Source: Anaerolineales bacterium (GTDB taxonomy: Bacteria > Chloroflexota > Anaerolineae > Anaerolineales > Villigracilaceae). Taken from it: a DNA stretch of 64,000 bases. Below are positions 1 through 64,000 of the stretch, piece after piece. Position 1 is the stretch's first letter. Every line of letters begins with the position of its first letter. The stretch lies in contig JACZJC010000064.1 in NCBI GenBank assembly GCA_014860745.1, positions 1-64,000 on the forward strand. Reading direction: 5' to 3'. The position numbers and the translations under genes are program-made. The notes under the pieces were generated by a model that worked only from the letters and a program-made list of their open reading frames with translations, had not been told where the DNA came from and ran no database searches.

Positions 1-1026
1 GCCCCGCACCTTCTTGAACTTGCCCACCCCGCCGCTGGCATGGACGAGCAGGCCGCGCTTGACGCCCTCCTGCAAGGTAATCAATGTCAGTAAACGATAT
101 AACCCCTCTTCCATCGGTAAAGATGTGTCGTAACCAAACAGCGGCTGGGTCATCGCGCCATTGCGGACGAAGAATCCCATGACCGCGTTCAAGAGTCCAT
201 CCTTCTTAAGTCCATACATGTGCAGGATATTTTCATCCCGCGCGAGTTTCAAAAATTCAAAAGTAAGTTGCGGGTTGTAGTACGAATATTTTTGCAAATA
301 AAGCAATTCATACAACTCAACGGCGCGGTGCAATTCCTCATCGGACAGATCTTTTCCGTTCACCACTTTGTAGCCGTTCTTTTTCAATACGCGCAAATCC
401 TCTTTGCATTGGCGAGTTTTCAACGAAGTGACAGGATCCATATACCAGACCTGGCGGCTCAAGACCAGATCGTAGCCGAGTCCTTCCAAAGTTTGATAAA
501 CATGTGGATTCTTCTTTTGATCCACAGACCGAAATACGATTGCCCGATCCGGGAACCACTTGATGAGCGCTTCGCTCAACGCCGACAACTGCCCGCTGGC
601 AGAGTCCCCTTTGGGGATTACTGACGGATATAGATTCGTCGAAAGCAGATAGTTGTTGACAAAGACCACCTTATCCAATTCGGCATAGCGAAAATACCAC
701 GCCACTGGATTCATGATGAGCTTCACCAAAAATTCCGCCAGCGGGTTGTTGAGATGCTTCACTTCTTCGAATGCGCCGTAGGAAACATAATGACTATACG
801 GTGAAACCGTGTAGGTATTTTGAGCGTGAAAGTCTGTGACTGTGATGGGGATGATGGTGTCATCAATTTTGACCGTCATCAACTGCGTGTTGTACACATT
901 GCGGATGTACTTCTGCGGGCCATCGGTCATCAGAGGGATGAGATAACGGCGTGCATAATCGCCGTCTTCCGATTGAGGAAAAGGAAGGGAATGGATGTTT
1001 TCGCGGGTGAAGAGTTCTGGTTGCAT
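1..1026 (-). CDS. GNAT/FemAB-like acyltransferase (partial, runs off left edge)
   Basis: One uninterrupted reading frame enters from the left edge and starts at ATG 1026 on the minus strand; about 342 residues are visible and the C-terminus is missing. The visible end reads HASGGVGKFKKVRG, which resembles the S/A-G-x-x-x-FK-x-x-RG motif of the GNAT_6/FemAB-like fold, so I infer an acyl- or aminoacyl-transferase; the substrate is unknown. It is the fourth gene of a minus-strand operon after the OleC-like, OleD-like and metallo-hydrolase genes, so it may add or use an acyl group in that pathway. A dispersed repeat lies directly upstream (1036-1154) and no clear ribosome-binding site precedes the ATG. 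Confidence 0.6.
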   Translation of the reverse strand, partial: MQPELFTRENIHSLPFPQSEDGDYARRYLIPLMTDGPQKYIRNVYNTQLMTVKIDDTIIPITVTDFHAQNTYTVSPYSHYVSYGAFEEVKHLNNPLAEFLVKLIMNPVAWYFRYAELDKVVFVNNYLLSTNLYPSVIPKGDSASGQLSALSEALIKWFPDRAIVFRSVDQKKNPHVYQTLEGLGYDLVLSRQVWYMDPVTSLKTRQCKEDLRVLKKNGYKVVNGKDLSDEELHRAVELYELLYLQKYSYYNPQLTFEFLKLARDENILHMYGLKKDGLLNAVMGFFVRNGAMTQPLFGYDTSLPMEEGLYRLLTLITLQEGVKRGLLVHASGGVGKFKKVRG

Positions 1027-1035
1027 GTGTAATCT

Positions 1036-1154
1036 GGTGGTCGAGTAGCTGGGAACGGTGGCGAGCGGCGTATCGAGACCACCATGTTTTCAAGGAATTT
1101 TATATTTATATATAACTTGTTGGTTTCGATACGGGCTTCGCCCTACTCAACCAA
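1036..1154. repeat. Dispersed inverted-repeat pair (TCGATAC family)
   Basis: Two related imperfect inverted repeats. The first (1036-1083) has GGTGGTCGAGTAGC facing TATCGAGACCACC. The second (1120-1154) has TTGGTTTCGATAC facing CTACTCAACCAA. They are separated by an AT-rich stretch (1090-1119). The look is that of a REP-like dispersed element. The second arm overlaps the 3' end of the metallo-hydrolase gene and supplies its TGA stop. Confidence 0.6.
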
Positions 1155-1986
1155 CAGGAGGTTTCTGGAATTTAGAAATCGTTTCTTCGCAATGAGATGG
1201 AATCACATGCGTATCGGGATGAGTTAGAAAGTATGAATGCAAAACCCCCAGCGTTTCGCGATAGGCTTTGGGATCGGGGAAAAGGAGATTGGCAATTTTA
1301 TGCGGCGGACAGTTCTCGACGATGGAGCGTTTCAGCCATGCCGCATCCGCGACAAAGAAAAAAACTTTGCCATCGTCATCCCGCGCGAAGACACCCATTT
1401 GTCCGTGCGCGTGACCGGGCAATTCCACGCCGATGATGGAACTATCGCCAAGCAGATCAAAGCCAGACTTAAAAGGCGCGTATTCTTCGGATAACAGAAT
1501 GGGTTTGGTGATATCTACTTCGTGGGAGCGCGCATCGAAGTCAGTAGGGATGAGTCCGCGCAGGAAGGCGTGCTTCATATCCTCGAAGGGATGCAAATTG
1601 CGAAGATGTGAAAAGGCGTGGGGCATGTAAACGAAACGGGACCAGGCCAGGTCGGGGAGAGAGGCGATGTGATCCGCATGGAAGTGGGAAATGAAAACGT
1701 GGGAGATGTCCTTTGGCCGCAGATTGAAGGTGGCAAGTTGATTCACAATGAGGTCTTCTTCGCGAAGAGTCACGGGAGTCATCCAGCGATAGAAACGCTT
1801 TGGAAATTTTTTCGTCTCGTCGAAAAAACGGTAGGAGTAACCTGTGTCGAAAAGCATCGCGCCGAACGTTGGATGGCGGAACAGCGCGAACATGGCGGGG
1901 AAGCGGATCGTACGCCAGCGTCCACCGTGGATGGCGATATGTTCGGGTGCGGTGCAGTACCCTGCGTGAAGGACGTTGATTTTCAT
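1147..1986 (-). CDS. Metallo-beta-lactamase-fold hydrolase
   Basis: 279 aa. The zinc-binding signature HFHADHI (HxHxDH) is near residues 101-107, followed by ELPGHAHGQMG, VADAAW and a C-terminal IPSHCE histidine, giving the full ligand set of the MBL superfamily. The layout resembles lactonase or hydrolase members such as AHL lactonase-like proteins, but the substrate cannot be read from sequence. The start ATG at 1986 sits 8 bases from a palindromic repeat (1995-2084) and has no Shine-Dalgarno. The stop codon lies in another repeat. In an operon with OleC/OleD-like genes a hydrolase of esters, lactones or thioesters would fit, but that is inference. Confidence 0.8.
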   Translation of the reverse strand: MKINVLHAGYCTAPEHIAIHGGRWRTIRFPAMFALFRHPTFGAMLFDTGYSYRFFDETKKFPKRFYRWMTPVTLREEDLIVNQLATFNLRPKDISHVFISHFHADHIASLPDLAWSRFVYMPHAFSHLRNLHPFEDMKHAFLRGLIPTDFDARSHEVDITKPILLSEEYAPFKSGFDLLGDSSIIGVELPGHAHGQMGVFARDDDGKVFFFVADAAWLKRSIVENCPPHKIANLLFPDPKAYRETLGVLHSYFLTHPDTHVIPSHCEETISKFQKPPVG

Positions 1987-1994
1987 GATTCGAT

Positions 1995-2084
1995 ATGTCG
2001 TTGCGAGGGCAGTGCTTTTCTGCCCGAAGCAACCTCCTCATTGGGGATTGCTTCGTCGTCGCTCCGCTCCTCCTCGCAATGACA
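1995..2084. repeat. Palindromic repeat element (TTGCGAGG family) overlapping oleD-like 3' end
   Basis: Outer arms ATGTCGTTGCGAGG (1995-2008) and CCTCGCAATGACAT (2071-2084) are inverted, with inner GAAGCAAC / GATTGCTTC arms. This matches the look of a very common dispersed bacterial element that translates as SLRGGAERRRSNP. The end of the OleD-like reading frame (from 2084 down to 2038) is encoded inside the element. Confidence 0.75.
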
Positions 2085-3066
2085 TGGTCTCTTTCCACCA
2101 TTTCAAGAATCTTTCCACGCCTTCTTCAACAGAAACACGCGGCTGATAACCAAGTTCGTTTCTTGCGGCGGAGATGTCGAGCGTGGTGCTGTTCGCCAGC
2201 ATGCTGACCGAAATTCTAGTGAGCGGCGGTTCGGGGCCGTATGGGATGAGGGAATAAAAAAACTCCAGCATGCCCGCCGCAGTGTCTGCGGTTTTATATG
2301 AAATCTTTCTTTTTGGATGCGGTAGATTCAATTCATCGCAAATGCGTTCGATGAGTCTCCAGATTTTGACAGGCTCTCCGTTGGAGATGTTGTATTTTTT
2401 GCCGAGCGTATTCGCAGGCGACTCGGCGCATAGCAAAAGCGCATCCACCACATTCTGGATGTAGGTCAGATCAACGACGTTTTCACCATCGCCAAGGATT
2501 GGAAGCCTGCCCGATTTCAAACGCGGGATGAGTCGCGGAAAGATGACCGTATCGCCTTCGCCAAACAACGCGCGCGGGCGGATCGAGACGACGGCGAGTC
2601 CGTTCGCAAAACCTTTGTCAATTTCCTCTTCAGCGAGAAGTTTCGTAGCGGCATAATTACTGATAGGTTCGGGTAACGCATCCGATTCTTTTACGCCGAC
2701 CCGCGAGTTGTAATCGAAATAAATACTCGGTGTGGAAATGTACACAAGGCGTTTTACTTTGTTTTCCAAACACGCCCGCACCACATTGCGCGTGCCGATG
2801 ACATTGGCTTGATAAAATTTTTCAAAATTTCCCCATGGCGAGGGAAGCGCGGCGCAATGAAAGATAACCTCCCGCCCATTGAATGCGGCGACCAATCCAG
2901 CCATCTTTTTGATATCCAATTGGAGCGGGCGGATCCCCTCGCTCTCAAGCTGCTCCAATTTCAGCGTGTTGCGCCCAAGTGCGGCCACATCCCAGCCCAT
3001 TCCGTGCAGGCGGCGCGCCAATGCTCCGCCTACAAATCCTGTCGCGCCTGTCACCAGCGCCTTCAT
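2038..3066 (-). CDS. NAD(P)-dependent epimerase/reductase, OleD-like (3beta-HSD family)
   Basis: 342 aa short-chain dehydrogenase of the extended type. The N-terminal Rossmann motif TGATGFVGGAL (TGxxGFxG) starts near residue 7, and the catalytic YxxxK is YAATK with an upstream Ser (STPSIYFD). The family includes OleD (2-alkyl-3-oxoalkanoate reductase) and 3beta-hydroxysteroid dehydrogenases. Its ATG overlaps the stop of the OleC-like gene by 4 bases (ATGA), so the two are translationally coupled, which favours the OleD reading. The last 15 residues or so (MSLRGGAERRRSNPQ) are encoded by a dispersed repeat and are probably not part of the ancestral protein. Confidence 0.75.
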   Translation of the reverse strand: MKALVTGATGFVGGALARRLHGMGWDVAALGRNTLKLEQLESEGIRPLQLDIKKMAGLVAAFNGREVIFHCAALPSPWGNFEKFYQANVIGTRNVVRACLENKVKRLVYISTPSIYFDYNSRVGVKESDALPEPISNYAATKLLAEEEIDKGFANGLAVVSIRPRALFGEGDTVIFPRLIPRLKSGRLPILGDGENVVDLTYIQNVVDALLLCAESPANTLGKKYNISNGEPVKIWRLIERICDELNLPHPKRKISYKTADTAAGMLEFFYSLIPYGPEPPLTRISVSMLANSTTLDISAARNELGYQPRVSVEEGVERFLKWWKETMSLRGGAERRRSNPQ

Positions 3067-4649
3067 GAAAGCCCCTTCCTTGCAAGCATCGATAATTCCT
3101 CGCGAATGATCTTGGAATTATGCCGCACATCGGTGGGAAATTTTTTTATAAATAAAAATATCCTTATCCTTGAAGCTTGGGCATGAGACATTGCCAGCGC
3201 GATCAATTCCTGCCTGATTTTATCTTTGTTTTCTTTCGCGCCTGTTTTCAATTCCACCCATAAAACGGGCTCGCCATTTGCTTCAACCAGCGCAGTACGA
3301 AAAACCCGCGGATGGGCGTTGAAGATGTTTTCGATTTGCTCGGTGAATAAAGTTCCATCGCTTGTGATCACGCGGTGCGATTTTCGTCCGCAGAACCAGA
3401 GACGTCCCTCATCGTCGAAATACCCGACGTCGCCCATGCGGTGGATGACCTTGTCGCCAAGTTTGATTTTGGCCAAACGGTTGGCGTCTTCTCTTTGGAT
3501 ATAACCCCGCGTCGTGGCCGCGCTTTGAACTGCGATCTCGCCAACGACATTCGATTCCACTGCTAGTGAATCCTGCCACTCTTCGATCGGCTCCTCGGTG
3601 ATGGGTATGATGCGCACGGTCACGCCTTCGATGGGTTTTCCCAAACAGATTCCCGCGCCTGATTCGGTTTTTTCTTTTAAAGAGAATATTTCGCGGCTTT
3701 CAACTTTGGCGATTGGCAGAGTCTCTGTGGCGCCGTAGATTCCGAAAAGGCCTGTGGAATCCTCGAGCATGCCGCGGAATCTTTGTTGCAGGGGGATGGT
3801 GGCTGGCGCACCTGCGGTGATGATGCGCTTGAGGGAGGAAAGAAGAACGGGGCGAGATGCAGAAGTGTTGTTTTCTGCGAAAGAAGAAAGAAGGTCGAGC
3901 ACGATGGGGGAGGCAAACATATTGGTGACGTTGAATTTTTGGATGGCTGTGATGATTTTTAGCGGATCTGTTTTGCCTGGGACGGGGAAAGTGATATCTG
4001 GGATGACGGAGGTGACGCCGAGCAAGAGGTCGATCAGTGCGTAGAGAGGGAAGGCGGGCAGGTCAATTTCGTCGGATGTGATACCAAAAGTGTTTTGAAG
4101 GAGATTCAATTGGGCGGCGAGGTTGGCGTGGGTGTAGATCGCCCCTTTGGGAAGGCCGGTGCTGCCGGAGGTGTAGATGATGGCGGCTGCGGGAGAGGTG
4201 GGGAGTGGTAATTTGAAATTTGTAACCTGTACCCTGTAACGTTCGATTTGTACTATCGTCAAGTTATGTTTGATTGATTTCTTTCCCCAGCCGAAGATTC
4301 TTCGCAAAGCATGGCTGAGCGAGTTGCCGATGAAAATATCAGGTTGGGATTCTTCGAGGATCTTGCCGACTTTTTTCAAGCCGATGGCGGGGTCCAGGAT
4401 GATGGGGACGAGGCCGAATTTGAGGAGGGCAATGGCAAAAGGGAAAAAGTTCACACTCGGGGGAGTCATCACAGCGGCGGACATGCCAGGGGTGAGCTGG
4501 CAGGCTTGAAGTCCAAGAAGGAAGCGGTGAGTTTGGGTGAGGATTTCTCCGTAGGTGAGAGTCCTCCAAATATTTCTGTCAAAATAATTGAACGCGGGTT
4601 TGTCCGGATGGGTGCGGGCGGTTTGTTCGAATTTTGCGAGGAGATCCAT
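3063..4649 (-). CDS. AMP-dependent ligase, OleC-like (fatty acid ligase / beta-lactone synthetase family)
   Basis: 528 aa adenylate-forming enzyme. The phosphate-binding loop IIYTSGSTGLPKG is at residues 157-169; later come GIYGATETLPIA (YGxTE) and GDVGYFDDEGRLWFCGRKSH, the A8-type hinge region. The segment LVPIILDPAIG...EESQPDIFIG and the HALRRIFGWG stretch look like OleC-type enzymes, which turn beta-hydroxy acids into beta-lactones, rather than acetyl-CoA synthetases. It is the first gene of the minus operon. TACAAT lies 8 bases before the ATG with no Shine-Dalgarno, so the message may be leaderless. No oleA thiolase or oleB hydrolase is visible; they could lie beyond the left edge. Confidence 0.72.
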   Translation of the reverse strand: MDLLAKFEQTARTHPDKPAFNYFDRNIWRTLTYGEILTQTHRFLLGLQACQLTPGMSAAVMTPPSVNFFPFAIALLKFGLVPIILDPAIGLKKVGKILEESQPDIFIGNSLSHALRRIFGWGKKSIKHNLTIVQIERYRVQVTNFKLPLPTSPAAAIIYTSGSTGLPKGAIYTHANLAAQLNLLQNTFGITSDEIDLPAFPLYALIDLLLGVTSVIPDITFPVPGKTDPLKIITAIQKFNVTNMFASPIVLDLLSSFAENNTSASRPVLLSSLKRIITAGAPATIPLQQRFRGMLEDSTGLFGIYGATETLPIAKVESREIFSLKEKTESGAGICLGKPIEGVTVRIIPITEEPIEEWQDSLAVESNVVGEIAVQSAATTRGYIQREDANRLAKIKLGDKVIHRMGDVGYFDDEGRLWFCGRKSHRVITSDGTLFTEQIENIFNAHPRVFRTALVEANGEPVLWVELKTGAKENKDKIRQELIALAMSHAQASRIRIFLFIKKFPTDVRHNSKIIREELSMLARKGLS

Positions 4650-4714
4650 GCCGGAATATTGTAGCTGGTTATGAGGTTTGTCAGGGTTGTCCTATTATGT
4701 TTGTTACTTGGTAT

Positions 4715-4730
4715 TGTGATAAATTTCACT
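4715..4730. promoter_or_regulatory. CRP/FNR-type operator candidate
   Basis: TGTGA (4715-4719), six bases, then TCACT (4726-4730): a dyad with the spacing of CRP/FNR-family sites (TGTGA-N6-TCACA). It lies between the divergent oleC-like gene and the hdr/mvh operon. It would make sense as redox, energy or cAMP control of the hydrogenase complex. Its presence also argues that the hdrC reading frame does not begin as far upstream as 4671. Confidence 0.5.
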
Positions 4731-4829
4731 ACTCTGAGTATAGGTGGTAATTTATCAATACTGCGAATGGATGACTTTGGTCATACCGAGCAGCAACTGG
4801 TGTGGTTTGGTTGTGGCACGGAGGCTCCT

Positions 4830-5426
4830 ATGCCCCAGATGACAGATGAACGGGTCCGCGCGGGATTAACCCACGAGGAAGACCTTTCCCTATTACATGA
4901 AGTCAGTATGAAGACCGCGGGCGTTTCGCGGCTGGAGATGTGCATCCAGTGCGGGACGTGCGGGGGCTCCTGCCCCGTCGCCAAGGATATGGATCACACG
5001 CCGCGCATGTTGTTCGCGATGCTGCGGGCGGGCATGCGCGAGGAAGTGTTGCGGAGCAACACGCAATGGCTGTGCGTCTCCTGCTATCACTGCGTGGTGC
5101 GCTGTCCGCAGGAGGTGCACATTGCGGACGTGATGTACACGCTCAAGGGCATGGCGATCAAGGCAAAGTTATATGCCAACTCCACCGCCCCTGATTTTTC
5201 ACAGACGTTCGTGGATATGGTTGAGTCGTACGGGCGCAGTTTCGAAATGGGACTGGCTTCGCGGCATTACCTCAAACACTTCCCATTGAGATTGCCGGGC
5301 ATGATGCCGATGGGGCTGGGCATGATCACCAAGGGGCGCATGGCGCTTACGCCGAAACGAATCAAGCACATGGATCAGTTGACAAAGATATTGAACCGCG
5401 CCAAGCAACTGGAGATGACCTCATGA
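4830..5426 (+). CDS. hdrC: Heterodisulfide reductase subunit C-like iron-sulfur protein
   Basis: Ferredoxin-like electron-transfer subunit linking HdrA to HdrB. Two complete [4Fe-4S] motifs are visible: CIQCGTCGGSCP and CVSCYHCVVRCP. I chose ATG 4830 because GGAGG (4820-4824) precedes it at good spacing; ATG 4767 is the next in-frame alternative. A still longer frame from 4671 would add a hydrophobic N-terminus, but that stretch holds a CRP/FNR-like dyad and is probably promoter. The stop overlaps the hdrB start by 4 bases (ATGA). It is the first gene of the Hdr/Mvh operon. Confidence 0.88.
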   Translation: MPQMTDERVRAGLTHEEDLSLLHEVSMKTAGVSRLEMCIQCGTCGGSCPVAKDMDHTPRMLFAMLRAGMREEVLRSNTQWLCVSCYHCVVRCPQEVHIADVMYTLKGMAIKAKLYANSTAPDFSQTFVDMVESYGRSFEMGLASRHYLKHFPLRLPGMMPMGLGMITKGRMALTPKRIKHMDQLTKILNRAKQLEMTS

Positions 5427-6418
5427 ACAAATATCTTTTATATCCAGGTTGTTCGATGGAATCCAGCGCGAAGGCGTACATGGAGTCGCTTAATGCGATC
5501 GTGGAGCCGCTCGATCTGCACTTCGATGAGATCGAAGATTGGAACTGCTGCGGCGCGACGGAATATCTCGGCATCAACCTCATCCCTGCCTATTCGTTGA
5601 TCGCGCGTAACCTGGCGCTGGCTTCGAAGCAAAAGAACGGCACGCGGACAGTGGTCGCACCGTGTTCGGCATGTTATCTCAACCTTGCCAAAGCGGATCA
5701 TTACATGCAGGAACGTCCATCACTGGGCGTGAAGGTCAATGAAGCGCTGGCGGCGGGTGACCTGCAATACAAGGCTGGCACGCTGGATGTCCGTCACCTG
5801 ATCGACATTCTCGTCTACGACGTGGGGCTGGAAAAAATACGGGATGCCGTTGTGCGCCCGTTGACGGGCCTCAAGGTCGTGCCGTACATGGGTTGCATGT
5901 TACCGAGACCCGATTATCAGCATCGCTGGTCGGACCATGAGCACCCGACCGAATTGGATGACCTGTTGCGCGCGCTGGGCGCTGACGTGATCGATTATCC
6001 GCTCACGACCAGTTGCTGCGGCGGACACATGACCCAGATCGGCCCCGAAACTGCATTTGAGTTAATCCGCAGACTCGTATCTGACGCAGACGGACGCGGC
6101 GCGCAGATGATGGTCACGGTTTGCCCGATGTGCCAGATGAACATCGATGCCTATCAAAATGAAACGAATCATTTCTTCGGCACCGAATATCACATGCCGA
6201 TCCTATTCTTCACGCAGTTGATGGGGCTGGCATTCGGGCGTGACCCAAAGGAACTGGGCATCGGCGTGGAACTGGTCAGTTCGCGCAATGCGCTGGCGAA
6301 TATCGGTGTGGAAGTGCCTGTGACGCAGGAACCCGCCGCACCGCGCAAAAAGGATGAAGGGCTGCCCATGCCGCGACGCTGGAACAAGCGCGAGGCGCAG
6401 AAGGAGGCGGTGAAATGA
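5423..6418 (+). CDS. hdrB: Heterodisulfide reductase subunit B-like (two CCG domains)
   Basis: 331 aa. Two cysteine-rich CCG motifs are visible: PGC...NCCGA...CSAC in the N-terminal half and GC...SCCGG...CPMC in the C-terminal half. In HdrB these bind the two noncubane [4Fe-4S] clusters that cleave a disulfide. The native substrate in a bacterium without coenzyme M/B is not known from sequence. The tail after residue 300 is charged, Pro/Lys-rich and probably disordered. Start and stop overlap hdrC and hdrA by 4 bases each, so the three are translated as a coupled unit. Confidence 0.9.
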   Translation: MNKYLLYPGCSMESSAKAYMESLNAIVEPLDLHFDEIEDWNCCGATEYLGINLIPAYSLIARNLALASKQKNGTRTVVAPCSACYLNLAKADHYMQERPSLGVKVNEALAAGDLQYKAGTLDVRHLIDILVYDVGLEKIRDAVVRPLTGLKVVPYMGCMLPRPDYQHRWSDHEHPTELDDLLRALGADVIDYPLTTSCCGGHMTQIGPETAFELIRRLVSDADGRGAQMMVTVCPMCQMNIDAYQNETNHFFGTEYHMPILFFTQLMGLAFGRDPKELGIGVELVSSRNALANIGVEVPVTQEPAAPRKKDEGLPMPRRWNKREAQKEAVK

Positions 6419-8412
6419 CAGAGAAAATCGGAGTCTATGTCTGTCACTGCGGGTCGAATATCGCAGGCGTGGTGGATGTGGTGGACGTCGCCAATTGGGC
6501 GGCGGAAAAACTCGGTCATCAGGGCGTAGTTATTGCGCGTGATTACAAGTTCATGTGCTCCAGCCTTGGGCAGGAGTTGATCGAGAAGGACATTAAAGAG
6601 CTGGGTTTGACCCGTGTGGTTGTTGCAGCTTGTTCGCCGCATTTACACGAGAAGACGTTTCGCACGGCGGCAAAGAACGCGGGCTTGAATCCGTATCTGG
6701 TGGAGCTGGCTTCGATCCGCGAGCAGGTCTCGTGGGTGCATACGGATAAAGCCGTCGCCACGGCAAAATCAAAGGCGGTGGTATCAGGCGCGGTGTCGAG
6801 GGTGATCGAGAATCGCGCGTTGGATGAGATCAAGGTCCCGATCAATCCGAATACTTTGGTTGTGGGCGGCGGCATTGCTGGAATCCAATCTGCGCTGGAG
6901 ATAGCGAACGCGGGCTTCCATGTATATCTGGTGGAGCGCGAACCGTCCATTGGCGGGCACATGGCGCAATTTGATAAAACCTTCCCGACGTTGGATTGTT
7001 CTGCGTGTATCCTCACGCCGCGCATGGTGGAGGCAGGGACGCATCCGAACATCACGTTGTTGACGTGGAGCGAAGTGGTGAACGTGGCGGGATATGTCGG
7101 CAATTTCAACGTCACCATCAAAAAGAAGGCGCGCTTTATCAATGAAGAACTTTGCACAGGCTGCGGCATCTGCCAGGAGAAGTGCCCGAAGAAAGTGATT
7201 GACGATGTGTACGAAGCGGGGCTTGGATACCGCAAGGCGGTCTACACACCGTTCGCGCAAGCCGTGCCGAACTTCCCTGTGATGGACAAGGAAAATTGCA
7301 CCTACTTCGAAAAAGGGACGTGCAAGGCGTGTGAAAAATTCTGCCCAACCAACGCGATCGACTTCAACCAGCAGGATGAATTGATCAACATCGATGTGGG
7401 CAATATCGTGCTTGCCACGGGCTACGACCTGTTCGACGCGCGGCGCGTGAGTAACTATGGCTATGGACGGTTGCCGAACGTGTTCACAAGTCTGGAATTC
7501 GAGAGATTGTCCAACGCGGCGGGACCGACTTCCGGCAATATCGTTTTGCGTGACGGCAAGACAACGCCAAAGAGCGTGGGCATCATCCACTGCGTTGGCT
7601 CGCGCGACCGAAATTTCAACAACTATTGCTCGGTCATCTGCTGTATGCAGGGTTTGAAGTTTGCGCATCTCGTCCACGAACGGACAGGCGCGACGGTCTA
7701 TAACTTCTACATTGACATGCGCACAGCGTATAAAGCCTACGACGAGTTCTATCAGCGTGTGTTGGAGGAGGGAACGCTCTTCGTGCGCGGCAAAGTGGCG
7801 GAGGTCACGGATGCGGCGCGGTATTCGAACGAGAGAGGCAAACTCATCATCCAAACCGAGGATACGTTGGCGGGCAAGCAAAGGCGCATCCCTGTGGATA
7901 TGGTCATCCTCTCCAGTGGATTACAGCCGCGCAAAGATGCAAAGGAAGTCGGCAAATTATTCGGCATTTCCTGTTCGATGGATGGCTGGTTTACGGAAAA
8001 ACATCCCAAGCTTGATCCCGTCTCAACGATGACCGAAGGCATTTACATCGTGGGCTGTGCGCAGGGACCGAAGGATATCCCGTCCAGTGTGGCGCAGGGC
8101 GCGGCGGCTTCGGCACGCGTGCTGGATAAGATACTTCAAAAAGAAGTTGCGCTTGAACCAATCAAGGCCACCGTGGATCAAGCCAAATGTTCAGGCTGCA
8201 AAATTTGCAATGGACTATGCCCGTTCAACGCCATCGCGTTCATCGAAGATGACAAGATTTCCTATATCAACCCCGCGCTCTGTCAGGGATGCGGTACTTG
8301 TGTGGCGGCTTGTCCTGCGGGCGCGATCAGCGGCACGGGCTTCAGCAATGAACAGATCATCGCGCAGATCGATGGCTTGCTGCTGCGTAATCTCGAGCCA
8401 GCGGAAGCGTAA
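6415..8412 (+). CDS. hdrA: Heterodisulfide reductase subunit A-like flavoprotein (electron bifurcation)
   Basis: 665 aa. The N-terminal HdrA domain has early cysteines (VCHCGSN). The FAD-binding VVGGGIAGIQSA is near residue 148, with CSACILTPRM after it. Two [4Fe-4S] motifs follow (CTGCGICQEKCP near 249 and CKACEKFCP near 303) and two more at the C-terminus (CSGCKICNGLCP near 591 and CQGCGTCVAACP near 622). In Hdr-Mvh complexes this FAD bifurcates electrons from H2 between ferredoxin and the HdrB substrate. All expected cofactor motifs are present. Coupled to hdrB by ATGA; mvhD follows after 12 bases. Confidence 0.92.
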   Translation: MTEKIGVYVCHCGSNIAGVVDVVDVANWAAEKLGHQGVVIARDYKFMCSSLGQELIEKDIKELGLTRVVVAACSPHLHEKTFRTAAKNAGLNPYLVELASIREQVSWVHTDKAVATAKSKAVVSGAVSRVIENRALDEIKVPINPNTLVVGGGIAGIQSALEIANAGFHVYLVEREPSIGGHMAQFDKTFPTLDCSACILTPRMVEAGTHPNITLLTWSEVVNVAGYVGNFNVTIKKKARFINEELCTGCGICQEKCPKKVIDDVYEAGLGYRKAVYTPFAQAVPNFPVMDKENCTYFEKGTCKACEKFCPTNAIDFNQQDELINIDVGNIVLATGYDLFDARRVSNYGYGRLPNVFTSLEFERLSNAAGPTSGNIVLRDGKTTPKSVGIIHCVGSRDRNFNNYCSVICCMQGLKFAHLVHERTGATVYNFYIDMRTAYKAYDEFYQRVLEEGTLFVRGKVAEVTDAARYSNERGKLIIQTEDTLAGKQRRIPVDMVILSSGLQPRKDAKEVGKLFGISCSMDGWFTEKHPKLDPVSTMTEGIYIVGCAQGPKDIPSSVAQGAAASARVLDKILQKEVALEPIKATVDQAKCSGCKICNGLCPFNAIAFIEDDKISYINPALCQGCGTCVAACPAGAISGTGFSNEQIIAQIDGLLLRNLEPAEA

Positions 8413-8424
8413 GGAGCGGACTCC

Positions 8425-8913
8425 ATGACTGATCAATTTGAACCCACCATCATCGGCTTCACCTGCAACTGGTGCAGCTACCGCGCTTCGGATCTGGCCG
8501 GGACCGCCCGCATGAAATATGCGCCGAATGTGAAACTCATCCGCTTGATGTGTTCCGGGCGCCTCGACCCCACCTTTGTGCTGCGTGCCCTTTCAAGCGG
8601 CGCAGACGGGGTGATGATCACGGGCTGTCACCCCGGTGAATGTCATTACATCGAGCAGAACTACAAGGCGCTGCGCCGTTTTCTCCTCCTCCGAAGAGTG
8701 CTCAACGGTCTGGGCATCGAGCCTGAAAGAGTCAAACTCGTTTGGGCAAGCGCGGCGGAAGGCGCAAGGTTCGCGGCGGAGACTACCGCCTTTGTAGAAG
8801 AGATACGGAAGCTGGGTCCGTTGAATTGGGGCAAAGCGGACGATGGACCCCAGGCGACAGACCATGATCAACCATCCTTTGCCCATGGCAAGGAAATGGA
8901 GGTGCCGGCATGA
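8425..8913 (+). CDS. mvhD: MvhD-like iron-sulfur subunit of non-F420-reducing hydrogenase
   Basis: 162 aa. FTCNWCSYRASD near the N-terminus, MCSGR, and GCHPGECHY are the conserved cysteine signatures of MvhD/FlpD, which carries a [2Fe-2S] centre and bridges the hydrogenase to HdrA. A ribosome-binding site (AAGGAG) precedes ATG 8425. The C-terminal 25 residues are acidic and His-rich and look like a poorly conserved tail. The stop overlaps the mvhG start by 4 bases, supporting stoichiometric production. Confidence 0.9.
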   Translation: MTDQFEPTIIGFTCNWCSYRASDLAGTARMKYAPNVKLIRLMCSGRLDPTFVLRALSSGADGVMITGCHPGECHYIEQNYKALRRFLLLRRVLNGLGIEPERVKLVWASAAEGARFAAETTAFVEEIRKLGPLNWGKADDGPQATDHDQPSFAHGKEMEVPA

Positions 8914-9899
8914 CCGCAAAACCGAAATTCGCTATGTATTGGGCGGCCTCCTGCGGCGGCTGTGAGATCGCCGTGTTGAACACCCACGAAAAGATTCTAG
9001 ATGTGGACGCCAATTTTGACGTTGTCTTCTGGCCCGTGGCCATGGATGCAAAATATAAAGATGTGGAAGCCATGGAAGATGGCTCGATCCTGCTTACGCT
9101 CTTCAACGGCGGCATCCGCAATGACGAGAACGAGCACCTTGCCAAACTTCTGCGTCAGAAATCGAAACTGTTGGTTGCGTTCGGCTCGTGCGCTTGTGAG
9201 GGATGTATTCCCGGATTGGCGAACTTGAGCCCGGTGGGTGAGATCGTCCACACGGCGTATAACACCATCACGACCGATAATCCAAACGAGATTTATCCGC
9301 GCACTTCGTATGACGTACCTGAAGGCGAATTGCATATCCCCACACTGGCAAAGGTTTTACGTCCGCTCGAACAGGTGGTGGATGTGGATTATTTCATGCC
9401 GGGCTGTCCGCCGGAGAGTCACCAGATCGCAGCGGTGATCGACCTGGTCATTAAAGTTGTCAAAGGGGAGGCGGAATTGCCGCCAAAAGGTTCTGTGATC
9501 GGCGTTGGAGATTCCACTGTGTGTGATGAATGTCCGCGTGCGCGCAATGTGAAGATGATCAAGGAATTCAAGCGCATTCAAGATATTGCGCCTGTTGACT
9601 CTGAACTGTGCCTGCTTGAACAAGGTATTCCATGCAATGGTCCCGCTACGCGCAGTGGCTGCAATGCACGCTGTCCGGGGGCAGGTGCACAGTGTATTGG
9701 CTGTTATGGTCCCGCCGAGGGTGTGATGGATTATGGCGCACGTTTGATAACAGCCTTTTCGTCTGTGATCGATGCAACTACGCCCGAAGAAATTGATCAC
9801 ATACTAGACGGAATCCCCGACCCGACCGGGCAGGTGTATCGCTTTAATCTGGCGGGATCCCTACTCAAAGCCAACAGGGAAGCTTGGAAGGTGAAATGA
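8910..9899 (+). CDS. mvhG: [NiFe]-hydrogenase small subunit, group 3c type
   Basis: 329 aa. The proximal-cluster motif CGGCE (Cys15, Cys18) sits at the N-terminus with no twin-arginine signal, so the enzyme is cytoplasmic. GSCACEGC, MPGCPP and C-terminal cysteine groups (CDECPR, GCNARCPGAGAQCIGC) supply the remaining iron-sulfur clusters. Together with MvhA and MvhD this gives a complete group 3c hydrogenase (MvhADG type) feeding HdrA. Coupled to mvhD by ATGA. Confidence 0.92.
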   Translation: MTAKPKFAMYWAASCGGCEIAVLNTHEKILDVDANFDVVFWPVAMDAKYKDVEAMEDGSILLTLFNGGIRNDENEHLAKLLRQKSKLLVAFGSCACEGCIPGLANLSPVGEIVHTAYNTITTDNPNEIYPRTSYDVPEGELHIPTLAKVLRPLEQVVDVDYFMPGCPPESHQIAAVIDLVIKVVKGEAELPPKGSVIGVGDSTVCDECPRARNVKMIKEFKRIQDIAPVDSELCLLEQGIPCNGPATRSGCNARCPGAGAQCIGCYGPAEGVMDYGARLITAFSSVIDATTPEEIDHILDGIPDPTGQVYRFNLAGSLLKANREAWKVK

Positions 9900-9947
9900 T
9901 CCGTGCTATTGTATATATGTCAACCCGATTTTACAAAGGAGGATGAC

Positions 9948-10199
9948 ATGACTACTAAACCGATCAAAAATACCGAACCTGTTGAAGACCGCAATGCGCT
10001 TTTGGAGAAGGCTCTTATCGAAGAATACCTCCATGAAAAGGGGTATTCGCATGAGGATCTCAAAAAGTTACCGGCCGACCTTGTCGAAAAATTGATGAAG
10101 GAAGCCTCGCAATATGCTTCGCTCAAAATGGAAGAGGTGGCGGCGCGGGCGCACTTTATCAAGGATTTACACGACGATGCCTCGTCGCTGGAGAAGTAA
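9948..10199 (+). CDS. Small conserved-looking helical protein between mvhG and mvhA
   Basis: 83 aa, highly charged and mostly helical in appearance, with no cysteines and no membrane segment. ATG 9948 is chosen because AAAGGAGG (9936-9943) precedes it; an upstream in-frame start at 9903 would cross that site. I do not recognise the family. It sits inside the hydrogenase operon between the small and large subunit genes, so an assembly, structural or chaperone role is plausible but not shown. Confidence 0.75.
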   Translation: MTTKPIKNTEPVEDRNALLEKALIEEYLHEKGYSHEDLKKLPADLVEKLMKEASQYASLKMEEVAARAHFIKDLHDDASSLEK

Positions 10200-10266
10200 T
10201 TGGCAAATGGCATGTGGTAATTGCCAATAACGAATTAATCAGCACGAATCACGGATAGGAGTTTAC

Positions 10267-11733
10267 ATGACTCAACGAATATCGATTGACCCGGTTACCC
10301 GTCTTGAAGGTCACGGCAAGATCGAGATCTTTCTCGATGACAAAGGCAATGTTGCCAATTCCTATTTTCAGATCCCCGAACTGCGCGGCTTTGAACGATT
10401 CTGCGTAGGCCGTCCCATTGAGGAAATGCCGCTCTTGACAAACCGCATCTGCGGGGTCTGCCCGGAGGCGCATCACATGGCGGCTTCGAAAGCCGCGGAC
10501 ATGGTCTATCAGGTGGATCCGCCGCGTGCGGCGAAGATGCTGCGCGAGCTGCTGTACTCCGCGTTCTATTGCACCGACCACACAACACACTTCTATGCAT
10601 TGGGCGGCCCGGATTTTGTGATGGGACCCGATGCGCCGGTTGCCGAACGCAATATCCTCGGCGTGATCCACAAGGTTGGGCTGGAGATCGGCGGCAAGGT
10701 CATCCAGATGCGCAAGTACGGTCATACGGTTGTTGAAATGATCGGCGGGCGCAAGGTGCATCCCTGCACTTCCATCCCCGGCGGCATGACAAAGGGCATC
10801 ACCGAGGAGCAGCGCAAAGAAATCGAAGAGATGGGACGCTGGGCGGTTGACTTTGCGCAGTTCAGCTTGAAGATTTTCAATGATATTGTGCTTGGCAACA
10901 AAGCTTATGTAGACTTGATCCTGGGCGATGTGTATACTCACCGCACCTATTACATGGGCATGGTGGACGAGAAGAACAAGGTTAATTTCTACGATGGCAA
11001 AGTCCGTGTGGTGGACCCGAACGGCAATGAGTTCATCAAGTATGCACCGAAAGATTATGCCGAGCATATCGCCGAACATGTAGAGCCGTGGACATACCTC
11101 AAATTCCCATATCTCAAAAAGGTCGGCTGGAAAGGTTTTGTAGACGGCATGGATTCTGGCGTCTACATGGCGACTCCGCTTTCACGCCTGAATGCGTCCG
11201 ATGGCATGGCAACGCCGCTCGCGCAGGAAGAGTATGAAAAGATGTATGCCACCCTCGGCGGCAAGCCTGTGCATCAACGTCTCGCCACACATTGGGCGCG
11301 CCTGATCGAATTGCTGTATGCCGCCGAACGCTGGGTGGAACTGGTAACAGATCCGGAGATCACGTCACCAAATATTCACACCAAGCCGACTCAAACTCCA
11401 ACAGAGGGGATCGGCATCGTCGAGGCGCCACGCGGCACGCTCACGCATCATTACAGGACCGATGAACGGGGCGTAGTGACCAAAGTGAATCTCATCGTCG
11501 GCACCACCAACAACTACGCGCCGATCCAGATGTCCACCAATAAAGCGGCGACGAGTCTCATCAAAGACGGCGTTGTAAATGAAGGCTTGCTCAACATGGT
11601 CGAGATGGCGTTCCGCGCCTACGATCCATGCTTTGGGTGTGCCACTCATTCCCTGCCGGGGCAGATGCCTTTGGAGATCACCATTCGGGACGCGGATGGG
11701 AATCCGGTTGAAGTGTTGAAACAATTTTGTTGA
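10267..11733 (+). CDS. mvhA: [NiFe]-hydrogenase large subunit, group 3c type
   Basis: 488 aa. The N-terminal nickel site RICGVCPEAHH and the C-terminal DPCFGCATH (residues 453-461; Cys455, Cys458) give the four Ni-Fe cysteine ligands. The usual maturation cut would fall after His461, removing the last 27 residues (SLPGQ... to QFC). The matching protease gene follows directly. AGGAG precedes the ATG. It oxidises H2 and passes electrons through MvhG and MvhD to HdrA. Confidence 0.93.
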   Translation: MTQRISIDPVTRLEGHGKIEIFLDDKGNVANSYFQIPELRGFERFCVGRPIEEMPLLTNRICGVCPEAHHMAASKAADMVYQVDPPRAAKMLRELLYSAFYCTDHTTHFYALGGPDFVMGPDAPVAERNILGVIHKVGLEIGGKVIQMRKYGHTVVEMIGGRKVHPCTSIPGGMTKGITEEQRKEIEEMGRWAVDFAQFSLKIFNDIVLGNKAYVDLILGDVYTHRTYYMGMVDEKNKVNFYDGKVRVVDPNGNEFIKYAPKDYAEHIAEHVEPWTYLKFPYLKKVGWKGFVDGMDSGVYMATPLSRLNASDGMATPLAQEEYEKMYATLGGKPVHQRLATHWARLIELLYAAERWVELVTDPEITSPNIHTKPTQTPTEGIGIVEAPRGTLTHHYRTDERGVVTKVNLIVGTTNNYAPIQMSTNKAATSLIKDGVVNEGLLNMVEMAFRAYDPCFGCATHSLPGQMPLEITIRDADGNPVEVLKQFC

Positions 11734-11776
11734 GCAGAATCAAGCATCCGTCTGGAATGAAGCGGAATTTTATCCA

Positions 11777-12256
11777 ATGAAAACTTTGGTGATTGGACTC
11801 GGTAATCCTATTCTCGGGGATGACGGCGTGGGCTGGAGAGTTGCCGAGGAAGTGAAGCGGCGGCTTCCGCCCGATTCACCCGTGGATGTTGAGTGCCTGT
11901 CGTTGGGCGGCATCAGCCTGATGGAGCATTTGATCGGGTATCAATATGCTGTTTTGATCGATGCGTTTGCGTTGGATGAGCCGACGGGTTCGATATTGAT
12001 CCTGAAACTGGATGAACTGCCGAATTATTCCGCGTATCATACAACCAGTTCGCATGATACCTCGCTTCAAAATGCCATTGAGCTGGGAAAATCCATGGGC
12101 GCAGATCTGCCTGTGGATGTGACCGTGGTGGGCATTGCCACGATACGGGTGCATGATTTCGGCGAGGAGCTTTCGCCACCTGTGGCAGAGGCGGTTCCTC
12201 TCGCGGTGAAATTTGTGCTCGATATGGTCGGGCAAAAGCTGGCGGCTGAAAAGTAA
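11777..12256 (+). CDS. Hydrogenase maturation protease (HyaD/HycI family)
   Basis: 159 aa. The N-terminal GLGNPILGDDGVG holds the conserved Asp/Glu metal-binding region, with VLIDAFAL and SSHDTSL giving the later Asp and His. Proteases of this family cut the C-terminal extension of the large subunit once nickel is inserted. MvhA upstream still carries such an extension (27 residues past His461), so this is very probably its dedicated protease. Last gene of the operon, closed by a strong hairpin terminator. Confidence 0.92.
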   Translation: MKTLVIGLGNPILGDDGVGWRVAEEVKRRLPPDSPVDVECLSLGGISLMEHLIGYQYAVLIDAFALDEPTGSILILKLDELPNYSAYHTTSSHDTSLQNAIELGKSMGADLPVDVTVVGIATIRVHDFGEELSPPVAEAVPLAVKFVLDMVGQKLAAEK

Positions 12257-12290
12257 AAAAACAGATTCGATGATTCTTTTCTTGAGCGGC

Positions 12291-12323
12291 ATATTCCCTG
12301 CAGCATTGCAGGGAATATTTTTT
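12291..12323 (+). terminator. Rho-independent terminator of the hdr/mvh operon
   Basis: Perfect 12-bp stem ATATTCCCTGCA / TGCAGGGAATAT with a 4-base loop (GCAT), followed by TTTTT. It ends the hydrogenase operon just before the lacI-family promoter. Confidence 0.92.
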
Positions 12324-12338
12324 CTGAAGCCGCCGTTG

Positions 12339-12344
12339 TATAAT
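12339..12344 (+). promoter_or_regulatory. -10 box TATAAT, leaderless-type
   Basis: TATAAT ends exactly six bases before the ATG of the LacI-family gene, leaving no room for a Shine-Dalgarno. The transcript would start at or next to the AUG. The -35 region overlaps the T-run of the preceding terminator and is not recognisable. Confidence 0.6.
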
Positions 12345-12350
12345 CCGTCC

Positions 12351-13337
12351 ATGACCAGTATCAAGGATGTTGCCAAAGCCGCAGGGGTGTCCACTGCAAC
12401 TGTTTCCCGTGTGCTTGCAAAAAACGCTCCCATCAAAGCCGAAACGCGCGAACGCGTACTTCAGGCGGTTGCGCGGTTGAATTATCGCCCCAACCTGATC
12501 GCCCGTAGTTTACGCGCGCAAAAAAGTGCCAGGATCGGCCTGGTGGTTTCCGATATTCGCAATCCCTTCTTCACCGCCATCGGCCGCGCCGTGGAGGATG
12601 CCGCCTATGAGCAGGGATATTCCGTGCTGATGTGCAATACGGATGAAAACCCTGAAAAAGAGGAACTCTACATTAACCTGCTGCACGATGAAAATGTGGC
12701 GGGCGTCATCTTCTCTCCCACCCAGCATTTCAGTACGTCGGCGCATGCATCCAGCGCGAAGATGCCCTTTGTGATCATCGACCGCGCTGTGGAGGGTATG
12801 GAGACCGATATGGTCGTGCTCGATAACGTCTCGGCGGCGTATGAATTGACAAAGCACCTGATTGAAAACGGATACCACAAACTGGCAGGCCTGTTTGGCG
12901 ATGCAAGCACTACAGGTCTGGAGCGCAGCCGTGGGTTTCATAAAGCGCTCAAAGAACATCGGCTCGAGCCGTTTGCAGTCCATTTTATTGCACCAAGGAT
13001 CGAACGGGGATATGACGCGGCGATGGCTTTGCTGGAAGCAGACAGCCACCCCGATGCCATCCTCACCAGCAACAGCCTGTTGACTGCCGGCGTATTCCAG
13101 GCCTTGCGCGACAAAAGAATATCCGTCCCCAACGAAGTGGCCCTGGCCGGTTTTGATGAAACCACCTGGGGCGGGCTTGTGGATCCGCCCATCACGGTCA
13201 TTGCACAGCCGACGGAAGAAATCGGGCGCATCGCCACGCAGCTATTGTTCCAGCGCATTCAGGAACCGGCGCGACCTCCGGAGATAGTGACATTGAAAGG
13301 AAAATTGATCGAACGCGGTTCAAGTATCAAAAAATAA
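12351..13337 (+). CDS. LacI-family transcriptional regulator
   Basis: 328 aa from ATG 12351. The N-terminal helix-turn-helix and hinge IKDVAKAAGVSTATVSRVL is at residues 3-21, and a periplasmic-binding-protein-like effector domain starts near residue 60 (IGLVVSDIRNPFF). The start is fixed by the MTSIKDVA family beginning; a longer frame upstream would cross the operon terminator. No sugar-use genes are adjacent, so the ligand and targets are unknown. A perfect hairpin ends the gene. Confidence 0.92.
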   Translation: MTSIKDVAKAAGVSTATVSRVLAKNAPIKAETRERVLQAVARLNYRPNLIARSLRAQKSARIGLVVSDIRNPFFTAIGRAVEDAAYEQGYSVLMCNTDENPEKEELYINLLHDENVAGVIFSPTQHFSTSAHASSAKMPFVIIDRAVEGMETDMVVLDNVSAAYELTKHLIENGYHKLAGLFGDASTTGLERSRGFHKALKEHRLEPFAVHFIAPRIERGYDAAMALLEADSHPDAILTSNSLLTAGVFQALRDKRISVPNEVALAGFDETTWGGLVDPPITVIAQPTEEIGRIATQLLFQRIQEPARPPEIVTLKGKLIERGSSIKK

Positions 13338-13352
13338 AGCGGGCGAATAAAG

Positions 13353-13386
13353 GAAAGCCAGCCGCGAATATTCGCGGCTGGCTTTC
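13353..13386. terminator. Bidirectional terminator hairpin
   Basis: A perfect 34-base palindrome (17-bp arms, GAAAGCCAGCCGCGAAT and its complement) lies between the converging lacI-type and GNAT genes. The AAAG/CTTT ends give short U-runs in both directions. Confidence 0.85.
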
Positions 13387-13409
13387 ATGCTTTTGTTCGA
13401 AGATACAGA

Positions 13410-13685
13410 TTAAGAAACGGATTCGGGATGGCGGTCTATGTACTTTCTGACGAACCAGCAGAGGGATCGTACTTTCAGGTTGTTTTCCCTTGCATATTGC
13501 AGGCCCGTTTTTACCAGCAGGCTTCCAATTCCCCGACCTTCGATTGCAGGCGGCACACCCGTGTGTGTGAAGGTGATGGTGTCGCGGTTCAGGAAATACG
13601 TCAACTCCCCGATGTAGGAATCAATGTGTACCTCAAAGCGGTTGTTTTGCCGGTCGTGATGGACGGCGGGTTCGCTGGCTTGCAT
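13410..13685 (-). CDS. Small GNAT N-acetyltransferase (NATD1/YjdJ-like)
   Basis: 91 aa. ITFTHTGVPPAIEGRGIGSLLVKTGL is the acetyl-CoA binding strand-loop-helix (P-loop G-R-G-I-G) of the minimal GNAT fold, and the length suits the YjdJ/NATD1 group. It begins one base after the stop of the ureohydrolase gene, so the pair is co-transcribed. The substrate is unknown; polyamine or amine acetylation would fit the neighbour but is only a guess. Confidence 0.82.
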   Translation of the reverse strand: MQASEPAVHHDRQNNRFEVHIDSYIGELTYFLNRDTITFTHTGVPPAIEGRGIGSLLVKTGLQYARENNLKVRSLCWFVRKYIDRHPESVS

Positions 13686-13686
13686 G

Positions 13687-14586
13687 TCATTGTCCCCGTT
13701 GTTTCTGGCGCGCGATTACAGCGATATATTCCATGATGATCTTCAAGCCCGCGAAGACGGTGGCTTCGGAAGGGTCAAGCGGGGGAGCAATTTCCACCAC
13801 ATCCAGCCCAACGAGGGAAAGGTCCTGCGTGGATTTGATCAAGGTCAACACATCGCGCGAGGTCAGCCCGCCGAATTCAGGGATGCCCGTGCCCGGCGCC
13901 GCGGATGGGTCCAGGCAGTCAATATCAAGTGAAATATGTACCGCATCGCAATCGTTCAATATATTACGGACGCTGTCCGCCACTTTTCTCATGCCGCGTT
14001 CCGCCACATCAGCAGCGGTGTAGACGTGCACGCCGCTGTTTTCGACGATGTCGATTTCCTGCTCCTCCCACGAACGCAAGCCCACCATGCAGACATCATG
14101 CGGCTCGATACCGAATTCCAAGGCGCGGCGCAAGGTATTGGCGTGTGAAAGGCGCGACCCATCGAAGAAATCGCAAAGGTCCGGATGCGCGTCCACCCAC
14201 AGCACGCCGAGGCGCACATCCTTGTAGCGTTCACGCTGTCCCTGCAAAATGGGAATCGTCACCGAATGGTCGCCGCCCAGCAGGATCGGCATATTGGGCA
14301 GGGTGGACACACGCTGACGGACCATGTTGAAATCGGTTTGTGGATTGGTGATCGGGATATCGCCCAGGTCGCAAATGGTCAACTCCTTCAAGCGCGTGCG
14401 GTCTTCGCTAAAGGGAGTCAAATGCCTGGACCAATAGCGCAGGCGCTCGGGCGCAAGAGCCGCTCCTTTTCTTGCGCTGGCAAGGCCGTCATAGGGAATG
14501 CCAATCACGCTGAAGTCGGTTTGTTCGGGGCCAAGATCGGGGCGATGCAGGTCTCCCCAAAAACCGTGATTACCTTCCACTGCCAT
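13687..14586 (-). CDS. Agmatinase/arginase-family ureohydrolase
   Basis: 299 aa from ATG 14586. The manganese-binding motifs are complete: GGDHSVT, DAHPDL (DAHxD), SHANTLRRAL and SLDIDCLDPSAAPG (SxDxDxxDP). The family hydrolyses agmatine, arginine or related guanidino compounds to urea; the LDPSAAPGTGIPEFGG loop is agmatinase-like. AAAGGAGAG precedes the ATG and TACAAT lies upstream. Adjacent to lysine 2,3-aminomutase (divergent) and a small acetyltransferase, suggesting an amino-acid or polyamine locus. Confidence 0.85.
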   Translation of the reverse strand: MAVEGNHGFWGDLHRPDLGPEQTDFSVIGIPYDGLASARKGAALAPERLRYWSRHLTPFSEDRTRLKELTICDLGDIPITNPQTDFNMVRQRVSTLPNMPILLGGDHSVTIPILQGQRERYKDVRLGVLWVDAHPDLCDFFDGSRLSHANTLRRALEFGIEPHDVCMVGLRSWEEQEIDIVENSGVHVYTAADVAERGMRKVADSVRNILNDCDAVHISLDIDCLDPSAAPGTGIPEFGGLTSRDVLTLIKSTQDLSLVGLDVVEIAPPLDPSEATVFAGLKIIMEYIAVIARQKQRGQ

Positions 14587-14632
14587 GTTTACTCTCCTTT
14601 TTGCCCAATTGTACTCTCGAAAAATAGCGACA

Positions 14633-14661
14633 TTGACCCGCGTTCCGTTTGCTTTTACAAT
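14633..14661 (+). promoter_or_regulatory. Sigma70-type promoter of the lysine aminomutase gene
   Basis: TTGACC (14633-14638), 17-base spacer, TACAAT (14656-14661). The transcript would carry a leader of about 108 bases before ATG 14776. I see no lysine riboswitch in that leader. Confidence 0.7.
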
Positions 14662-14775
14662 GTTAAGCATGTATCCGATGTTCGCAGGTTTTTTTCGTCC
14701 CGACCACGACCCTCCACGGTTTTAGTTGAGCCTCTTTTTATTGTCAACCCAGCTTTTAATTTGGAGGAAAAACCC

Positions 14776-16101
14776 ATGAATACGCCTTTTGTATCGAAGC
14801 GAGCCCCCGTATATGCCGATGTTCCCGATGAGAAATGGAACGATTGGCGCTGGCAATTAAGCCACCGCCTGAACACGGTGGAGGATATCGAAAAAGTCCT
14901 CAAACTGACCGACTCGGAAAAGAAAGCCCTGCAAACCCAGGGTCTCTTCCGTGTGGATGTAACCCCCTACTTTATTTCCCTGATCGATCCTGAAGACCCC
15001 GACGACCCGACCCGCAAACAGATCATTCCTGTTGCCGAAGAATTGAACGCCTTCACGGCCATGATGGAGGATTCCCTTGCGGAAGACCGCCACTCTCCCG
15101 TGCCGGGGCTGGTTCACCGCTATCCTGACAGAGTGCTCATGCTGGTAACGACTCAGTGTGCATCGTACTGCCGCTACTGTACCCGTTCACGCATCGTCGG
15201 TGATCCCGGCCAAACCTTCAACCGCCAGGAATTCGAAATGCAGATCGAATACCTCAAGAACACGCCGCAGGTGCGTGACGTGCTGCTCTCCGGCGGAGAC
15301 CCATTGGTGTTGGCGCCTAAAGTCCTCGAAGAATTACTCTCCCGACTGCGCGAAATCCCGCATATCGAGATCATCCGCATTGGTTCACGTGTGCCGGTCT
15401 TCATGCCCATGCGCGTCACCCAGGAACTGTGCGACCTTCTTGCCAAATTCCACCCGCTCTGGTTGAACATCCACGTCAACCATTCCAACGAGATCACAAA
15501 GGAATTGGCCGAAGCGACAGACCGCCTGACCCGCGCCGGCATCCCGCTGGGGAACCAGTCTGTTTTGCTGGCCGGTGTGAATGATAATGTTCATATCCAG
15601 CGGCAATTGGTGCACGACCTGGTGCGGATCCGCGTGCGGCCCTACTATCTTTATCAATGCGACCTGGTGGAAGGCGCGGGACACTTCCGCACTCCCGTTG
15701 CCAAAGGCATCGAGATCATGGAAGGCCTGCGCGGACATACTTCCGGCTATGCCGTGCCGCAATACATCATCGATGCGCCCGGCGGCGGCGGGAAGATCCC
15801 CGTCAACCCCAATTACCTGTTAAGCATGTCCGACCACAAGGTCATTTTGCGCAACTATGAAGGCTACGTTACCACCTACGAAGAACCCACCGATTACCTC
15901 CCCTCGGATGCCGCAAAATTCAAAGGACTCAAACGCCCCGAACCCGGGCAGGCCGGCCTGACCGGTCTGTTGGATGGCGAGGAAATGTTCATCAAACCGG
16001 AAGGCTTCGATGAATTACATAACCGCCATGGCATCCAGCACCGGTTGAAGGATGAAAGCAAGTGGAAGCCGCTGGGCATCGGCTCCGGCGAAACGGACTA
16101 A
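14776..16101 (+). CDS. kamA: Lysine 2,3-aminomutase (radical SAM, PLP)
   Basis: 441 aa from ATG 14776, with GGAGG at 14763-14767. The radical-SAM motif CASYCRYC (CxxxCxxC), the PLP lysine in APGGGGK (Lys340), and both substrate-binding aspartates of true lysine enzymes are present: Asp296 in YQCDL and Asp333 in IIDAPGGGG. Glutamate aminomutases carry Lys and Asn at those places, so lysine specificity is favoured. The product L-beta-lysine can be an osmolyte precursor or a fermentation intermediate. No ablB-type acetyltransferase or kamDE genes are nearby. Confidence 0.92.
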   Translation: MNTPFVSKRAPVYADVPDEKWNDWRWQLSHRLNTVEDIEKVLKLTDSEKKALQTQGLFRVDVTPYFISLIDPEDPDDPTRKQIIPVAEELNAFTAMMEDSLAEDRHSPVPGLVHRYPDRVLMLVTTQCASYCRYCTRSRIVGDPGQTFNRQEFEMQIEYLKNTPQVRDVLLSGGDPLVLAPKVLEELLSRLREIPHIEIIRIGSRVPVFMPMRVTQELCDLLAKFHPLWLNIHVNHSNEITKELAEATDRLTRAGIPLGNQSVLLAGVNDNVHIQRQLVHDLVRIRVRPYYLYQCDLVEGAGHFRTPVAKGIEIMEGLRGHTSGYAVPQYIIDAPGGGGKIPVNPNYLLSMSDHKVILRNYEGYVTTYEEPTDYLPSDAAKFKGLKRPEPGQAGLTGLLDGEEMFIKPEGFDELHNRHGIQHRLKDESKWKPLGIGSGETD

Positions 16102-16178
16102 TGTATCAAAGGACCTGGCGGGTTTTCAAAACGATTTTTATCCCCAGCCTGCCGGGTCTTTCCACAAAGGAGAATACC

Positions 16179-16802
16179 ATGCGTAAAAATATGATGATTT
16201 TGGCCTCGCTTCTTTTTTTGCTGGCCGCCTGCCTTCCGGTGCAAAACCAGCAGGAGTTGGATTCGCGGGTCAATACTGCCGTGGCGCAGACCATGGAAGC
16301 CAATAACCAGATTGCCAATGCTGTGGCGGGGACGATTGCCGCACAAAGCGCGTTGTTCACACTGACCGCTGAAGTGGAACCATCCATGACGCCCACCGAA
16401 ACCCCCTCCATTACCTTTACGCCGATCACTCCGACCAGCACACCCCTTCCGATAAATCCCACGGCAACTTACAAACCCGCGCAGCCATTGTATGCCTGTA
16501 ATGTGGTCACTCAGAAACCTGCCAACTACACCGAAATAAAGAGTGGCTCAAAATTCGACATCCGCTGGGTTATCGTCAATGTTGGGTTAAGGCCCTGGGT
16601 GGCGGGGGTCGATGTAAAGTTTGCCAGCGGTACGGATATGGCAAACCCGAAACGGGTTGAAATTCCCAAGGAAATTTTGCCGGGCTACAAATATGTGATC
16701 GACTTGGATGCGACAGCGCCGAAAAAAAAGGGTACCTACAGCATGACATGGGTTGTGGACGGCCCGATGTGCTATCCCTCCATAATCATTGTCGTGAAAT
16801 AG
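16179..16802 (+). CDS. Lipoprotein with NBR1-like Ig domain (copy 1)
   Basis: 207 aa. Signal peptide with lipobox LLAAC (Cys near residue 18), a helical segment, a Thr/Pro-rich linker (about residues 65-105), then an Ig-like domain with the WVIVNVGLRPW...LPGYKYVIDLDA...GTYSMTWVV pattern of NBR1-type domains. AAAGGAG precedes the ATG. Such lipoproteins are common in Chloroflexota, and the function is unknown. It is followed 16 bases later by a paralogue with the same architecture. Confidence 0.8.
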   Translation: MRKNMMILASLLFLLAACLPVQNQQELDSRVNTAVAQTMEANNQIANAVAGTIAAQSALFTLTAEVEPSMTPTETPSITFTPITPTSTPLPINPTATYKPAQPLYACNVVTQKPANYTEIKSGSKFDIRWVIVNVGLRPWVAGVDVKFASGTDMANPKRVEIPKEILPGYKYVIDLDATAPKKKGTYSMTWVVDGPMCYPSIIIVVK

Positions 16803-16818
16803 ACAACGAGGAGTAAAC

Positions 16819-17463
16819 ATGACTCGGCGCAGCACCCGCATATTCTCCTTCACGGCGGCCGCGGCATTCATGCTTGCCTGCGTGATGCCGGCACTTTTTG
16901 CGCCCACTCCCACACCGGTTCCCACGTTCGACACGAATGTTCTCAATCTTGTCATCGCGCAAACGGCGAACGCGGCCGCCACCCAGACTGCGTTGATGAT
17001 GCCGCCCACCTTCACCCCGACAGCCACCCCCCGGCCTACAAGCACCATCACTCCAACACCCACAGCCACCTTCTACTTTGTGGTGGCCACCATCACTGTG
17101 CCGCCCACCCAGATTCCCGCGGGCACATCCGGGCTGGAATACGAATGCCAGATCCTTTCCCAGACCCCGCAGAATAACAGCGTCATGGCGAGGTCCTCCG
17201 CATTCGAGACGCGCTGGCTGGTGGCAAATATCGGCAAGGCTGGTTGGGATCAGAACAACGCCGATTACCGCTATACCGGCGGCAGCCGGCTTCACAAGGA
17301 TTCCATCCGCGATCTCGATGCATCGGTTTCTCCCGGCAGGACGATCGAATTGATCGTGAACATGCAGTCACCCAACGAGCCTGGAACCTATTCCACCTCG
17401 TGGAGAATTACCATTGGAAAAAACGAGTTTTGCCCAATGGACCTGACCATTACCGTGAATTAA
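16819..17463 (+). CDS. Lipoprotein with NBR1-like Ig domain (copy 2)
   Basis: 214 aa with the same layout as the preceding gene: hydrophobic signal ending in a lipobox-like MLAC, a Pro/Thr linker rich in TPTP/PTATP, and a C-terminal Ig-like domain (TRWLVANIGKAGW...VSPGRTIELIVNMQSP...GTYSTSWRI). The two share domain order but only modest residue identity by eye, so the duplication is old. Closed by a strong terminator. Probably tethered outside the cytoplasmic membrane. Confidence 0.8.
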   Translation: MTRRSTRIFSFTAAAAFMLACVMPALFAPTPTPVPTFDTNVLNLVIAQTANAAATQTALMMPPTFTPTATPRPTSTITPTPTATFYFVVATITVPPTQIPAGTSGLEYECQILSQTPQNNSVMARSSAFETRWLVANIGKAGWDQNNADYRYTGGSRLHKDSIRDLDASVSPGRTIELIVNMQSPNEPGTYSTSWRITIGKNEFCPMDLTITVN

Positions 17464-17496
17464 AAAATACTCCGAGCGAAAGCTCGGAGTATTTTT
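17463..17496. terminator. Bidirectional terminator hairpin
   Basis: 15-bp stem AAAAATACTCCGAGC / GCTCGGAGTATTTTT with a GAAA loop. A-rich and T-rich ends serve both the lipoprotein gene (+) and the converging small membrane gene (-). Confidence 0.92.
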
Positions 17497-17508
17497 GCCG
17501 AAGCAGAA

Positions 17509-17787
17509 TTACGAAGCAGGCGGGAGTTGTTCGTCGCTGGCGGGCATGGCTCCCGGTTTCTTGCGGAGCAGGAAGAAGCCGGTCACGATTGGCACGAGGA
17601 TGAAAATGACGGAAAGGCAGAGCAGGGCATAGCCCGCCGTGGGGGGCATGGGCTGCTGCACACCACCCAGCTCGTAGGTCCCATTTCCGGTTACGCCGCC
17701 AAACCCCATAATGCAGGTAAACAAACTGCAACACGAACACAATAACGCGAGGACGATGGTAATAATCATGCTGGTGTTCTTATTCAT
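17509..17787 (-). CDS. Small two-TM membrane protein, unknown function
   Basis: 92 aa from ATG 17787 (AGGAGA just upstream). Two hydrophobic helices flank a Gly/Pro-rich loop (GFGGVTGNGTYELGG...MPPTAG), and the N-terminal helix is cysteine-rich (LLCSCCSLFTC). The C-terminus is Lys/Pro-rich. I do not recognise the family. It shares the hairpin at 17463-17496 with the converging lipoprotein gene. Confidence 0.65.
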   Translation of the reverse strand: MNKNTSMIITIVLALLCSCCSLFTCIMGFGGVTGNGTYELGGVQQPMPPTAGYALLCLSVIFILVPIVTGFFLLRKKPGAMPASDEQLPPAS

Positions 17788-17867
17788 TGAAATTCTCCTG
17801 TTGAATTTTATTTTAGTATACAAAAATTAAAAATGGGATGCAAGGTGGAACCTGCATCCCATTGGTA

Positions 17868-20492
17868 CTAACTTCTTAACTTTGCGCCGACGGTCTGTTC
17901 CAGCCGTTTGACGATCTTGTTGCGGATCGCCGCGGCCTCGGCGTCGGTCATCGTTTTGTCCGATTGATACGTGAGACTGTACGCCAGTGACTTCTTCCCA
18001 GCTCCGATTTTTTCATCCACATACACATCGAACAAGCGGACGTTGGTGACGGTCTTTCCGCCCGTTTGCCTGATCAATGCTTCGACGGCAGCGGCTTCCA
18101 CTGAAGCATCCACGATGACAGCAATGTCTTCATAAATGGGTGGTGTCTCAGGGACGGCTTTGATTCCGTAGGTGGGATTTAGTTTTCGCAATAGGTCGAG
18201 GTCAAATTCTGCGACGATGATGGGGGAGTCACCAAACTCAAACTTCTCCTTCGCCAGCGGATGCAATTCACCGAAGACGCCCACAACCTTTCCATTCACT
18301 TTGACTTCGGCGGCTTTGCCTGGGTGCAGGTAGGGAGTGGATTCGGCGGCAGTGTAGGAAATGTCTGTGAGGCGCAGCCCGCTCAAAAGGAGTTCGAGGC
18401 GTCCCTTCATATCGAAGAAATCAAAATTGGGCGCGTCTTTTACATCCCACGCAGAAGCGAGGCGGGCACCTGTCATCACGATGGCGAGTTTGTGCGGCTC
18501 GAAAGGCAGATCATTTCCGTTGGGCTCGAAGACGGAACCGACTTCGAAGAGTGCAATCGATTCGGCGCGGGCATTTTTCTCTGCGATCTCAAGCACGGAG
18601 GTGAGCAGACTGCGGCGCAGAACGCTGCGCTCGGGCGCGATGGGATTGGCGATGCGGACATGGTCGGATGCGAGACCCGACCCTACAAGACGCGCTTCGC
18701 GTTCGGGTGAGGTCATGCGATAGGTGACGATTTCCTGCAAACCAACGGCGACGAGCAGATCGCGCAAATGTTCCTCCCACTCGTGGACGGGGTTTCCAAC
18801 CTGCGGAGGAAGGGCATCGGCCATGCTGGTGGTGGGGATGTTGTCGTAGCCGTAGCTGCGCGCAACTTCTTCGAGCACATCGGCAAGACCGACAACGCCT
18901 TCATCAATATCCATGCGATGATCGGGCGCAGTGACTTGTAACTTGTCACCTTTTATTTCACACTTGAATTCAAGGTGGGTGAGAAGTTCAGCGATCTGTT
19001 GAAGTGTGAGGTCAATGCCAAGCAGGCGTTTGACATCCTGCGAGGTGACATCCACAACGGAATCTTTTGGCTTGAGTGGATATGCATCTACGAGGTCTGG
19101 TGCAACTGCGCCGCCAGCCCATGCTGCCATGTATTGAAGTCCGCGTTTGACACCTTGCTCCGCGAGGGATGGATGCACGCCGCGCGAGAAGCGGAAGGAT
19201 GCTTCAGAGGGAAGATTATGCTGTTTGGCTGTGCGGCGAATGTTGATGAAGTTCCATGCCGCGCCTTCGAGCAGAATGTTGACAGTGCTCTTTCCACGTG
19301 AAGTAATTTTTCCTTGCGGCATTTCACCAGGTTTTGTCTCGATGCCTTTTGCATCCAACACTTCTTTGGAAGCGTCGTACACTTCAGATTCAGAGCCGCC
19401 CATCACACCTGCGAGAGACAACGATCCTTTTTCGTCACACACCAGCACATTTGTGGAAGTGAGCTTGCGTTCGACTCCATCAAGCGTGGTGAGCTTCTCA
19501 CCATCTTTCGCGGTGCGGGTGCTGATTTTGATTTTATTCTTGCCAGCACGTTCTTTGAGTACATCGTAATCAAAGGCGTGCAAAGGCTCGCCAAGTTCGA
19601 GCATGGCGTAGTTGGTCGCGTCCACGATGTTGTTGATGGCGCGGATGCCTGCCAGTTTGAGTCTGCGTTGAATTTGGTATGGACTTGGCTTGATCTCCAC
19701 ATTGCGGATCAACCCAGCCACAAAGCGTGGATTGAGTTCGGAATTGGTGATCTCGATCTCGACCGAATCTGCAACCGATGCGCCAGATGTTTTGAATTCG
19801 ATGGCTGGCTTCATCAACTTCCGGCCAGTGAGCGCGGCGAGTTCACGGGCAATGCCAATGATGCTTGCATTGCGTGCCATGTTCGGCAGAATGGAAATAT
19901 CCAAAACCGCGTCACCGATGTAATCGGCAAGCGGCATGCCTACGGGAGCATCGTCATCGAGGATGATGATGCCGTCGCTCTCGTCTGTGATGCCGAGTTC
20001 CTTTTCCGAGCAGACCATCGAGTACGAGTCCACGCCGCGGATCTTGGCGCGCTTGAGGGTCATCAATACTTGTCCGTCGGCGTGACCGTCGTAAAGCACT
20101 GAGCCTTCTTTTGCGTACGCCACTTTGATCGGCTTTTCGAGTTTGCCTGTGCCTTTCAAGTGGAAGATGTTCGGCGCGCCAGTGAGTACTTCCTGATCTT
20201 GTTTTCCATCGAACACATCAAGCAAGGTCAATTTATCGGCATTGGGGTGCGCCTTCACTTCGCGGATTTCCGCCACGACGATCTTTTCCCTGTCCCATGC
20301 GATGCCGTTCGTCTTGAACTCGTGCTTCGTACTGGAATGCATCCCCTGGGCGGCAGTTTCGGGCATGGGCAAACCGACATAAAGAATCTCGTCCACTTCC
20401 AAACCAGCGAGGGTAAGTTTGCGGGCAATCTCTTCGGCGGTGAGGCTGTTGAGATCAATAAAGTCTTTTAACCAAGATAGAGGTATTTTCAT
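17868..20492 (-). CDS. pheT: Phenylalanyl-tRNA synthetase beta subunit
   Basis: 874 aa, somewhat longer than the usual 790-810. The N-terminal tRNA-binding (EMAP-like) domain lies near residues 70-190 (VVAEIREVKAHPNADKLTLL), followed by the B3/4 editing and B5 domains, a catalytic-like core, and a C-terminal FDX-ACB domain (PPIYEDIAVIVDASV...KSLAYSLTYQS). Works as an alpha2beta2 enzyme with PheS. It begins 7 bases after pheS and has AGGTG before its ATG. Expression is under the T-box upstream of pheS. Confidence 0.95.
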   Translation of the reverse strand: MKIPLSWLKDFIDLNSLTAEEIARKLTLAGLEVDEILYVGLPMPETAAQGMHSSTKHEFKTNGIAWDREKIVVAEIREVKAHPNADKLTLLDVFDGKQDQEVLTGAPNIFHLKGTGKLEKPIKVAYAKEGSVLYDGHADGQVLMTLKRAKIRGVDSYSMVCSEKELGITDESDGIIILDDDAPVGMPLADYIGDAVLDISILPNMARNASIIGIARELAALTGRKLMKPAIEFKTSGASVADSVEIEITNSELNPRFVAGLIRNVEIKPSPYQIQRRLKLAGIRAINNIVDATNYAMLELGEPLHAFDYDVLKERAGKNKIKISTRTAKDGEKLTTLDGVERKLTSTNVLVCDEKGSLSLAGVMGGSESEVYDASKEVLDAKGIETKPGEMPQGKITSRGKSTVNILLEGAAWNFINIRRTAKQHNLPSEASFRFSRGVHPSLAEQGVKRGLQYMAAWAGGAVAPDLVDAYPLKPKDSVVDVTSQDVKRLLGIDLTLQQIAELLTHLEFKCEIKGDKLQVTAPDHRMDIDEGVVGLADVLEEVARSYGYDNIPTTSMADALPPQVGNPVHEWEEHLRDLLVAVGLQEIVTYRMTSPEREARLVGSGLASDHVRIANPIAPERSVLRRSLLTSVLEIAEKNARAESIALFEVGSVFEPNGNDLPFEPHKLAIVMTGARLASAWDVKDAPNFDFFDMKGRLELLLSGLRLTDISYTAAESTPYLHPGKAAEVKVNGKVVGVFGELHPLAKEKFEFGDSPIIVAEFDLDLLRKLNPTYGIKAVPETPPIYEDIAVIVDASVEAAAVEALIRQTGGKTVTNVRLFDVYVDEKIGAGKKSLAYSLTYQSDKTMTDAEAAAIRNKIVKRLEQTVGAKLRS

Positions 20493-20499
20493 AATTCAC

Positions 20500-21558
20500 C
20501 TAAAACTGTTCCAAAAATCTCACATCGTTCCCCCAGAAGTAACGGATGTCGTTGATCTTGTTGCGCAGCATCAACTGGCGTTCGGGTCCCATGCCCCAGG
20601 CAAAGCCAGAGTAGATCTTCGGGTCATAGCCGCCGTTTTGCAGCACAACGGGATGCACCATGCCGCAACCGAGAATTTCAAGCCAGCCTGAATTCTTGCA
20701 GACCTGGCAGCCCTTGCCGCCGCAGACAAAACATTCCACATCCACTTCGGCGGAGGGTTCGGTGAATGGGAAGTACGAAGCGCGGAAGCGCAGCCGCGCA
20801 CCTTCCCCGAACATGCGGCGCACAAAGTCTGCAATCGTACCCTTCAAATCTGCGAAAGTGATGTTCTTGCCAACAGCCAGCCCTTCCACTTGATTGAACT
20901 GAATCTCAGAGCGGGCCGTAATTTGCTCATGGCGGAAGCACATGCCAGGCGACGCAATACGGATTGGCGGAGGATCGTTTGGGTTGGTCTCAGCGAACTC
21001 GCGCATCGCGCGGATCTGTCCAGGTGATGTCTGAGTGCGGAGTAAGATCGGATTGTCACCACGATCACCCGCCTCAATATACATCGTATCCTGCATATCG
21101 CGCGCGGGATGATCAGGTGGAAAATTTAAGAGTTGAAAGTTGTATTCGTCTGTCTCAACCTCGCGCGAGGTATACACCTGAAAACCCATTTCGGCGAGAA
21201 TATCCAACACGTGGCGCAACTGCTGCGTGGATGGATGCAGCCTGCCGATGTTTACCGAACGCCCGGGCAGTGTCACATCCAATTTTTCTTCTTCGAGGGA
21301 TTTTGCCAACGCGGCATTTTTGATCGCCTCAGCACGTTCTGCCAAAGCGGACTCCAGCGCCACTTTCACACGGTTCGCCTCCGTGCCGACAACAGGTTTC
21401 TCTTCCTTTGAGAGTTTCCCCAGCCCGGCAAAGACCTGCATCAACTCCGAACTGCGCCCTAGCATGGAAACGCGCCACGCATCCAATGCGGCCTGATCTG
21501 TGATGGCAGCCAAAGACTCCAGCGCAGATTTTTCGATCTCGTTCAATTTATCCAACAT
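20500..21558 (-). CDS. pheS: Phenylalanyl-tRNA synthetase alpha subunit
   Basis: 352 aa from ATG 21558, chosen because GGAGG precedes it at 5 bases. It has the N-terminal coiled arm, then class II catalytic motifs including DHPARDMQDT and FRASYFPFTEPSAEVDVEC. The cysteine-rich CFVCGGKGCQVC segment is a known feature of many bacterial PheS. It charges tRNA-Phe with PheT. Its leader contains a T-box and an inserted palindromic element. Confidence 0.95.
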   Translation of the reverse strand: MLDKLNEIEKSALESLAAITDQAALDAWRVSMLGRSSELMQVFAGLGKLSKEEKPVVGTEANRVKVALESALAERAEAIKNAALAKSLEEEKLDVTLPGRSVNIGRLHPSTQQLRHVLDILAEMGFQVYTSREVETDEYNFQLLNFPPDHPARDMQDTMYIEAGDRGDNPILLRTQTSPGQIRAMREFAETNPNDPPPIRIASPGMCFRHEQITARSEIQFNQVEGLAVGKNITFADLKGTIADFVRRMFGEGARLRFRASYFPFTEPSAEVDVECFVCGGKGCQVCKNSGWLEILGCGMVHPVVLQNGGYDPKIYSGFAWGMGPERQLMLRNKINDIRYFWGNDVRFLEQF

Positions 21559-21575
21559 ACCTGCCTCCATTATTC

Positions 21576-21634
21576 GTAGGGGCACAGCGAGTCATCATTT
21601 TACTTAATGAAAGTTCGTTTCGCTGTGCCCCTAC
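21576..21634. repeat. Palindromic element with GTAGGGGC ends inside the pheS leader
   Basis: Perfect 15-bp inverted arms GTAGGGGCACAGCGA (21576-21590) and TCGCTGTGCCCCTAC (21620-21634) around an AT-rich centre. It sits between the T-box terminator and the pheS ribosome-binding site. The same GTAGGGGC/GCCCCTAC ends recur at 38311-38371, so it is probably a dispersed MITE-like repeat. Confidence 0.78.
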
Positions 21635-21641
21635 ATAGTAT

Positions 21642-21942
21642 ACAAACAAAAACCTCCCGTCCACAAATGGGACGAGAGGGAATTCTCGCGGTACCACCCA
21701 AGTTAGCCGCGCCTGCCATTTAAGGCTCGCGACTCTCTTTGTGCTGACTAACATCAGCCTCTCGCATAACGTTGAGAAAACGGTTTGCACTACTTGGTTG
21801 GACGAAATTAATTTCGTCCAACGTTCACACAAACGGCTCGAGAGGGAACTTCAACTGATTTCGGTCGAGTGCAATCTCAACAACTGCCTTGCACATCTCT
21901 GGCGGCTTCTGCCAGCTTACTTTCCTCTGTCACAGCCTTTTA
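21642..21942 (-). promoter_or_regulatory. T-box leader controlling pheST
   Basis: Reading the minus strand: a stem I-like start with AGAGGAAAGTA (21928-21918), a perfect hairpin (26-base palindrome at 21797-21822), the T-box core GGGTGGTACCGCG (21699-21687), and a terminator with arms CCTCTCGTCC (21679-21670) and GGACGGGAGG (21662-21653) followed by TTTTTGTTT. This is the classic antiterminator/terminator switch sensing uncharged tRNA, here presumably tRNA-Phe. I could not assign the specifier codon firmly; a TTC lies near 21852-21848. Confidence 0.88.
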
Positions 21943-21954
21943 TTGATTGCTGTA

Positions 21955-21982
21955 ATTATCTGCGGAATCGGGATGATGTCAA
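21955..21982 (-). promoter_or_regulatory. Promoter of the pheST T-box transcript
   Basis: On the minus strand TTGACA (21982-21977), a 16-base spacer, then GATAAT (21960-21955). Transcription would start near 21948, just before the T-box stem I. The divergent -10 box of the GT39-like gene lies at 21987-21992, so the two promoters are back to back. Confidence 0.78.
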
Positions 21983-21998
21983 GGCTTATAATTCGCCC

Positions 21999-23615
21999 AT
22001 GAACCGCAAACTCGACCTCCCCGCGCTTTTGCTTTTCACCGCCCTGCTCTTCGGCGTCATCGTCCGCTTTTACCCAGTGCTTTCGAATGGCTTCCCGCTC
22101 AACGACGGCGGCATGTTCTACACCATGGTGCAGGATTTGAAAGCGAACGGATATGCCCTGCCGCACTTCACAACCTACAACCACGCGGATATTCCTTTCG
22201 CCTACCCGCCCTTCGGATTGTACGTCACCGCGCTTCTTTCCGCGCTCGCGCCGGGTTCCGACTTATGGGCATTTCTTTACCTTCCGGCCTTTGTCAACAC
22301 CCTGTCCATCCCCATCTTTTATCTCTTCGCCAAAGAGACTCTCAACTCGCGTACCCTCGCAGCTCTCGCGGCGATGGTCTATGCACTCGCACCACGTTCC
22401 TTTCTCTGGCAGGTGATGGGCGGTGGAGTCACCCGTTCGTTTGGAATGTTGTTTTTATTGCTGATGCTGTGGCAGGCAAAAAGGTTGTTTAGTACGTCGC
22501 ACCTTGCTCAACAGGAAGAATCTAGTCGAGGGGATATATCTCATTTATCAGAAAAATCTAACCCGTTTGGTGCGACGCACCCTCTCATCCTTACCGTCCT
22601 CTTCGGCGCTGGGACGGTTCTAAGCCATCCGCAGACGGCGTTACATGCCGCTTTGGGCGGCGCGCTCATTTTTCTCTTTTATGGTTTCAACAAACGAGGA
22701 TTTATTTCCGCTTTTTTCGTTGGGCTGGGTGTGGTTCTGCTTACCTCTCCCTGGTGGTTTGCCGTTTTTCAGCAACATGGGTTCGAGCCTTTACTTTCCG
22801 CGGGCCAGACCAGCAAACGGACTCTCGAGTTTTATTTCATTGTTCTCCAACTGCATGGGCCGGGGAATTTTCCCGCCATCCCATTCCTGATTTTCTTTTA
22901 TCTTGGCCTCTGGGTGTCGCTAAAAAAGCGGGAATTTTTTTTCATCACCTGGATCACGCTGGCTTATCTCATCGACCCGCGCGGTGCGGACGGTGTGACT
23001 CTGCTGGCCGAGTCCATGCTGGCGGCAATGGGGCTGCTCAAACTATCTGCGTGGATCAGCCGCTCGCAGGGTGAACAGGCCGGGGTCATATTAATGAGGC
23101 GCAGCGGCCAGGTTTGTGTTTTTGGCGCATTGTCCTGGTTTCTGCTTGTCGCCGCCGTCACCGATTTTCAATTGATAAATACAAGTTTGAAGGACAGGGA
23201 ATTGGAAATGATCGTGTGGGTCAATGCAGAGGCGGGAGAGGGAAATACTTTTTTACTGGCCACGGGGCGCGAGTTTTCGATGTCTGACCCGCTGCAAGAA
23301 TGGTTCCCCGCGTTGACCGGCCAATACAGCGCCACGACCCTGCAAGGACTCGAATGGACGCTGGCGGAAAAATTTTTCCCCTGGTATGAGCAGTTGGCGG
23401 CCTTCCAGCATTGCGCGGATGTGGCCTGTGTGAGTGAATGGTCGACCCGCAATGGCATGGATTACGATTATTTGATCGTGATGATTCCCGATGAGGATGA
23501 CAAAGATGCACTGGCTGATTCCCTGCGCGGCCTGGCGCTTTCCGCCCGCAACTCGGGAATGTATATGCTGGCATATGAATCCGAACGCGCGCTGGTGTTT
23601 GAATATAAAAAGTGA
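21999..23615 (+). CDS. GT39-like multi-TM glycosyltransferase/membrane protein
   Basis: 538 aa from ATG 21999. It has a first hydrophobic helix, then a periplasmic loop with LNDGGMFYTMVQDL, resembling the catalytic-Asp loop of ArnT/PMT-type transferases, then about ten membrane helices. The frame is open back to 21741, but that stretch is the antisense of the pheS T-box. TATAAT ends exactly 6 bases before ATG 21999, so the message is probably leaderless. Residues about 166-193 are encoded by an inserted palindromic repeat (22494-22578), kept in frame. The glycosyl donor and acceptor are unknown. Confidence 0.72.
   Translation: MNRKLDLPALLLFTALLFGVIVRFYPVLSNGFPLNDGGMFYTMVQDLKANGYALPHFTTYNHADIPFAYPPFGLYVTALLSALAPGSDLWAFLYLPAFVNTLSIPIFYLFAKETLNSRTLAALAAMVYALAPRSFLWQVMGGGVTRSFGMLFLLLMLWQAKRLFSTSHLAQQEESSRGDISHLSEKSNPFGATHPLILTVLFGAGTVLSHPQTALHAALGGALIFLFYGFNKRGFISAFFVGLGVVLLTSPWWFAVFQQHGFEPLLSAGQTSKRTLEFYFIVLQLHGPGNFPAIPFLIFFYLGLWVSLKKREFFFITWITLAYLIDPRGADGVTLLAESMLAAMGLLKLSAWISRSQGEQAGVILMRRSGQVCVFGALSWFLLVAAVTDFQLINTSLKDRELEMIVWVNAEAGEGNTFLLATGREFSMSDPLQEWFPALTGQYSATTLQGLEWTLAEKFFPWYEQLAAFQHCADVACVSEWSTRNGMDYDYLIVMIPDEDDKDALADSLRGLALSARNSGMYMLAYESERALVFEYKK
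22494..22578. repeat. Inverted repeat inserted in frame in the GT39-like gene
   Basis: ACGTCGCACC (22494-22503) faces GGTGCGACGC (22569-22578) around an AT-rich centre. It codes a polar, low-complexity stretch (STSHLAQQEESSRG...) between two hydrophobic helices, consistent with a repeat inserted in a loop without breaking the frame. Confidence 0.6.
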
Positions 23616-23648
23616 CAGTCATTTATAAGGCTGTCACTTTCTCTTTTA
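23609..23648. terminator. Bidirectional terminator between convergent genes
   Basis: AAAGTGACAG / CTGTCACTTT arms (23609-23618 and 23631-23640) with a 12-base loop, followed by CTCTTTTA on the plus strand and A-rich flank on the other side. Serves the GT39-like gene and the M1 peptidase gene. Confidence 0.8.
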
Positions 23649-23657
23649 AATCAGGCG

Positions 23658-25151
23658 TTATGGAAGAGGCGGGAGTTGTTCATCGTATAGCCAGGCATCG
23701 AAGAGATCGGTCAGGTCTTTGCCGCTGATCTCCTCAGCCACCTGCATGAAATCCTCGGTGACTGCGTTGCCGAATTTGTAGCGGTCGTAATAGACTTTCA
23801 AGGTTTCAAAGAAAACTTCATCACCGACGGTAAGCCGCAGGGCGTGCAGGGTAAGCCCGCCGCGCAGATAAACTCCGCCGTTGAAAAGATCATCGGCGGC
23901 AGGGCTGCCGGGCGGGGGATAGAATTCTGGATAGGCGCTGACTTCTTCGTACAGGCCGGTCACCCATTCATCCAACCCCTTGTTTCCATATAAGTGCTCT
24001 ACCCACAAGCCTTCACCGTAGGTGGCAAACCCTTCATTGAGCCAGATGTCGCTCCAATCGGCCACACTGACGCTGTCGCCGAACCATTGATGCACAAGTT
24101 CATGTGCCACTACAGCCTCTGTGCCTTCGAGATCTTCCGTGTCCACCATGTCGATGCCAAAGATGGACATGGTCTGGTTTTCGAGAGCGGCTCCGAATTC
24201 CGTGTCCATCACGAGCGCGCCGTACACTTCAAATGGATACTCCCCAAAGATTCCGCTGAAATAATCGATCATTTCTCCCTGCCGCGCGAACGGTTCGCTA
24301 ATCTTATCGGGCAGGCTGGCGGCATAATAATTTCGGATGGGCACGCCGTTTTCCGATTCCATTGTTTCCAGATCGAAATCATTGATGTTGATGGTGGTCA
24401 GGTAGCTGGCCATGGGGTCGCGCACTTTGAATTGATAAGTGGTTGTGTCGCCGTTATCCTTCGTTTCTTCAAGCACACCATTGGCAGCCACTTCATAGGG
24501 TTTGGGAACTGTCACGATGATGGTGTAGATCGCTTTGTCGAGCGGATGGTCGTTGACCGGATAAAAACTGGCCGAACCGTCCGGCTCGCTCAAGACGAAG
24601 ATGCCGCCTTCGTACACGATCCAGCCGGTGGGGAAGGGCAGCGCCTGGGACTCCATGCTGTTTGGGATGCCTTGATATTCCACAACAACGATGAATTCAT
24701 CGCCGTTGTTCAACGGCTGGGATGGGATAACTGTCAACTCCTGGCCCTTGCGTTCGAACTCCGCCGCTTCCTCATTGACCGTTAGGCTGGTCACTTCGAA
24801 CCCGGCAAAATCCAGGTTGAAGCGACTCAAGTCCTGCGTGGCAACAGCCTGGATGGTGGTGACGGCATCCAGATTACTGCTGATCACATCTGTAACGGTG
24901 ATGTCGAGGATGTAGCTTTTTGTGTCGTAGCCGCCGTTGCCAAATCCGGGATAAAGCGAGTCGCCCAGGCCGGGTGAACCGGATTGGGCATCACCTGAAA
25001 TCGGAGGTTCTATGGTGAAGGGAACTTCTGTCGGCTGGATGGTTGGTCCTGCGGTGGGAACATCCGGCCGTATGATGGTATTGCAGGCCAAAACAAATCC
25101 TACGCTGAGGAGGAGGCTGAATCCCATTTGACTGGGTTTTATTTTTCTCAT
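23658..25151 (-). CDS. M1-family metallo-aminopeptidase lipoprotein
   Basis: 497 aa from ATG 25151. It has a signal peptide with lipobox-like VLAC (Cys near residue 23), a Pro/Thr linker, an N-terminal beta domain, then the thermolysin-like domain. Zinc ligands HELVHQ (His350, Glu351, His354) and Glu373 in LNEGFATY fit HExxH-x18-E; GAALENQTM is a variant of the GAMEN motif. The C-terminal helical domain of large M1 enzymes is absent, as in compact two-domain members. Probably degrades peptides outside the membrane. The ATG overlaps the stop of the HD gene by 4 bases. Confidence 0.88.
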   Translation of the reverse strand: MRKIKPSQMGFSLLLSVGFVLACNTIIRPDVPTAGPTIQPTEVPFTIEPPISGDAQSGSPGLGDSLYPGFGNGGYDTKSYILDITVTDVISSNLDAVTTIQAVATQDLSRFNLDFAGFEVTSLTVNEEAAEFERKGQELTVIPSQPLNNGDEFIVVVEYQGIPNSMESQALPFPTGWIVYEGGIFVLSEPDGSASFYPVNDHPLDKAIYTIIVTVPKPYEVAANGVLEETKDNGDTTTYQFKVRDPMASYLTTININDFDLETMESENGVPIRNYYAASLPDKISEPFARQGEMIDYFSGIFGEYPFEVYGALVMDTEFGAALENQTMSIFGIDMVDTEDLEGTEAVVAHELVHQWFGDSVSVADWSDIWLNEGFATYGEGLWVEHLYGNKGLDEWVTGLYEEVSAYPEFYPPPGSPAADDLFNGGVYLRGGLTLHALRLTVGDEVFFETLKVYYDRYKFGNAVTEDFMQVAEEISGKDLTDLFDAWLYDEQLPPLP

Positions 25152-25825
25152 GATGACTCTCTGCCAACTTCGATAATATCTCTCCCGTCCCATTCATACA
25201 TGAACCGGCTGAGGAATTCGACCATGACCCGATGCCGTCCTTCCGCGGCTCGTTTGGCCGTTGGCGTATTCAGCCTGTCTTTCAGCAAAAGCAGTTTTTC
25301 GTAAAAGTGGTTGATGGTGGCGCTTTTGCTGTTTTTGTATTCTTCAAAACTTGCGTGCATTTGCGGCGGGGAATCGGGATCATACATCATTCTATTTTTA
25401 TAGCCGCCATAGGCGAAGGCGCGGCCAATACCGATGGCGCCGATGGCATCGAGACGGTCTGCATCCTGTACGATAAGGCCTTCGAGGCTTTTCATTTTAT
25501 TTTCCACGCCTGCGCCTTTGTAGGAGATGTGCGTGATGATCTCGCAGACTGCCTCGGTGGTGGGAATGTCCACGGAGCAGGACTCAAGCCAGGCACGGGC
25601 GCGAAGCGGGGTTTCATCGCCTGTTTCGTTGAATTTCCAATCGTCGAGGTCGTGGAGCAGGGCGGCGAGTTGGACAATAAATGGATCCGCTTTTTCGTGT
25701 TCGCAGATGGCGAGCGCATTCTTCCACACGCGATGAATGTGCCACCAGTCATGCCCCGAAGAATCGTCTGAAAATTCCTTGCGGATGTAGTCCGCGGTTC
25801 TTTGAATGATGTTCTGTTGATTCAT
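25148..25825 (-). CDS. HD-domain phosphohydrolase (YedJ/YpgQ-like)
   Basis: 225 aa from ATG 25825 (AGGGGA upstream). The metal-binding HD signature is HDWWHIHRVW near residue 27 and AALLHDLDDWKF near residue 60, with ITHISYKG and DADRLDAIGAIG further on, the pattern of YedJ/YpgQ proteins that hydrolyse nucleotides or related phosphates. Translationally coupled to the M1 peptidase gene, though no functional link is evident. Confidence 0.85.
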   Translation of the reverse strand: MNQQNIIQRTADYIRKEFSDDSSGHDWWHIHRVWKNALAICEHEKADPFIVQLAALLHDLDDWKFNETGDETPLRARAWLESCSVDIPTTEAVCEIITHISYKGAGVENKMKSLEGLIVQDADRLDAIGAIGIGRAFAYGGYKNRMMYDPDSPPQMHASFEEYKNSKSATINHFYEKLLLLKDRLNTPTAKRAAEGRHRVMVEFLSRFMYEWDGRDIIEVGRESS

Positions 25826-25881
25826 TCCCCTATTGTCCCACAAAATAATTCGGGCATTATGTAGCGTGGACGGAGCGGCAT

Positions 25882-26451
25882 CTACCCAGCCCCATCAAAA
25901 GCGGATTTAAGCCACGCAACCAATTCCGCATCCACTTCCTTCGCGTCGTTGACATTAACAATGTAATTGCACATACTTCCCTTGGGTTGTTCCACCAGCC
26001 GCGCATTTTTCTTAAAATCTTTTGCGTTGATGCCCACCTCGAAGCGTGTGTTGGTTTTGGGGCCGATCATGGTAAATTGTTTTTTGCGGCGCAGGCTTAC
26101 ATATCCTTTTTTAGGAACGACTTCAAATTCCCCAAACTTTTGGATTTCTTTCATCAATTTGTCGTGGATGGGGCGGAAGCCGGCTTTCGCGCCTGAATAG
26201 ATTTCATCCAGCACTGCGTCTTCCGATTTGCCTTCCGCGGCGCGCGCGCCGTCAGATTGGAAGACAACATGCACAAGCGTGTTGGCGTCTCCATGACCCA
26301 GCCCGAGTTTTTCCTTGAGCATGCCGCGGATCTCGCCGTGTTTGGAGAGTCCGCTTTTTTTCACGAAGCTGGATAGTTCTTTCAGAGACATTCCCGTTTT
26401 TTTCTGGATGTTGTTGATCTGGGTTTGAAGCGCTTTATCAAGAGTGCTCAT
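25882..26451 (-). CDS. DUF4287/DUF5655-type protein
   Basis: 189 aa from ATG 26451 (AAGGAAG upstream). The N-terminal half (INNIQKKTGMSLKELSSFVKKSGLSKHGEIRGMLKEKLGLGHGDANTLVHVV pattern) matches DUF4287, and the C-terminal half with IHDKLMKEIQKFGEFEVVPKKGYVSLRRKKQF matches DUF5655. Both are uncharacterised, cytosolic, often stress- or nucleic-acid-associated families. It overlaps no neighbour and is preceded closely by the DUF1761 gene on the same strand. Confidence 0.75.
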   Translation of the reverse strand: MSTLDKALQTQINNIQKKTGMSLKELSSFVKKSGLSKHGEIRGMLKEKLGLGHGDANTLVHVVFQSDGARAAEGKSEDAVLDEIYSGAKAGFRPIHDKLMKEIQKFGEFEVVPKKGYVSLRRKKQFTMIGPKTNTRFEVGINAKDFKKNARLVEQPKGSMCNYIVNVNDAKEVDAELVAWLKSAFDGAG

Positions 26452-26464
26452 GTAGTCTTCCTTG

Positions 26465-26872
26465 CTATCGCCAAATTCCAAGAATAAATCCGATGATTGT
26501 GAAGTAGACGGTGATGAATCCACCGTTGATGAAAATATATTTCCATGAACGCTGCTCGAACAAGGCGATGATGGCAATGCTCAAAGTGGACCAGCCAAAG
26601 CCGGCCAGAAAGCCTGCAGTTGCGCCCCACACGGCATCCGTGTTGGAGTCGCTGAGAAAGAAGGCTAGGTTGTACGAAATGATTAGCGAGAAGAGAAAAG
26701 CCAGTCCGTAGGTTTTGGCGGGATTTTGCCGTGCAATCTGTTCTTCTGTTAAGTTCGATTCTGCGAGCCAGCCTTTATAAAAAAGGATGGGAGAGTACCA
26801 TAGGGCGCCGAGCGCAAGGTTGAGAATGGCGCAAACAAAAACAGCGGCATGATTAATATACAGGTTTTCCAT
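26465..26872 (-). CDS. DUF1761 membrane protein
   Basis: 135 aa with four predicted TM helices. The N-terminus NHAAVFVCAILNLALGALWYSPILF is the hallmark DUF1761 pattern (NxxAV...LGxLWYSPxLF), followed by a polar loop and three further helices. Function unknown. It ends 13 bases before the DUF4287 gene, so the pair is likely co-transcribed. Confidence 0.8.
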   Translation of the reverse strand: MENLYINHAAVFVCAILNLALGALWYSPILFYKGWLAESNLTEEQIARQNPAKTYGLAFLFSLIISYNLAFFLSDSNTDAVWGATAGFLAGFGWSTLSIAIIALFEQRSWKYIFINGGFITVYFTIIGFILGIWR

Positions 26873-26943
26873 TTTATTTCTCCTTGATTGTTTTCGATCA
26901 ATTTTACAGAAACCCGATGCGGGCGTATTGGAAAAAATTTACA

Positions 26944-27771
26944 TTAATCCACGGGCACGTAATTCAAGGCCCCTGTCTTCTTTTTAATGTATTCATTCGG
27001 AGTGAATCCCGAAAAATCCTTGAAATCGTTGATGAAGTGAGCCTGGTCGTAGAATCCGCTTTCTGCCGCGATCCCGCTCCAATGTATAGAGCGGTTTGTC
27101 TCAATTTCATAAATCGCCTTTTGGAAGCGCATGATTTTGAGGTATTGTTTTGGAGATAGCCCCACCTGACCTTTGAAAAGTTCTATGAAGTGCTTTTGAG
27201 AATACGCGATTTGATCGCTGAGGTTGTGAAAATTTGAAAGAGTCGGCTTGCTGATAATGTTGGAAATGGCATACTTGATACAGTTGGACGTTGTGCTTTC
27301 ATGAAGTTTATCCCCTGCTCGACCCAGTAAAAATAATTCAACAAGGTAAAACATCTCAGAAGTCGATTTTGAGAAAAGTAATTTCTCTCGCAGATCAAGA
27401 ATGCTTTTCCCAAAGACCAGATCTGCCATGACTACGGAATTCGTCAGTTCAATCATAGGGAATGGATAAAAGGGAGCAGCGCATCCTTTTTTGAAAGCGA
27501 CAACCAGCATTCGACTGTCTTTGCCGGAAGGGATGGTGATTGGACGGGTTCGTACACCGCTGACCCAGGCTTTGCTGCATGCCTGAACAACTTTCAGTGT
27601 GTAGTTATCATGAATGTGTTGGGGAATTTCCGTCAGATCAATGATGAGTTCTGTATTGCCATCGGGCAGAAACCTGTCCAAGCTGTGGGCAGGGGTGAAT
27701 CCTTCGAAATAAACGAGATTATCGATGAAGCCATTTAATGGAAAGGAGGGTTTATAAACTTGAAAGATCAT
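26944..27771 (-). CDS. AraC-family transcriptional regulator
   Basis: 275 aa. The C-terminal two-HTH AraC domain is clear (ISKPTLSNFHNLSDQIAYSQKHFIELFKGQVG, then SPKQYLKIMRFQKA and a second helix-turn-helix SGFYDQAHFINDFKDFSGFTPNEY). The N-terminal half resembles the DUF6597-type sensor domain found in this subgroup. The ligand is unknown. It may control the DUF1761/DUF4287 genes downstream on the same strand. Confidence 0.88.
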   Translation of the reverse strand: MIFQVYKPSFPLNGFIDNLVYFEGFTPAHSLDRFLPDGNTELIIDLTEIPQHIHDNYTLKVVQACSKAWVSGVRTRPITIPSGKDSRMLVVAFKKGCAAPFYPFPMIELTNSVVMADLVFGKSILDLREKLLFSKSTSEMFYLVELFLLGRAGDKLHESTTSNCIKYAISNIISKPTLSNFHNLSDQIAYSQKHFIELFKGQVGLSPKQYLKIMRFQKAIYEIETNRSIHWSGIAAESGFYDQAHFINDFKDFSGFTPNEYIKKKTGALNYVPVD

Positions 27772-27849
27772 AGCGAATTTAATTTCCGTTCCTAAGATTA
27801 TAGAACAAATTTTCTATCTATGCAATCCCCTGATTCGTTTGTGTTCGAT

Positions 27850-28081
27850 CGAGCCAATATCACTTCCATTTCCCACCACGCGTAATCCGCTGCGCCATAG
27901 ATGTAAACCGCCTGATCCGGTCCGCCATGATTCTTTTGCTTTCAATAAAATCGCCTTCAAGCCCAGGCTTGGTGACCTGCACGGCATTATGTCTAGGCAA
28001 TTTGTAGATACCTGTCCTGTCTACTTTGTCCCCTATTTGTATTTCTTTGTCAATTCCAAGGTTTATGCTGAGTATTTTCAT
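27850..28081 (-). pseudogene. MOSC-domain protein remnant (frameshifted and truncated)
   Basis: From ATG 28081 the frame reads a clear MOSC/YiiM-type start (MKILSINLG...GIYKLP...VTKPGLEGD) for about 49 codons. A one-base shift then moves the homology to another frame, where NHGGPDQAVYIYGAADYAWWE continues before the match ends near 27855. Intact proteins are about 200 residues, so this is a dead 5' fragment. It would have bound the molybdenum cofactor. Confidence 0.78.
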
Positions 28082-28096
28082 GCGGGAGGTTTTATC

Positions 28097-28522
28097 TCAA
28101 ATTTGAATTTCTTTTTTCTTGCGGATTAAGAACAACGGCGCAAGCATCAAAGGTATGGATATGCCAACTCCACACAGCCCGCCCAAGCCGAACATGCCGC
28201 CAATGGAAGCCAGCGCAAATTGCTCGTTGCGAATGACCTTCGTGCTTCCATCCGCGAAGGTGCAGGTGATCTCCACCGTATGACCATAGGTTCCGGAAGG
28301 GTCACTTGTTGTCGGCACGGACGCGCCTTCCTGTACTGATGTGCTTTCCGCGCCCGGACAATAAAGCGCTACAGCGATCTTATCGTTCAAGTTTGGTACG
28401 GCAAACAGCGACGGCCCAAGCATAAACGTAGTGGCAAAAATGATTCCGCATGAAATTGCGCCGAACACAACCCATGCGACCAGCCGCGCGATCCAAACTT
28501 CCTTTGCAGTATTAAGTTTCAT
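28097..28522 (-). CDS. Membrane protein of unknown function, two TM helices
   Basis: 141 aa. An N-terminal TM helix (residues about 13-35) is followed by an extracytoplasmic loop with two cysteines (YCPGAES, ITCTFADGS) and a second long TM hairpin near the C-terminus (GMFGLGGLCGVGISIPLMLAPLFLI) ending in a basic KKKEIQI tail. The loop could be a small beta domain with a disulfide. I do not recognise the family. Confidence 0.6.
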   Translation of the reverse strand: MKLNTAKEVWIARLVAWVVFGAISCGIIFATTFMLGPSLFAVPNLNDKIAVALYCPGAESTSVQEGASVPTTSDPSGTYGHTVEITCTFADGSTKVIRNEQFALASIGGMFGLGGLCGVGISIPLMLAPLFLIRKKKEIQI

Positions 28523-28621
28523 AGAATACCTCTAAAAAGATATGGGATTATTGTAGTGATTTCAAGCCCGCGTTGCAATCACCTGAAAGGCATGGCGCTG
28601 TACGAATGGTTACAACCGCAC

Positions 28622-28650
28622 TTGACGCCTTTTCTCTTTCCCCGTAAGAT
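28622..28650 (+). promoter_or_regulatory. Sigma70-type promoter of gyrA
   Basis: TTGACG (28622-28627), 17-base spacer, TAAGAT (28645-28650). The transcript would have a leader of about 105 bases. Confidence 0.7.
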
Positions 28651-28676
28651 AAGCCCCGCGATAGAACATACATTCA

Positions 28677-28742
28677 CAACGAAGAATACAAAAAGCACAA
28701 ATATTTGGTTTTCCTTTGTGTATCTTGGCGCCCTTCGTGTTT
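28677..28742. repeat. Imperfect inverted repeat (ACGAAG/CTTCGT family) in the gyrA leader
   Basis: ACGAAGAATACAAAAAGCAC faces CTTTGTGTATCTTGGCGCCCTTCGT imperfectly. The sequence resembles the very common dispersed CACGAAGG...CCTTCGTG repeats of bacterial genomes. It lies between the promoter and the start codon of gyrA. Confidence 0.45.
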
Positions 28743-28762
28743 AAAAGATTTTTGGAGCAGCT

Positions 28763-31420
28763 ATGGAACTTGGTATCGTTCGAAAAATAGATATCGATAC
28801 AGAGATGCAGCAGTCGTATCTCGATTATGCAATGAGCGTCATCGTGGCGCGCGCATTACCCGATGCCCGCGATGGACTCAAACCCGTACAGCGGCGCATC
28901 CTCTATGCGATGTACGACATGGGCATTCGCGCGGATACGGCCTATAAAAAATCCGCTCGTATCGTCGGTGAAGTGCTCGGTAAATATCACCCGCATGGTG
29001 ACTCGTCTGTGTATGAAGCCATGGCGCGCATGGCACAGGATTTTTCCATGCGCACATTGCTCGTGGATGGTCAGGGTAACTTCGGCTCTGTAGACGGCGA
29101 CCCGCCTGCGGCCATGCGTTATACCGAAGCGCGTCTCACCGCCGCCGCTCTGGATATTCTTTTCGACCTGAACAAGGAAACGGTTGAATTCGTTCCCAAT
29201 TTCGATGACACCCTTGAAGAACCGGGCGTTCTCCCTTCGGCCATCCCAAATCTTTTGGTGAACGGCGCCACGGGTATTGCCGTGGGTATGGCAACATCCA
29301 TTCCGCCGCATAATCTCAGCGAGATCGTGGATGCGCTCGTCTACATGCTTAATCGTTGGGAAAAGCTCGACGACATTGATGTTGAACAATTGATGGAGTT
29401 CGTGCAGGGGCCGGACTTCCCCACGGGCGGACTCATCATTCAAGAAAAAGGCGAAGAGGGAATCGAATCCGCGTATGGTTCGGGGCGCGGACGTGTGACC
29501 GTACAAGCCAAGGCGCATGTCGAAGAGATGGAAAGAGGCAAAAGCCGAATCATTGTTACAGAATTACCGTATCAGGTCAACAAGTCCAGTTTGATCGAGC
29601 GCATTGCCGAGTTGGCACGCGATGGACATTTGGAAGGCCTGTCCGATCTGCGCGATGAATCCGACCGTCAGGGAATGCGCATCGTCCTTGAGATGACGAA
29701 GAATGCCAATCCCGAGATCATCCTGCGCGATCTGTACAAACGCACGCCCATGCAAAGCACGTTCAGCATTAACCTGCTCGCGCTTGTGGATGGTGAGCCG
29801 CGCACACTCACCCTCAAGCAGGCGCTCCGCGTTTATGTGGAACACAGGCTGGCGGTGGTCAAGAGGCGCGCTGAATTTGATCTGGATAAAGCCAAAGCCC
29901 GCGCACACATCCTCGAAGGATATTTGATCGCGCTCAAGAATCTGGATGAGCTGATCAACATCATTCGCTCCGCACCGGACGTGGAAACTGCCCGGGGTAA
30001 ACTGATGAAGCGTTACAAGCTGTCAGAGCTGCAAGCCACCGCGATCCTCGACATGCAACTGCGCAGACTGGCCGCGTTGGAACGCAAGAAGATCGATACC
30101 GAATACAAGGAAGTGACCGGCGTCATCAAGGAGTTGATGACGCTGCTGAAGTCACCCAAGTTGATGCGCGGCGTGGTTGCGGACGAGTTGCTGAAAGTGA
30201 AAGCCGCGTACGGTGACCGCCGCCGCACACAGATTGTGAATTTGAAACAAGGCGGCAAAAGCACCGGCGCAGCGCTCACCACGCGTGACCTGCTTCCGCA
30301 GCAAACCGTGTGGATCGGCGTCACGGACGATGGACTCGTCTCGCGCACGCACGACGACAAACAGCCGAAACATTCAGGCAACGATGCGCCGCGCTATCTC
30401 ATCAAGGCCAGCACAACGGACACGATCTATTTCGTCAGCAAACTCGGCAAGGCTGCCGCAGTTGCCGCCCATTTGATTCCCGAAACGAATAAATTGAGTC
30501 AGGGCTCGGCATATTTCAAGGTGTCTCCATTGCCAGAGACCGAACCGCTTGCGGCTGTTTTCTCGCTGCCTGCAAGTAAATCTTCGTTGGGCGAAGAGAC
30601 TTGTGTTATCACGGCCACACGCTTTGGCATGGTCAAGAAAAGCCTGGTCTCTGAATTGCCCGGACCCTCCTCACAAACATTTATTTTGGTGCGCGTCAAC
30701 GAAGGCGACAGACTCGGCTGGGTTGGTTTGACGGATGGAAAGAAGAAGGAAATTTTGCTAGCCACATCCAGCGGCATGGCGATCCGCTTCAAGGAAGATG
30801 ACGTGCGCCCGATGGGACTCGTCGCTGCGGGTGTGAACGGCATCAAGCTCGAAGATAAAGATGAAGTGGTTGGCATGGAAATCCTGCCTGCCGAAGGCGA
30901 GATCTTCCTGCTCACAAGTGACGGAAAAGCCAAACGCGTGGATGAAAAAGATTTCCCCAAGCAGGGACGCTACGGCAAAGGCGTGGTCGCATGGGATTTG
31001 CCCGGCAAGATCACACTCGCCGCCATCATCAGTGGAAAACCGAATCACGTTGCCACCATCCACATGAGCAAAGGCGCCGCCAAATCCGCAAGGTTGGACC
31101 TGGCCGCCGTGAGAAAACGCGCCTCCTCCAAGGGTGATTTGGTTGTCGAAGTGAAACCGGGGGAGACGATCACCGGCCTCGCGGTTGGGTGGACGTTGGA
31201 AAGGTTTGTTGAGGTGGAGAAGAAAGAGGAAAAAGGAAAGAAGGCGAAGCCAGCCGCAAAAACATTGTCCCCACAGGGGAAAGAAGGAAAGAAGAAAGAA
31301 AAACCTGCTGCAAAGAAATCCACAAAAACGAAGGCGAAAGCGCCTGTGAAAAAGACAAAGCCTGCGAAAACTGCTCCAAAGGCAAAGAAGAGATCATCTT
31401 CAAAGAAGAAAAAGAAATAG
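28763..31420 (+). CDS. gyrA: DNA gyrase/topoisomerase subunit A
   Basis: 885 aa. The N-terminal [27 protein letters not shown], the quinolone-region [11 protein letters not shown] (Ser and acidic residue kept) and the active-site Tyr120 in RYTEARLT are all present, then the C-terminal beta-pinwheel. The gyrase-specific GyrA box is degenerate: QGRYGKG at 734-740 instead of QRRGGKG. The last 70 residues are a Lys/Ala/Pro tail. ParC-type activity cannot be excluded. GGAG precedes the ATG. No gyrB nearby. Confidence 0.9.
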
Positions 31421-31432
31421 TTTTGCACCCTG

Positions 31433-31466
31433 AAATCTCCGAGGTCCTAAAGACCTCGGAGGTTTA
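31433..31466 (+). terminator. gyrA terminator / CTCCGAGGTC hairpin
   Basis: AAATCTCCGAGGTC and GACCTCGGAGGTTT flank a CTAAA loop (14-bp stem with one G-T pair) and end in GTTT. A very similar GACCTC(T/C)GAGA hairpin lies at 44691-44729, so this may be a dispersed terminator-like repeat. Confidence 0.7.
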
Positions 31467-31483
31467 GATCGAAAGGAAATAAT

Positions 31484-32251
31484 ATGATACGAAATTCCAT
31501 ATATCCTTATTATTGGTTTGGAACAGCATTAAGGTACCTCCAAGATGCTAAAGAGGGTTATTTGTTAGGTGATATTGCAGATCCGGAAAACGGATATACA
31601 CTTTATAATTTACAAGCGTTCTTTGATTATCTAGATTTACTTAATCTGCATGTAACCAAACGAGCAAGTTATCAATTATCTACCTTTTTTAAAGAACTTA
31701 AGCTTTTGCCAACTGATACTCGTCTCAGTGGCGAACAGGCTGTGAAATTAAGAAAATTTATAACTGAAATAAGGCCTACCTTAGAGGCGGAAATCAAAGG
31801 ATTTGAGGCTTACGTTGTAATGCCTAAAAGACTGGATATAGTTAAACTAGTCAACGATGTGCCATCTTTATTATCTCCCAACACCTTTGAAAAGTTACCT
31901 CTAATTGCGAAACACGATTTGGAAGAGGCTGGGAAATGTATAGCATCTGAAAGATCAACAGCTGCAGCTTTTCATTTATTACGAGGAACGGAATGTGTAT
32001 TGAAAGAATTTTATTGTACAATGATAAAACAAAAACGTAGTCAATTGATGTGGGGACCTATAGTGTTAGATTTGAGGAAACGCCCTAAGACTAAGAAATA
32101 TGATGTGATGATTAACAATCTGGATAATATTAGGAGATCGTTTAGAAATCCTACTCAACATCTTGAAAAAATTTATGATATACAAGAGGTCCAAGATTTA
32201 TGGGGATTATGTATTGAGGCAATAAATAGGATGGTCAAAGAAATGCCGTAA
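31484..32251 (+). CDS. HEPN-domain protein (probable ribonuclease-type)
   Basis: 255 aa, AT-richer than its surroundings. The C-terminal half is helical and carries RNPTQH (Arg221 to His226), the Rx4-6H catalytic signature of HEPN RNases, preceded by the helix RSTAAAFHLLRGTECVLKEFY typical of such folds. The N-terminal half is an uncharacterised helical region. HEPN proteins commonly act as toxins or antiviral RNases; this one sits beside the truncated start of a KAP NTPase, another defence-linked family. No antitoxin is visible. AAAGGAA precedes the ATG. Confidence 0.6.
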   Translation: MIRNSIYPYYWFGTALRYLQDAKEGYLLGDIADPENGYTLYNLQAFFDYLDLLNLHVTKRASYQLSTFFKELKLLPTDTRLSGEQAVKLRKFITEIRPTLEAEIKGFEAYVVMPKRLDIVKLVNDVPSLLSPNTFEKLPLIAKHDLEEAGKCIASERSTAAAFHLLRGTECVLKEFYCTMIKQKRSQLMWGPIVLDLRKRPKTKKYDVMINNLDNIRRSFRNPTQHLEKIYDIQEVQDLWGLCIEAINRMVKEMP

Positions 32252-32276
32252 GTGTAAGATAATCGTTGTTTGCTGC

Positions 32277-32422
32277 TTAGCGTATATACAACACGCCAAT
32301 GGTTAATGGCGTATTGCCCGTCTGGATAATGTCCGCCAGGGTTTCGACATACGGAATGAAATCAAGCGCGTCTTTGTCCGTCGGCTGGTCGTTGACAATG
32401 TAGGTTTGGAGTCGTTAGTCAT
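32277..32422 (-). pseudogene. Truncated and frameshifted KAP-family P-loop NTPase start
   Basis: From ATG 32422, with AGGAGG upstream, the reading begins MTNDSKP. After a one-base shift it continues as YIVNDQPTDKDALDFIPY, then ETLADIIQTGNTPLTIGVL, ending in YIR and stop at 32277. This is how KAP NTPases begin, with PLTIGI just before the Walker A loop (usually G-xx-GSGKT). The gene breaks off exactly there, so the catalytic part is gone. It is not listed as an open frame of any length in the intact direction because of the shift. Confidence 0.65.
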
Positions 32423-32471
32423 GGGAGATTCCTCCTGTGAATCTTATTTTACCCCACAGTCTCGTTAGTGC

Positions 32472-32627
32472 TCAATGTACTTCATATGGCACGCTGCTTA
32501 ATTTGAACTCTTTCCCGTTCACTTCCAGACCCATTTTCACAGACAACATCCGAGTAGGGACTCCGCTCGTTGGAATCCGGATTCGGTTTTCAACGGAGAG
32601 GATCAGCAGGCCGGCTTCACTCCCTGC
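32472..32627 (-). pseudogene. 3' remnant of a duplicated VOC-family gene
   Basis: The minus strand encodes GLLILSVENRIR..SGVPTRMLSVK followed by VNGKEFKLSSVPYEVH and a stop. This matches the last 50 or so residues of the intact VOC gene at 33126-33818 (GLLILPVENRIW...GVPARMLPVK, then VNGREFKLSGVPYQVKGV), with a short deletion. No start or N-terminal part remains. It points to a tandem duplication followed by loss. Confidence 0.82.
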
Positions 32628-32686
32628 TATCAGGGATATAATTCAGCATCGAAAGTCGTCGGAGTTTCCATTTTGGAGTTCACGCA

Positions 32687-33073
32687 ATGGAATACACCAT
32701 CCATCTGGAGGAGGAAAATAAAATTGTTGTTGCGGTTCCAAAAGGGGAATGGGAACTTGAGACCGACAATCGGATGATCCATCAGATCATGGAGCTTGTG
32801 AATACGACGGAAGCGCGAAACGTTTTGCTGGATATCCGGGGGCTTCACTTGAATCTCTCCATTGTTGAAATCTTTGAACATGCAAAAGAAGTGCGTGAAA
32901 AACGGCAGGGGTTCAACAAGGTCAGCACGAAGGTTGCAATTGTGTATGCCATGTCAGATTCAAAGATGGAAGAGGATATGCTGTTCTTCGAAACCGCGGC
33001 CCGCAACCGCGGGCTCCCGTATCAAGTCTTTCGTGATTTCGAGATTGCCATGTTATGGTTGAGAGAAGAGTAG
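32687..33073 (+). CDS. STAS/SpoIIAA-like small protein
   Basis: 128 aa. An alternating beta/alpha pattern with NVLLDIRGLHLNLS and KVAIVYAMSD strands suggests a STAS or SpoIIAA-like fold, but no signature serine motif is obvious, so the assignment is tentative. GGAG lies 9 bases before the ATG and TATAAT at 32637-32642. It separates the VOC remnant from the intact VOC gene. Confidence 0.6.
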   Translation: MEYTIHLEEENKIVVAVPKGEWELETDNRMIHQIMELVNTTEARNVLLDIRGLHLNLSIVEIFEHAKEVREKRQGFNKVSTKVAIVYAMSDSKMEEDMLFFETAARNRGLPYQVFRDFEIAMLWLREE

Positions 33074-33125
33074 GGTCGAAATATAATTTTGTCCCTGGGG
33101 AGTGGAAATTAGGGGTTTCGCAATT

Positions 33126-33818
33126 TCACACCCCTTTTACCTGATACGGCACGCCACTTAGTTTGAACTCCCTCCCATTCACTTTCCCCTTCGGGGACAA
33201 TGCCACATCCACTTTCACAGGCAGCATCCGAGCAGGGACGCCTGTGTTGGGATACCAGATTCGGTTTTCAACGGGCAGGATGAGCAGGCCGTCTTCATCG
33301 CCAATCGGCGTAAATGATTCGTTCGGCTCCTGCTTGTAAACAGAGACGCCCAGCTTTTCACATAACTCTTTGGCAAACACGATCACATCCTTTGAAGGCA
33401 ATCCGATCTCGCTGACCTGCAATATCTGTTCGCTGTTGAATGGGAATTCCACCGCATTCTTCTGGTCGTGTCTTGCGATGAATTCAAGGATGTTGCCCGC
33501 TGTGTCTTTAAAATACAGGGAGGTCGCATTCCAGGATTGGCTTCTAAATTCATCGTTCCCTTTTTCATCCTTCAAAAGCGGGATTCTCTTCGAGAGCCAT
33601 ACCCTGGCTTGCAGGAATTGGTTTTCAGGGATGTTGAAGCAGAAATGATATGCTCCCGTCCATGTTGCGGGAGCCTGCGTGAAGAGGATGTCCGTTTTGC
33701 CCGCTTTGACGAGCAGAGAATCATCTTCGAGATGGGCGGGTAATTCCAAAACGTTGGAATAATATTCCTTCTGGGCAATCAGGTCTTCGGTCGGGATTTC
33801 GATGCGTTTGATCAGCAT
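33126..33818 (-). CDS. VOC-superfamily (glyoxalase-like) protein
   Basis: 230 aa with two VOC modules: the first with LIKRIEIPTEDLIAQKEYYSNVLELP and LYFKDTAGNILEFIARHD (metal-type Glu), the second from about residue 130 (SEIGLPSKDVIVFAKELCEKLGV). The superfamily includes glyoxalases, dioxygenases and resistance proteins; the substrate is not readable. The C-terminal 50 residues are duplicated as a remnant at 32472-32627. Confidence 0.8.
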   Translation of the reverse strand: MLIKRIEIPTEDLIAQKEYYSNVLELPAHLEDDSLLVKAGKTDILFTQAPATWTGAYHFCFNIPENQFLQARVWLSKRIPLLKDEKGNDEFRSQSWNATSLYFKDTAGNILEFIARHDQKNAVEFPFNSEQILQVSEIGLPSKDVIVFAKELCEKLGVSVYKQEPNESFTPIGDEDGLLILPVENRIWYPNTGVPARMLPVKVDVALSPKGKVNGREFKLSGVPYQVKGV

Positions 33819-33889
33819 GAGGTACTCCTTTTAATCGGCGCTCAGACTGCGCGTATTTTATATCATTTTGGGAATGGTATCATTGGCGC

Positions 33890-35491
33890 ATGGCTCCAAA
33901 ACAAAGACGGGTTTTTGCCGCCCTGCTTTTCATCGGCATCCTTTATTTTTCCATCTTCATCCCGCCCAATAACACCGGGGCAAAAGACCAGATGATGATC
34001 TCGCTCTTCGAGACGGATGAGTTCGCGCAATATCCCATCGCGCTGAAGATGATCGCGCCGGAAGAAACGCTCAAGCAAAACCTGATCAACTTTTTCATCT
34101 ACGGTCATTATTATTATGGCTGGCCTTTTTACGCCGCCAGCGCGCTCACCGTCCTGGCCGTTTCATTCGCGCAGGGTTCCAGCAACACGCAGCTCAACAT
34201 GCTTGTGCTTCGGCAGGTCATCAGTGTTCTGCCGATGATCGCCGCGCTATTGATCCTCGTGTACACAAACACCAAATTCAAATCATATACAAAATCGATC
34301 GGCCTTTTTATTCTGCTGCTCTCCGTTTCCGCGGTGGTGGAAAACAATATGTGGTGGCACGTAGACAGCCTTGCGGTCCTTTTCATTGCACTGACGATTT
34401 TCTTTTTGGATTTGGATGACCTGCGCTTTGGCCGCTACTTTACCCTCGCCGCCGCCTCCACCGGACTGGCAGCTGGCATCAAGGTAATCGGCCTGTTCTT
34501 CGCTTTGGCAGTTCCCTCCTACCTGATCCTCGGCATTTTGCAAAAACGATTGACATGGCGCGCAGCTGCGATCCGTGCCGCCGCATTCGTGGGCATCATG
34601 GCTGCCGTGATCTTCATCAGCAATCCCTTCCTAGTTTATCGCAGCCAGTTCAATAAAATGATCGAGATTCTTTCACGACAGGCATCCTTCCAGACCCAGG
34701 GCTGGGTGTTGACGTATGCAAAGGGTCCCGCTTCATGGCTTCCCATCATCAAAGACCTCTATGGTCAGTTAACCTTCATTGCGCTGGCTTTTGTTGCGCT
34801 GGCGCTTGGTCTCTGGCGCAGGGAGAGCCGGGCGCGCCACCTGGTCGTTGCCATGTGGACGATTCCATTTGGCTTGTATGTCCTGTTTTCGATTGCGATT
34901 AAACCCACACATTTCTTCCTGCCCATTTTGCTGCCGCTGTACGCCTGCCTCGCGGTCTTCTTTGAATTTCCCCCGTTCACGGAGAAAAAAACTCCGCTCT
35001 CATGGTTGTGGGGCGGACTTGTCCTTGCCATCGTTGGGTATCAATTTGTCGTGAACGTCAACAGGGATGTTGAAATGGTGCGCGACATTTCGACGCGCGA
35101 GGAAAGGGAAGGTTCGCTCGTTTTTTACCGGGCGCTTGAGAGCGAAATCCTTTCCCGCATCCAAACCGATGAACGGCTGGTGGTCTTCCGCGATGTGCGG
35201 ATGTATCTGCCGAGCGACCGGCGCTGGGTGATCCGCAGTTACTGGAACGGCAAATACAGCACCATCGAAAAGATCAAACCGGACCTGATCCTGCTCTGGT
35301 CACAACGCATCCTGGATTACACACAGGAAGGCGCGTTGGAAAGCGCGCTCGACCCCGCTACCTTTCAGGATACCTATCAATTTTTTGTGGATGCGAAGAA
35401 CGATCAACTGCGCGGGTATCGGCTTGTGTATCGCAGCAACGAAGGCTTGCTCTTTGTCTCTGAGGAAATCTACGCGGAGTTCTTTGAGTAA
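33890..35491 (+). CDS. GT39-like multi-TM membrane protein
   Basis: 533 aa with about ten TM helices and a first periplasmic loop (PPNNTGAKDQMMISLFETDEFAQYP) in the place of the catalytic loop of PMT/ArnT-type transferases. The C-terminal soluble part has VVFRDVRMYLP and DLILLWSQRI. TATCAT ends 6 bases before ATG 33890 with no Shine-Dalgarno, so it is probably leaderless, as at 21999 and 12351. Substrate unknown; likely decorates a lipid-linked or surface glycan. Confidence 0.68.
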   Translation: MAPKQRRVFAALLFIGILYFSIFIPPNNTGAKDQMMISLFETDEFAQYPIALKMIAPEETLKQNLINFFIYGHYYYGWPFYAASALTVLAVSFAQGSSNTQLNMLVLRQVISVLPMIAALLILVYTNTKFKSYTKSIGLFILLLSVSAVVENNMWWHVDSLAVLFIALTIFFLDLDDLRFGRYFTLAAASTGLAAGIKVIGLFFALAVPSYLILGILQKRLTWRAAAIRAAAFVGIMAAVIFISNPFLVYRSQFNKMIEILSRQASFQTQGWVLTYAKGPASWLPIIKDLYGQLTFIALAFVALALGLWRRESRARHLVVAMWTIPFGLYVLFSIAIKPTHFFLPILLPLYACLAVFFEFPPFTEKKTPLSWLWGGLVLAIVGYQFVVNVNRDVEMVRDISTREEREGSLVFYRALESEILSRIQTDERLVVFRDVRMYLPSDRRWVIRSYWNGKYSTIEKIKPDLILLWSQRILDYTQEGALESALDPATFQDTYQFFVDAKNDQLRGYRLVYRSNEGLLFVSEEIYAEFFE

Positions 35492-35503
35492 CTGTATAAA
35501 AGA

Positions 35504-37006
35504 TCACCGCTTCTTTAATTCCTGCAATTTCAACGCCAGTTCAGCCTGTATTTCTTTGTAGTCCTTTTTCCCCGCCGCGTTCAGTAATTCAAACGGGTCG
35601 TTGACCAGGTTGTACAGTTCCACTTCACCGGTAACGTATTCGGTGTATTTCCATGCCTGGGTACGGATGGAATAAAACTCCGGAATCACAGAACCTACGC
35701 CCTGGTCTGTGGGCCAGTGCTCGATCAGGATTTCGTCTCGCCAGTTGGATGCGGGATTCTCGAGCAGGGAGACAATGCTCATGCCGTCCACTGAATCGGG
35801 GATGGTTGCGCCGCCGAGTTCGGCAAACGTGGGGGCGATGTCGATATTTGCCACGAGTTGCGAATCAACCCTTGCTTGATAATACGCGGGTGCATAAACA
35901 ATGAAAGGCACTTTGATGCAGGCTTCATAGGGGCAATTCTTCGATGCCCCAAAACGATGATCGCCAATCGTCAGCCCGTTATCAGACATGTAGACGATGA
36001 TGGTGTTTTGATCGAGTCCCGCTTTTTTTAGCGCGGCAACAATGGATGCAACACCGTCATCCACAGAGAGCAGCGAGCGTAGGATCTGCTTATGGGCAGT
36101 ATCAAGCTCGGTCGGGGAAAGAGGCGATAAATCCCCGATGTAATCGGGTTTGTCACGGATATCCTCTTCGTTGAAATTAGGCGGGCGATAGGGAACCCAA
36201 TCCCAATAATCCGTATCACTGGAACGGAATGCTTCGCGGTGGCGCGGGGCGGAAACATACGGCGAATGCGGGTTGTAGTAACCGATGGCCATAAAGAAAG
36301 GTTCATCGCGCGCTTCGCGGATGAAGGCCAGCGCATTGTTCGTGACAACGTCGGTGCTGAAGTTTTCACGTGAGCGCGGATATTCAACCTCGCTCCCGTT
36401 TTCAGACATGCTGAAATTAAAATAATATTGCAGGTTGCCCGCGTCTTCGTTGGTGTCGAGGTTCTTGCCAAGAAAAGCCTTCCATACATCCCAGCCCGGC
36501 GGCACATACCCGCGCGGTTCGATGTCTTCATAGCCATTCATATACTTGCCAAAATATGCGGTGCGATAGCCCGCCTCCTGAAGCCAGATCGCCACACAAT
36601 CTTCATCGTTAAATTTTGAGGCGCCGCCCCGTGGCAGGGTGTTATTCAGAACCTGATGATTGTGTGCGTATTGTCCGGAGAAAATACTCGCGCGGCTTGG
36701 ACAGCACAAAGGCGTGGTGACAAGACCGTTTTCAAAAACCACGCCATTTGCCATCAATTCATTTTTTACGAACGGCATGTAGTCAACGGTGTGATAGGGC
36801 TGATCGTCTGTGAGGATGAAGATAATGTTTGGGCGGGAATCTTTCAGCCGCTCTGTGGATGCGGGCGATTCAATGTCAATATCCAAAACCGTTGGCGAAT
36901 GGCTGATGACGGGGGTGGGCGGGTTATACGGAATTGATTGACTTGCAGGTGCGCAGGATGCAAGGATGAAGGTAACTATCAATCCAAGGATGATGCTTCT
37001 TTTCAT
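35504..37006 (-). CDS. Sulfatase lipoprotein (type I, formylglycine)
   Basis: 500 aa. Signal peptide with lipobox ILASC; then NIIFILTDDQPYH (metal-binding Asp pair) and the CxPxR motif LCCPSRASIFSG, where Cys101 would be turned to formylglycine. YMSDNGLTIGDH supplies the later metal/sulfate ligands. The subgroup looks like N-acetylglucosamine-6-sulfatase or choline-sulfatase relatives. Coupled by ATGA to the HD gene upstream. No sulfatase-maturing enzyme is in the window. Likely strips sulfate from surface or environmental glycans. Confidence 0.88.
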   Translation of the reverse strand: MKRSIILGLIVTFILASCAPASQSIPYNPPTPVISHSPTVLDIDIESPASTERLKDSRPNIIFILTDDQPYHTVDYMPFVKNELMANGVVFENGLVTTPLCCPSRASIFSGQYAHNHQVLNNTLPRGGASKFNDEDCVAIWLQEAGYRTAYFGKYMNGYEDIEPRGYVPPGWDVWKAFLGKNLDTNEDAGNLQYYFNFSMSENGSEVEYPRSRENFSTDVVTNNALAFIREARDEPFFMAIGYYNPHSPYVSAPRHREAFRSSDTDYWDWVPYRPPNFNEEDIRDKPDYIGDLSPLSPTELDTAHKQILRSLLSVDDGVASIVAALKKAGLDQNTIIVYMSDNGLTIGDHRFGASKNCPYEACIKVPFIVYAPAYYQARVDSQLVANIDIAPTFAELGGATIPDSVDGMSIVSLLENPASNWRDEILIEHWPTDQGVGSVIPEFYSIRTQAWKYTEYVTGEVELYNLVNDPFELLNAAGKKDYKEIQAELALKLQELKKR

Positions 37007-37569
37007 CCCAAATTCCCGACCAGGTCTAATTCAGGCGCGATCTTTCGCATGGCCTGAATGACGTTGCCCACATGCTCCCAAATTTCCACGCCAAGTTCCT
37101 TTGCGGCGTGTTCCATTTCACTGCGGTCTGTGCCGGCGGCGAAGGCCTTGTCTTTCCATTTCTTTTTGACCGAGCTGGCTTCGAGGTCATACAGCGAGCG
37201 GGATGGGCGCACCAGCGCCACGGCGGTGATGAGTCCGGTCACTTCGTCGCAGGCGGCCAGTGTTTTTCTGCGGACGGTATCCCGCGGCACGCCGGTATGA
37301 TCGGCATGACTCAAAATATCCTGGATGACCTCCTCGCTCACGCCCCGCTCGCGCAGGATCGCCGATCCCTTTTGCGGATGCTCTTCCAGAGTGGGGTGGA
37401 TCTCCCAATCGAAATCGTGCAGCAGGCCGAGCAGGCCCCAAAGCTCGATGTCTTCGCCGTATTTTTCTGCATAAAACCGCATCGCAGCTTCCACAGAAAG
37501 CATATGGCGCACCAGGCTTTCACTTTTTACAAATTCACGAACGAGGGCGAGGGCTTCTTCACGCGTCAT
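37003..37569 (-). CDS. HDIG-type HD-domain hydrolase
   Basis: 188 aa. LVRHMLSVEAAM, LLGLLHDFDWEIHPT (HD) and ILSHADHTG give the HD metal site near residues 21, 51 and 88. The family hydrolyses phosphoesters, often of nucleotides. AGGAG precedes the ATG. The gene ends in the start of the sulfatase gene (4-base overlap), so they are co-transcribed although a functional link is not clear. Confidence 0.82.
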   Translation of the reverse strand: MTREEALALVREFVKSESLVRHMLSVEAAMRFYAEKYGEDIELWGLLGLLHDFDWEIHPTLEEHPQKGSAILRERGVSEEVIQDILSHADHTGVPRDTVRRKTLAACDEVTGLITAVALVRPSRSLYDLEASSVKKKWKDKAFAAGTDRSEMEHAAKELGVEIWEHVGNVIQAMRKIAPELDLVGNLG

Positions 37570-37627
37570 TGGGTTCTCCTAAATTAATCGATATCATGGT
37601 CTTTGTGATCTCTGCGGCGAGCTGGGC

Positions 37628-38275
37628 TTAATCGATCGGTTCCATGTCTCCAAGAACAGGCAGGGGTTTTGTGATCATCACATCCCATGCCGCCTGAAAG
37701 TTGGCAAATAACTCACGCGTGTTCCAGTAGATGCGCGAGCGTTTGAGGAAATAACGATTGTTCGCTTCCACGCCTGTGGATTCCACGCCGAACCAGTTGC
37801 ACAGGAACAAGGTGCGCGGCAAATGAAAGGATTGGGTGACGAGGATTGCAGAGTCCACTTGAAAGATGTGCTTTGCGCGATAACAGGTGTCGTAGGTGCG
37901 GCGGCCCGCGTAATCCAGCACGAGATCTTCATTCGGCACGCCGAGGTCGAGCGCGTATTGACGCATGGCTTCGGGCTCATTGTATTCCACGAAGCTGTTA
38001 TCCCCGCTCATCAACAGCTTATCCACTTTGCCTGATTGATACAGTTTCACAGCAGTATCCACGCGGTCGCGCAGCACGGGTCCCGCCGAACCATCCCGCA
38101 GCAAGCCGGCGCCAAACACAATCACCACGCGGGTTGGCCGAACATCTTCGGCGCTGAACGTGCGCGGCGAGGCAAAAAGCAGCACGACGAATTTCGGCAA
38201 AAGCAAAGCGATGATTGCAAACGAACTTAATACAAGTGCAGCGCGCCCTATGACTTTATATATCTTTTTCAACAT
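37628..38275 (-). CDS. SanA/YdcF-like membrane protein (DUF218)
   Basis: 215 aa. One N-terminal TM helix, then VVIVFGAGLLRDGSAGPVLRDRVDTA, DKLLMSGDNS, YNEPEAMRQYALDLGVP and VTQSFHLPRTLFL, the conserved blocks of SanA/YdcF. The family is linked to envelope barrier function and cell-wall precursor handling. TACAAT lies 7 bases before ATG 38275 and there is no Shine-Dalgarno, so a leaderless start is likely. Confidence 0.85.
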   Translation of the reverse strand: MLKKIYKVIGRAALVLSSFAIIALLLPKFVVLLFASPRTFSAEDVRPTRVVIVFGAGLLRDGSAGPVLRDRVDTAVKLYQSGKVDKLLMSGDNSFVEYNEPEAMRQYALDLGVPNEDLVLDYAGRRTYDTCYRAKHIFQVDSAILVTQSFHLPRTLFLCNWFGVESTGVEANNRYFLKRSRIYWNTRELFANFQAAWDVMITKPLPVLGDMEPID

Positions 38276-38310
38276 TCGCGTTATTGTATCAAATCACCTG
38301 GAATATATTC

Positions 38311-38371
38311 GCAGGGGCGACCTGCTCAGCAAGAGTCAGCGTGCCTGATAAAACACGAAGGGTCGCCCCTA
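38311..38371. repeat. Palindromic element with TAGGGGCGACC ends
   Basis: GCAGGGGCGACC (38311-38322) faces GGTCGCCCCTAC (38361-38372). Same GTAGGGGC/GCCCCTAC end type as 21576-21634. The right arm contains the TAG stop of the substrate-binding lipoprotein gene (38369-38371). Confidence 0.75.
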
Positions 38372-39388
38372 CTGGGCATGGCGGGTTATCAAATCCAGCA
38401 GATCCAGGCCCGAAGCCTTCACATATTCAGCGAACTCCGCATAAGCCGCATCCTCCACCACTTGCACCTCGTCGATGCCATAGACGGTTTGCATCGCGGA
38501 CTTGCCTTCGGGCGTGAGCATCAGGTCGATAAACGCGCGCTGGATCACGCGCCGCATTTCAATCGGTAGGGAACTCGCCATGGAAATATTTTCATACGGG
38601 ATGATTTCCGGGATGCGCCAAACGACAATGACCTTGTCGACCACATCGGCATAATCTGCTTCGAGAGCGGGTGATTTGCGTGCGTCGACGAAAGTCGCGC
38701 CGAAATCGCAGATGTCATCCACGTAGACGGCACGCACCACGCTCGGTTGACCGGCAAGGAAGGCCCCGCTTCCCAGCTTGACCTGGGCTTGATTCAGCAA
38801 TCCGAGCGGCACTACATACCCTGACGGAGAAATCTCGTCGCTCCAGCAGGCCTTTTTATTATTGAATTGACTTAACGCCTTGGCTGCGTCTGTCGTGTTT
38901 TCGCCGCGCGCCTCGTCAAAATAGGATGTGAAACCATTCTCGCGATGGGCGATGATCTGCGCTCCGTAGAAAACTTTTCCCTCGCGTATCTTTGCAAGCA
39001 GGGCGGTGACCGAGTCATTCTCCCGGGCGAGCAGATAACCAAACGGCGAAAGCGACCCGATATGGGCATTCCCTTTGTCGAGGGCTTCCACGAGGATTTG
39101 CTCGGTGGCGGGAGCAACCGTCACCACGCGATACCCCGTCCGTTGTTGAATGAAGGACGCTATGACTTCACCCGCCGCGATGGTTTCCTCCCTGGGGCGC
39201 GGGGAAGGGGCCAGGGCGAGGATCAATGGATTTTGTTCGGTGCCAGGCTGGGCCGTGGCAAGAGGCGTCTGCGTGGGAGATGGAGTCGCTACCAGTGTTG
39301 GAATCGGCGTGGGAGTTCCCGATGTCACCTGCAGGGGGAAGGAACATCCAAAAAGAAGGAGGGAAAAAGCTAATAAGACTTTTTTCAT
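38369..39388 (-). CDS. PhnD/SsuA-type substrate-binding lipoprotein
   Basis: 339 aa from ATG 39388, chosen because the signal peptide (LLAFSLLLFGCS, lipobox LFGC) fits there; ATG 39415 is an alternative. A Thr/Pro linker follows, then a type 2 periplasmic binding fold (IAAGEVIASFIQQRTGYRVVTVAPATEQILVEALDKGNAHIGSL pattern) as in phosphonate/phosphite or sulfonate uptake. No ABC permease or ATPase is adjacent, so it may work with a distant transporter or as a sensor. Its stop codon lies in a dispersed repeat. Confidence 0.78.
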   Translation of the reverse strand: MKKVLLAFSLLLFGCSFPLQVTSGTPTPIPTLVATPSPTQTPLATAQPGTEQNPLILALAPSPRPREETIAAGEVIASFIQQRTGYRVVTVAPATEQILVEALDKGNAHIGSLSPFGYLLARENDSVTALLAKIREGKVFYGAQIIAHRENGFTSYFDEARGENTTDAAKALSQFNNKKACWSDEISPSGYVVPLGLLNQAQVKLGSGAFLAGQPSVVRAVYVDDICDFGATFVDARKSPALEADYADVVDKVIVVWRIPEIIPYENISMASSLPIEMRRVIQRAFIDLMLTPEGKSAMQTVYGIDEVQVVEDAAYAEFAEYVKASGLDLLDLITRHAQ

Positions 39389-39457
39389 CTTACAAGACTG
39401 TATGCGCGCAATCATACTGATGTTGCTATAATAAGACAAGTTATTGAAAGGAAAAAA

Positions 39458-40126
39458 ATGAAGAATACGTTTAACACGATCATGTCCATCCTAATTCTGG
39501 CGGTGCTGGCGGCCGGTGTTTATTTTATCGTACAGACGGTGCGCGAAAGCGCGGCGGCGGCCACGGCTCCCTTCCAGCAGATGAATCAGGCCAATCAGGC
39601 ACTGCAGACCCAGGTCTCGCAGTTGGTCAACCCGACCCCCACGATCATACCCGACCCCGTGACTTACATCAATGAGATCCGCGCGCTGGCTCGTTTGGAG
39701 ACCATTCAATACAGCGTGGAGAAGGTGATTACGGCGGAGATCGGACAGGGAACATTCGGTTTTGCGTTTGGTGATAAATTATTGTTTGTGGCGCACGGTA
39801 TTGTGATCGCGGGCATCGACATGGAAAAACTGCAGCCCGGCGATATGCGCATGGATAATGGCGTGCTGTATGTGCGCCTGCCTCCCACCGAAATTTTTAT
39901 TGCCACGCTCGACAATGAAAAATCCTACGTCTACGACCGCGAGACAGGCCTGCTCACCAAAGGAAGTGTGGATCTTGAAACGCTCGCCCGCCAGGCGGCG
40001 GAGGATGAGATCCGCAAGGCCGCGCTGGAGGATGGCATCCTGTTGCAGGGACAACGGAATGCCGAAACCTACCTGCTCAAGTTCTTCAATGCACTGGGAT
40101 TTAAAACAGTGTTGTTCGAGCAGTAG
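39458..40126 (+). CDS. DUF4230 membrane-anchored protein
   Basis: 222 aa with one N-terminal TM helix followed by a DUF4230-like extracytoplasmic domain (RLETIQYSVEKVITAE, LLFVAHGIVIAGIDMEKL, LYVRLPPTEIFIATLDNEKSYVYDRETGLL). The function of the family is unknown. It is divergent from the binding-protein gene with only about 70 bases between starts; the region holds TATTATAG/CTATAATA boxes for both directions. Closed by a strong terminator. Confidence 0.8.
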   Translation: MKNTFNTIMSILILAVLAAGVYFIVQTVRESAAAATAPFQQMNQANQALQTQVSQLVNPTPTIIPDPVTYINEIRALARLETIQYSVEKVITAEIGQGTFGFAFGDKLLFVAHGIVIAGIDMEKLQPGDMRMDNGVLYVRLPPTEIFIATLDNEKSYVYDRETGLLTKGSVDLETLARQAAEDEIRKAALEDGILLQGQRNAETYLLKFFNALGFKTVLFEQ

Positions 40127-40143
40127 TTTTTTGAATACGAATC

Positions 40144-40182
40144 ACCCGCCCCCAAGGACACTATTGGGGGCGGGTTTGTTTT
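40144..40182. terminator. Terminator hairpin
   Basis: ACCCGCCCCCAA / TTGGGGGCGGGT arms with an 8-base loop followed by TTGTTTTG. Ends the DUF4230 gene and faces the converging DUF998 gene. Confidence 0.88.
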
Positions 40183-40194
40183 GTGGGGGCCACC

Positions 40195-40779
40195 CTACGA
40201 TTTGTTTAATCTCAACGCCACCGCTTCATTCCACACCAGAATGGCAAAGAGAAAGATATAAAAGGCCGCGCCTTTAAGTGCGAAGGCAGGGGCGGCCAGT
40301 GCAAGGGTCAGCCAGGTGTAAAGCGAAAAGTTCTTCCATTTATCATTTTGGCGAAAGGCAAAACCCAGCACGATCATGGCGGGGAAGAGGGTAAGGCCGA
40401 GCAGCACGAATGACAGGTCATGTAATCGTCCATGCCAGGTGGCGGGAGTATCTCGAATTGTCGGGTCGGTGGTGAAAGCAAGAGCCGTGAGGGCGAGACC
40501 GGCAAATATAAACAGGGTGGCACCAAGCCTGGAAGCGGGACCCGGCTTGAGGTCCAAAAGGAGGCGGGCGGCGAGCAAGGCCATGAGAATCCCGCTGATG
40601 ATGAAGGTCGCCGTCATGATCCAACCATAGTTTCCGAGGGCGAGTCCGCTGGGCCAGTCGAAGGTCGGGTCGTTAATGGGATGCCAGCCGAGGCTTCTTA
40701 AAAAATCATATTCGACAAATGTGAGGATGATTAAGACGCCTGCAAAAAGAACGGGGCCGATTAAAAGGATTCGTTTCAT
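40195..40779 (-). CDS. DUF998-type integral membrane protein
   Basis: 194 aa with about five to six TM helices. An early loop SLGWHPINDPTFDWPSGLALGNYGW and a central HGRLHDLSF match the DUF998 pattern. Function unknown. It is flanked by hairpins on both sides (40144-40182 and 40791-40819), so it is probably a single-gene transcript. Confidence 0.75.
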   Translation of the reverse strand: MKRILLIGPVLFAGVLIILTFVEYDFLRSLGWHPINDPTFDWPSGLALGNYGWIMTATFIISGILMALLAARLLLDLKPGPASRLGATLFIFAGLALTALAFTTDPTIRDTPATWHGRLHDLSFVLLGLTLFPAMIVLGFAFRQNDKWKNFSLYTWLTLALAAPAFALKGAAFYIFLFAILVWNEAVALRLNKS

Positions 40780-40790
40780 GCATTAATAAT

Positions 40791-40819
40791 AACAGCCCTG
40801 CGGATAACGCAGGGCTGTT
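40791..40819. terminator. Terminator hairpin downstream of the RRM gene
   Basis: AACAGCCCTGCG / CGCAGGGCTGTT, 12-bp perfect stem with a 5-base loop. Minus-strand transcripts of the RRM gene run into it and then ATTATTA. Confidence 0.78.
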
Positions 40820-40853
40820 GATTTCTTTCTATGTTCAGGGCTGGAGATCTTTT

Positions 40854-41159
40854 CTAGTAGCGGTTCCGTCCGCCGCCGTCGCGATTTCTGTCGAAGTTTC
40901 GCGGGCGTTCTTCACGGGGTCGGGCGACATTGACGGTGATTGCGCGTCCCATGAAGTCCTGTCCATTGAACATGCTGATGGCCTTTTGCGCTTCTTCGGA
41001 ACTTGCCATTTCGACAAATCCGAAGCCTTTGGCGCGTCCTGTTGCGCGGTCTTTGATCAGAGCAACAGAGGTGACGTTACCGGCCTGGCTGAAGTGAGCC
41101 TTGAGGTCGTCTTCAGTGGCGGCGTAAGGCAGGTTGCCTACATATAGCTTGTTTTCCAT
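40854..41159 (-). CDS. RRM-domain RNA-binding protein (cold-shock/Rbp type)
   Basis: 101 aa: a single RRM with RNP2 KLYVGNL (residues 4-10) and RNP1 KGFGFVEM (about 44-51), then an Arg/Asp/Gly-rich tail (RPREERPRNFDRNRDGGGRNRY). This is the usual bacterial/cyanobacterial Rbp layout, often induced by cold. The gene stands alone with a terminator behind it. Confidence 0.93.
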   Translation of the reverse strand: MENKLYVGNLPYAATEDDLKAHFSQAGNVTSVALIKDRATGRAKGFGFVEMASSEEAQKAISMFNGQDFMGRAITVNVARPREERPRNFDRNRDGGGRNRY

Positions 41160-41274
41160 CTCTTCTCCAAATGTGTCAACGTTCCAGCCTGAACGTAGGC
41201 GAAGTTTATCATGGATTAATATAAAATGAGAAATAAAAATGGGACGAAATACCGGCCCGCTTCATTCCCAGCTG

Positions 41275-41676
41275 TTACCTGCTCCACCCGCCGTTGGGCA
41301 GCCGCATCACCCCCACATAGACCAGCAAAAGCGCGCCGAGGATGCAAAATAATGTATTGCGAAAGCGGACGTTGTCTGCCGCATTTTTCCAACGCGCTGG
41401 CAGATGTGCCACCACCGCCGCGATGATCATGGTAGTGGCGTGTTCGATGCGGAACATGGGGAATCCTACGCCCGCAAATCCGCTCCACACCATGAGGATG
41501 AGTCCGAGGGTGGCTTGTAAGTCGAGCAGACCGCTGAACCCGGAGGCGAGGCTGCGATCCATGCCTTTGAATTCTCCGCCGCGCAGCCAGCTGTATGCAA
41601 ATTTAAACACTGCAATTAACGCTGCAAGCAAAACCAGCCAGCGCAGGTAGGAGTGGGTGATAAATAAAAAGTTCAT
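41275..41676 (-). CDS. Four-TM membrane protein, cytochrome b-like annotation group
   Basis: 133 aa with four hydrophobic helices. THSYLRWLVLL in helix 1 and EHATTMIIAAVVAHL in helix 3 hold histidines placed as in small proteins often labelled cytochrome b, but heme binding is not demonstrated by any CxxCH motif. Function unknown. Confidence 0.6.
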   Translation of the reverse strand: MNFLFITHSYLRWLVLLAALIAVFKFAYSWLRGGEFKGMDRSLASGFSGLLDLQATLGLILMVWSGFAGVGFPMFRIEHATTMIIAAVVAHLPARWKNAADNVRFRNTLFCILGALLLVYVGVMRLPNGGWSR

Positions 41677-41846
41677 GATGATTTTTCTCCATTTGTATTG
41701 TTTGGAACATTTTCAAGGGATTATACAGCAAGGCACTTCATCCTTTTAATAATGCCCCGGTTGCATCCTGCGCTTTTCCGCTCCTGAAAAAGCGCAGTTT
41801 TTGAGCGCGCTGGGTATAATTTGCGTCGAAACCTATTGGAGGCAAA

Positions 41847-42620
41847 ATGACATACACAACCGTGTTAACCGAAATTCGCGGGCGCGTGGGCATCGTGCAA
41901 TTGAACCGCCCGCAGGCCATGAACGCGTTCAATATTGCCATGCTCGCCGAACTCTTCGACGCGCTCGAAGCATTCGATAAAAACGAGACCATCGCCGCGC
42001 TCATCGTCACCGGCAATGAAAAGGCTTTTGCCGCAGGCGCGGATATCAAAGAGATGGCCGAAGCCACCACCGTTCAAATGATCACCGAAGGGCGCGTGGA
42101 AATTTGGGACCGCATCCGCGGATTGAAGAAACCGGTGATTGCGGCAGTATCCGGCTGGGCTTTGGGCGGCGGGTGCGAGTTCGTGCTTTCGTGTGACATG
42201 GTCATCGCTACCGAGTCCGCAAAGTTCGGCCAGCCGGAAATCACCATCGGCGTCATCCCCGGCGCAGGCGGTACTCAGCGGCTGGCGAGGTTGGTCGGCA
42301 AACATCTTGCCATGGAAATGGTCATCAACAACCGCACGCTCACCGCAAGTGAAGCGCTTCAATTCGGGCTTGCCAATCGCGTCGTCCCCGTCGACGGTTA
42401 TCTCGATGCCGCTGTTGCCTTCGCCGAGGAGATCGCTTCGCGCGCGCCGCTGGCCGTGCGTATGGCAAAGGATGCCGTCAATGCCGCGTTTGAAACCACC
42501 CTCACGGAAGGCCTCAAAACCGAGAAGCGCAATTTCTATCCGCTCTTTGCGACGGAAGATCAAAAGGAAGGCATGCAGGCCTTCATCGAAAAAAGAAAAC
42601 CGAATTGGAAAGGGAAATAG
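41847..42620 (+). CDS. Enoyl-CoA hydratase/isomerase (crotonase family)
   Basis: 257 aa. AFAAGADIKEMAE forms the oxyanion region, and the two catalytic glutamates of true hydratases are in ALGGGCEFVLSCD and FGQPEITIGVIPGAGG. The C-terminus has the usual helical trimer domain. GGAGG precedes the ATG and TATAAT lies at 41815-41820. It hydrates trans-2-enoyl-CoA in fatty-acid or amino-acid breakdown. No other beta-oxidation gene is adjacent. Confidence 0.92.
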   Translation: MTYTTVLTEIRGRVGIVQLNRPQAMNAFNIAMLAELFDALEAFDKNETIAALIVTGNEKAFAAGADIKEMAEATTVQMITEGRVEIWDRIRGLKKPVIAAVSGWALGGGCEFVLSCDMVIATESAKFGQPEITIGVIPGAGGTQRLARLVGKHLAMEMVINNRTLTASEALQFGLANRVVPVDGYLDAAVAFAEEIASRAPLAVRMAKDAVNAAFETTLTEGLKTEKRNFYPLFATEDQKEGMQAFIEKRKPNWKGK

Positions 42621-42674
42621 TCTGGTAGTTCTTAGTTTGATAGTTTGGTGGTTCTTGGGAAGAGGAGAAGTATT

Positions 42675-43033
42675 ATGGCAAAGATTGAACGGTTTGAAGA
42701 TTTGCAAAGTTGGCAAAAGGCACGTCAACTTACCAATTTGATTTACGATTTTACCGAACAGTCAAAGTTTGCCAAAGATTTTCACTTAAAAGGCCAGATG
42801 CAAGATGCGGTTGGTTCGATCATGCACAATATTGCCGAAGGGTTTGATGCTGGAACAAATCCTGAATTTATTCGCTTCCTTAAAATTTCAAGGCGTTCTG
42901 CCAGCGAAGCAAATATATCACCCCAAATGAACTTACTTCCGCTTACGGCCTGGCAACCGAAACCAAACGCCTTGTCAACGGTATGATCGCATACCTAAGA
43001 AAATCCAAACCTCCAAAACTACCAAACAAATAA
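42675..43033 (+). pseudogene. Four-helix-bundle (23S rRNA IVP-like) gene, frameshifted
   Basis: From ATG 42675 (GAGGAG upstream) the frame gives a typical start FEDLQSWQKARQLTNLIYDFTE and AVGSIMHNIAEGFDAGTNPEF up to RRSASEA. There it breaks; in the next frame YITPNELTSAYGLATETKRLVNG continues to stop TAA 43031-43033. The expected xSQLYVALD-type segment is missing, so a small deletion caused the shift. It is flanked by repeated AGTTTGGTGGTTCTT / AAACTACCAAAC stretches, as often seen around this family. Confidence 0.78.
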
Positions 43034-43054
43034 CTATCCAACTACAAAACTGCC

Positions 43055-43816
43055 ATGCTTAAATCTGCTCTTTCCAAATTGGGTATGGGCAAACACCCGG
43101 TCATTGCCCATGCTTCCCTGCGCGCCTTCGGTTCCGTGAGCGCGGAGGCCATGCTTGGCGCATTGCTTGAATCCACGCGCGGAATCATCATGCCGTCCTT
43201 CACCTACAAGACCATGTTGAATCCGAATGTGGGGCCTCCGCAAAATGGGATCTCCTACGGCAGCCAAACGGACTTGAATAAAATGGCTGAGCCTTTCCAC
43301 CCTGATATGCCCGTGGACCCGACGATGGGCGTACTGCCCGAAGTGCTGCGAAAGCATCCCAAAGCAAAACGCTCCCTGCATCCCATTCAATCCTTTGCGG
43401 GCATCAACGCGGATGCGATCATCAACTCTCAAACCATTTATGAACCGTTCGCACCCATTGCCGCGCTTGCCGAACAGGATGGCTGGGTGCTATTGCTGGG
43501 CGTGGACCATCGCGTCAACACCAGCATTCATTATGGGGAGAAGCTGGCGGGACGTTTGCAATTTATCCGCTGGGCGCTGACGCACGACAAAGTGGTGGAA
43601 TGCCCCGGCTTTCCCGGCGATTCGGAGGGTTTCAACGCCATCACCCCCGATGTGGAAAAATATACGCGCCGAGTCGAAGTCAACGGCGCGCTGGTGCAGG
43701 CGGTACACTTGAAAAGTTTACTCAATGCAGTGGTGGAAAAAATACACAACAATCCATTCGCGTTGTTGTGCGGCAGGTCCGATTGCGAACGCTGTGAAGC
43801 TGTGCGATACGGATAA
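43055..43816 (+). CDS. AAC(3)-family N-acetyltransferase
   Basis: 253 aa of the Antibiotic_NAT fold. IAHASLRAFG, MPSFTY, PTMGVLPEVLR, KRSLHPIQSFAGIN (S-x-HP-x-SF) and LLLGVDHRVNTSIHYGE are the family blocks, with the catalytic His/Glu region intact. Family members acetylate aminoglycosides at N3, but many chromosomal copies have other substrates, so resistance should not be assumed. No Shine-Dalgarno is seen. The gene follows directly after the IVP-like pseudogene. Confidence 0.85.
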   Translation: MLKSALSKLGMGKHPVIAHASLRAFGSVSAEAMLGALLESTRGIIMPSFTYKTMLNPNVGPPQNGISYGSQTDLNKMAEPFHPDMPVDPTMGVLPEVLRKHPKAKRSLHPIQSFAGINADAIINSQTIYEPFAPIAALAEQDGWVLLLGVDHRVNTSIHYGEKLAGRLQFIRWALTHDKVVECPGFPGDSEGFNAITPDVEKYTRRVEVNGALVQAVHLKSLLNAVVEKIHNNPFALLCGRSDCERCEAVRYG

Positions 43817-43827
43817 TGCGCGTCACG

Positions 43828-43862
43828 CGCAGGGAGGAGCGAGTCTCCTCCCTGCGGATTTT
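43828..43862. terminator. Terminator between convergent genes
   Basis: CGCAGGGAGGAG / CTCCTCCCTGCG stem (43828-43839, 43845-43856) with a CGAGT loop and GATTTTAT after it. Confidence 0.85.
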
Positions 43863-44643
43863 ATATTCCCCTTTCATTCAACCAACTTAATATTTTTTCC
43901 GCAACAGACTTCCAACCCGCTTCCAGCATCATGTCATGAGCCATGTTCGGAAAGACCTCCGTCTGCGCGTTGTAAGCCCGCGCTGTCGCGCGGACTTCTC
44001 CATTGGCTACCACAGAGTCATGCTTTGCACCGAGCACGAGCAGCGGCGCTTTGACCTTCCTTTTGCTGACGAGATTCAATCCAAGCAAGTCCAAATACAT
44101 GCGGAAGGATTCATCATTAAGTTTGGTGTGATATTTCATTAATTGATCTTGAGGGAAACCCTCCGAGAAGAAGGCCCAGCGGGTTTGTTCGGGAATTGCC
44201 ACCACAGGCGCGAGTCGGAATTGAGTCAACACCTTCAGCAGGGTGAGCGGGCTGTGCTTGAACACCTGCCAGGTTCCACCCCATACTCCAAAGGGAGGCA
44301 CGGAGGCGAGCAAGACTCCGCCGGGCGCTGGATTCTTTTCAAGATATTTTTGGGTGATGAATCCGCCCATTGAATGGCCGATCAGAGCCGGGGGAGTCGG
44401 AAGCGTCTTTGCCACCTGCTCCACATCTTTGACATAATCTGCAATCGAACTGCCGCTGATTCTGCCTTCGCTGCCCGCATGTCCGCGCAGGCTCAAGGCG
44501 GTGACATGATAGCCGTTCTCCGCAAAGAAGGGCAGGAAAAATTCATCCCAGCACCACGCGCCATGCCACATGCCGTGGACGAAGAGCAGGGGAGTTTTGC
44601 GCGTTTGAGTTTTCGACGTGCGGGTGATGGTTTCTAGTTTCAT
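43861..44643 (-). CDS. Alpha/beta-hydrolase
   Basis: 260 aa. The oxyanion region HGMWHGAWCWDEF, nucleophile elbow GHSMGG (Ser) near residue 94, and a C-terminal NMAHDMMLE histidine with an upstream Asp (GAKHDSVV) complete the triad. GGAGAG precedes the ATG. Family members are esterases, lipases or hydroxynitrile-lyase-like; the plant-like HGAWCW...GHSMGG pattern suggests an esterase-type enzyme. It is not adjacent to the OleC/OleD-like genes, so it is not read as OleB. Confidence 0.88.
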   Translation of the reverse strand: MKLETITRTSKTQTRKTPLLFVHGMWHGAWCWDEFFLPFFAENGYHVTALSLRGHAGSEGRISGSSIADYVKDVEQVAKTLPTPPALIGHSMGGFITQKYLEKNPAPGGVLLASVPPFGVWGGTWQVFKHSPLTLLKVLTQFRLAPVVAIPEQTRWAFFSEGFPQDQLMKYHTKLNDESFRMYLDLLGLNLVSKRKVKAPLLVLGAKHDSVVANGEVRATARAYNAQTEVFPNMAHDMMLEAGWKSVAEKILSWLNERGI

Positions 44644-44690
44644 TTCTCTCCTTCATAAGGCAAGTTGGGGAAATTATTATTCCCCATTGT

Positions 44691-44729
44691 AATAGACCTC
44701 TGAGATTTTCAAAATCTCGGAGGTCTATT
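44691..44729. terminator. GACCTCNGAGA hairpin downstream of the P-loop ATPase
   Basis: Arms AATAGACCTCTGAGATTTT and AAAATCTCGGAGGTCTATT, 19 bp with one G-T pair and a one-base loop. Related in core to the hairpin at 31433-31466. Probably stops the ATPase transcript. Confidence 0.65.
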
Positions 44730-44737
44730 GTGGGGTT

Positions 44738-46453
44738 CTATGGCTTATTGTTGTATGGGTTTTCTAAATCATCTTCAAACAGCGATAGCTGCATAGCATG
44801 TTCATCCAAAGACTCTTCGCGATATCTTCTTCGCCTTGAATCTGCAAGAGTCTTTCGTTTCCATACTTCTAAATCGTCACTCTCATTGTATAAATCATAT
44901 TGGCAATCTTGGCAAATACTAGAACTGGCACTTTCTTTCCAATCTCTAAGGACAGTAGCCCCACATTGAGGGCATTTTTTATATTTTTGCTTTAGAAAAT
45001 CTGAAATGCTTAATTCAGGATAAATTTCTTTTGCCACTCTTATATCTTTGATAGCGAAAAGCTTGACCTTAGCATCCTGTTTAGATTCAGGATCTTCAAT
45101 ACGTTCTATATCGATTATTGCACCTTCTTCTCGCCAAACTAGCATTCTGTTTCTTGTAGTTGACTGTACTTCTTTGAAAATTTTGTTCGCTAAATAAGGT
45201 ATTGTGAAATCAACTTGTCTTGTTTTTCTCAGTTCGTTCAAAACACGTTCTTTCTTTATTAATTCCACAGTACGTTTTGAACAAAATTTCTCAAGAGCCT
45301 TATAAACGGAGGCTTCAGTTATTACAGTGCTCTCAGGATTGATTTCTTGCTGTTCAGATAGTATTTGATCCCCTATACGTATTAAGTCTCGTGGAGATTG
45401 GCTTGCAAAGATGAAGCATAATTCATCTATTGTGTAAGGGATAAGTGGAGTGGATATCTGATGCAACCGCTTCGTCTTCTTGCCGCTGAAAGCTAATAGC
45501 CTTTTTTCCCACATTGTCATCAGCATTGTTTCATCCCAATCTAATGCTTCTTGGTTTACGCGGTCGGTTCTTACAACATCTTGACATAGAGGTTGAAGTT
45601 GATCCCAGAGAAAGAACTTAAAACCTATTCCAGGAAATTCTAATACAGATAAATCTCTAAGTAAGGGCTCTAATAAATAAAAAGAATCTTTTACATTATT
45701 GCCAGTAGTTGAGGCTTCGTCGACTCTGTCGACAAGGATATAAATAGAATTCCATCCAAGTTTTTGTGATAAATCAACAAGTAATTTCAGTTGAAATTTT
45801 AGAGAATCTGTGGCCTTGAATTCTGGGTCCTGAAATTTTGATAAACCTGTTATGTTGTCACCAAAGTCATGGAATGGCTTCAGTAGTTTTATTACCAATT
45901 GTATGCCAGGTCCAATTGTTGGAAACCAATCGTTCCAGACATCTTTGAATTTGTCTTTTAGACTCTTGAGGGAATCTAAGGTGATCGTTAAGTCTGAACT
46001 CTTAATATCTCCTAGGTGCTCAGCAGCCAATTTTAAGAATATTTGCTTGTCTTCTTTTTCTAAAACATTAGCGCTGTCAGGGTCTGAGTAAATGTTTACA
46101 AGCAAGCCTGTTAGAATAAAGCGAATGATTCTTTTCAGGTGATGATGGAGTTTTATTTCACTAGATTTAGCAACATCGGGAAAATCAAAGTTGTCATAAG
46201 TGATTGAGAGAATTTTATTTTCTGAACTTCTAAGCTCTATCATTCTTCTTTGCGCTGATTTACCACCTCCTCTTGGAGCAAAAACAATAAAAGATTTTGG
46301 CTTTAATGGATTGCCGAAAACAGCTTCAAAATAAGGTGGCGGGACAAAATATTCAGGAAGACGTTCTTCCTCATCAGCATTAGTATGGGCAAATGGGTTG
46401 TCTTCAAAAGACAATCCTGAATAGTAGCGTAAAAATTCTCTTCTAGTTACCAT
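44738..46453 (-). CDS. P-loop ATPase, Sll1717-like, with C-terminal zinc ribbon
   Basis: 571 aa, AT-rich compared with its neighbours. It starts with SFEDNPFAHTNADEEERLPEYFVPPPYF, the pattern of the Sll1717-like ATPase group. Walker A is APRGGGKS (residues 59-66) and Walker B is YILVDRVDE near 250. The C-terminal part has a CPQCG...CQDC zinc ribbon around residues 500-525. This group is uncharacterised, related to KAP/STAND NTPases, and often sits in accessory or defence regions; a defence role is inference. No partner gene is visible. Confidence 0.7.
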   Translation of the reverse strand: MVTRREFLRYYSGLSFEDNPFAHTNADEEERLPEYFVPPPYFEAVFGNPLKPKSFIVFAPRGGGKSAQRRMIELRSSENKILSITYDNFDFPDVAKSSEIKLHHHLKRIIRFILTGLLVNIYSDPDSANVLEKEDKQIFLKLAAEHLGDIKSSDLTITLDSLKSLKDKFKDVWNDWFPTIGPGIQLVIKLLKPFHDFGDNITGLSKFQDPEFKATDSLKFQLKLLVDLSQKLGWNSIYILVDRVDEASTTGNNVKDSFYLLEPLLRDLSVLEFPGIGFKFFLWDQLQPLCQDVVRTDRVNQEALDWDETMLMTMWEKRLLAFSGKKTKRLHQISTPLIPYTIDELCFIFASQSPRDLIRIGDQILSEQQEINPESTVITEASVYKALEKFCSKRTVELIKKERVLNELRKTRQVDFTIPYLANKIFKEVQSTTRNRMLVWREEGAIIDIERIEDPESKQDAKVKLFAIKDIRVAKEIYPELSISDFLKQKYKKCPQCGATVLRDWKESASSSICQDCQYDLYNESDDLEVWKRKTLADSRRRRYREESLDEHAMQLSLFEDDLENPYNNKP

Positions 46454-46525
46454 ATAGTAATTCCTTCTTGCGATTAAATCATTGTAGACTGATTTAATTA
46501 CGCAAAATCAATTATGGCTATTTGT

Positions 46526-46558
46526 AAAAAAGGCACAGAGATACTGTGCTTTTTTTTA
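46526..46558 (-). terminator. dnaE terminator
   Basis: Minus strand: AAAAAAAAGCACAG, TATCT loop, CTGTGCCTTTTTT. The stem has a one-base bulge and ends in a T-run directly after the dnaE stop. Confidence 0.85.
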
Positions 46559-46560
46559 TT

Positions 46561-49500
46561 CTACTGAAACGTAATCTCTTCCACGCGCCAGGCCTCTTCG
46601 TTCATCAATTTCTTGAGACGGTCGAGCAGTTCGGGGCAGATGCGGGTGGTGTCGTTGGGGAAATCGATCAAATGGCCTTTGCCGTTCTCGAAGATCTGAA
46701 AGGTGAATTTATCGCGGCCGTGATACGAGATCAACGTGCCGTACAGGGTCTTGATGCGGCGCTTGTCGCGTTCCTTGTCGCCCGTCGGCCGCAGCAGCAC
46801 GGTGATCTGGCGCGGCGGATGTTCCTTGTCCTTGTCCTCTTTTGCCAGCGGCATGTACATGGATTGAATGACCGCTTCGTGCCGGTCTTCGGCCTGCTCC
46901 AGCTCTTCGACCTTTGCCAACGCTTCGACAGCGCGAGTCACTAACGGCGGAGTCACTTCTTCATTCTTCTTGAATTTCGGTTCTGGCTTTTCTGCAACCG
47001 CGATCTGGTCGAAGGATGGCTGCCATTCATTGTCCCAGCCATCGGGGAAGTTTTCCGGCGGCGGGGGCATGTCGCCTGGGTCATACGTCGCTTCCGGCTC
47101 GGCAACTTGTGGAACGGCTTTGGGTGGAGTCGTCTTTGGAGTTTGAGTCGCTTTTTGGACGGGAGCAACTGTCGGCTTGCGCGAAGCGGGAGGCGCATTG
47201 GGGCGGAGGGGTGAATCCGTTTCGGCGCGCGGAAGCAAAGGCTTGGGAGCTGCATCCTGTTTGCCGTACGGGTCATCCGCTGCAACAGTCATTTTTATTT
47301 CCGTGCGGATCGTATCCACCAGAATCTTGGGCGGCGGGTTGCTTTGGTCCACTTTGCCTTCGACGATGATGATCTGCCCGATGGTCATGCTCTCGCGGAA
47401 TTTTTCCCAGGTTTTGGGGAAGAGTACGAGCTCGATGTTGCCTTGAATGTCTTCGATGGTGACGAAGCCCATGGGTTTGCCTGTTTTGGTGGTGTATGGG
47501 CGAACCGCGTTGATGAGCCCTGCCACGCGGACTTTTTCTTCGTGACTGGCTTCGGAAAGCTGGCCTGAAAAATAGCTGACGATCTGCGCGAGCTGGGTTT
47601 GGAATTCGTTGAGCGGGTGGTCGGAGATGTAGAGGCCGATGAGTTCGCGCTCCCAGTTTAACATGTCGCGCTTTTCAACGTCTTTCACTTCGGGCAGGGT
47701 GACCTCTTCGACAATGCCCGTGGTGGTGCCGAAGAGGCTCATTTGTCCCGCATCAGCCGCGCGGAAATGATTGCTGCTGATGGCGACGATGCGCTCGAGC
47801 GAGCCGAGCATGGATGCGCGGTTTCCAAACTGGTCCAGCGCACCGACTTTGATGAGACATTCGAGCGAACGCTTGCCGACGGCCCGCAAATCCACGCGGC
47901 GGGCGAAGTCGTTCAGGTCGGCGAACTTGCTTTCATTGCGGGCATTGATGATGATTTCGATGGCATTTTCGCTGACGTTCTTGATCGCGGCCAAACCAAA
48001 GCGGATGCTGGGTTTTCCATCGACATCTTCAATATTGAAATCCCATATCGAAGCGTTGATATCCGGCGCAAGGACGGGCACGCCCATGGCGCGCGCATCG
48101 GCTACGTATAGCGCAACTTTTTCAGTCTGTCCCGCCGAAGCGGACATGAGCGCGGCCATGTACTCGGCAGGGTAATGGGCTTTGAGATACGCCGTTTGCA
48201 CGGCGATGACTCCGTAGTCTGCGGCGTGACTCTTATTAAACCCATACCTCGCGAACTCTTCCCAATCCATGTAGATGGCGTCGGCGATGGATCGCTCCAT
48301 GCCTTTTTCCACCGCGCCTTTGACGAACTTGGCGCGATGTTTGTCGATGTCTTCTTTTATCTTCTTCGAGATCGCCTTGCGAAGTTCATCGGATTCGGAT
48401 GGGGTGTAGCCGGCCAGTTCCACGGCGGCGCGCATCAGCTGTTCTTGATAGACGGGGATGCCGTACGTATCCTGGAAGATCGGCTCCATCGAAGGGTGAC
48501 GATAGGAGACTTCCGCTTCGCCGTGCATACGCGCGATGTAATCAGGGATGAAGGCCATTGGGCCTGGGCGATACAACGCGACCATGGCGATGATGTTGTC
48601 CAGGGTTTTCGGCTTCATCTGGACGATCCAGCGGGTCATTCCGCCGCCTTCAATTTGGAAGAGCCCCGCAGTCTGCCCGCTGCCCATTAATTCAAATGAT
48701 TGCGGGTCATTAAGGGGAATGTTGCTCAGGTCAAATTTAATCCCGTGGCGTTTTTCGATCATATCGCAGGCGCGCGCCATCACGGTCAGTGTGATCAAGC
48801 CGAGGAAGTCCACTTTCAACATGCCCAGCGAATCAAGGATGCCCATTTCGAACTGGGTCACCGATTTGATGGGCGTTTCCTCCGAGTTGGAAGTGGGCCG
48901 GTGAAGCGGCAGATAATCCATGATCGGCTTATCGGAAATCACCACACCCGCTGCGTGCGTGCCTGCATTGCGGACCGTCCCCTCCATTTTTGTGGCGATG
49001 TCGATCACTTCGCGCATTTTGGGGTCGGTATCGTAAATTTGTTTGAATTCTCTTACCGCCAGCGCATCTTCCATCGAAGAGCCCTTACCGGAAACAAAGG
49101 GAACGAGTTTGGCAACCCGGTCCACTTCGGGCAGCGGAATTTCCATCACTCGCGCCACATCACGGATGGCGGCCTTCGTTCCCATCGTGCCGAAGGTGAT
49201 GATCTGTGCCACTTTATCGTCGCCGTATTTGCGCGCGCAATACTCCAGCATTTCCGAGCGGCGGTCATCGCGGAAGTCGAGGTCGATATCAGGCATGGAG
49301 ATACGGCCGGGATTCAAAAAGCGTTCAAAGATAAGCGCATGTTCAAGCGGGTCCACGATTGTAATTTCAAGCGTGTACGCGATGATCGAGCCGGCCGCCG
49401 AGCCGCGCGCGTTGTACCAGATTCCGTTTTCACGGGCGAAGCGGCACAAGTCCCACACGATCAGGAAGTAGGCATCGAATCCCATGCTGTGGACTACACT

Positions 49501-50478
49501 TAATTCGTAGTCGAGTCTTTCTTTAATCTTTGGGTTGGTTGCGTCTTCCTTGTATTTTTTCTCAGCCCCGGCTTCGCAGAGTGCGCGCAGGTAGGTTTCC
49601 CCCGTGTGTCCATCAGGGACGGTGAACTCAGGCAGGTGATATCCTTTGAAACCGAGATCCACGTTGCAGCGTTCGGCTATGAGCAGCGTATTTGAAACCG
49701 AGGATGGCACCTCGGCGAAGAGTCGATTCATCTCTGCGGGCGAACGCAGGAAATAGGAATTATCCGTCATTCGCATGCGATCGGGATCGTTAAACGTGGA
49801 GTTGGTCTGGATGGCGAGCAGGATATCCTGCAAACGCGCGTCTTCCTGATTGACGTAATGCACATCATTGGTGGCGATGTAATTCGCTTTGTACCGGGCG
49901 CCCATCTCGAGCAGTTTTTTATTTAAGTCGGTGATTTCTTTGATGTTGTGCTGTTGCAGCTCGACGAAGAAATTATCCCTGCCGAAGACATCGTAATACC
50001 AGTTCATGCGGCGCACGGCTTCTTCGGGATTTTCCTGCAATAACGCGCGCGGGATCTCCGCGGACATACAACCCGAGGTGCAGATCAATCCCTTGGAGTG
50101 CGCAGCCAGGAAGTCATGGTCGACGCGCGGATAATAATAGAAGCCTTCGAGCTGTGCAGCCGAGGCGATCTTCAAAAGATTCTTGTAGCCGGTTTCATTT
50201 TCCGCAAGCAGGAGCAGGTGAAAGGAGGAACGATCGAGCTTTGAATCCTTATCCTTCATGCCGCGTGCCGCCATGTAGGCCTCCAACCCGATGATGGGCT
50301 TGATCCCCTCGGATTTCGCGGCTTTGTAAAAGTCGATCACTCCGAACATTGTGCCGTGGTCGGTAATGGCCACGGCAGGCATGTTCATTTCCTTAACGCG
50401 CTGAACCAGCTTCTTGATGTTCGAGAAGCCGTCTAGCAGGGAATATTCGGTGTGGACGTGAAGGTGGGCGAAACTCAT
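46561..50478 (-). CDS. dnaE: DNA polymerase III alpha subunit
   Basis: 1305 aa. PHP domain at the N-terminus (HLHVHTEYSLLDG), polymerase core with SMPDIDLDFRDDRR (catalytic Asp397 and Asp399) and MLKVDFLGL for the third Asp, then helix-hairpin-helix and OB domains (RVAGLINAVRPYTTKTGKPMGFVTIED). After the OB fold comes a long Pro/Ala/Thr-rich linker of about 110 residues, with a short extra C-terminal domain (QITVLLRPTGDKERDKRRI). A DnaE1-type replicative enzyme. -10 box TATAAT (minus) at 50543-50538. Confidence 0.96.
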   Translation of the reverse strand: MSFAHLHVHTEYSLLDGFSNIKKLVQRVKEMNMPAVAITDHGTMFGVIDFYKAAKSEGIKPIIGLEAYMAARGMKDKDSKLDRSSFHLLLLAENETGYKNLLKIASAAQLEGFYYYPRVDHDFLAAHSKGLICTSGCMSAEIPRALLQENPEEAVRRMNWYYDVFGRDNFFVELQQHNIKEITDLNKKLLEMGARYKANYIATNDVHYVNQEDARLQDILLAIQTNSTFNDPDRMRMTDNSYFLRSPAEMNRLFAEVPSSVSNTLLIAERCNVDLGFKGYHLPEFTVPDGHTGETYLRALCEAGAEKKYKEDATNPKIKERLDYELSVVHSMGFDAYFLIVWDLCRFARENGIWYNARGSAAGSIIAYTLEITIVDPLEHALIFERFLNPGRISMPDIDLDFRDDRRSEMLEYCARKYGDDKVAQIITFGTMGTKAAIRDVARVMEIPLPEVDRVAKLVPFVSGKGSSMEDALAVREFKQIYDTDPKMREVIDIATKMEGTVRNAGTHAAGVVISDKPIMDYLPLHRPTSNSEETPIKSVTQFEMGILDSLGMLKVDFLGLITLTVMARACDMIEKRHGIKFDLSNIPLNDPQSFELMGSGQTAGLFQIEGGGMTRWIVQMKPKTLDNIIAMVALYRPGPMAFIPDYIARMHGEAEVSYRHPSMEPIFQDTYGIPVYQEQLMRAAVELAGYTPSESDELRKAISKKIKEDIDKHRAKFVKGAVEKGMERSIADAIYMDWEEFARYGFNKSHAADYGVIAVQTAYLKAHYPAEYMAALMSASAGQTEKVALYVADARAMGVPVLAPDINASIWDFNIEDVDGKPSIRFGLAAIKNVSENAIEIIINARNESKFADLNDFARRVDLRAVGKRSLECLIKVGALDQFGNRASMLGSLERIVAISSNHFRAADAGQMSLFGTTTGIVEEVTLPEVKDVEKRDMLNWERELIGLYISDHPLNEFQTQLAQIVSYFSGQLSEASHEEKVRVAGLINAVRPYTTKTGKPMGFVTIEDIQGNIELVLFPKTWEKFRESMTIGQIIIVEGKVDQSNPPPKILVDTIRTEIKMTVAADDPYGKQDAAPKPLLPRAETDSPLRPNAPPASRKPTVAPVQKATQTPKTTPPKAVPQVAEPEATYDPGDMPPPPENFPDGWDNEWQPSFDQIAVAEKPEPKFKKNEEVTPPLVTRAVEALAKVEELEQAEDRHEAVIQSMYMPLAKEDKDKEHPPRQITVLLRPTGDKERDKRRIKTLYGTLISYHGRDKFTFQIFENGKGHLIDFPNDTTRICPELLDRLKKLMNEEAWRVEEITFQ

Positions 50479-50537
50479 GGCGGCAGTTTTAGTGGTTTGG
50501 TTCAGTATTTGGACTCGTTACTTTCGAACCAAAAAAG

Positions 50538-50543
50538 ATTATA
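50538..50543 (-). promoter_or_regulatory. -10 box of dnaE
   Basis: TATAAT on the minus strand, about 60 bases before ATG 50478. The -35 is not clear. Confidence 0.5.
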
Positions 50544-50596
50544 GCACGCATGTTCATATTATCACCCTACGTGTGTCTTAAAGTTTTGTTATCCCA

Positions 50597-52177
50597 TTAG
50601 GGGCGTGAAGTGCCGTCTAAACGGTACACGGTATTTCCTGTGATTACCGCCTCGAGATAGTAGTTCTCTTCTATATACTTCAGCACTTCATCCAGGTTAT
50701 CAGGCGGGTTGGCGGGGTACACTCCCAAGGATTTCTGCTCTTCACGCCTGGCCGGGTCAAGGGATGGGATGGTGAGACGTCCCATGTCCACGATGAGAAC
50801 CGGCCTGTTGCGTTGGAGATCTTCGAAAAAGACGGCGTCGAGGCGGTTGGAGACTTCGGAATCCACCATCATTGGATAGAAGAGGGCAGATGTGGGTGCA
50901 TCGCGGCGCGACATGAAATTTTCACCAGGATGTGTTGCCCAAAAGAGCACATATTCGCCGGGGTTGGTGTGATTGTCCACATAAATGGCGATGGGAGAGC
51001 GAAGGTCTCTCTCAGAGGAAGTAAGAAGGCGGTCGAAGGCTTTGACGTAAGCGGCAGCACGGCCAGTTGCAATGAAAACAACGAGAGCCATACCCAGTGC
51101 AGTAAGAAGAGGGAGAGATGAAGGTTGGGCTTCTTTGGGCTTGAAAAGTTTTTCGATAACGACATGGAAAGCAAAGGCGCTGAGCAGTGCAATGAACGGC
51201 AGCCAGTTCATGAAGTAATGAGCATAATTGCGTCTGGCAGGGTCGCTGAGAGCCACAGCCAGGGGCGCTCCGATCATGAGCAGGATGAAAAGCAAGCGCT
51301 GCGGGCTTTTGAAGATGTCTTTGTACTTCGCAAAGAGAAGCAGATAACCGGTGAGACCGATCCACGCGGCGAGATTGAGAAAACCGAAACCGACCTGCAA
51401 AGGGGAAGCCGTTGTCAACGCTGTGCCGCCATAGGTGAGGTTATATAAAATGGAAGCTTCGAACATGGCGTTGAAAAGTCCATGCCATGCAAAGTAGGCA
51501 GATGTAACGCCAATGGGAATGAGAACGCCAAGGGCGATCCAAAAGGCTGACGCCCAAAATGCGCGCAAGTTCTTCTGGAACAAAAGGGAGGTCAACAGAA
51601 CAAGGATCACCAGGACTTCGACGAGGATGTTGTTCGGGCGGAACAAAAAGCTCATGGATAGGAGCAAGCCCAAGGTCCAGTTGAAGAAGCGGTGTTCGGG
51701 TCTTCGAGTCAATTCGAGGAGCAGCAGCAGTGCGAGGAAGTGAAAGACCAGAGGATATTCTTCCGTGAAGTTGCCGCCTTCCAGGGTAAAGTCCAAACCC
51801 CAAAGCCAGACGAATACGCCAAAGAGCGCGGGCGCGAACCCCCATAGTTTTTTGAGAAGGGAAAATGAAGCTGTGATGGCGGCGAAAAGAAAAACGAATT
51901 CGACCAGCCAGATGCCCCAACGCAGACCGCGCCCGAGCCGCAGGGCGAAGGCATTCAGGTAATAAATGGCAGGCGGTTTGTGGTCCCAAACATCGCGGTA
52001 CAGCATTTGGCCTTTGACGATCTGTTTGCCGATATACATAAAAAAGCCGGAGTCGCGGCTGGGCAGCTCGGTACCGGGGTTGGCTTGGGTGAGGACGATT
52101 AACGAGAGAAAAGCAAATGTTGATGCCAGCAAAATAAAACGCCAGGGGTTCGCGGGGATGAGGGTTGTTATTTTCAT
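50597..52177 (-). CDS. GT39-like membrane glycosyltransferase
   Basis: 526 aa with about eleven TM helices. The first periplasmic loop reads PSRDSGFFMYIGKQIVKGQMLYRDVWDHKPPAIYYLNAF, the typical RD(E/S)G...Y.D.WDHKPP loop of PMT/ArnT-type transferases with the catalytic acidic residue. The substrate is unknown; it probably moves a sugar from a polyprenyl-phosphate carrier. TATAAT on the minus strand lies at 52206-52201, 24 bases before the ATG. It diverges from the STAND/BTAD regulator gene. Confidence 0.78.
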   Translation of the reverse strand: MKITTLIPANPWRFILLASTFAFLSLIVLTQANPGTELPSRDSGFFMYIGKQIVKGQMLYRDVWDHKPPAIYYLNAFALRLGRGLRWGIWLVEFVFLFAAITASFSLLKKLWGFAPALFGVFVWLWGLDFTLEGGNFTEEYPLVFHFLALLLLLELTRRPEHRFFNWTLGLLLSMSFLFRPNNILVEVLVILVLLTSLLFQKNLRAFWASAFWIALGVLIPIGVTSAYFAWHGLFNAMFEASILYNLTYGGTALTTASPLQVGFGFLNLAAWIGLTGYLLLFAKYKDIFKSPQRLLFILLMIGAPLAVALSDPARRNYAHYFMNWLPFIALLSAFAFHVVIEKLFKPKEAQPSSLPLLTALGMALVVFIATGRAAAYVKAFDRLLTSSERDLRSPIAIYVDNHTNPGEYVLFWATHPGENFMSRRDAPTSALFYPMMVDSEVSNRLDAVFFEDLQRNRPVLIVDMGRLTIPSLDPARREEQKSLGVYPANPPDNLDEVLKYIEENYYLEAVITGNTVYRLDGTSRP

Positions 52178-52312
52178 GGTTTAAGGCGAGAATTTAAAAC
52201 ATTATAACATCGGCACAAAATGCCTTTTCATGCGGCAGAAAAACATTTAAAGGATAAAATAAGAAGTTGGTCGTATCATTCTCCTCCAATAGTTTAATGG
52301 GTATGTAATACG

Positions 52313-55300
52313 ATGTCAGCCATCCCCGTAAGCAAAACAAAGATCATCCCACCGCGCCGACGTGACGAACTCCTTGCCCGCAAACGTCTGCTGGATATGC
52401 TGTTCGATGCGTTGGATAAAAAGCTGGCGCTTGTTTCCGCCCCGGCGGGATACGGCAAAACCTCCCTGTTGATCGACCTAGTCGATCAAAGTGAATTACC
52501 CTGCTGCTGGCTGGCTCTCGATGAACTGGACCGCGACCCGCAGCGATTTGCGGCATATTTCATCGCCGCGCTGGCGGAGCGTTTCCCGAAGTTTGGGAAT
52601 CAATCCATAAATGCGCTGGAGAATATGTCCTCCTTCGAGCAGGATATGGAACGCCTGCTGGTGACCATCTGCAACGAGATCATCGATAAAATTCGCGAGC
52701 ATTTCATTTTTATCCTGGACGATTTCCATTTGCTGGACGGCGTTCAGCCCATTCAAAACTTCATCAACCGCTTTATCCAGTTGATGGACGAGAATTGTCA
52801 CCTGGTCATTTCGTCGCGTATTCTCACCAGCCTGAACGATCTCCCGCGTTTGGTGGCCCGCGAGCAGGTAAGCGGCTTAAGTTTTTTGGACCTTGCCTTT
52901 CAACCGCAGGAACTGCAGGCCCTGCTTGCACAAAACAATCATTTGCATATCTCCGATGAGCAAGCCAGCCAATTAATTGCGGAGACCGAAGGGTGGATCA
53001 CCGGCCTGCAGTTTTCAGGTTCGGATATCCTGCCACGGAATTCAACCAGCCTGGTCACCGATGGCGGCGCGACCCTGTCCGATTATCTCGGCCAGCAGGT
53101 GTTGGAGCAGCAGCCTACCAAATTACAGGAATTTATTTTACGCACCGCCCTGTTCGAGGAGTTCGATGCATCCATTTGCGAAATGACGCTTGCCCCGTTT
53201 TATTCGAAAAAACAGGACTGGCAAAAATGGATCAAGACCATCTCCAACAACAACCTGTTTGCCCTGCCTGTTGGTGCGGACGGGAGATGGCTGCGCTATC
53301 ATCACCTCTTTCGCGATTTTATCCGCGCGCGGTTCGAGCATGATCGCCCGCAGGAAGTGATGCCGATCCTCACCCGCCTCCAAGCCGCGTACGAAGCGAT
53401 GGATGAATGGGAGAAGGCGCATTACATCTGTAAGAAATTCAACGATGTCAATCTGCTGGCGGAGATGATCGAGCGTTCGTCAACGCCCATGTTCCAGCGC
53501 GCCATTGTCACCCTCGAAACCTGGCTCAACGAGCTGCCCCCGTCCATCCTTCGGAACCGGCCAGGCCTGCTGTCGATCCGCGGAGCCATCATTTATACAA
53601 AAGGAGAGGTACGCGAAGGGCTGGATTTGCTGAACAAGGCCGAGCAGATCTATCGCAGCGAAAAGAACGCCTCCGGGCTCAATCTGACGCTTGTCCGCCG
53701 CGCGACAGCCTACCGCTACCTTGGAGATTACACCGCATCCCTGCGTGACGCGGAGGAAGTGATCGAAGCCACCGAAGCGAGCGATGAGATGCAGCTGCTT
53801 TATGCCGACGCTCTGCGCCTTAAGGGATTGGTTTTATTTCGCCTGGGGAACGCGCGTCAATCCATCCCCTTTTTGGAACGGTCATTAGAACTCTGCCAAT
53901 TAAACGATAAGACCAATGTCCCGGTCCTTCTTATGGAAACAGGCATGGCTTACCGCGCCACGGGGAATTTTCCAGACGCGCGTAGTTCCTATGAAAAGGC
54001 GCTTCATATCTGGAGGCGAAGCGGGAACCTTACATGGCAGGCCAACCTATTGAACAACATGGGGGTTATGTATCATATCCAAGGAGATTACGAAAAAGCC
54101 GCCTTTGCCTTTGAAGAGGGCTTGCTCTGCGCCCAGCGCAGCCGTTATGCCCGCCTTGATATTTTGATTTCGATCGGGCTTGGTGACCTGTTCGCTGAAT
54201 TGGAAGATTTCAGCATGGCGGAGCAAAATTATCGTTATGCTGCCGAAGCCTTTCAAGGTATGAATGACAGTTTCCTTTCCCACTCGTTGAGCTTTGCTAA
54301 AATAAACATGGCGTTATCAAAAAAAGACATGCCTGCTGCCCGTGGCCTCCTTGAAAGTGCAAAAAGTTCGATGGGAAAAAACCGGTCGAATTACGAGAAC
54401 GGCTTTCTAAGCCTGCTAAAAGGTCGCCTATATCTGTTGGAGGGTGACGCCGGCAGCGCGGAGCGGGAAATCAAACATGCCGAAACTTATTTTTTGGAAG
54501 ATGGCCGCGACCTTGAAGTATCGATCACCCGTCTGTGGCTAGCCGCAGCTTCCTGCCAAAATGGCGAGACCACCGAAGCTGTCAAACTGATAAAGGACTT
54601 ATATGGGGATCGCGGCCGCGTTCCCCACGCGGTTTTGGTGGCTGTTCATCAAGCCCGCAATTGGCTGGGCGGGCTGCAAAAGGAAACTGAAAACGTTCGT
54701 GTGATACGCGACTTGTTTGCGCAGGCGGACCGCCTTGCGAACCGCATGCCGGATATCCGTCGCCAACTACGGCGCCAGGCCCGCGTGGTGCAGGGGCCAA
54801 TTCCCCACCTTACCATTCAGGCGTTCGGGCAGGCAACCGTTAGTTTGGGCGGCAAACCATTAACCCTATCCGACTGGCAGACCCAATCTGTTCGCGATCT
54901 TTTCTTTTATTTCCTGACGACTAACAAACCGATGACCAAGGAACAAATCGGCGAGACCCTCTGGCAGGATCTTGATGATCCCTCAAAACTGAAGTTGAGG
55001 TTTAAGAACGAGATCTATCGCCTGCGCAAAGCGGTGGGGCAGGAAGCGATCACCTACAAGGATATTTATTACTCCTTCAACCGCAGGCTGGATTACGAAT
55101 ACGATGTGGAAGCTTTTGAGTCCCACCTTGCCAGCGCCAAAGCGGCGGAAAACACGCAGGAAAAGATCGAATTTTTCCAAAAAGCTGTGGATTTGGTCAA
55201 AGGACCGTATCTCAACGATGTGTATGCTGATTGGGCCATGCACGACCGTGAACGGTTAAATCAGGCATATCTTAATGCGCTTGCCTCCCTGGGAAAATTG

Positions 55301-55531
55301 TATCAAACCAATGCCGAGCCTGAAAAAGCGCTGGAGGTTTGTCAGCGGGCCATCCACTATGAGCCGGCGTTTGAAACTGCATACCAGATTTCCATGCAGG
55401 TCTACCACCGTCTCAGCGACCAGGCCTCCATCAGACGCACATACCAGGCCTGCGTCGATGTGATGAAACGCCAATATGGGATGTCCCCTTCCAGGGAAAC
55501 CGAGGAGCTTTACCGGACTTATTCAAAATAG
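52313..55531 (+). CDS. STAND ATPase regulator with TPRs and C-terminal BTAD (MalT/SARP-like)
   Basis: 1072 aa. The N-terminal MalT-like NTPase has Walker A APAGYGKTS (residues 43-51) and Walker B FILDDFH (D136, D137). A long TPR region spans about 400-800, a winged-helix DNA-binding domain about 835-930 (LFFYFLTTNKPMTKEQIGETLW), and a bacterial transcriptional activation domain follows to the end. Such STAND regulators oligomerise on an inducer, then bind DNA. It stands upstream of a 47-aa peptide, a DUF5317 protein and an NHLP-type small protein, so it probably controls them. A terminator follows. Confidence 0.9.
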   Translation: MSAIPVSKTKIIPPRRRDELLARKRLLDMLFDALDKKLALVSAPAGYGKTSLLIDLVDQSELPCCWLALDELDRDPQRFAAYFIAALAERFPKFGNQSINALENMSSFEQDMERLLVTICNEIIDKIREHFIFILDDFHLLDGVQPIQNFINRFIQLMDENCHLVISSRILTSLNDLPRLVAREQVSGLSFLDLAFQPQELQALLAQNNHLHISDEQASQLIAETEGWITGLQFSGSDILPRNSTSLVTDGGATLSDYLGQQVLEQQPTKLQEFILRTALFEEFDASICEMTLAPFYSKKQDWQKWIKTISNNNLFALPVGADGRWLRYHHLFRDFIRARFEHDRPQEVMPILTRLQAAYEAMDEWEKAHYICKKFNDVNLLAEMIERSSTPMFQRAIVTLETWLNELPPSILRNRPGLLSIRGAIIYTKGEVREGLDLLNKAEQIYRSEKNASGLNLTLVRRATAYRYLGDYTASLRDAEEVIEATEASDEMQLLYADALRLKGLVLFRLGNARQSIPFLERSLELCQLNDKTNVPVLLMETGMAYRATGNFPDARSSYEKALHIWRRSGNLTWQANLLNNMGVMYHIQGDYEKAAFAFEEGLLCAQRSRYARLDILISIGLGDLFAELEDFSMAEQNYRYAAEAFQGMNDSFLSHSLSFAKINMALSKKDMPAARGLLESAKSSMGKNRSNYENGFLSLLKGRLYLLEGDAGSAEREIKHAETYFLEDGRDLEVSITRLWLAAASCQNGETTEAVKLIKDLYGDRGRVPHAVLVAVHQARNWLGGLQKETENVRVIRDLFAQADRLANRMPDIRRQLRRQARVVQGPIPHLTIQAFGQATVSLGGKPLTLSDWQTQSVRDLFFYFLTTNKPMTKEQIGETLWQDLDDPSKLKLRFKNEIYRLRKAVGQEAITYKDIYYSFNRRLDYEYDVEAFESHLASAKAAENTQEKIEFFQKAVDLVKGPYLNDVYADWAMHDRERLNQAYLNALASLGKLYQTNAEPEKALEVCQRAIHYEPAFETAYQISMQVYHRLSDQASIRRTYQACVDVMKRQYGMSPSRETEELYRTYSK

Positions 55532-55620
55532 ATCCCGTTCCTGCATTAAACATTAATCCAGCAGTTGACTTCAACGGATTGACCTAAAATCCGTACCAGT
55601 TTGTAAAATTTTCGGCAGAG

Positions 55621-55673
55621 AAGCCCGATTCAATCCTCGAAGAACGATTTTTGGGGTGAATCGGGCTTTTTTT
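55621..55673 (+). terminator. Terminator after the STAND/BTAD gene
   Basis: AAGCCCGATTCA / TGAATCGGGCTT arms with a 24-base loop and a T-run. Followed by two direct copies of TTTTGAAGCCTG (about 55670-55695). Confidence 0.85.
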
Positions 55674-55754
55674 GAAGCCTGTTTTGAAGCCTGGGGGGGA
55701 GTATCCTAAACGCATCGTACTAAAAACCTCAAGATGTTCAAACAGGAGTTTCCC

Positions 55755-55898
55755 ATGAAAAACAAATTTAACCTCGCAATCGTGTCCCTTTCCAAGATCA
55801 ACCGCCAGCACATTCAACTCTTCTTCGTTCTGCTTACCCTCACCATGCTGGTACTCGGCGCTGGCGCTCCGGAAGATGGTGGCGGAAATACCCGCTAA
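55755..55898 (+). CDS. 47-aa hydrophobic small peptide
   Basis: Short gene, ATG 55755 to TAA 55898, with AGGAG at 55743-55747. A basic N-terminus (MKNKFNLAIVSLSKINRQH) leads into a single hydrophobic helix (about 21-36), then a small polar tail GAPEDGGGNTR. Its stop overlaps the DUF5317 start (TAATG), so they are coupled. The layout fits a secreted or membrane-bound signal peptide precursor, or a small regulator. No family recognised. Confidence 0.7.
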   Translation: MKNKFNLAIVSLSKINRQHIQLFFVLLTLTMLVLGAGAPEDGGGNTR

Positions 55899-56488
55899 TG
55901 ATTCTGGCCCTCGCGGTTGTTGCGGGGCTGCTGGCTGGTTTGGGGTGGGCGCGTTGGCTCAACCGCCCATACCAGCCGCCGGAATTGAATTTTCTCTGGC
56001 TGGTATTCATTGCTTTTTTACCGCAGTTCGTTGTATTTTACCTGCCGGGAACACGCCAACTTATTTCAGATCGCTGGGTTGCACTGCTTTTGCCGCTTTC
56101 CCAGGCCTTACTTTTGACCTTTGCCTGGTTGAATCGCCGCCAGCCCGGGATGATGATCCTCCTGATCGGAACGGCGCTCAACCTGACGGTCATCGCAGCG
56201 AACAGCGGATTCATGCCCATCAGCCCGCAGACGGCCAGCCGCTTGGTCTCTCAGGAAGTTTTGGATGATATCCAGCCCGGTGAACGGTTCGGCACGAAGG
56301 ACATTCTCCTGCATCCGCAGGAAACCCGCTTCGAATGGCTTGCGGATCGTTTTCTCCCCCCGGCCTGGTTCACCTACCAGGTGGCTTTCAGTATCGGCGA
56401 TGTATTTATCGCCATCGGTGTCTTTTGGTTGTTGGCCCGCCAGGAAATTTATCAGAATAAACTATACCCACAAGGAAAAACAATATGA
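55898..56488 (+). CDS. DUF5317 membrane protein
   Basis: 196 aa with about five hydrophobic helices and a repeating LLAGLGWARWLNRPYQPPELNFLWLVFIAF-like start as in DUF5317 members. A central loop has NSGFMPISPQTASRL, another pattern of that family. Coupled upstream to the 47-aa peptide and downstream (4-base overlap) to the NHLP-like gene. In this setting it might export or sense a peptide, but this is inference. Confidence 0.75.
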   Translation: MILALAVVAGLLAGLGWARWLNRPYQPPELNFLWLVFIAFLPQFVVFYLPGTRQLISDRWVALLLPLSQALLLTFAWLNRRQPGMMILLIGTALNLTVIAANSGFMPISPQTASRLVSQEVLDDIQPGERFGTKDILLHPQETRFEWLADRFLPPAWFTYQVAFSIGDVFIAIGVFWLLARQEIYQNKLYPQGKTI

Positions 56489-56757
56489 TCTCGCCGCTTG
56501 CTTACCACCCCCAAATGAATATCGGCATGGAACCAGCCCCCGAATCGACTGATTTGAGCCGCATCTTTGCCGCCGCTGTCGTTAATCGTCAATTTTGCCA
56601 GATGCTCCTGCAGGATCCTTATACCGCCCTGCAGAAAGGATATCTTGGCGAAACTTTTTCACTCCGCAAGGAAGAGATCGACGCCATCGTTTCGATCCGC
56701 GCAGAATCACTGACCGACTTTGCCAGGCAGTTGGGCAGTGTTCTTGCCAGCCAATAA
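56485..56757 (+). CDS. NHLP-clan (Os1348-like) small precursor-like protein
   Basis: 90 aa. The core LSRIFAAAVVNRQFCQMLLQDPYTALQKGY then LRKEEIDAIVSIRAESLTDFARQL matches the short Nif11/NHLP-leader-like pattern (xxDPxxAL...LTxEEIxxL) of the Os1348 family, whose members often act as RiPP precursors or leader-like proteins. It has no obvious core peptide with Cys or Gly-rich end; the C-terminus is GSVLASQ. Coupled to DUF5317 by a 4-base overlap. Confidence 0.65.
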   Translation: MISPLAYHPQMNIGMEPAPESTDLSRIFAAAVVNRQFCQMLLQDPYTALQKGYLGETFSLRKEEIDAIVSIRAESLTDFARQLGSVLASQ

Positions 56758-56776
56758 ACCGGCTCCCTTCTGTGAA

Positions 56777-57730
56777 ATGCATTCGGACCTCGCCTTGAAT
56801 GATCTCCCCAATCCGGAACAACGCCTGGACGCCATTTTCCAGGCTTTCGACGGTTTAATGTTGGTGATGGATAACACTGGAAAGATACTGGACTATAAAG
56901 CCGGTAACGGTTCGCAATTGAACATACCGGTTCAAAAAAAAACGTCAGTCAAGTTTCAGGATTTCGTCCCCGCGGATGTCTGGCAGAAATACAGGCAGGC
57001 GCTTCACGAATTGCACAATGGCAGCAAAATGGCTCTGTTTGAATACATGCTTGAGGTATTGAAGGACAAATTCTGGTACGAGTCCCGCCTTGTCCCCTTT
57101 GCCAATAACCAGAACATCATGTTCGTGCGGGACATAACCAAATACAAACAGACTTCGGACGATGAAATCACCCTGGCCTACGATAGAACCATCGAAAGCT
57201 GGTCGCGCGCGCTTTATCTTCGAGACCAGGAAACCGAAGACCATACCCGCCGGGTCACCGACCGTACATTAAACCTTGCCCGCCGAATGGGACTGCCGGA
57301 AACGGACCTCATTCATATCCGCCGCGGATCCATCCTGCATGATATCGGCAAGGTGGCCATTCCCGACAGCATCCTCTTCAAGCCTACTTCGCTAACGGAA
57401 GAGGAATGGATAATCATGCGCCGCCATCCTCTCATTGCCACTGAGATCCTGACGCCGATCCACCACCTTAACCTCGCGCTGCCAATTCCACGCTCGCATC
57501 ACGAAAAATGGGACGGGAACGGTTACCCGGACGGACTGGCTGGCGAATCCATACCGCTCTTTGCACGCATCTTTGCCTTTGCAGATGTATACGATGCCCT
57601 CACCTCCGATAGACCCTATCGCCGCGCATGGTCACGGGCGGATGCGGTTGCCCATATCATCGAGAAATCCGGTGCTCATTTTGACCCTTCCATAACACCT
57701 GTATTCATCAGGATGGTTTCGGAAACCTAG
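56777..57730 (+). CDS. PAS domain plus HD-GYP phosphodiesterase
   Basis: 317 aa from ATG 56777. No Shine-Dalgarno; an upstream TTG in the previous gene is the alternative. N-terminal PAS-like domain (LDAIFQAFDGLMLVMDNTGKILDYKAG), then HD-GYP: LHDIGKVAIPD, HHEKWDGNGYPDGL and FAFADVYDALTSDRPYR. All key metal residues are present, so it may hydrolyse c-di-GMP. There is no receiver domain. Being 19 bases after the NHLP-like gene, it is likely part of the same transcript. Confidence 0.88.
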   Translation: MHSDLALNDLPNPEQRLDAIFQAFDGLMLVMDNTGKILDYKAGNGSQLNIPVQKKTSVKFQDFVPADVWQKYRQALHELHNGSKMALFEYMLEVLKDKFWYESRLVPFANNQNIMFVRDITKYKQTSDDEITLAYDRTIESWSRALYLRDQETEDHTRRVTDRTLNLARRMGLPETDLIHIRRGSILHDIGKVAIPDSILFKPTSLTEEEWIIMRRHPLIATEILTPIHHLNLALPIPRSHHEKWDGNGYPDGLAGESIPLFARIFAFADVYDALTSDRPYRRAWSRADAVAHIIEKSGAHFDPSITPVFIRMVSET

Positions 57731-57783
57731 ACCTGCTTACCGGCGTATCAGTGGCTGCAAGGGGAATACGATACGAACTGGGG

Positions 57784-57817
57784 TACACGCTGAGGATAAC
57801 TCGGCGTGTAATTTTTA
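57784..57817 (+). terminator. Terminator of the peptide/HD-GYP operon
   Basis: TACACGCTGAG / CTCGGCGTGTA arms (one G-T pair) with a GATAA loop, then ATTTTTAAT. Confidence 0.82.
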
Positions 57818-57840
57818 ATCCCTCCAGCAAGGAAACCGAA

Positions 57841-58779
57841 TCAGGTAGAGGGAGGCGGCTGCGATTTGGAAATATTCCCCGCCGCTTTACTATTTTTATG
57901 CTCCCAATAGGAAACACTCAAATACGCCCCAAAAAGAAAGATCAGGCTGCCCACATACGCCCAGACAAGAAAGGCAATGATGGCGGCCACTGTTCCATAC
58001 ACGAGGTTGGAGATGGATATATATGTGGCAACAAAAGACAGAAAGGTTTTCTTCGCCATTTCCCAAAGCAGACCGGCACCCATTGCGCCGGGAATCACCT
58101 CACGCCAGGTAGATCTTCCATGCGGGAGCATCATATAGACCGCCATGAACAACGCAACATCCAGAAGAATGGTCAACACCAGGCTGATCTCTCCACGGAA
58201 CGGCAGGATCTGATCCGGCAGCCAGAAACGCAGGTTGGAAAGGATGCTGCCCGCCAGCGAGATCAAAAACAAAGCCGGCCCTACAAATGCCAGCACAAAA
58301 AGAATCGCCAGCCCGCGCCGTTTCCATGCTGCCCTGCCCTGCCTGCCGCGCCAGATTTCATTCAAGGTGTGGGTGAGTGTGTAAATCACCGAGGAAGCGG
58401 ACCACGTCAAACTGATCAAAGCAATGCCGCTGACCGGCCCGCGCGCCCGAATGATCTGGTCGATATTATCTCCCAATAACTGACTTAACGCCGGGGCGAG
58501 GAACTCCAACCTTTGAACGATAATGTGCTGGTCCATGGCCGGGCCAAAACTGAAACTTGCAATGGAAATACTCAACAGGATTAAGGGAAAGAGCGAAAAA
58601 AGCGAAAGATATGCGATCGCCGAAGCCATAATCGTTGTATCAGGTTTTAAAGTCCGCTGCGCGGCAACCCACACCACCCCCAGCCAGCCGCGTGAAAGGA
58701 CGTTCAATTCACGCGCAATTCGCATGAAGCGCTGTTCGATCAGCTTCCAAAAATTCGGCTTGGCGGACGGGGGTTTCAC
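57841..58779 (-). CDS. YihY/BrkB-family membrane protein
   Basis: About 312 aa with six TM helices and family blocks TIMASAIAYLSLFSLFPLILL and AIIAFLVWAYVGSLIFLFGAYLS. The ribosome-binding site AAAGGAG (58792-58786) touches ATG 58785 with no spacing, while GTG 58779 has the normal 6 bases. I therefore favour the GTG start; the ATG start would only add two residues. Function is unclear (once called RNase BN in error). A last polar tail (SKAAGNISKSQPPPST) follows the last helix. Confidence 0.88.
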   Translation of the reverse strand: MKPPSAKPNFWKLIEQRFMRIARELNVLSRGWLGVVWVAAQRTLKPDTTIMASAIAYLSLFSLFPLILLSISIASFSFGPAMDQHIIVQRLEFLAPALSQLLGDNIDQIIRARGPVSGIALISLTWSASSVIYTLTHTLNEIWRGRQGRAAWKRRGLAILFVLAFVGPALFLISLAGSILSNLRFWLPDQILPFRGEISLVLTILLDVALFMAVYMMLPHGRSTWREVIPGAMGAGLLWEMAKKTFLSFVATYISISNLVYGTVAAIIAFLVWAYVGSLIFLFGAYLSVSYWEHKNSKAAGNISKSQPPPST

Positions 58780-58861
58780 GTTCATCTCCTTTTGGACAAA
58801 TAATATGACTCTAAAAATTTGTGTTCATCCAAATTTTTCGTGTCTAGGTATGATTGGTTCA

Positions 58862-59995
58862 TTATACTTTTCCTCCTTTTGGATTACGCCTGCTCCACCA
58901 TATGGCAAGGATTACGGCGACCCCAACGGTCAGCACGCCCGGAATACGAAGGGTCAGCCAAGAATGATACTCCAAAAAGAACCAGCCCCAGAGCGGGCCA
59001 AGCGGGACGAATGCAAAGAATATCCATCCATCGGAGAGCCATAATCGTCGATAGGCGTACCACAGGTTGTCTGGAACGATATGCGCCCCAAGGGCGCTCA
59101 TGAAAAGGGGCAAGCCTGTAAGCAGGAATTGAAACCACACCGCAAACCCGAACTGTAAATAATGCGCGATCAAGTGGATGGCGAACACCGCGAAATAACC
59201 CACATGGAATCCGATATATGCTCCCTGGTGAACATAAAGACGGATTGCCGGTTTGTTGGATATTTTTTTCTTTTTCCAGAATAACTGATCCTTTGTATTA
59301 ACCATTGCGCCGATTATTAATGGGAGAATGACGCTTCCGCTTGCAAAGAAGACCATTGACTGTACGGCGCTATTTTTTGTGGGAAAAGGCCATTGCAGGG
59401 ACGGGAAAATCAGCCAGTAGGTTATCAGCCAAATCCAGAGCCAGATCAACATTTTCAATACGTGAAAAATCGTCCACCGGCTTGTTGCCCTGTTTATAAG
59501 GATAACAACAATACGAGGCCATGCGGGGGGTGGACCTTCGTTTGCTTCACTCAATATTTTTTGATATTCATCGGGGGAGTTGAAGAAAACATTATTCAGC
59601 ACAAACTCAAAGTTTAATGGTTGTCTTTTTAAGGGAAGTGTTTCCGTTTCAGGGAGGACTTCTTGAATTCCTTTTGGAAAAACCTCGTTCAATTCGCTCT
59701 CGTTAAGGGCGCGATAGTTTCCAACTTCAAGCAGAAGGTTTGCCTCCGCGGGAGATTTGATCCCCCCATGCCGCTTTAGGATTTTTATCAAACTGGCTAA
59801 TACCAGGCGGTCGCTGACTGCAATTTTGCTTTTATTTCGTTCCCAGTCGCTGATTGCCGCTCCGCTGTAGCGTATCCCCATTTCTTCATACAAAAGTTCA
59901 CCCAGCTTTTGCTGGGTAAGTCCTCGTCCTGTCTCTGGATCGCGACATTGCAGGCGGAAGACGCGAAGGTGTTTTCCGAAACTAGAAGCAGTCAT
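58862..59995 (-). CDS. XRE-type HTH fused to a multi-TM membrane domain
   Basis: 377 aa. The N-terminal XRE HTH (residues about 8-75: GLTQQKLGELLY...YSGAAISDWERNKSKI) is followed by a linker, then four or more TM helices in the C-terminal half (LIWLWIWLITYWLIFP...). A membrane-bound one-component regulator is likely. It lies directly after the ComP-like kinase gene on the same strand (127 bases between), so it could be part of that signalling locus, but the link is not proven. The ligand is unknown. Confidence 0.78.
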   Translation of the reverse strand: MTASSFGKHLRVFRLQCRDPETGRGLTQQKLGELLYEEMGIRYSGAAISDWERNKSKIAVSDRLVLASLIKILKRHGGIKSPAEANLLLEVGNYRALNESELNEVFPKGIQEVLPETETLPLKRQPLNFEFVLNNVFFNSPDEYQKILSEANEGPPPAWPRIVVILINRATSRWTIFHVLKMLIWLWIWLITYWLIFPSLQWPFPTKNSAVQSMVFFASGSVILPLIIGAMVNTKDQLFWKKKKISNKPAIRLYVHQGAYIGFHVGYFAVFAIHLIAHYLQFGFAVWFQFLLTGLPLFMSALGAHIVPDNLWYAYRRLWLSDGWIFFAFVPLGPLWGWFFLEYHSWLTLRIPGVLTVGVAVILAIWWSRRNPKGGKV

Positions 59996-60121
59996 TGTCC
60001 AGAACTCGGGTTTAAGGGATGCTTAAGAAAATTCAAGCAATTGCCGATGGCTTTCCTGGCAAGGCAAATGTAAACTGGAAGCGTTGCAGGTATCTGTTCT
60101 TTAACAATAAAATAGGTCTTT

Positions 60122-62437
60122 TCAAATTATAAAGTCGTTGGGCTTCAATATGATTTGTACGCCCGTTCCCTTTTGAACTTCCGAATGGATGGAGGCTTCG
60201 GCCCCGATTAACTGGGCGCGTTTCAAGATGCCTGCCAGGCCAAAATGTTTTTGCTTGACGAGGGTATCGATTCCCAGTCCGGAGCGTGTGTCGAAGCCAA
60301 TCCCGTCGTCGGTGACAGACAGCGAAATCTCCCCGGCAAACAGCCTGCCTGTGATACGGATGATTTTTGCCTGCGCATGTCGCGCGGCATTTTCACAGGC
60401 TTCCTGAACAATGCGGAAAATGTGTTCTTCCACGTTATTGACCTGATATCTCGAATCATCGGTTTCGATTTCCACGATGATTTTAATTTTCTTGTTGCTG
60501 CGTTCCATCAAAGAGGTCCCCAGTTCTTCAATGGCGGGTTTTAGCCCGTAATCCAGCATGGGCGGGCGCAAGTCGACGATGATCTCGCGAATCTGGCCCT
60601 TTAGTTTTTCATAGGCTTGTTGAAAGGCGGGTGTGGTTTCTGCTTCGCTTAAATTCATGCGCAACACGGCCAGTTCGTTGAGAATGCTGTCGTGAAGGAT
60701 AAGCGCCAGGCGCATGCGTTCATCTTCATATCGGCTGATACCGTCCTGATAGATGGACTTGAGCTGCTCCGTCTGCAGGACATAACTCAGCGCGATCGCG
60801 GTCTGGTTTGCCAGCGTTTGCAGAATCGATATTTCTGCCTGCGAATACAAATCGTCGGGGTCGCGGCGTCCAAACAACCAAAGGCCGATGAAAGCGTCGC
60901 CAATTTTGAGCGGGAGGATGAGGCGCACCCACGCGTGGGGTCTTGCAGGGGAATTAAGATAGTCCGGGATATAGTTTCCCATGGAGGCGGTCAGGTCGGA
61001 AAGCCTGTATTCCTCGCGGATTTCATCGTCCTTGAGACCTACGGTGAGAAGGGCTTGTTGAGCGCTGTTTTCCACCTTCAGAAAAACGAACTGGCGGACG
61101 AGCAAGTTTGGAAGAATTTCTTCCTTAAGCAGCAGCAGCAGGTGTGAAATTGTGTTGCTTGTAACGATGCGGGTTGAATATTGGTCGGGCAGTTGCGTTT
61201 TCGGGATTGGGAGCCCGAGGATGCGATTTTCGACGAAGGTTTGAAAAATGGGGAAGCCCCAAAAGGCCATGATCACAGCGAAGAGGGAGGACCCCAGGCT
61301 CGCAAGGATAATCGCCTCATTGGACGACGAATTCATGGTTGTAATGACGATCACAGTGGCCAGCAGTGTCAATAAGAGACTGAGGAAGATGTATATGGAA
61401 ATAATGCGGTTTATCCGTATTTCCAACCCGCCCAATTGACGGCGATATACGGTATAGAAATATGCAAATGGCAGGAGCGGAAGGCTTAGTAGGGCGCCTC
61501 CAGCAAGAGCCGGCAGCCCGCTTATCGAACCGATGATCCCGATGATAATGGCGGGAACCAGCGCGAGAACTGCCGCGATGCCCAGGATCCGCAGCTCGCG
61601 CCTTGCCTCTCTTTGAAAAATCCCGTGAATAAAAAGGAGCGCCAGGCTTGCGAAGAATGCCAAAGCGAGGACGGTTAGGAAGGTATTGTCATCCGGCAGG
61701 AGTTGAAAACACTCCGCTATCGCCACCAGGGAAACGACGGCATACACACCCTGCACGAGCCGGGGGGGAAGTTTTGAAAGCGGTTTTGGGAAAACCCAGT
61801 GCAGGTGTAGGTATACCGGCAGGCAGAACCATACGGCGATTCGCAGGAATACGTTGCTTCCCCAAATATGATAATGGGAAAGGCCGCTTCCAAGAATCAG
61901 CCATAATGCGGTCAGGTAATTGAAGGCAATCATCAATTGCCAGCGTTCATCCATCGGGCGCAGGTTGAACAGGGCCAGGGTTCCCGCGCCCCAAAAGGCA
62001 ATGGCAATCCAGCTTTCATTGAACAACAGATCGAGTATTTCGTTCGGATTTGGACCGGGAGTTTTCCAGGGCACGGTAAGTTCCTGCCCGTTCCGTTCCA
62101 TGATAACGGGGATGATCTCCCCTTTTTCGGGCATGTAAATTTTTGACCAATAGCGAGATTCAAAATCAACCAGGTTCATTGGGCCGATTTGAATGATGCG
62201 GTCTTTGACTTGCAATCCATCCTGCCCGGTATAGATCGCGGTAATTTCCTGCGTGCCGGCATCCCAGCGAAAACCGTAATAGGGATGCTCAAAAAACTTG
62301 GCATATGTGTACAGCAGCAAAATGGAAAACACCGCCCAGGGCAGGATATGAATGAGCGCTTGGTTATTAAGGGGTTTCTGACCAGGTGTGTTTGGGTGGG
62401 AGTTTTGCATATCGTATAAACCTGAGTCTATTTGCAT
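60122..62437 (-). CDS. ComP-like sensor histidine kinase (TM, PDZ-like loop, GAF, HisKA_3)
   Basis: 771 aa from ATG 62437; ATG 62410 is an alternative and neither has a Shine-Dalgarno. One TM helix, then an extracytoplasmic PDZ-like loop (GLQVKDRIIQIGPMNLVDF...PEKGEIIPVIMERNGQELTV), then about seven TM helices, a GAF domain, and a HisKA_3 dimerisation helix with His582 in LILHDSILNEL. The HATPase follows (ENAARHA, VTDDGIGFD, HFGLAGILKRA). This order is that of Bacillus ComP. Minus -10 TATAAT at 62461-62456. Its partner regulator is probably the LuxR-type gene at 63689. Confidence 0.85.
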   Translation of the reverse strand: MQIDSGLYDMQNSHPNTPGQKPLNNQALIHILPWAVFSILLLYTYAKFFEHPYYGFRWDAGTQEITAIYTGQDGLQVKDRIIQIGPMNLVDFESRYWSKIYMPEKGEIIPVIMERNGQELTVPWKTPGPNPNEILDLLFNESWIAIAFWGAGTLALFNLRPMDERWQLMIAFNYLTALWLILGSGLSHYHIWGSNVFLRIAVWFCLPVYLHLHWVFPKPLSKLPPRLVQGVYAVVSLVAIAECFQLLPDDNTFLTVLALAFFASLALLFIHGIFQREARRELRILGIAAVLALVPAIIIGIIGSISGLPALAGGALLSLPLLPFAYFYTVYRRQLGGLEIRINRIISIYIFLSLLLTLLATVIVITTMNSSSNEAIILASLGSSLFAVIMAFWGFPIFQTFVENRILGLPIPKTQLPDQYSTRIVTSNTISHLLLLLKEEILPNLLVRQFVFLKVENSAQQALLTVGLKDDEIREEYRLSDLTASMGNYIPDYLNSPARPHAWVRLILPLKIGDAFIGLWLFGRRDPDDLYSQAEISILQTLANQTAIALSYVLQTEQLKSIYQDGISRYEDERMRLALILHDSILNELAVLRMNLSEAETTPAFQQAYEKLKGQIREIIVDLRPPMLDYGLKPAIEELGTSLMERSNKKIKIIVEIETDDSRYQVNNVEEHIFRIVQEACENAARHAQAKIIRITGRLFAGEISLSVTDDGIGFDTRSGLGIDTLVKQKHFGLAGILKRAQLIGAEASIHSEVQKGTGVQIILKPNDFII

Positions 62438-62477
62438 AAAGGAAAGGAGGTGACGATTATAAGGCTTATATTTGCAT
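62429..62477. promoter_or_regulatory. Divergent regulatory region with direct repeats and a dyad
   Basis: TATTTGCAT occurs at 62429-62437 and again at 62469-62477 (exactly 40 bases apart). Between them is a dyad TATAAG-G-CTTATA (62458-62470) and AAGGAGGTGA. The left copies overlap the kinase start codons, so some of this may be chance. Candidate operator for the LuxR-type regulator. Confidence 0.35.
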
Positions 62478-62527
62478 TTCACAAGAACGATCGTTTTCAA
62501 TTCAATAGCCAAAAAAGGAGACCCATC

Positions 62528-62698
62528 ATGTTGACAATGGAAGGTTTTTATAAAAGGATTTCGCGCCAGACGGCTGGCGGGAATCGATACCTGAAAATGC
62601 TTTTCGCGGTGACACGCGCCAGCCGCGCCCAGCTGGATATCTTGAAAAGCGATCTGGCCTGGCAGGAATGGACCACGGTTGAAAAGGCCGGGGAGTAG
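62528..62698 (+). CDS. ComX-like peptide pheromone precursor candidate
   Basis: 56 aa from ATG 62528, with AAAAGGAG 7 bases upstream, which rules out the longer frame from 62432. A basic N-terminus (MEGFYKRISRQTAGG) is followed by a C-terminal part with two tryptophans (Trp45, Trp48; AWQEWTTVEKAGE). Size and the C-terminal Trp recall ComX, where a Trp near the end is isoprenylated by ComQ. In ComX, Trp usually lies 3-4 residues from the end, here 8. The next gene is an isoprenyl synthase. No sequence homology to known ComX is claimed. Confidence 0.6.
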   Translation: MLTMEGFYKRISRQTAGGNRYLKMLFAVTRASRAQLDILKSDLAWQEWTTVEKAGE

Positions 62699-62700
62699 AA

Positions 62701-62736
62701 AGCGGGGGCCGGTTGTTTCAACAGCCGGCCCCCGCT
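62701..62736 (+). promoter_or_regulatory. Strong intercistronic hairpin abutting the synthase RBS
   Basis: AGCGGGGGCCGG (62701-62712) and CCGGCCCCCGCT (62725-62736), a perfect 12-bp GC stem. It begins 2 bases after the peptide stop and ends right at GGAGG (62737-62741) of the next gene. No T-run follows, so it is more likely an expression-balancing or mRNA-stabilising element than a full terminator. Confidence 0.65.
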
Positions 62737-62751
62737 GGAGGATGATTTATC

Positions 62752-63729
62752 ATGGATATTTATCAATCAACGCTGGATTATCTGATGCAATTTCCCGTTT
62801 TTGACATGTGGCCTGGAATGAAATCCGTTTTGGAGCGGGTCGCGTGCGGCCGGCCGCATGCCTGGCGGCTCCCGATGATTCTTTGCGAAGCTGTGAGCGG
62901 GTCCCGTGAGGCTGCTATCCCGGCTTGCGCGGCTTTGGCTTGCGCGCAAATTTCAATCATATTGGTGGACGATATGCTGGATGAAGATTCGCGCGGCGAA
63001 TATCGCAGCATTGGGTTTGGCAGGGCCTCCAACTTTGCGATTGCATTTCATTCGTCGGCGTTGGACGCGCTTTGTTTTTGTGAAGCAGGCGCAAGGGTCC
63101 GGTTTGAGGCGGTGGAGAGTCTTAATCGCATGTTGCGGGAGACGGCCTTTGGCCAGGAACTGGATGTTCAAAATCCATCCGATGAGGATGCCTATTGGCG
63201 CGTTGTAAAAAACAAGAGCGCGCCGTTTTATGGGTCGGGTTTTTTCCTTGGCGCCTTGCTGGGGAAAGCGCGAAAAGCGACAGCCGCCCGACTTGATACG
63301 CTTGGGCGGCTTTATGGAGAGATGATCCAGATTCACGATGACTTGAATGATTGCATGGCCGTGCCTGCGAACCCGGACTGGTTGTTGGGGCGCAAGCCCC
63401 TGCCCATCCTTTTTGCCCAGACGGTGAATCATCCAGAGCGTTCAAAGTTTATTGATTTATGCGGGGATGCCGGCAGCCAGGAATCGTTGACTCGCGCGCA
63501 GGAAATCCTGATTCGCTGCGGCGCGGTAAGTTACAGTATCGATTGTCTGGCGGGGAGATACCGGGATGCGCGGGCAATTTTGAAAGATACGGCGCTCTTA
63601 TATGAAAACGATGTTGAGGCATTGCTGGAGGAACTTATAATGCCGGTTCGAAATCTGTTCGAAGTTTTGGGAGACGGGCTGCCCGGGTTTAATTTGTTTG
63701 TTTCGGAGTCTCAGGCGGAAACGGGGTGA
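62752..63729 (+). CDS. Isoprenyl synthase, ComQ-like (polyprenyl synthetase family)
   Basis: 325 aa. The two Asp-rich motifs of polyprenyl synthetases are present: LVDDMLDED (DDxxD) near residue 72 and IQIHDDLND (second motif) near residue 200. The rest is all-helical. GGAGG is at 62737-62741. In Firmicutes a homologue (ComQ) transfers a geranyl or farnesyl group to Trp of ComX; the neighbour here is a 56-aa Trp-containing peptide gene. Other roles in polyprenyl diphosphate synthesis cannot be excluded. The 3' end overlaps the converging regulator gene by 41 bases. Confidence 0.82.
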   Translation: MDIYQSTLDYLMQFPVFDMWPGMKSVLERVACGRPHAWRLPMILCEAVSGSREAAIPACAALACAQISIILVDDMLDEDSRGEYRSIGFGRASNFAIAFHSSALDALCFCEAGARVRFEAVESLNRMLRETAFGQELDVQNPSDEDAYWRVVKNKSAPFYGSGFFLGALLGKARKATAARLDTLGRLYGEMIQIHDDLNDCMAVPANPDWLLGRKPLPILFAQTVNHPERSKFIDLCGDAGSQESLTRAQEILIRCGAVSYSIDCLAGRYRDARAILKDTALLYENDVEALLEELIMPVRNLFEVLGDGLPGFNLFVSESQAETG

Positions 63730-64000
63730 TCAACCCCATGTGCCGCGCCTTGGCGATGGCGGCGGCGCGGTTTTCCACTTCCAGTTTGAAATACGCATTC
63801 GAAAGCAGGTTCCGCACGGTGGAATGACTGATGTTCATTTTCTTGGCCAGCTGATAGGTGGAAGTGCCCGGGTAGGCGGCGCACAGCGAGAGCGCTTCCA
63901 ATTGGCGGGGGGAGAGGCTGCTTTTTTCGACGGATAGGAATTTGGCGTAGGACTCATGCGCGGCCTGGCTGAACTGGATGCCGCCGCCGGCAACGGCTTT
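63689..64000 (-). CDS. LuxR/NarL-type response regulator, ComA-like (partial, runs off right edge)
   Basis: 104 residues visible; the N-terminal receiver domain would lie beyond the window. The frame is open from the edge. A receiver-to-HTH linker (KAVAGGGIQFSQAA) leads into a LuxR-type HTH: LSPRQLEALSLCAAYPGTSTYQLAKKMNISHSTVRNLLSNAYFKL, ending in HMGLITPFPPE. The receiver itself is not seen, so a response regulator is inferred from the linker. The partner would be the HisKA_3 kinase at 60122-62437. It converges with the isoprenyl synthase. Confidence 0.8.
   Translation of the reverse strand, partial: KAVAGGGIQFSQAAHESYAKFLSVEKSSLSPRQLEALSLCAAYPGTSTYQLAKKMNISHSTVRNLLSNAYFKLEVENRAAAIAKARHMGLITPFPPETPKQTN

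Follow-up and report, generated by a model that had tools for sequence, protein, structure and literature searches.

A candidate prenylated-tryptophan peptide signalling cluster in Chloroflexota

The window, that is the whole stretch of 64,000 nucleotides analysed here from an Anaerolineales bacterium contig, carries towards its right end four genes, encoding a sensor kinase, a 56-aa peptide, an isoprenyl-synthase-like enzyme and a NarL/LuxR-type regulator. A sequence-only reading had put kinase and regulator on the minus strand, peptide and synthase on the plus strand, and all four positions were reproduced. The features are:

58862 to 59995, minus strand: frequent fifth gene, directly after the kinase gene; XRE-like HTH at the N-terminus (by eye) and multi-TM
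60122 to 62410, minus strand: ComP-like sensor histidine kinase
62443 to 62461, minus strand: conserved intergenic element TATAAT-N3-CACCTCCTTT, proposed −10 of the kinase promoter
62528 to 62698, plus strand: precursor peptide, 56 aa, with leader TMxxFYxxL...LxxLT and C-terminal WxxW
62660 to 62671, plus strand: WQEW codons, proposed prenylation site (alignment with relatives)
62752 to 63729, plus strand: IDS-like enzyme with a proposed role like that of ComQ/PalQ, prenylating a tryptophan of the peptide
62968 to 62982, plus strand: first Asp-rich motif (FARM) DDMLD (motif alignment)
63337 to 63351, plus strand: second Asp-rich motif (SARM) DDLND, after Gln193 (motif alignment)
63689 to 64000, minus strand: NarL/LuxR-type response regulator, C-terminal part; the gene continues past the window to contig position 64408 (239 aa)

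The kinase comprises a TM helix, an extracytoplasmic PDZ-like loop, a multi-TM bundle, and GAF-like, HisKA_3 and HATPase_c regions. Its reading frame is formally open to TTG 62512. The more likely start is ATG 62410, since most aligned relatives begin at the matching residue, which would give a protein of about 762 aa (60122-62410). The phosphoacceptor, first numbered His582, had to be moved: the alignment puts it at residue 607 from the TTG or about 573 from the ATG, where 24 of the 25 kinases aligned, that of the window among them, have H. The domain order originally read was borne out by the ComP alignment and AlphaFold for TM helix, PDZ-like loop and TM bundle; HATPase_c matched above the Pfam cut-off, HisKA_3 and GAF below it. 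With hhalign, the cluster sensor aligned along its length with that of ComP at a probability of 99.3% over 370 columns, and with other settings at 98.2% over 320 columns, whereas reversed or block-shuffled controls gave 0.4-2.3%. The AlphaFold model of the sensor (pLDDT 81.9) shows TM, a beta domain and a TM bundle, matching the ComP layout given in the accessible part of PMC9620489. A PDB fold search with the sensor returned nothing at E<=0.001; its hits were all weak, to GPCR-like folds and to the PDZ of DegS/DegQ, so that the PDZ assignment of the loop rests on the comparison with ComP. Unlike in ComQXPA, the sensor family is fused to different transmitters from locus to locus, some of them HisKA and one with a receiver; the sensor is thus the part that stays with synthase and peptide.

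The peptide ORF is preceded by a Shine-Dalgarno sequence (AAGGAG) and encodes 56 aa with Trp45 and Trp48, both as first reported. Trp48 is the 9th residue from the C-terminus and aligns with the sole Trp of two single-Trp relatives (L084, L086). Relatives as collected have 42-69 aa, and counted back from the end their Trp lies at position 1 to 20; as annotated, Trp is the final residue in 8 of 43. Because the Trp motif had helped to pick these 43 peptides, Trp counts from the list are biased upward, and two leave-one-out leader profiles served as controls. Trained with the Trp core removed and the tested locus left out, the leader-only profile ranked the peptide first among 2-11 upstream ORFs in all 45 loci with upstream DNA, two of which (L081, L085) had no training peptide of their own. 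The match was significant at E<0.01 (Z=1000) in 41 loci; in L017, L025, L028 and L093 the peptide ranked first, yet not significantly. Trp lay within 20 residues of the C-terminus in 44 of the 45 top-ranked peptides, usually as WxxW; in the exception, L085, a Trp at the core position is followed by a long extension. A stricter profile, from which training peptides with at least 50% leader identity were removed, again put 45/45 first, 37 at E<0.01 and 44 with a C-terminal Trp. Wherever it could be tested (45/45), loci that keep the synthase also keep the peptide. Judged from this first rank and from pN/pS values of 0.22-0.62 (13 pairs, hand-picked as near relatives), the peptide ORF cannot be put down to chance.

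The synthase matches PF00348 above the cut-off with 55 bits, as against 223 and 205 bits for two further PF00348 genes of the same genome. Its AlphaFold model (pLDDT 93.7) has the IDS fold, and both Asp-rich motifs, already recognised in the initial reading, are present in 44 of 44 cluster synthases; fold, FARM, SARM and the Gln before the SARM are shared with ordinary trans-IDS (GGPPS, FPPS, IspB). The IPP-binding motifs of the latter, GKxxR and RR after the FARM, are missing. Each occurs in 0/44 cluster synthases, 0/4 ComQ and 29/30 canonical sequences, the sole canonical miss being a mis-trimmed one (L064) whose full sequence holds GKRLR. The canonical set comprised the best PF00348 scorers together with L001, a gene of the window's genome, and a plasmid gene from Xanthomonas; sequences with a G[KG]..R match were trimmed around it. 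In all, 32 loci were tried, and L002, L067 and L068 yielded no usable sequence. In a tree of 23 of the 44 synthases, 4 ComQ, 16 canonical sequences and one Acaryochloris row, the cluster synthases formed their own clade, apart from the ordinary polyprenyl synthases of Chloroflexota. With ComQ they share the loss of GKxxR and RR; a closer kinship to ComQ did not emerge from HMM scores, which overlap between ComQ and ordinary models, from profile comparison (98.87 to ComQ vs 98.98 to ordinary synthases) or from the tree, in which three groups sit on long branches that allow no rooting and for which the program gave a warning that long branches meet. The Acaryochloris plasmid synthase (L041) is also without GKxxR and scores with both HMMs; no Trp peptide was recognised near it.

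The full regulator, read in the contig continuation beyond the right edge of the window (L004, 8690-9409), has a receiver domain (PF00072) and a GerE domain. The fifth gene gave no Pfam match and is present in 13 of 46 loci. The intergenic element has 12 strict matches and one loose match among 43 loci, and its pattern occurs once in the genome. Its plus-strand motif reads as a Shine-Dalgarno sequence; a leader ORF there was rejected, as in several loci it would run into a stop after a few codons (by eye). Among 11 window genes profiled, none besides the four core genes and the XRE-TM gene occurs in more than 7 loci, and no exporter or protease gene common to the loci was seen. One locus (L030) has a large nearby ORF that looks polyketide-synthase-like by eye.

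By label, 29 of 31 relative loci belong to Chloroflexi/Anaerolineae, so the initial assignment to a probable Chloroflexota genome holds; the others are one Acidobacteria locus (L029) and one weak Anaerotignum fragment (L035). The Chloroflexota representatives among those 31 are all metagenome-assembled genomes. Of 396 Anaerolineae genomes, 26 have the synthase and likewise 26 the kinase sensor (E<=1e-40). Both occur in 23, adjacent in every case, compared with 1.7 by chance (hypergeometric P 6e-31, relatedness ignored); at E<=1e-20 the sensor is found in 32 genomes, still with 23 in common. The sensor stands without the synthase in 3/26 genomes at the tighter threshold and in 9/32 at the looser one, and genomes with kinase and regulator only also occur. 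Over 46 loci, many of them short or at contig ends, the peptide was counted in 45 (with an HMM built from the same 43 collected peptides), the kinase in 43 and the regulator in 24. With P for kinase, X for peptide, Q for synthase and A for regulator, the order is <P X> Q> <A in 21, X> Q> P> in 16 and different in nine. G209 keeps peptide and synthase without a ComP-like sensor and has a different hybrid kinase nearby; L016 has no ComP-like sensor kinase within its 12.9-kb locus. Left out of the counts were L023 (a duplicate of L022), L077 (the window itself), L073-L076 (peptides identical to those of L019, L014, L022 and L030), L031 (no upstream DNA), L095, L097 and L098 (synthase truncated or not found), L033-L035 (short or weak matches) and L099 (matches L026 by eye); the last gave no hit with the leader profile, its synthase start having been placed too far upstream.

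The locus had been described as comQXPA-like, which holds for the kinds of components and for the sensor. As in ComQXPA, a synthase, a small peptide with a C-terminal Trp, a sensor kinase and a NarL-type regulator are encoded together in the window; the enzyme is IDS-like with a DDxxD FARM and without GKxxR/RR (for ComQ, an observation made here on four sequences); the sensor has the ComP arrangement of about 10 TM, a number approximate here, with a PDZ-like first loop; and receiver plus GerE is the ComA-type layout. At 56 aa with Trp 9th from the end, the window peptide also fits the B. subtilis-type precursor of 52-73 aa with Trp within 5-10 residues of the C-terminus (PMC4008528), as not all relatives do. 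Strict comQXPA identity, however, found no support in the comparison, in which neither HMM, profile nor tree placed the synthase nearer to ComQ than to ordinary synthases. Gene order, SARM and the lack of ComX homology rule out filing the cluster as a ComQXPA member: the one-strand order Q-X-P-A occurs in 0/46 loci; the pseudo-SARM [N/G]Dxxx, present in 4/4 ComQ fetched, is DDxxD here (0/44); and the peptide has a WxxW core behind a leader unrelated to ComX, with no homology to PF05952 detected (profile probability 0.1%), as the first reading had it. In ComQ, changing Asn to Asp at the pseudo-SARM position drastically lowers activity (PMC5331326). The hosts differ too, Firmicutes there, Chloroflexota and one Acidobacteria MAG here. 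A 2014 comQXPA census found no loci outside Firmicutes (PMC4008528), and a KEGG-based survey lists, in its accessible text, a ComP-ComA-type kinase-regulator pair, without more, in Chloroflexi (PMC8895600). We found no peptide-synthase system of this kind in Chloroflexota in the open PMC literature.

PalX-PalQ-PalP of Paenibacillus alvei, the second known IDS-like Trp prenyltransferase beside a histidine kinase according to the available text of PMC10853753, is a further point of comparison, by description rather than by sequence as regards PalQ. There, too, kinase, precursor and enzyme lie together, the Trp is at or near the C-terminus, and the SARM aspartates are kept with a Gln just before them. 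C-terminal Trp prenylation of PalX by PalQ was shown in vitro; PalQ works with its SARM aspartates and also as the D200A/D204A mutant, so they are not essential in PalQ. The differences are that PalX has an NHLP leader, whereas the 13 peptides scanned here, out of 43 collected, matched no NHLP model up to E 10 and no other known leader family; that PalQ needs a C-terminal Trp, which the window peptide lacks; and that the system as described has three genes and no regulator. The P domain of ChrPC and Ord1 (PMC13290415), again compared by description, likewise repurpose the IDS-like fold for Trp. In the accessible part of that review, ChrPC has an extra cyclising C domain, Ord1 acts on free Trp, and a kinase is mentioned for neither.

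Taken together, the cluster is probably a self-contained cell-cell signalling system that uses a prenylated-Trp peptide, and most likely works like ComQXPA or PalXQP; conservation supports the predicted team of peptide, Trp prenyltransferase, ComP-like sensor kinase and LuxR-type regulator well. Neither of the two outcomes that the first reading named as counter-evidence was seen: no testable synthase locus was without the peptide, and the synthase did not group with ordinary polyprenyl synthases. In the mechanism that we propose, the IDS-like enzyme would bind the 56-aa precursor through the leader of the latter and, with its own two Asp-rich motifs, ionise GPP, FPP or a similar allylic diphosphate supplied by the genome's ordinary synthases. 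The prenyl group, whatever its length, would go to a C-terminal Trp of the WxxW core and not to IPP. The leader would be trimmed off, together with the 8 residues after Trp48 in the window peptide, whose last Trp, standing 9th from the end, makes C-terminal trimming a necessary assumption. After export, the kinase would sense the product through its extracytoplasmic PDZ-like loop and TM bundle; it would then phosphorylate the NarL/LuxR-type regulator and so presumably act on target genes.

The same chemistry could also yield a prenylated lipopeptide of the RiPP class whose main function lies elsewhere, such as in antimicrobial or surfactant action, with kinase and regulator in autoregulation or sensing membrane damage and signalling secondary. 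PalXQP is indeed described as a RiPP cluster and, in the accessible text of PMC10853753, not termed quorum sensing, and the polyketide-synthase-like ORF of L030 would suit such a product. The sparse conservation of further genes among the 11 window genes profiled and the ComP-type sensor module as conserved partner argue against it, and genomes with kinase and regulator only fit listeners rather than self-protection; we regard this explanation as unlikely. An enzyme that has lost the IPP site but retains both Asp motifs could also be a terpene synthase derived from FPPS. It might then make a small terpene signal from FPP or GPP with the peptide as an accessory, and terpene synthase was the initial annotation of PalQ, too (PMC10853753, available text). 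There would, however, be no evident reason to keep the C-terminal Trp/WxxW, the most constant feature of the peptide, and the sensor with its PDZ-like loop aligns with a peptide receptor, which makes a terpene signal very improbable. An ordinary prenyl diphosphate synthase standing by chance beside a two-component system would account for the PF00348 match and for DDxxD in both motifs; it is practically ruled out by the loss of GKxxR and RR, the separate clade and the co-occurrence with the sensor, and the two other PF00348 genes of the genome score far higher.

Returning to prenylated-Trp signalling, a broader reading, on which our judgement is evenly balanced, is that Chloroflexota own a large, patchily distributed pheromone family of this type (WxxW), with a ComX-unrelated leader, an intact second Asp motif and two gene arrangements. 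The sensing module would have been swapped between transmitter types, some genomes would keep receiver and regulator only and listen in, and the ComQXPA logic would be older than Firmicutes or have arisen more than once. A sensor that seems homologous to ComP beside a leader unlike ComX would make it testable whether this mode of signalling is ancient or was invented several times. If the proposed mechanism holds, Bacillus-like cell-to-cell talk would exist in a different phylum, Chloroflexota would gain a candidate signal, receptor and enzyme, testable in vitro from synthetic genes, and the enzymes, of which 44 were analysed here, would widen the range of Trp prenyltransferases by a family that has new leaders and WxxW cores.

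The end of the window is occupied by a convergent/divergent four-gene block, on a contig (C8) of a 4.32-Mb genome that is 98% complete. Kinase, peptide, synthase and regulator were confirmed at the coordinates and on the strands given by the sequence-only reading, and extension past the right edge revealed the receiver domain looked for there. The features are as follows.

58862-59995, minus strand: XRE-HTH-like protein with multiple TM segments; no Pfam match; located after the kinase in 13 of 46 loci
60122-62410, minus strand: sensor kinase, from the open reading frame and the starts of relatives; Pfam HATPase_c above cut-off, HisKA_3 and GAF below cut-off
62528-62698, plus strand: peptide; no Pfam match
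62752-63729, plus strand: synthase; Pfam polyprenyl_synt
63689 to contig position 64408 (beyond the window edge), minus strand: regulator; Pfam GerE and receiver

The kinase start is probably better placed at ATG 62410, the start site in most aligned relatives. Its phosphoacceptor histidine, previously numbered His582, is residue 607 when counted from TTG. The XRE-HTH-like protein may possibly be a fifth component or an output of the system.

A synthase search of genome contigs found 31 loci, 29 of them labelled Chloroflexi or Anaerolineae; the remaining two were an Acidobacteria locus (L029) and a weak Anaerotignum fragment (L035). At E<=1e-40 the family was present in 26 of 396 Anaerolineae genomes, a sample partly overlapping the 31 loci (some are identical), and in 5 of 301 genomes sampled phylum-wide. 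Four of these five belong to the window's own family and were already counted elsewhere; the fifth, G011, is from another class, and its locus, L099, resembles L026. By these counts the family has a patchy distribution and, within the samples searched, hardly extends beyond Anaerolineae. The block was recovered in other Anaerolineae, and with duplicate and truncated rows removed, gene order was compared in 46 loci. Of these, 45 had a recognized peptide, 43 the kinase and 24 the regulator. In 21 loci the arrangement was that of the window (kinase minus, peptide and synthase plus, regulator minus), 12 of them with the fifth gene, while peptide, synthase and kinase followed each other on one strand in 16. 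The other nine had variable gene orders, several at contig ends. On the 4-kb contig of L026, a sensor-family kinase flanks the peptide-synthase pair on both sides.

Both DDxxD motifs were present in all 44 synthase-family members. GKxxR and the Arg pair after the first Asp-rich motif (FARM), which bind IPP, were absent from all 44, likewise from four ComQ of Bacillota plasmids, and kept in 29 of 30 canonical synthases, the sole miss being a mis-trimmed sequence. The family did not group with ordinary polyprenyl synthases (such a grouping had been named beforehand as counting against the proposal) and formed its own clade (support 99/97), separate from the canonical synthases of the phylum (100/99) and from ComQ (100/99); the tree is unrooted with long branches, so that the closest pair is not readable. 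Profile scores did not separate the three groups. The AlphaFold model (pLDDT 93.7) has an IDS fold, with 1wy0 as closest PDB entry. At the first Asp pair of the second Asp-rich motif (SARM), four ComQ sequences have [N/G]D, whereas the present family has DD; Okada et al. reported that Asn-to-Asp at this position drastically lowers ComQ activity (PMC5331326). PalQ prenylates a C-terminal Trp with SARM aspartates D200 and D204 present, although its D200/D204 double Ala mutant was active as well (PMC10853753). The Gln immediately before the PalQ SARM, a residue suggested to bind the indole NH (PMC10853753; review PMC13290415), is invariant in our family too (Gln193). Since 29 of 30 canonical enzymes have the same residue, it is permissive, not diagnostic.

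A leader is common to the relatives of the peptide; it reads TMxxFYxxL...LxxLT, and TIEEFNxLL...LRQLT in a second clade. A C-terminal WxxW is present in 40 of 43 collected peptides. Because this set was partly chosen by its Trp motif, leader-only profiles were built with the Trp core removed, each locus being omitted in turn (Z=1000). In all 45 loci for which upstream DNA was available, the peptide ranked first among 2-11 upstream ORFs, with E<0.01 in 41 of them, and in 44 the last Trp was one of the final 20 residues; a synthase kept without its peptide gene, the other observation that was to speak against the proposal, was not encountered in these loci. With training peptides >=50% identical in the leader also removed, 45 still ranked first, 37 at E<0.01 and 44 with that Trp. 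In L017, L025, L028 and L093 the top-ranked peptide did not score significantly in the leave-one-out test. In the L085 peptide a long extension comes after the Trp at the core position, and the peptides of L081, L084 and L086 have one Trp each, as penultimate residue. pN/pS was 0.22-0.62 across 13 pairs (pS 0.46-0.88), hence the ORF is a protein gene. As the last Trp of the collected peptides lies anywhere from the 1st to the 20th residue from the end, part of the family would need C-terminal trimming, a step that the ComX of B. subtilis subsp. natto is known to undergo (PMC5331326). Among the 13 of 43 peptides scanned, none matched a leader family of Pfam or NCBIfam. The peptide profile gave no alignment with ComX, in line with the initial remark on missing ComX homology.

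The sensor half aligned with ComP sensors (three sequences) over 370 columns at 99.3% probability, and over 320 columns at 98.2% without -glob; reversed and block-shuffled controls gave 0.4% and 0.8-2.3%. Taken separately, the loop reached 77% and the TM bundle 94%. The sensor model (pLDDT 81.9) consists of a TM, a beta-rich loop and a TM bundle, the same layout as ComP (PMC9620489). Sensors were found in 26 of 396 Anaerolineae genomes (E<=1e-40), 23 of them shared with the synthase, on the same contig and within about 2 kb in every case; 1.7 were expected by chance (hypergeometric P 6e-31, genome relatedness ignored). At 1e-20 the sensor count rose to 32 and the shared count stayed at 23. Three genomes had the synthase but not the sensor: G142, where the match sits at the start of a contig, G480, whose locus is short and probably lies at a contig end, and G209, with a different hybrid kinase nearby. 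At E<=1e-40, the sensor occurred without the synthase in G028, G451 and G459. Transmitters in the second arrangement differ (HisKA kinase with receiver in L124, HisKA kinase in L024, HisKA_3 in L027), so the sensor is the module travelling with peptide and enzyme. Loci L120, L121, L123 and L125 hold sensor-family kinase and regulator pairs with no synthase or peptide recognized beside them; among such genomes, G028, G451 and G459 lie outside the 26 synthase genomes and G447 has a synthase elsewhere. Such pairs are possible eavesdroppers or orphaned receivers.

A conserved element lies between kinase and peptide (62443-62461, minus strand), reading TATAAT-N-CACCTCCTTT in the kinase direction and AAAGGAGGTG..ATTATA in the peptide direction. 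It was present in 12-13 of 43 relatives, and its pattern occurs once in the whole genome. TATAAT would be a -10-like box, followed by CACCTCCTTT at the putative kinase-transcript start, a sequence resembling the 16S anti-Shine-Dalgarno.

Two plasmid loci were also noted. L039 (CP065518.1 66179-75982), recorded as Stenotrophomonas rhizophila, has a comQ and a ComP-/ComA-like pair; the similarity of this comQ to a ComQ sequence (31%) is close to that of the comQ on a Lysinibacillus plasmid (30%), and the record is possibly mis-assigned or contaminated. The synthase of an Acaryochloris conjugative plasmid (L041 4833-5780) lacks GKxxR and was matched by both Chloroflexota and ComQ profiles; no Trp peptide was recognized beside it.

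A 2014 census reports comQXPA-like loci as absent outside Firmicutes (PMC4008528), and searches of the open PMC library on Chloroflexi, Chloroflexota or Anaerolineae brought up few papers or none, with neither peptide nor enzyme described in their titles or opening abstract lines. One of them, the KEGG-based survey PMC8895600, notes a ComP-ComA-type pair in Chloroflexi. Filing the block as a member of ComQXPA was rejected, given [N/G]D in ComQ versus DD here, the failure to align with ComX and the different gene order; conservation lends good support to the mechanism of the original ComQXPA-like proposal but not to strict identity with comQXPA. The nearest alternative template is PalXQP. An enzyme without IPP-site motifs, a peptide with a near-constant C-terminal Trp, a ComP-type sensor with a PDZ-like loop and a NarL-type regulator are most simply read as a prenylated-Trp peptide that serves as a signal, together with the receptor for it, and the system would most likely work like ComQXPA.
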